The translations under genes and the position numbers were made by a program. From Thermoplasmata archaeon (lineage in GTDB: Archaea > Thermoplasmatota > Thermoplasmata > SG8-5): a DNA stretch of 11,304 bases. The notes below the pieces were generated by a model. That model had not been told where the DNA came from. It searched no databases and worked only from the letters and a program-made list of their open reading frames with translations. Position 1 is the stretch's first letter. Every line of letters begins with the position of its first letter. Positions 1 to 11,304 of this stretch are shown here, piece after piece. Where the stretch lies: positions 1 through 11,304 of the forward strand of contig JAUSPR010000249.1 in NCBI GenBank assembly GCA_030655715.1, in the 5' to 3' direction.

Positions 1-35
1 CCAGAGGGTTCTTGATCGCTTGACACTAAAAATAA

Positions 36-290
36 CTAGAAAGGGAAAAACGAGGAGAGCTTGAAATCACTGCCTGTGGCGCCTGATATCAGACGCCGGA
101 TGCTGACGCTCTCCTCATATCTTGTTGCTAGTAGACTGGCCATGTGCTTGTTCATGCCGCCCTTGATCATGGCCCTTCTGAGCTTTCTTGCGCTCTTCTT
201 GACCTTTCTCTTGAACTTCATTGCCGTGAACAGCATTCTGATGATCAATCCCGGAACTCGGGCAATTGCGCCGAGTGGGATTTCACTCAT
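36..290 (-). CDS. Small basic hypothetical protein, second gene of a two-gene unit
   Basis: An 84-residue protein I cannot assign to a named family. It begins with a hydrophobic or amphipathic stretch (about residues 8-23), followed by a strongly basic helix (about 24-40, rich in Lys and Arg). A motif then follows at about 37-61, with Met-Ile-Lys-Gly-Gly-Met near its centre, that resembles residues 50-74 of the upstream neighbour. The ATG overlaps the neighbour's stop by eight bases (ATGAGTGA), with no convincing ribosome-binding site, so translational coupling is likely. An internal Met at residue 24 is a possible alternative start. The tail ends Ser-Ser-Phe-Phe-Pro-Phe. A T-rich stretch just past the stop on the minus strand (TTATTTTTAG) could end transcription. 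The coupling and the shared motif argue it is real; function unknown. Net charge is clearly positive, so nucleic-acid binding or pairing with the acidic neighbour are inferences. Confidence 0.72.
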   Translation of the reverse strand: MSEIPLGAIARVPGLIIRMLFTAMKFKRKVKKSARKLRRAMIKGGMNKHMASLLATRYEESVSIRRLISGATGSDFKLSSFFPF

Positions 291-660
291 CTTCGAACTT
301 CCTTGCTATTTTTGCCTTGACCTTCTTTTCAATCTCGTCGCCAATATCGTCGTGGCTGTGGCTACGCCCTCCGCTCCCGCCGATATTGATTCCGCCGCTG
401 TCGCCCAGTACCTTGGAAATCATTCCACCCGGGCTGGAGCTGTCCATGAACTTCTCTGTGAGCTCGAATGCTTTTTCTTCGTCCATGCCTGCGTCTATCA
501 TGGACTTGTAGAACTTGGCAACTGCCATGCCGAAAGCTTCCGATTTCTCAGCGCTGAACAGCGCCTCGGTTATCTCGTTCAAGAGCTTTGGAACCGTCGC
601 ACCGACAGCTTCCAGTATTTCCTTCACTTCCTTTGCGTCATTGTGGTCATCATCTGACAT
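283..660 (-). CDS. Small acidic hypothetical protein, first gene of a two-gene unit
   Basis: A 125-residue acidic, mostly helical protein of unknown function. Residues 8-48 look like two amphipathic helices. Residues 50-74 hold a motif with Met-Ile-Asp-Ala-Gly-Met and a following Ala-x-x-Leu helix. Residues 77-103 are Gly/Ser-rich with a short His-Ser-His patch, a probable flexible linker, and the C-terminus is a charged helix. The start is well supported: AAAGGAGGT lies about seven bases before the ATG, and a TATA-like palindrome sits about 60 bases upstream. The stop overlaps the start of the basic downstream gene. No signal peptide or membrane segment is seen, so it is probably cytoplasmic. 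The motif shared with the downstream protein suggests common ancestry or a shared partner-binding fold. Confidence 0.8.
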   Translation of the reverse strand: MSDDDHNDAKEVKEILEAVGATVPKLLNEITEALFSAEKSEAFGMAVAKFYKSMIDAGMDEEKAFELTEKFMDSSSPGGMISKVLGDSGGINIGGSGGRSHSHDDIGDEIEKKVKAKIARKFEDE

Positions 661-719
661 ATCTTTTACCTCCTTTGAGCGGTCTTTGCCGCTACTGAAT
701 GTTAATAGTCTGTGCAGAG

Positions 720-729
720 TATTTAAATA
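720..729 (-). promoter_or_regulatory. TATA-like box for the acidic/basic small gene pair
   Basis: The palindrome TATTTAAATA lies about 60 bases upstream of the ATG at 660. With usual archaeal spacing, transcription would begin near 695-700, leaving a leader of about 35-40 bases that carries the strong AAAGGAGGT ribosome-binding site. No clear BRE was read. Confidence 0.5.
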
Positions 730-850
730 AACTGGAAATAAGTGTCCAGTTTTCTGACGAGCCGACTCGATGGGCGGCGAGGAACTGGCTGTGTGAAATA
801 TCTCGGGTTGGTCGGAACAGTTCTCCGGGTTGGTTGGATGCCGTTGACCT

Positions 851-965
851 CCCCGCCCTTACAGACGGGGCTTCCGAATACAGGGCTGCTAAATCGCTCT
901 TTTGCTGCTAAATCTTTGTCACCCATACAGCATCTAAATTGAAACCCCGCCCTCACAGGCGAGGC
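851..965 (-). repeat. Two near-identical GC hairpins, possible IS200/IS605-type end remnants
   Basis: Two 21-base palindromic segments, 851-871 and 945-965, match at 18 of 21 bases and lie in the same orientation, 94 bases apart. Each folds from CCCCG/CGGGG-type arms. Read on the minus strand, the distal one gives a GCCCCGTCTG...GGGCGGGG form, similar to hairpins at the ends of IS200/IS605-family elements and their TnpB-associated RNAs. The intervening 73 bases contain no intact reading frame and no TnpB motif that I can verify. A minus-strand frame through the distal hairpin reads Ser-Glu-Ala-Pro-Ser-Val-Arg-Ala-Gly, which is only suggestive of a TnpB C-terminus. The call as a decayed or non-autonomous element is inference; the hairpins and their similarity are directly visible. 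Confidence 0.4.
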
Positions 966-1014
966 ATGATGATTGGACATTGCCTTTGTTCCTGATAGGT
1001 GTATGCTATTGCTC

Positions 1015-1041
1015 ATTTCATCACTCCCAACAATTTCAACC
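1015..1041 (-). pseudogene. Duplicated last nine codons of the winged-helix gene
   Basis: This segment matches 1179-1205, the 3' end of the neighbouring winged-helix gene, at 23 of 27 bases. Read on the minus strand both copies encode Leu-Lys-Leu-Leu-Gly-Val-Met-Lys followed by a stop (TGA here, TAA in the gene). All four base differences are synonymous. It is therefore either the surviving tail of a lost paralogue or the original gene end displaced by insertion of the 164-base unit between the copies. No start or body remains attached to it. Confidence 0.5.
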
Positions 1042-1137
1042 GAGTATTTTTCTTTTCACACCTCGCTGCGCTGGCCGACCCTCTAAAAGAAAAAGATTCA
1101 GCAAATAAGAAAATTCGGGTCGACATGCTCGCTCGGT
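1041..1137 (-). repeat. Copy 1 of a dispersed repeat of about 95 bases with a conserved stem
   Basis: On the minus strand this segment matches 8002-8094 on the plus strand along its whole length with scattered substitutions and 1-2 base indels. Arms at 1047-1056 and 1085-1094 (TTTTTCTTTT / AAAAGAAAAA) form a perfect ten-pair stem around a 28-base GC-rich loop. The indels relative to copy 2 shift the reading frame inside the repeat and then restore it, so coding is unlikely to be what is conserved. It lies just after the winged-helix gene's stop, in the gene's sense orientation. Confidence 0.7.
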
Positions 1138-1176
1138 GATGCGCTGGCGTTGTATTCACCAGCTTCTTGTTTTGCA

Positions 1177-1650
1177 TTATTTCATAACCCCCAAGAGTTT
1201 CAACCATTTATCAACCAGTTCATCCGAGACCTTGTATTTCTTGACCTTCTTGTCCCCAACGACCTCGATGGCATTTGCCTCTTCCAGCTCCTTCAGCTTG
1301 TCTCTGACTGTCTTTCTGGATGAGCTTCCTCGCCTGTCTTTCAGGATCTCGGCTATCTGGGATACATTCAATTCTTTCTTCTCGAAAAGTATGACCAGTA
1401 TATCCTGGGCGATGGGATCCTTGACTGTGGGAACCAGCATTTCCGGCGATACCTTTCCGTGTTGCTGGTAGAGATTGATTATCTTCAGGTAACCGGACGT
1501 CATCTCGTTGAACTTCTGCATCATCTGCATGGTGTCCTGGTATGGCTTGGCCATATCAGAAATCATACCCTCAAGGTTGTCAATCTTGCTAGAAAGCCGC
1601 TGTATCTCCTGGGCCTGCTCCTTCTCTTTAGGGGTCACCTTCTCGCTCAC
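1177..1650 (-). CDS. Coiled-coil plus winged-helix DNA-binding protein
   Basis: A 157-residue protein with a charged N-terminal helix likely to form a coiled coil (about residues 6-62) and a C-terminal winged-helix domain (about 79-152). In the latter, a Val-Ser-Gln-Ile-Ala-Glu-Ile-Leu helix leads to a Ser/Arg-rich turn, a recognition-type helix around Arg-Lys-Thr-Val-Arg-Asp-Lys-Leu, and a wing around Val-Val-Gly-Asp-Lys-Lys. This layout resembles archaeal ArsR/MarR-like regulators, but the exact family is not certain. It starts with GTG and has no ribosome-binding site. An AT-rich TATA-like stretch about 25 bases upstream would place the transcript start at or near the GTG, consistent with a leaderless mRNA. 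It follows purA after 44 bases, so co-transcription is also possible. Its last nine codons are duplicated downstream at 1015-1041. The targets are unknown. Confidence 0.83.
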   Translation of the reverse strand: MSEKVTPKEKEQAQEIQRLSSKIDNLEGMISDMAKPYQDTMQMMQKFNEMTSGYLKIINLYQQHGKVSPEMLVPTVKDPIAQDILVILFEKKELNVSQIAEILKDRRGSSSRKTVRDKLKELEEANAIEVVGDKKVKKYKVSDELVDKWLKLLGVMK

Positions 1651-1668
1651 AAGAAGTGGTATGGAACA

Positions 1669-1684
1669 TCAAATATTAGATATT
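1669..1684 (-). promoter_or_regulatory. Probable TATA region for a leaderless winged-helix transcript
   Basis: Read on the minus strand, ATATCTAATATTTG ends about 20 bases before the GTG at 1650, centred about 25 bases from it. That is the usual archaeal distance from TATA box to transcription start, so the mRNA may begin at the start codon. This fits the lack of any ribosome-binding site. Confidence 0.4.
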
Positions 1685-1694
1685 TGCCAATGGT

Positions 1695-2987
1695 TCAACA
1701 AAGGTGGATGTTCTCGTCCCTGCCCGGGCCGTGCGACAGAATTTCAATCGGAACGCCGAGGTTCGCTTCAATGAACGTGACATAGGCCGCGAGGTTCTTG
1801 GGCAAGCCGTTTCTGCCGTTTTTCCTGCATTCTGCCCAATCCTCCGGGGACATTTCCGGCCATCCTGGCAATGTGTGGTAAACAGGTTCGCATTTCTCCA
1901 GCTTTTTCATGCTGGCAGGGAAATCATGCATTTCCTCGCCCTCGAACAGATAATGTGTGCAGACCTTGATTTCTTCAAGTCCTGAAAGAACGTCTGCTTT
2001 GGTCAGAACTATTGAATCCAGGCCGCATATTCTGGAAGAATATCTTACCATTACAAGGTCAAGCCAGCCGACGCGGCGCTGCCTGCCAGTAGTGGTGCCG
2101 AATTCCTTGCCAACAGAACCGATGCGTTCTCCCACATCATCGAAAAGTTCAGTGGGGAATGGTCCGGTGCCTACACGGCTGGTATAGGCCTTGACTGTGC
2201 CTATAACCTTGTTAATGCTTTTGGGAGGAACGCCGGCGCCAGTGCAGCATCCACCGGTGATTGTTGCGGAGGATGTATTGTATGGGTATATGCCGTGGTC
2301 TATGTCCAAGTGTATTCCTTGTGCACCTTCAAAAAGCACATTTTTACCCTGGGCCAGTGCTTCATTAATTAATACGGAAGTGTCGCAAACGAATGGCGCA
2401 ATTTTTTTGCCATGTTCGGTATAGGTTGCCAGCAAATCTTCAAAGGAGAGATCTAAAGTACCGCCCAGTGCCTCGATATAGGCCTTCTTCACCGGGTAGG
2501 CAACCTTGAGCTTGTGTTCCAATTCCTCCGGATCAATGAGGTCACATATTCTCAAGCCAAATCGCGATATTTTATCAGAATAACAAGGACCAATACCACG
2601 TTTTGTGGTTCCGGCGGCCAGGCTTCCTTTTTTCTCCTCTTCCAGGCTGTCAATTATTTTATGGTAGGGCATAATCACATGAGCCCGGTCGCTAATCTTC
2701 AACTCACCTTTCTGAACGCCAAGTTCGTCAAGGTTAACAAGTTCCTGAAATAATTTTTCCGGGTCGATGACGAGGCCGTTGCCGATAACGGAAATGACAT
2801 TTTTTCTGAGTATGCCAGACGGTAAGATGTGAAGTTTGTAAGTCATTTCTCCAATAACTATAGTGTGGCCTGCATTGTTCCCTCCCTGGAACCGTACGAC
2901 CAATTCACAATCCTCTGCCATTAGGTCTGTGATTTTTCCTTTTCCTTCATCCCCCCATTGGGTACCCATTATAAGTTTTGATGGCAT
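1695..2987 (-). CDS. purA: Adenylosuccinate synthetase
   Basis: This enzyme joins IMP and aspartate using GTP to make adenylosuccinate, the first step from IMP to AMP, in the cytoplasm. At 430 residues it is full length and of the long bacterial-type form rather than the roughly 340-residue form found in some archaea. Visible motifs are the P-loop Gly-Asp-Glu-Gly-Lys-Gly-Lys with catalytic Asp13, Asn-Asn-Ala-Gly-His-Thr with catalytic His41, Lys-Arg-Gly-Ile-Gly-Pro for IMP binding, the Gly-Ala-Gln-Gly block, and a C-terminal Thr-Lys-Ala-Asp guanine-specificity motif. The ATG follows a GAGGTT ribosome-binding site by about five bases. It is transcribed divergently from the RHH-proteasome operon across a 132-base AT-rich region and is followed 44 bases later by the winged-helix gene. 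No missing catalytic residue was noticed. Confidence 0.97.
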   Translation of the reverse strand: MPSKLIMGTQWGDEGKGKITDLMAEDCELVVRFQGGNNAGHTIVIGEMTYKLHILPSGILRKNVISVIGNGLVIDPEKLFQELVNLDELGVQKGELKISDRAHVIMPYHKIIDSLEEEKKGSLAAGTTKRGIGPCYSDKISRFGLRICDLIDPEELEHKLKVAYPVKKAYIEALGGTLDLSFEDLLATYTEHGKKIAPFVCDTSVLINEALAQGKNVLFEGAQGIHLDIDHGIYPYNTSSATITGGCCTGAGVPPKSINKVIGTVKAYTSRVGTGPFPTELFDDVGERIGSVGKEFGTTTGRQRRVGWLDLVMVRYSSRICGLDSIVLTKADVLSGLEEIKVCTHYLFEGEEMHDFPASMKKLEKCEPVYHTLPGWPEMSPEDWAECRKNGRNGLPKNLAAYVTFIEANLGVPIEILSHGPGRDENIHLC

Positions 2988-3119
2988 TTATTAACCTCGG
3001 GGTGGGTATTGTCACCTTATAGATAATATATTTGATATTACTAACAAATAATATATACTCCCTATAAAATACACCTTGAGTACATCAAAACTACATTAAA
3101 ACGTATTAAAGGTGGAACT
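2988..3119. promoter_or_regulatory. Divergent promoter region between purA and the RHH-alpha/PAC2 operon
   Basis: This AT-rich 132-base spacer carries outward signals. On the plus side, TATAAAAT at 3063-3070 would start transcription near 3090, followed by a GGTGG ribosome-binding site at 3111-3115. On the minus side, AATATATTATC around 3022-3032 would start transcription near 3000, just before the GAGGTT site of purA. A second AT-rich run (3046-3058, AAATAATATATAC) could serve either direction. Because the first plus-strand product has a DNA-binding domain, autoregulation here is plausible, but I found no clear inverted-repeat operator. Confidence 0.5.
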
Positions 3120-3848
3120 ATGGCGGAATTAAGAGTGATACTCCCCGATGATGTGGACCGGTATCTGGAGAGCGTGATAAGGTCGGGCATGTTCGGCAAT
3201 AAGGCCGAGCTGGCCAGGGCCGCAATAGTCCAATTCCTCAATACCATTGGCCCGATTTCCAAGGGCTATGACACCGAGACCTCATTCTCCCCGGACGGTA
3301 GGATTTACCAGTTGGAGTATGCGCGAGAGTCAGTCCAGCGCGGAAAGCCGATCGTCGGAATGATTTGCAATGACGGCGTGGTCCTCGCGACTGTGAATCC
3401 GACCGAAGGTGCCGATGCCCTGCTTGTCGCGAGTTCCTGCATCAGAAAGATATCCGATAATATTGTCATAGGTTATTCCGGGTTAGCCGTCGATGCAATG
3501 ATGGTCATGGATAGCTTGAAGCCACTGGACCTCAAGACCGAGGAAAAGGTTATTTCAGCCATCAGGGAAATATACTGGAACCACACCCTGAAGCGGGACA
3601 CCAGGCCGCTGGGCGCGAGCCTTCTGGTGGCCATGTGTTTCACCAGGCCAAGATTGTTTGAAGTTGAACCAGGCGGCATGATTACCGAGTGTGTTGCAGG
3701 CGTTATCGGCTCGGGAAGCGCATCCTCCAGAGTCTCACTTTCAGGTGAGTACAAGAAAATGCCGATAAAAAACACCGGAAAGCTTATCGCGTCCGTTCTG
3801 GGCGAGGGAAAGGAATATGCCGTAGAAACCTTACTGGTTGCTGATTGA
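3120..3848 (+). CDS. Ribbon-helix-helix domain fused to a proteasome alpha-subunit-like domain
   Basis: A 242-residue fusion. Residues 3-43 fit a ribbon-helix-helix (CopG/Arc-like) DNA-binding domain: a strand (Glu-Leu-Arg-Val-Ile-Leu), Pro-Asp-Asp, a helix, a Gly/Asn turn and a second helix with Ala-Glu-Leu-Ala-Arg-Ala-Ala. From residue 49 it becomes proteasome alpha-like. It has Gly-Tyr-Asp, then Phe-Ser-Pro-Asp-Gly-Arg-Ile-Tyr-Gln-Leu-Glu-Tyr-Ala at 56-68, Ser-Gly-Leu-Ala-Val-Asp-Ala at 120-126, Arg-Pro-Leu-Gly at 162-165, Pro-Arg-Leu-Phe at 177-180 and Gly-Ser-Gly at 197-199. Lys110 aligns by eye with Lys66 of Thermoplasma alpha, which binds HbYX tails. The gating Tyr-Asp-Arg is Tyr-Asp-Thr here, and the C-terminal part is about 30 residues shorter than usual. 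No catalytic N-terminal Thr is present, so it should be non-proteolytic. It has a good GGTGG ribosome-binding site and lies 14 bases before the PAC2 gene. It is probably a paralogue of the housekeeping alpha subunit; its function is inferred. Confidence 0.88.
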   Translation: MAELRVILPDDVDRYLESVIRSGMFGNKAELARAAIVQFLNTIGPISKGYDTETSFSPDGRIYQLEYARESVQRGKPIVGMICNDGVVLATVNPTEGADALLVASSCIRKISDNIVIGYSGLAVDAMMVMDSLKPLDLKTEEKVISAIREIYWNHTLKRDTRPLGASLLVAMCFTRPRLFEVEPGGMITECVAGVIGSGSASSRVSLSGEYKKMPIKNTGKLIASVLGEGKEYAVETLLVAD

Positions 3849-3862
3849 AAGGAGATGAAAAC

Positions 3863-4633
3863 ATGAAAGATGACATTGAAATCATTGAAAGAAAGGAGTT
3901 TAACGTAGAAGGCGCAGTTCTGATTGAGGGTTTCCCCAGCGTGGGAATGGTAAGTTCCATAGTCTCGAACTATCTTATCAAGGTACTGAATATGGAATAT
4001 ATTGGCTCGGTGCGCTCCAGACATTTCCAGCCCACTGCTATTATCGCGAACGGTGTGCCAATGCCGCCCGTGAGAATTTACTCCGGCCAGCCAATCGAGA
4101 AAAAGGACTGCATCTGCGACCGTCTGGTAGTCCTGACATCGGAATTTCCACCGCCAATCGAACTCATGGCACCTATGGTCGATAAAATTCTTGAATGGAC
4201 AGCCCAGAAGAAAATAAAAACAGTCATTTCTGTCGAGGGCATAATCAATGAGAGCAAAACCCAGGACCAGCACAGCACCTATGCCATTGCCTCAACTCCC
4301 GCTGCCAGAAAGATACTGGAGAGCAAAAAGATCACACCTCTGGAGAACGGAATTATCACAGGAATTTCAGGAGTTCTTCTGCATGAGGCCGAAAGAACCG
4401 GAAGAGACGTAATTTGCCTGCTGGGCGATGCCAATCCACAGATACCGGACGCCAGGGCCGCAGTGCGACTCATCGAGGTTCTGGACGGTTTCCTGCCCAA
4501 GATAAAGCTTGATACCCAACCCCTGATTAAGGAGGCTGAACGCCTTGAAGGCCAGCTGAAGGGGGCCCTGATGCAGGCACATGCGATGAACAAGCCAGGG
4601 CAACAGGAGCCGGCTCCGGTTATGTACGGTTGA
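3863..4633 (+). CDS. PAC2/DUF75-family protein (proteasome assembly chaperone-like) with a HbYX tail
   Basis: A 256-residue member of the PAC2 family, which includes eukaryotic Pac1/Pac2 and archaeal PbaA/PbaB proteins connected with proteasome assembly. It shows Glu-Gly-Phe-Pro-Ser-Val-Gly-Met at 22-29, an Ile-Ile-Ala-Asn-Gly-Val-Pro segment, Ser-Glu-Phe-Pro-Pro-Pro, and a later Gly-Ile-Ser-Gly-Val-Leu-Leu loop. The end is a helix followed by a Pro/Gln-rich flexible tail finishing in Met-Tyr-Gly. That fits the hydrophobic-Tyr-any (HbYX) motif by which proteasome partners dock between alpha subunits. I chose the ATG at 3863 because AAAGGAGAT lies about seven bases upstream; a TTG at 3845 overlapping the previous stop is much less likely. 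It is co-transcribed with the RHH-alpha gene. An assembly or docking partner of that ring, or of the normal 20S alpha ring, is the natural inference. Confidence 0.9.
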   Translation: MKDDIEIIERKEFNVEGAVLIEGFPSVGMVSSIVSNYLIKVLNMEYIGSVRSRHFQPTAIIANGVPMPPVRIYSGQPIEKKDCICDRLVVLTSEFPPPIELMAPMVDKILEWTAQKKIKTVISVEGIINESKTQDQHSTYAIASTPAARKILESKKITPLENGIITGISGVLLHEAERTGRDVICLLGDANPQIPDARAAVRLIEVLDGFLPKIKLDTQPLIKEAERLEGQLKGALMQAHAMNKPGQQEPAPVMYG

Positions 4634-4636
4634 TGC

Positions 4637-4710
4637 AGGTGCATGGCCTACACACATGAACTTCCAGCTCTGTCAACATATATTCGCCACTATAGGGGCT
4701 AGTAGTTTAT
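4637..4710 (+). repeat. Direct repeat copy A upstream of ppdK
   Basis: This 74-base segment matches 4793-4866 without gaps at 63 positions (about 85%). Its inner arms (4655-4671 and 4695-4711) are the counterpart of copy B's hairpin but have several mismatches. Its left edge, GGTGCATGG (4638-4646), is matched by a perfect inverted copy, CCATGCACC, at 4736-4744, which could mark the ends of a unit of about 107 bases. It begins just after the PAC2 stop codon. Confidence 0.75.
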
Positions 4711-4765
4711 ACGTTTTCAATTAAAAGATAAACCGCCATGCACCGTGTAATATTTAGCAAATGAA

Positions 4766-4787
4766 ATCAAAGCTCACTGGCTTTGAT
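4766..4787 (+). other. Short perfect hairpin between the two direct repeats
   Basis: ATCAAAGC and GCTTTGAT form a perfect eight-base-pair stem around a TCACTG loop. No T-run follows, so it is not an obvious terminator. It may be an operator or part of the repeat system. Confidence 0.4.
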
Positions 4788-4792
4788 AGATT

Positions 4793-4866
4793 AGGTGTAT
4801 GGCCTATACTCATGAACTTCCAGCTCTGGCAACATATATACGCAACAATAAGAGCTGGTAGTTCAT
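4793..4866 (+). repeat. Direct repeat copy B with a 17-base hairpin before the ppdK promoter
   Basis: Second copy of the 74-base repeat. Arms 4811-4827 and 4851-4867 (CATGAACTTCCAGCTCT / AGAGCTGGTAGTTCATG) pair at 16 of 17 positions around a 23-base AT-rich loop. It ends seven bases before the ppdK TATA box, a position suited to a regulatory site, though a small mobile element is equally possible. An open frame runs through it into ppdK from 4761, but that extension is repeat-derived and not homologous to the enzyme. Confidence 0.75.
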
Positions 4867-4873
4867 GCGCAAC

Positions 4874-4916
4874 TATAAAATCCATCTTGCTATATTGTAC
4901 TTTGAACAAGGATGAT
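4874..4916 (+). promoter_or_regulatory. ppdK promoter and ribosome-binding site
   Basis: TATAAAA at 4874-4880 predicts transcription from about 4900-4905, giving a short leader. AAGGATGAT at 4908-4916, just before the ATG at 4920, is a partial ribosome-binding site. Together they support the start at 4920 rather than the in-frame ATG at 4761, which would lie upstream of the transcript. Confidence 0.55.
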
Positions 4917-4919
4917 ATT

Positions 4920-7712
4920 ATGACTGACAAATATGTCTATCTCTTTTCCGAGGGAAAGGGAGATATGAAAGATTTGCTCGGCGGAAAGGGCGCGAACCTG
5001 GCCGAGATGACAAGAATAGGATTGAACGTGCCTCCGGGCTTTATTGTCACAACCGAAGCTTGCAACCAGTACCGGAAGGGCGAAAAGACCCTGCCAAAGG
5101 GCTTGATGACGCAGGTCAAAAAAGCCATGAAGGAGATTGAAAAACAAACCGGAAAAGGCTTCGGAGATCCGAAAAAGCCACTGCTGGTTTCAGTGCGCTC
5201 TGGCGCGAAATTTTCAATGCCTGGAATGATGGACACAATCCTCAACCTGGGACTGAACAGTGAAACCCTTGAAGGCCTGGCAAAAATGTACAAGGACAAA
5301 AGACTGGCTCTTGATTGTTACCGCCGGTTAATACAGATGTTCGGTGACGTGGTCCTGAACGTGAGCATCGAGCTTTTCGAGCATCAGCTTGAGGTCAAGA
5401 AGAAGGAGAAGAAGGTCAAGCTGGATACTCAGCTGAAGGAAAAAGACCTCCAGGAACTGGTTGATTCATACCTGGCTATAATCAAGGAGCAGACCGGAAA
5501 GGCTTTCCCATCCGACCCTGAGACGCAATTGGAGATGGCCATGTCAGCTGTTTTCGATTCATGGGATAACCCCCGGGCAAACACTTACAGGCAGCTGAAC
5601 GATATTCCTGATGACATCGGCACGGCAGTGAACATCCAAACGATGGTATTCGGTAATGTGACTGGATTATCCGGTACCGGCGTTGGTTTTACCCGAAATC
5701 CGAGTACAGGTTTCAAAGAATATTACGGCGACTACCTCATGAACGCCCAGGGCGAGGACGTCGTCGCAGGCATCCGCACTCCCAAGATGATTACCGAAAT
5801 GGAGCAGGACATGCCCGAACAATTCGAGGAATTGCGCGCTGTCTATCCTAAACTGGAAGCTCATTACAAGGATATGCAGGACTTCGAGTTCACAATCGAA
5901 TCTGGCACTCTCTACATTCTTCAGACCAGGAACGGAAAAAGGAGCGCCCAGGCAGCGATAAAAATTGCCGTTGACATGGTTGATGAACGTCTCATCACCA
6001 AGAAAGAGGCCATTCTCAAGATAGACCCAAACCAGATTGCGCATTTGCTACACAGGCGGCTGGACTCCAAGGAGGCAGTAAGGCCGATAGCGAATGGTCT
6101 GCCAGCATCCCCAGGTGCCGCAGTTGGTAAAGCGGTGTTCACTGCCGACGATGCTGTGAAATGGCATGCCAGAGGCGAGAAAGTAATCCTGGTCCGAAAG
6201 GAGACCAAACCCGATGATATTCACGGGTTCGTTGCATCCGAGGGAATACTGACTGCCAGAGGCGGTAAAACCAGCCATGCTGCTGTTGTCGCTCGAGGCA
6301 TGGGCAAGCCCTGCGTGAGCGGTTGCGAGGACATGCTCATTGACGAGATTGGCAAGAGTTTCAAAATCGGCGGAGTCACGATTTTCGAGGGTGATATCAT
6401 CACCATCGACGGAATGGAAGGGCACGTTATCCAGGGTGCGGTGAAAACCATAGCTCCTGATCTTTCCGAGGAAGCGGAAAGGCTTCTGAAATGGGCAGAT
6501 GACATACGCCATCTGGGTGTGTGGGCCAATGCTTCAACACCGGAGGAGGCTATGCAGGCCAAAAAATTCGGCGCTGAAGGCGTTGGGCTGTGCAGGACCG
6601 AGAGGATGTTCAATGATCCGGACAGATTGCCTATCATGCTGGAAATGATTCTTGCTGAAACCAATGAGGCCCGTCAAGACGCACTGGACAGGCTGCTGCC
6701 ATTCCAGAGAAAGGATTTTATCGATATCTTCAAGATAATGGAAGAAAAACCGGTAGTCATTCGTCTGCTGGACATACCGTTGCACGAGTTTCTGCCCAGC
6801 GTGGAGGAGCTTAACCGGGACGTGACCGAACTTCAGAATTTTGTGGAATGGCTGAAGTCCATGCGTTCTATATCTGGTGCAGTGGACATGATTCCGGTTC
6901 CGGAGGACACGAAATCCTTCATCCACAAGCTGTCCAAGGAAACCGAGATAATGCATGACCAGGAGGTCGCGCAGAAGGTTTTAGCGATGAAATTCAGTAT
7001 GCTGGCCAAGGTCAGGAAACTTGTCGAGGTCAACCCCATGCTCGGGCACCGCGGCGTAAGGCTCGGCATCAGCTATCCCGAGATATACAGGATGCAGATG
7101 AGGGCGGTCTGCGAGGCAGCAGCCCATTTGATCAAGGAAGGCCAGAAAATCGAACCGCAGATAATGATTCCCCAGGTCTGCACTTCCGACGAATTGAAAT
7201 GGGCCCATCAACAGATAATCCAGGAACAGGCCGCGGTCGAGAAGGAGCAGGGCATCAAGATTCCTGTTGTACTGGGAACCATGATTGAGGTTGTGAGGGC
7301 ATGCATGCGTGCAGGAAGAATAGCTCAACACGCCAAGTTCTTCAGCTTCGGAACTAACGACTTAACGCAGGCAGTGTTCAGTTTCAGCAGGGAGGACGCG
7401 GAAAATACATTTTTACCGCTGTACAATGAAAGGAAAATTCTCCGGCACAACCCGTTCGAAATCCTGGATCAGAAAGGCGTTGGCCGTCTCATGGCCATAA
7501 CCGTGCAGTGGGGCAGGAAGACCAACCCCAACCTGAAAATCGGAATCTGCGGCGAGCATGGCGGAGAACCAAAGTCAATAGGATTTGTGCACACCATCGG
7601 CCTGGATTATGTGAGCTGTTCGCCGTTCAGGGTGCCGGTGGCCAGGTTCGCGGCGGCACAGGCCGCGTTGAAGAAGCCGGAAGATCTGAATGTGATATGG
7701 GGCACGTACTAG
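4920..7712 (+). CDS. ppdK: Pyruvate, phosphate dikinase
   Basis: A 930-residue cytoplasmic enzyme interconverting pyruvate + ATP + Pi with PEP + AMP + PPi, used in gluconeogenesis or glycolysis. The N-terminal ATP-grasp part shows Leu-Gly-Gly-Lys-Gly-Ala-Asn-Leu (Lys23) and Val-Ser-Val-Arg-Ser-Gly-Ala-Lys (Arg93). The swivelling phosphohistidine domain has Gly-Gly-Lys-Thr-Ser-His-Ala-Ala-Val-Val with catalytic His453, then Gly-Lys-Pro-Cys-Val-Ser-Gly. The PEP-binding barrel carries Gly-Val-Gly-Leu-Cys-Arg-Thr-Glu, Gly-Thr-Asn-Asp-Leu-Thr-Gln, and Ile-Cys-Gly-Glu-His-Gly-Gly with catalytic Cys877. It is somewhat longer than the roughly 875-residue bacterial enzymes; the extra length lies between His453 and Cys877. 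The start at 4920 is set by homology (Tyr-Val-Tyr-Leu-Phe close to the N-terminus), a partial ribosome-binding site and the TATA box. It appears monocistronic, followed by a long non-coding stretch. Confidence 0.97.
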   Translation: MTDKYVYLFSEGKGDMKDLLGGKGANLAEMTRIGLNVPPGFIVTTEACNQYRKGEKTLPKGLMTQVKKAMKEIEKQTGKGFGDPKKPLLVSVRSGAKFSMPGMMDTILNLGLNSETLEGLAKMYKDKRLALDCYRRLIQMFGDVVLNVSIELFEHQLEVKKKEKKVKLDTQLKEKDLQELVDSYLAIIKEQTGKAFPSDPETQLEMAMSAVFDSWDNPRANTYRQLNDIPDDIGTAVNIQTMVFGNVTGLSGTGVGFTRNPSTGFKEYYGDYLMNAQGEDVVAGIRTPKMITEMEQDMPEQFEELRAVYPKLEAHYKDMQDFEFTIESGTLYILQTRNGKRSAQAAIKIAVDMVDERLITKKEAILKIDPNQIAHLLHRRLDSKEAVRPIANGLPASPGAAVGKAVFTADDAVKWHARGEKVILVRKETKPDDIHGFVASEGILTARGGKTSHAAVVARGMGKPCVSGCEDMLIDEIGKSFKIGGVTIFEGDIITIDGMEGHVIQGAVKTIAPDLSEEAERLLKWADDIRHLGVWANASTPEEAMQAKKFGAEGVGLCRTERMFNDPDRLPIMLEMILAETNEARQDALDRLLPFQRKDFIDIFKIMEEKPVVIRLLDIPLHEFLPSVEELNRDVTELQNFVEWLKSMRSISGAVDMIPVPEDTKSFIHKLSKETEIMHDQEVAQKVLAMKFSMLAKVRKLVEVNPMLGHRGVRLGISYPEIYRMQMRAVCEAAAHLIKEGQKIEPQIMIPQVCTSDELKWAHQQIIQEQAAVEKEQGIKIPVVLGTMIEVVRACMRAGRIAQHAKFFSFGTNDLTQAVFSFSREDAENTFLPLYNERKILRHNPFEILDQKGVGRLMAITVQWGRKTNPNLKIGICGEHGGEPKSIGFVHTIGLDYVSCSPFRVPVARFAAAQAALKKPEDLNVIWGTY

Positions 7713-7768
7713 CCCAGCTTATTTGAAGCAAAGCAATGCTGTATGATAGCGATGAAGCTTGAATCATC

Positions 7769-7942
7769 ATGCCCCGCCTAAATTTATTCGGCATCCACCC
7801 CCTTCGGGATTTGGAACGAAGGAGGGGATTGTTAGCTGGAGGGCGGGGTACTGTTAGCTTATGTTATTGAGTGACAGAATATTGTGAGCAAAAAAGCATT
7901 TTCTGAGACGGTTTCGGATGCCCCGCCTGTTTTAGTCGGCAT
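7769..7942 (+). repeat. Paired GC hairpins downstream of ppdK
   Basis: Segments 7769-7795 and 7919-7942 share ATGCCCCGCCT, a TTTA core and TCGGCATC, each closing with ATGCC/GGCAT. The first is followed by a strong stem at 7798-7827 (CCCCCTTCG against CGAAGGAGGGG, one bulge), and CCCCGCC at 7772-7778 can also pair with GGCGGGG at 7842-7848 to enclose it. The second is followed by CGAAAGTCC/GGACATTTCG. Repeated sequence plus nested pairing points to a structured RNA or a small palindromic mobile element; the sequence does not decide between them. Confidence 0.5.
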
Positions 7943-8001
7943 CGAAAGTCCTGATGGACATTTCGAACGTGAATTGTGGATAGATACATGCACTTGAACC
8001 T

Positions 8002-8094
8002 ACCGAGCGAGCAGGTGAACCAGATTTTCTTGTTTGCTGAATATTTTTCTTTGGAGGGTGAGCCAGCGGAGCGAGGTATAAAGAAAAATACTCG
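8002..8094 (+). repeat. Copy 2 of the dispersed repeat of about 95 bases
   Basis: Plus-strand counterpart of 1041-1137. Arms at 8042-8052 and 8080-8090 (TATTTTTCTTT / AAAGAAAAATA) give a perfect 11-pair stem. Compared with copy 1, one base is missing from each arm on the loop side and the outer end gains a matched pair, so pairing is kept while sequence changes. Like copy 1 it lies downstream of a gene (ppdK) in that gene's sense orientation. Similarity stops abruptly at both ends. Confidence 0.7.
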
Positions 8095-8255
8095 CGGGGA
8101 GGTCAGGTACTTGCCTGGCTGGTTCAAGCCAGGTGAAACACATTTGTTAGCTCTAGCACTGAAGCGTCTCTTTCATCCTTGACATTTACCGTCAAAAAAG
8201 CATTGCAGATGCTAGCAACAATTCACGCGCACCGGCCAACCCGGTTCCAGGTACG

Positions 8256-8341
8256 TTCGAACCCCGGTTGTTAACAACAATAATTGGAGGGTTCGAATAC
8301 CGGTAAAAGGACTTCGGATACCAGAAAAATTCGAATACCGA
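8256..8341. repeat. Four spaced TTCGAAYMCCGG-like units
   Basis: Related 12-base units begin at 8256 (TTCGAACCCCGG), 8292 (TTCGAATACCGG), 8313 (TTCGGATACCAG) and 8330 (TTCGAATACCGA). Spacings are 36, 21 and 17 bases. The last abuts the stop codon of the THUMP gene. They could be binding sites or a decayed tandem array; the units resemble a tRNA T-loop by chance only, as no paired T-arm forms. Confidence 0.4.
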
Positions 8342-9211
8342 TTAAGCTCCTATCATCGCAACCAATTCCCCAACTTCCTGAGAAGACATCCCCATAATCG
8401 GGTAGAAAACCGGCACAACCAGTCCTTCGGTTTCAGACGAGCGTTTATCAAATGTTTCGACATCCCAGCCGAGGCAAACGCCGTCCGTACGCCTCTTCCT
8501 GGCAATGGTGGCAATGTCATCCGAGCCGTCAAGTACATGAGTCAGGGGTTCAGGGTTCCAGGATTCCAGGGGCTTGAGCAGTGAAATATCATCTGTGGCC
8601 ATTATAACGGTGCATCCCCTTTTCATTACTAGCCAGCAAGCGGCAATGTCTTTTTCTTCCCTGACAATGCCAAGCACGCGGCCCTGCGTTCCGAGCGGCA
8701 TTCCCCCGGGCCCGGAAATGTTTCCGGTGTAAACATAGGCACGATTATTCCTGACATCCACGAAAATCTCGAGTTCGGGATTTGTCAAGTCCACTTTCGG
8801 TTGAAGATGCTCATTTGCCAGGAAAACTGCCGAACCGGTTTCCTTTGCAATCTCCATGCTGGTAAACTTATGCTCACCGCTCCTTCTGGCCCTTATGCAG
8901 AACCTCAAACCCTTTTTAAATAACGGCTTGGAAATATCCACAGCCAGGTTGTATATATCATCGGGCTTGGATGTGGTTTCCAGTACCTTGCTGAATGATA
9001 CTATTCCGAAAGTCCTTGCCAGAACCCAGATTGCATAATCCTCGTTGTCAGCCCACAAGAAAATTCTGCCACGCTCGAATTCCAGGCGGCACTCCTTTCC
9101 TGACTTGATAAAACGGGAGGTGATATTGCTGCCCAGCGTCCTTTCGAATCTGCTCCTGACGCGAGGACTTTTGAGTGCAATTTCACCGTATCGTATCATG
9201 AATAGGGCCAT
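8342..9211 (-). CDS. ThiI-like NFLD-THUMP protein with degenerate PP-loop domain
   Basis: A 289-residue relative of ThiI, the tRNA 4-thiouridine/thiazole sulfurtransferase. The N-terminal ferredoxin-like domain opens with Ile-Arg-Tyr-Gly-Glu-Ile-Ala-Leu-Lys-Ser, and the THUMP RNA-binding domain spans about 76-165. The linker Gly-Pro-Gly-Gly-Met-Pro-Leu-Gly-Thr (about 167-175) is as in ThiI. The expected Ser-Gly-Gly-x-Asp-Ser ATP loop reads Val-Arg-Glu-Glu-Lys-Asp-Ile, while the next helix (Ala-Ala-Cys-Trp-Leu-Val-Met-Lys-Arg-Gly) stays ThiI-like. The rest is diverged and ends early at Met-Ser-Ser-Gln-Glu-Val-Gly-Glu-Leu, where typical ThiI proteins continue. ATP-dependent tRNA adenylation is therefore unlikely; tRNA binding may persist. 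I chose the start at 9211 by homology; ATG 9238 and GTG 9265 are in frame, but the latter probably lies upstream of the transcript. No clear ribosome-binding site is present. Confidence 0.85.
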   Translation of the reverse strand: MALFMIRYGEIALKSPRVRSRFERTLGSNITSRFIKSGKECRLEFERGRIFLWADNEDYAIWVLARTFGIVSFSKVLETTSKPDDIYNLAVDISKPLFKKGLRFCIRARRSGEHKFTSMEIAKETGSAVFLANEHLQPKVDLTNPELEIFVDVRNNRAYVYTGNISGPGGMPLGTQGRVLGIVREEKDIAACWLVMKRGCTVIMATDDISLLKPLESWNPEPLTHVLDGSDDIATIARKRRTDGVCLGWDVETFDKRSSETEGLVVPVFYPIMGMSSQEVGELVAMIGA

Positions 9212-9414
9212 GTGGGAAGAAAAGCGCGATTCGAACATAAGCCTACCGGTCAATGTATGATGCACTGATATTGAAAATTCATAAAAATATCAAATCACTT
9301 GCATTTACCTGGATGAAGAAGTATCAATTAACAATAGAAAAACTATATTAAAGGTGTCAGCAATCCATTTTCAACATAGTGGGCATTATCAGAGTGTGAA
9401 TTGGCGGTCAATGT
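9212..9414. promoter_or_regulatory. Divergent promoter region between THUMP and zinc-ribbon genes
   Basis: On the minus side ATATTTTTAT (9281-9290) predicts a start near 9258-9262, upstream of ATG 9238 and ATG 9211. On the plus side TATATTAAA (9344-9352) predicts a start near 9371, about 44 bases before the zinc-ribbon gene. CGGTCAATGTATG occurs exactly at 9247-9259 and 9405-9417, near the beginnings of both genes; one such match is expected by chance in a window this size. Confidence 0.45.
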
Positions 9415-10794
9415 ATGGCAAGAAGGGGGCATACAGCAGAAGGCAAGATATACTGTTCGGAATGCGGTTCCGGTATAGAATCTGGCTCGGACAATTGTGA
9501 ACATTGTAGCGAGGCCTTAATCGACGATTTCGAGGCCATTATTTGTCCCTATTGCACAACGGTTGTACCAGCAGAATCTGGCTCATGCACCAATTGCGGG
9601 TTGAAATTTGTCTCCGAAAAGAAAGGCCGAGCCAAGGAGGATGATGAGTTCCTGTCCAAGCTTCTTGAATGGGGCAAGAATCTCGAAGCAAAGCGTATCC
9701 AGGAAGATAAGCAGGAAACCGAGACAGCCACCAATATTTTTAAAGACGTTGTGGGCAGCATTACACCCACACCATTTCAGGAAGAGACGCTCAAGCAAAT
9801 CAAGCAATCCGCTGATGAGAGAGATGAGTTCGAGAAGCGCGAGGAAAGCATCCTCAAGATGGCCGAACCCCTGAAGAAGGCGCTTGACCTCAGAAAGAAG
9901 GCGCTTGACGACCTGGAAATTAAATTCAAATCACTACAAGGGGAGCTGGAAAATCTCAGTCCGGAAGACCTGGATTCTGACAGAAAGCGCAGCGACTTGG
10001 AGAGGCAACTAGCTGAAATCATTGTCGAGAGAAGTACGATTAACAATCTGGAAGATAATATCAACAACATGGATTCTGCTTACAGGCAACTTCTTAAACA
10101 ACATTCCGCAGAAATTCAAGAGAAGGAGGAGAAACTGAACACCAGGTTGAGCACCTTCAAGAAAGAGATGGAACGTCGAGAAACGGAGAAGGAAAAGCTC
10201 AAGACCAGAGAGGAATTTTTGGAGACAAAGGAGAAAGAACTGGTCGCGCGAATAAACTCGCTGAGGGAAAGAGAGAACAGCCTCAAGCGGACAGAAGATG
10301 AAATGAAGAGAGAGATTGCCACGCTTAAAGCCGAGAAAGAGGGCGTTGAGGAACTGAAAAAACCAATTGAAAATTATATTGCTACAAAGGGAAAATGGAT
10401 TGTGGACGAGGGGGAGCTGATCAACATTCTTAAGAAATCCAAGAAGGTTCGCGATGACTGGCTTGACGAACAGAGGAAAATTCAAGAGGCAATGGACAAG
10501 GATGAGCCAGCCGGTATTGCCGCGGCCGAGAGCGGTGAAAGACTTGATGGTCGTGAACAGGAACTCCAGAAGAAAATTGGCGAACTTGAGAAAAAATTGG
10601 CTGAAACCATTTCCGAGGAACAGAGCCTTAAGAGGGAAGAGAAGGAAATTGGCATTGATATGGAGCGATTGAAGAAAGTATTAAAGGTCTTGGACGATTT
10701 ACTGGAAAATTTGCCAGAGGATGTGGTGGAGAATTTCGCCAAATCCGAGAATTACAAGGAATATGATGAGTTGATGCAGGAACTGGGTTTATAG
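9415..10794 (+). CDS. Double zinc-ribbon, long coiled-coil protein
   Basis: A 459-residue protein of unknown function. Two zinc ribbons of identical layout occupy the N-terminus: Cys14, Cys17, Cys28 and Cys31, then Cys44, Cys47, Cys58 and Cys61, each Cys-x2-Cys-x10-Cys-x2-Cys. A linker (about 65-120) follows, with a short non-helical Ser-Ile-Thr-Pro-Thr-Pro segment near 115-120. From about 125 to 445 the protein is highly charged and heptad-like (Leu/Ile with Glu/Lys/Arg), predicting a long coiled coil broken near 320-340 and by a Pro-Ala-Gly segment near 363. No signal peptide, transmembrane helix or Walker motif is seen, so it is not an SMC or Rad50 ATPase. It shares an operon with another coiled-coil protein only eight bases downstream. 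A scaffold or adaptor role, with ribbons binding nucleic acid or protein, is inference. Confidence 0.88.
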   Translation: MARRGHTAEGKIYCSECGSGIESGSDNCEHCSEALIDDFEAIICPYCTTVVPAESGSCTNCGLKFVSEKKGRAKEDDEFLSKLLEWGKNLEAKRIQEDKQETETATNIFKDVVGSITPTPFQEETLKQIKQSADERDEFEKREESILKMAEPLKKALDLRKKALDDLEIKFKSLQGELENLSPEDLDSDRKRSDLERQLAEIIVERSTINNLEDNINNMDSAYRQLLKQHSAEIQEKEEKLNTRLSTFKKEMERRETEKEKLKTREEFLETKEKELVARINSLRERENSLKRTEDEMKREIATLKAEKEGVEELKKPIENYIATKGKWIVDEGELINILKKSKKVRDDWLDEQRKIQEAMDKDEPAGIAAAESGERLDGREQELQKKIGELEKKLAETISEEQSLKREEKEIGIDMERLKKVLKVLDDLLENLPEDVVENFAKSENYKEYDELMQELGL

Positions 10795-10802
10795 GTGTAA
10801 AA

Positions 10803-11304
10803 ATGGGACTAAGGGACAAGGCAAAGAAGGCGCTCGAGGAGGAGGTCAAGGACATCCTGGTGAGCGAAGAAGCCCCGCCCGAAGAACCCGTAGCAATACC
10901 TGAAGAAGAGGTATCCACTCCCGAGCCAGAGCAGGAAGAGGCTGCTCCGGAAGAGGATGAAACTTCCGAGGAAGAGCCAGTAGAGGATGAAACCCCGAAA
11001 ATTGACATTTCTGACAGCATTGCAATCGAGGAGCCGACACCCACTCCCATAATAAAGAAGGCAGAGCCCGAGAAGACCAGCGACCTGGACGAGTTCCAGA
11101 AATCCATTGAGAAAATGAAGGCACTGGACAGGGCCGAGAAGGACCTGAAAAAGAAACTTGTCGACACTGAGAAGGAGAGGGATGCCAGCGCGGAAAAAGT
11201 GAAGATACTGGAAACTCAGCTCAAAGAAATTGATAAGAAACAGAATGAGCTGGACAAGGCCAATTCAAGGATTTCTGAACTCGATGGCATGCTTGAAAAA
11301 GCAT
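10803..11304 (+). CDS. Acidic, Pro/Glu-rich coiled-coil protein (3' end outside window)
   Basis: An open frame from ATG 10803 runs off the right edge, giving 167 residues so far. AGGTGT, which overlaps the previous stop codon, lies about five bases before the ATG, so it is the second gene of an operon and probably coupled to the zinc-ribbon gene. It opens with an amphipathic helix (Gly-Leu-Arg-Asp-Lys-Ala-Lys-Lys-Ala-Leu). A low-complexity acidic Pro/Glu/Thr-rich stretch of about 70 residues (about 21-92) follows, then a charged coiled coil from about residue 95 onward. No family is recognised. The pairing with another coiled-coil protein suggests the two form a filament or complex. Its full length and C-terminal domain are unknown. 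Confidence 0.85.
   Translation, partial: MGLRDKAKKALEEEVKDILVSEEAPPEEPVAIPEEEVSTPEPEQEEAAPEEDETSEEEPVEDETPKIDISDSIAIEEPTPTPIIKKAEPEKTSDLDEFQKSIEKMKALDRAEKDLKKKLVDTEKERDASAEKVKILETQLKEIDKKQNELDKANSRISELDGMLEKA

Follow-up and report, generated by a model that had tools for sequence, protein, structure and literature searches.

Why would an archaeal genome encode a protein in which a ribbon-helix-helix (RHH) DNA-binding domain is joined to the fold of a proteasome alpha subunit, and what could such a protein do? The question is raised by a gene on contig JAUSPR010000249.1 of a Thermoplasmata archaeon (SG8-5; assembly GCA_030655715.1). The window referred to here is the whole stretch of DNA that was analyzed, 11,304 nt in length.

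The RHH-alpha fusion and its relatives

The fusion of an RHH domain with a proteasome alpha-type subunit, proposed in a preliminary description of the sequence, was confirmed: an RHH domain of about residues 2-43, with a strand-helix-helix fold, is followed by a flexible linker and by an alpha-type fold that carries its N-terminal signature (Table 1). The further claims that the DNA-binding module takes the place of the axial gate and that the gating Arg is lost both proved real. The gate peptide with YDR is replaced by the RHH domain and linker, and R10 is kept in 1 of the 40 fusions that were compared, residue by residue, with 24 canonical alphas (L154, L075, and identical rows were left out). 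No Pfam RHH model matched the window protein (P0001), and Foldseek on the RHH model gave matches that were not significant by E value. Its relatives do match RHH profiles: Pfam RHH_1 matched 8 of 45 relatives and 11 of 20 N-terminal pieces, and the CdrS model matched 10 of 20 such pieces.

The fusion is not the only alpha-type gene of its genome (G000). Three PF00227 genes are present, namely, the fusion, psmA (L002; 332 bits against an NCBIfam curated cutoff of 287), and psmB (L001; 262 bits against a cutoff of 224), and the window protein itself reached 90 bits against the archaeal alpha equivalog TIGR03633 (curated cutoff, 287). Since ordinary psmA and psmB are also encoded, the fusion is a third paralogue. 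A canonical alpha with a merely variable gate was rejected as a reading because psmA and psmB exist as separate genes. Five further fusion genomes had 3 to 4 PF00227 matches each, with at least one canonical alpha in each.

Table 1. Positions of the fusion gene, its parts, and the adjoining features in the window
Feature	Positions	Strand	Basis or remark
TATA-like stretch	3051..3057	+	sequence
Left arm 3, TACAC	3070..3074	+	predicted operator
Left arm 2, TACAT	3081..3085	+	predicted operator
Left arm 1, TACAT; adjoins dyad at 3098/3099	3092..3096	+	predicted operator
Right arm 1, ACGTA (TACGT on - strand)	3101..3105	-	predicted operator
Right arm 2, GTGGA; overlaps likely ribosome-binding site	3112..3116	-	predicted operator
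Right arm 3, GCGGA; within codons 2-3; weakest arm of the family	3123..3127	-	predicted operator
RHH-alpha fusion gene, 242 aa	3120..3848	+	relatives share the same architecture
RHH domain, residues 2-43; helices 10-21 and 28-42; E3 and R5 on N-terminal strand	3123..3248	+	
Linker, residues 44-57; pLDDT <50 at 47-55	3249..3290	+	predicted structure
Proteasome alpha-type fold, residues 58-239; without H1-H2 loop, C-terminal part shorter	3291..3836	+	
PAC2-family gene; 4-nt overlap with fusion gene; product ends M-Y-G (HbYX-like)	3845..4633	+	

The family is patchy in Thermoplasmata, Bathyarchaeota, and Hermodarchaeota and probably has a single origin. Matches beginning at residue 1 were found in 15 of 61 genomes (the window's own and those of relatives). 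An RHH+H0 profile matched 11 of 389 genomes sampled from the window's phylum at E ≤ 4.6e-36; the canonical alphas were well separated, appearing only at E ≥ 1.3e-10. In the phylum to which a Bathyarchaeota member belongs, 3 of 398 genomes matched this profile; in that of a Hermodarchaeota member, 2 of 227 did, one with a very diverged protein. Names of lineages were taken from record titles. The fusion is also encoded in two records titled Aciduliprofundum (L056 and L057), a cultivated genus. Alignment A1 comprised 45 fusions from 120 homologues listed out of 2339 found, canonical alphas among them. In a tree of the alpha domain only, 34 fusions were separated from all other sequences by a single branch (bootstrap/SH-aLRT, 93/75; recovered in 91% of bootstrap trees); this tree was built on 60 of 79 rows, after the long branches L154 and L045 and 17 further rows, thinned from among near relatives, had been dropped. 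A quick tree of all 79 rows gave the same grouping with a support of 77. One origin is thus favoured by these sequences but not proven.

The very diverged RHH-alpha protein, L154 (G984:C58), comes from a 6.4-Mb genome and has a degraded signature, SSEGR...QVENA instead of SPDGR...QxEYA. Another diverged alpha-type paralogue, which lacks the RHH domain (MEMQPGQMAYDRASTVFSPDGR...), was seen in three genomes of one Thermoplasmata family (L151, L152, and L153).

Repeated sites before the fusion gene

Half-sites of the TAC[A/G]T type precede the fusion genes at a spacing of exactly 11 bp and are often mirrored around a dyad. In 39 regions upstream of fusion genes, which are not independent because they are related by descent, pairs of TAC occurred 44 times at 11 bp, 20 times at 22 bp, and 6 times at 33 bp, and, at spacings other than multiples of 11, no more than 3 times each. 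Identity at lag 11 had a z score of 9.9 versus 1000 first-order Markov resamplings. A tandem T[AC]C[AGT] pair at 11 bp was found in 31 of the 39 regions (25 for a strict TAC pair) and in none of the 27 regions upstream of psmA or psmB, with either the lenient or the strict half-site. When a dyad with three arms on each side was scored, 29 of the 39 fusion upstreams reached 15 to 18 of 18 and 28 exceeded all 200 resamplings of their own sequence; the best of the 27 psmA/psmB controls scored 13.

The window region scored 18 of 18, with its dyad at -21, as in two near relatives. The same full score was obtained at the Hermodarchaeota locus, where the dyad lies 17 nt before the ATG. This distance of exactly 17 nt was shared by 19 of the 39 regions, including those of Aciduliprofundum and of three Bathyarchaeota-type loci, and the dyad lay at neither -17 nor -21 in the remaining regions. 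Given the position of the TATA-like stretch in the window, the transcription start would fall within the operator. Scores of 11 to 13, within the control range, were found for 10 of the 39 regions: the Bathyarchaeota-type L058, L060, L155, and L156; a subgroup of L051, L055, and L061; and L005, L009, and L163. Because all four Bathyarchaeota-type regions score so low, an operator is not established in these loci; by eye, they have kept the central palindrome and the right arms. With the exception of the Bathyarchaeota-type regions, repeated sites are present as a sequence feature at the fusion's own promoter.

Among 34 of the 39 regions, chosen for a clear dyad (L051, L055, L061, L163, and L154 were left out), successive arms left of the dyad were occupied in 30, 30, 28, and then 9 regions and those right of it in 33, 28, and then 6; these counts lean high because the regions were selected and because the L060 dyad was set by hand to -17, scoring having placed it at -10. 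Conservation is to be expected anyway where the right arms overlap the ribosome-binding site and start codon; the left arms lie clear of both. This conserved operator, which the preliminary description had not noticed, lends support to its suggestion of a DNA-tethered regulator; as a whole, the interpretation given there is partly supported.

Readings of the fusion as a regulator or a proteasome subunit

An RHH domain in place of the gate, together with conserved matching sites before the gene, suggests that the fusion probably acts as a self-controlling gene regulator made from a proteasome part. We consider it likely that the fusion is an autoregulatory DNA-binding protein built on a duplicated proteasome alpha, with an RHH autorepressor and an alpha fold that oligomerizes or senses. 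The RHH domain would dimerize and read TMCRT half-sites (M = A/C; R = A/G), possibly through Glu3 and Arg5, and several dimers would lie next to one another along the same face of the DNA, at intervals of 11 bp, a helical turn. Bound around a dyad that spans the start region of the fusion gene, the dimers would shut this gene off and, together with it, the downstream PAC2 gene in the window's family. The alpha fold, best read as noncatalytic, would most likely multimerize the dimers from its flexible linker, providing cooperativity, and/or sense a proteasome-assembly partner. The architecture, the paralogy, the family, and the conservation of the operator sequence are shown here; binding of the protein to this operator, repression, and what the alpha fold senses are what we infer. 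Mean pairwise identity among the fusions was highest in H0 (71%) and the RHH domain (61%) and lower in the alpha body (39%), so that conservation is strongest at the DNA-binding end and the former gate base.

According to passages of one paper, archaeal RHH regulators often bind over their own transcription start and oligomerize along DNA, and the consensus described for F55 is a tandem repeat of 11 nt (PMC5569661). The fusion resembles NikR-type autorepressors, which have a C-terminal domain, and the small archaeal RHH regulators CdrS, SvtR, and F55 in its N-terminal RHH domain and in the repeated sites at its own promoter. It differs in carrying a proteasome alpha fold as its attached domain, in a TMCRT half-site arranged around a dyad, and in that its own gene and one odd site are the only targets found. 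A telling parallel is offered by haloarchaeal CdrS, whose binding sites in Haloferax are described as lying before psmB, panA, and a cdc48 gene (PMC8406309). The conservation of Glu3 (44 of 45 fusions, with one gap) and of Arg5 (all 45) also favors the autorepressor reading. Other observations speak against it. RHH strand positions 3, 5, and 7 contact bases and are typically hydrophobic (PMC5569661), but positions 3 and 5 are Glu and Arg here. Moreover, a second site near gyrB in five genomes is unlike a promoter, and 20 genomes showed no excess of other targets (see below).

Literature searches, mostly of open-licence papers, yielded no description of an RHH-alpha fusion, as was already the impression in the preliminary description, and the combination of a proteasome alpha fold, a DNA-binding domain, and sites before the own gene was not found described. 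The 22 families of Fuchs et al. (2021) are likewise prokaryotic paralogues of proteasome subunits but, according to the parts of that paper covering the search, were sought by conserved active-site residues; neither "ribbon" nor "DNA" occurs in its main text (PMC8665760). The family is real and conserved and appears regulator-like, with an operator readable from the genomes in Thermoplasmata and at a Hermodarchaeota locus. If true, the autorepressor reading would provide, to our knowledge, the first known case of a proteasome subunit fold used as a transcription factor domain, and it brings within reach of tests how assembly of the proteasome is sensed in archaea and what PAC2 chaperones are for when the 20S particle self-assembles.

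An unlikely elaboration, which would solve the symmetry puzzle posed by dimeric RHH domains on a seven-membered ring, would make the fusion a sensor of proteasome assembly. A seven-membered alpha-type ring would pair its RHH domains as three dimers with one left over, and two such rings would face each other across the dyad. Three dimers would match the three half-sites usual left of the dyad (30, 30, and 28 of 34 regions; a fourth in 9 of 34). An assembly partner, for example the PAC2 protein that is encoded alongside and has an HbYX end, would capture the ring and free the DNA, and the operon would be expressed. Both ring formation and PAC2 sensing are what we infer for this case.

In the window's family, PAC2 either overlaps the fusion gene or directly adjoins it (the window and L034-L039, the last cut by a contig end), and the six full-length products of these adjacent genes end in MYG. 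In loci L034-L065, PAC2 lies directly downstream in 6 of 32, and phmmer found none in the other 26, including L057 and L061, whose contigs end just past the fusion gene. PAC2 as a general partner was rejected, these six loci and the window all belonging to the window's family. The HbYX-like tail is not peculiar to fusion-adjacent PAC2, since unlinked PAC2 paralogues (L192-L221) also end mostly in MYG or YIG. The earlier suggestion that the fusion senses HbYX tails is weakened. In its favor, K66, which we take to be the Lys that holds the HbYX carboxylate, is retained by 33 of 45 fusions (7, the window protein among them, have Cys); against it, among the seven fusions with PAC2 directly downstream, inspected by eye, only L039 has Lys. 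Among the paralogues of these genomes, the fusion-adjacent PAC2 adds one more protein of the MYG type.

The PbaA/PF0014 tholos resembles this arrangement in that PAC2-family PbaA (PF0015) has an adjacently numbered partner, PF0014 (in part of PMC6992696), and, as a further telling parallel, Pyrococcus PbaA and PF0014 are described as rising together in heat shock (in part of PMC10746257). PF0014 as a homologue of the fusion was rejected, since the same account of the tholos reports no similarity of PF0014 to proteasome subunits (PMC6992696).

It is also improbable that the fusion is a true alternative alpha subunit, one that would enter 20S rings, alone or with PsmA, and tie proteasomes to DNA while the operator controls its dose only. 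With PsmA, the archaeal 20S alpha, it shares the fold, the YD...SPDGR...QxEYA signature, and what we take to be the gate cluster: D9, P17, and Y26 were invariant across the 40 fusions, and position 8 was Tyr in 25 and Phe in 15. G80, D84, R130, and G166 were kept in all 40 as well, and Bathyarchaeota and Hermodarchaeota fusions are closer to canonical alpha length, which likewise favors a subunit. It differs from PsmA in having the RHH domain and linker for a gate, without R10, and, in Thermoplasmata, in lacking the H1-H2 loop and part of the C terminus. Positions 97 and 103 of this loop, presumably an alpha-beta ring contact, were deleted in 32 of 32 Thermoplasmata fusions, whose alpha part spans 184 to 199 aa versus 226 to 241 aa in 25 of 26 canonical rows (210 aa in the other). 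Thermoplasmata fusions thus seem to have lost parts taken to dock on the beta ring, and the loop deletion would speak against a plain structural role in the 20S particle. The low identity of the alpha body and the coexistence of canonical psmA in the genome also argue against such a subunit.

Readings of the sites, and other neighbors

We think it quite unlikely that the RHH domain serves only for dimerization or as a new gate while another regulator binds the arrays. The strand, with Glu, Arg, and a hydrophobic residue, is unlike the usual set, and the window protein matches no Pfam RHH model, as this reading would have it. However, E3 and R5 are invariant, and the arrays accompany the fusion in several Thermoplasmata families and at a Hermodarchaeota locus and are otherwise at background. 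In G000, a three-unit array with at most one mismatch occurs only at the fusion gene. In 20 genomes, 18 of them with a fusion, the three-unit pattern (≤1 mismatch) had 26 matches, of which 15 sit at the fusion gene, in 10 of the 18 fusion genomes. The 11 matches elsewhere compare with 15 for the reversed pattern, which is no excess, and a second pattern gave none either (57 matches, own promoters included, versus 69 for its control, in the 20 genomes). A viral origin of the fusion was rejected: 15 pattern matches lay in viral contigs, none of which encodes a relative.

A ParR-like DNA organizer, in which RHH dimers on 11-bp repeats would form a centromere-like assembly and control of the own promoter would be a by-product, is very unlikely. 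ParR is typically an RHH protein, and that of plasmid R1 acts on direct repeats of 11 bp, needs at least two of them, and forms a solenoid with parC, according to part of PMC9426499. The fusion differs in its alpha-fold C terminus, and no actin-like or ParA partner was found among the 8 other window proteins and 10 scanned neighbors; the latter, from other fusion loci, were four MFS permeases, three proteins without a match, a GLUG-repeat protein, a DUF2330 protein, and a MazE-type protein. The organizer reading would fit a second operator-like site of 4 to 5 arms that five genomes of the window's family carry alongside the L40e gene neighboring gyrB (G001, G002, G003, G005, and G008; L242:2527, L243:2503, L244:2540, L245:706, and L246:2487). 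Its position is conserved and its flanks poorly so, and it lies 3' of the end of a PKD-domain gene in four genomes, the fifth contig ending there; these gene names were assigned on example loci. The site does not look like a promoter. G009 and G010 showed no such site, and the G000 and G004 contigs end within gyrB. An RNA gene at this site was rejected, there being no Rfam (gathering threshold) or tRNA match.

The least probable reading is that the element works as RNA, its central palindrome hiding the ribosome-binding site in a hairpin: although right arm 1 often holds the ribosome-binding GGAG in relatives (e.g., TCCATTAAAATGGAGG) and Bathyarchaeota show little beyond the central palindrome, the left arms have the same sequence and 11-bp period, which pairing alone would not need, and in L005, L007, L009, and L011 the dyad lies 44 to 90 nt before the ATG, off the ribosome-binding site.

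Additional observations concern single sites and genes. An exact match of the second pattern is present at G000 C86:21-45. A related three-unit site (TACRTTCTGCATACATTTTGTATACAM) occurs in an intergenic gap at L169:1501 and L187:1501 and is conserved in two genomes of a neighboring family (G011 and G012). Elsewhere in the window, positions 8342-9265 (- strand) encode a THUMP protein with a ThiI ferredoxin-like domain and no catalytic domain among the matches listed, and positions 9415-10794 (+ strand) encode a 459-aa protein in which a double zinc ribbon is followed by a long region that looks like a coiled coil.
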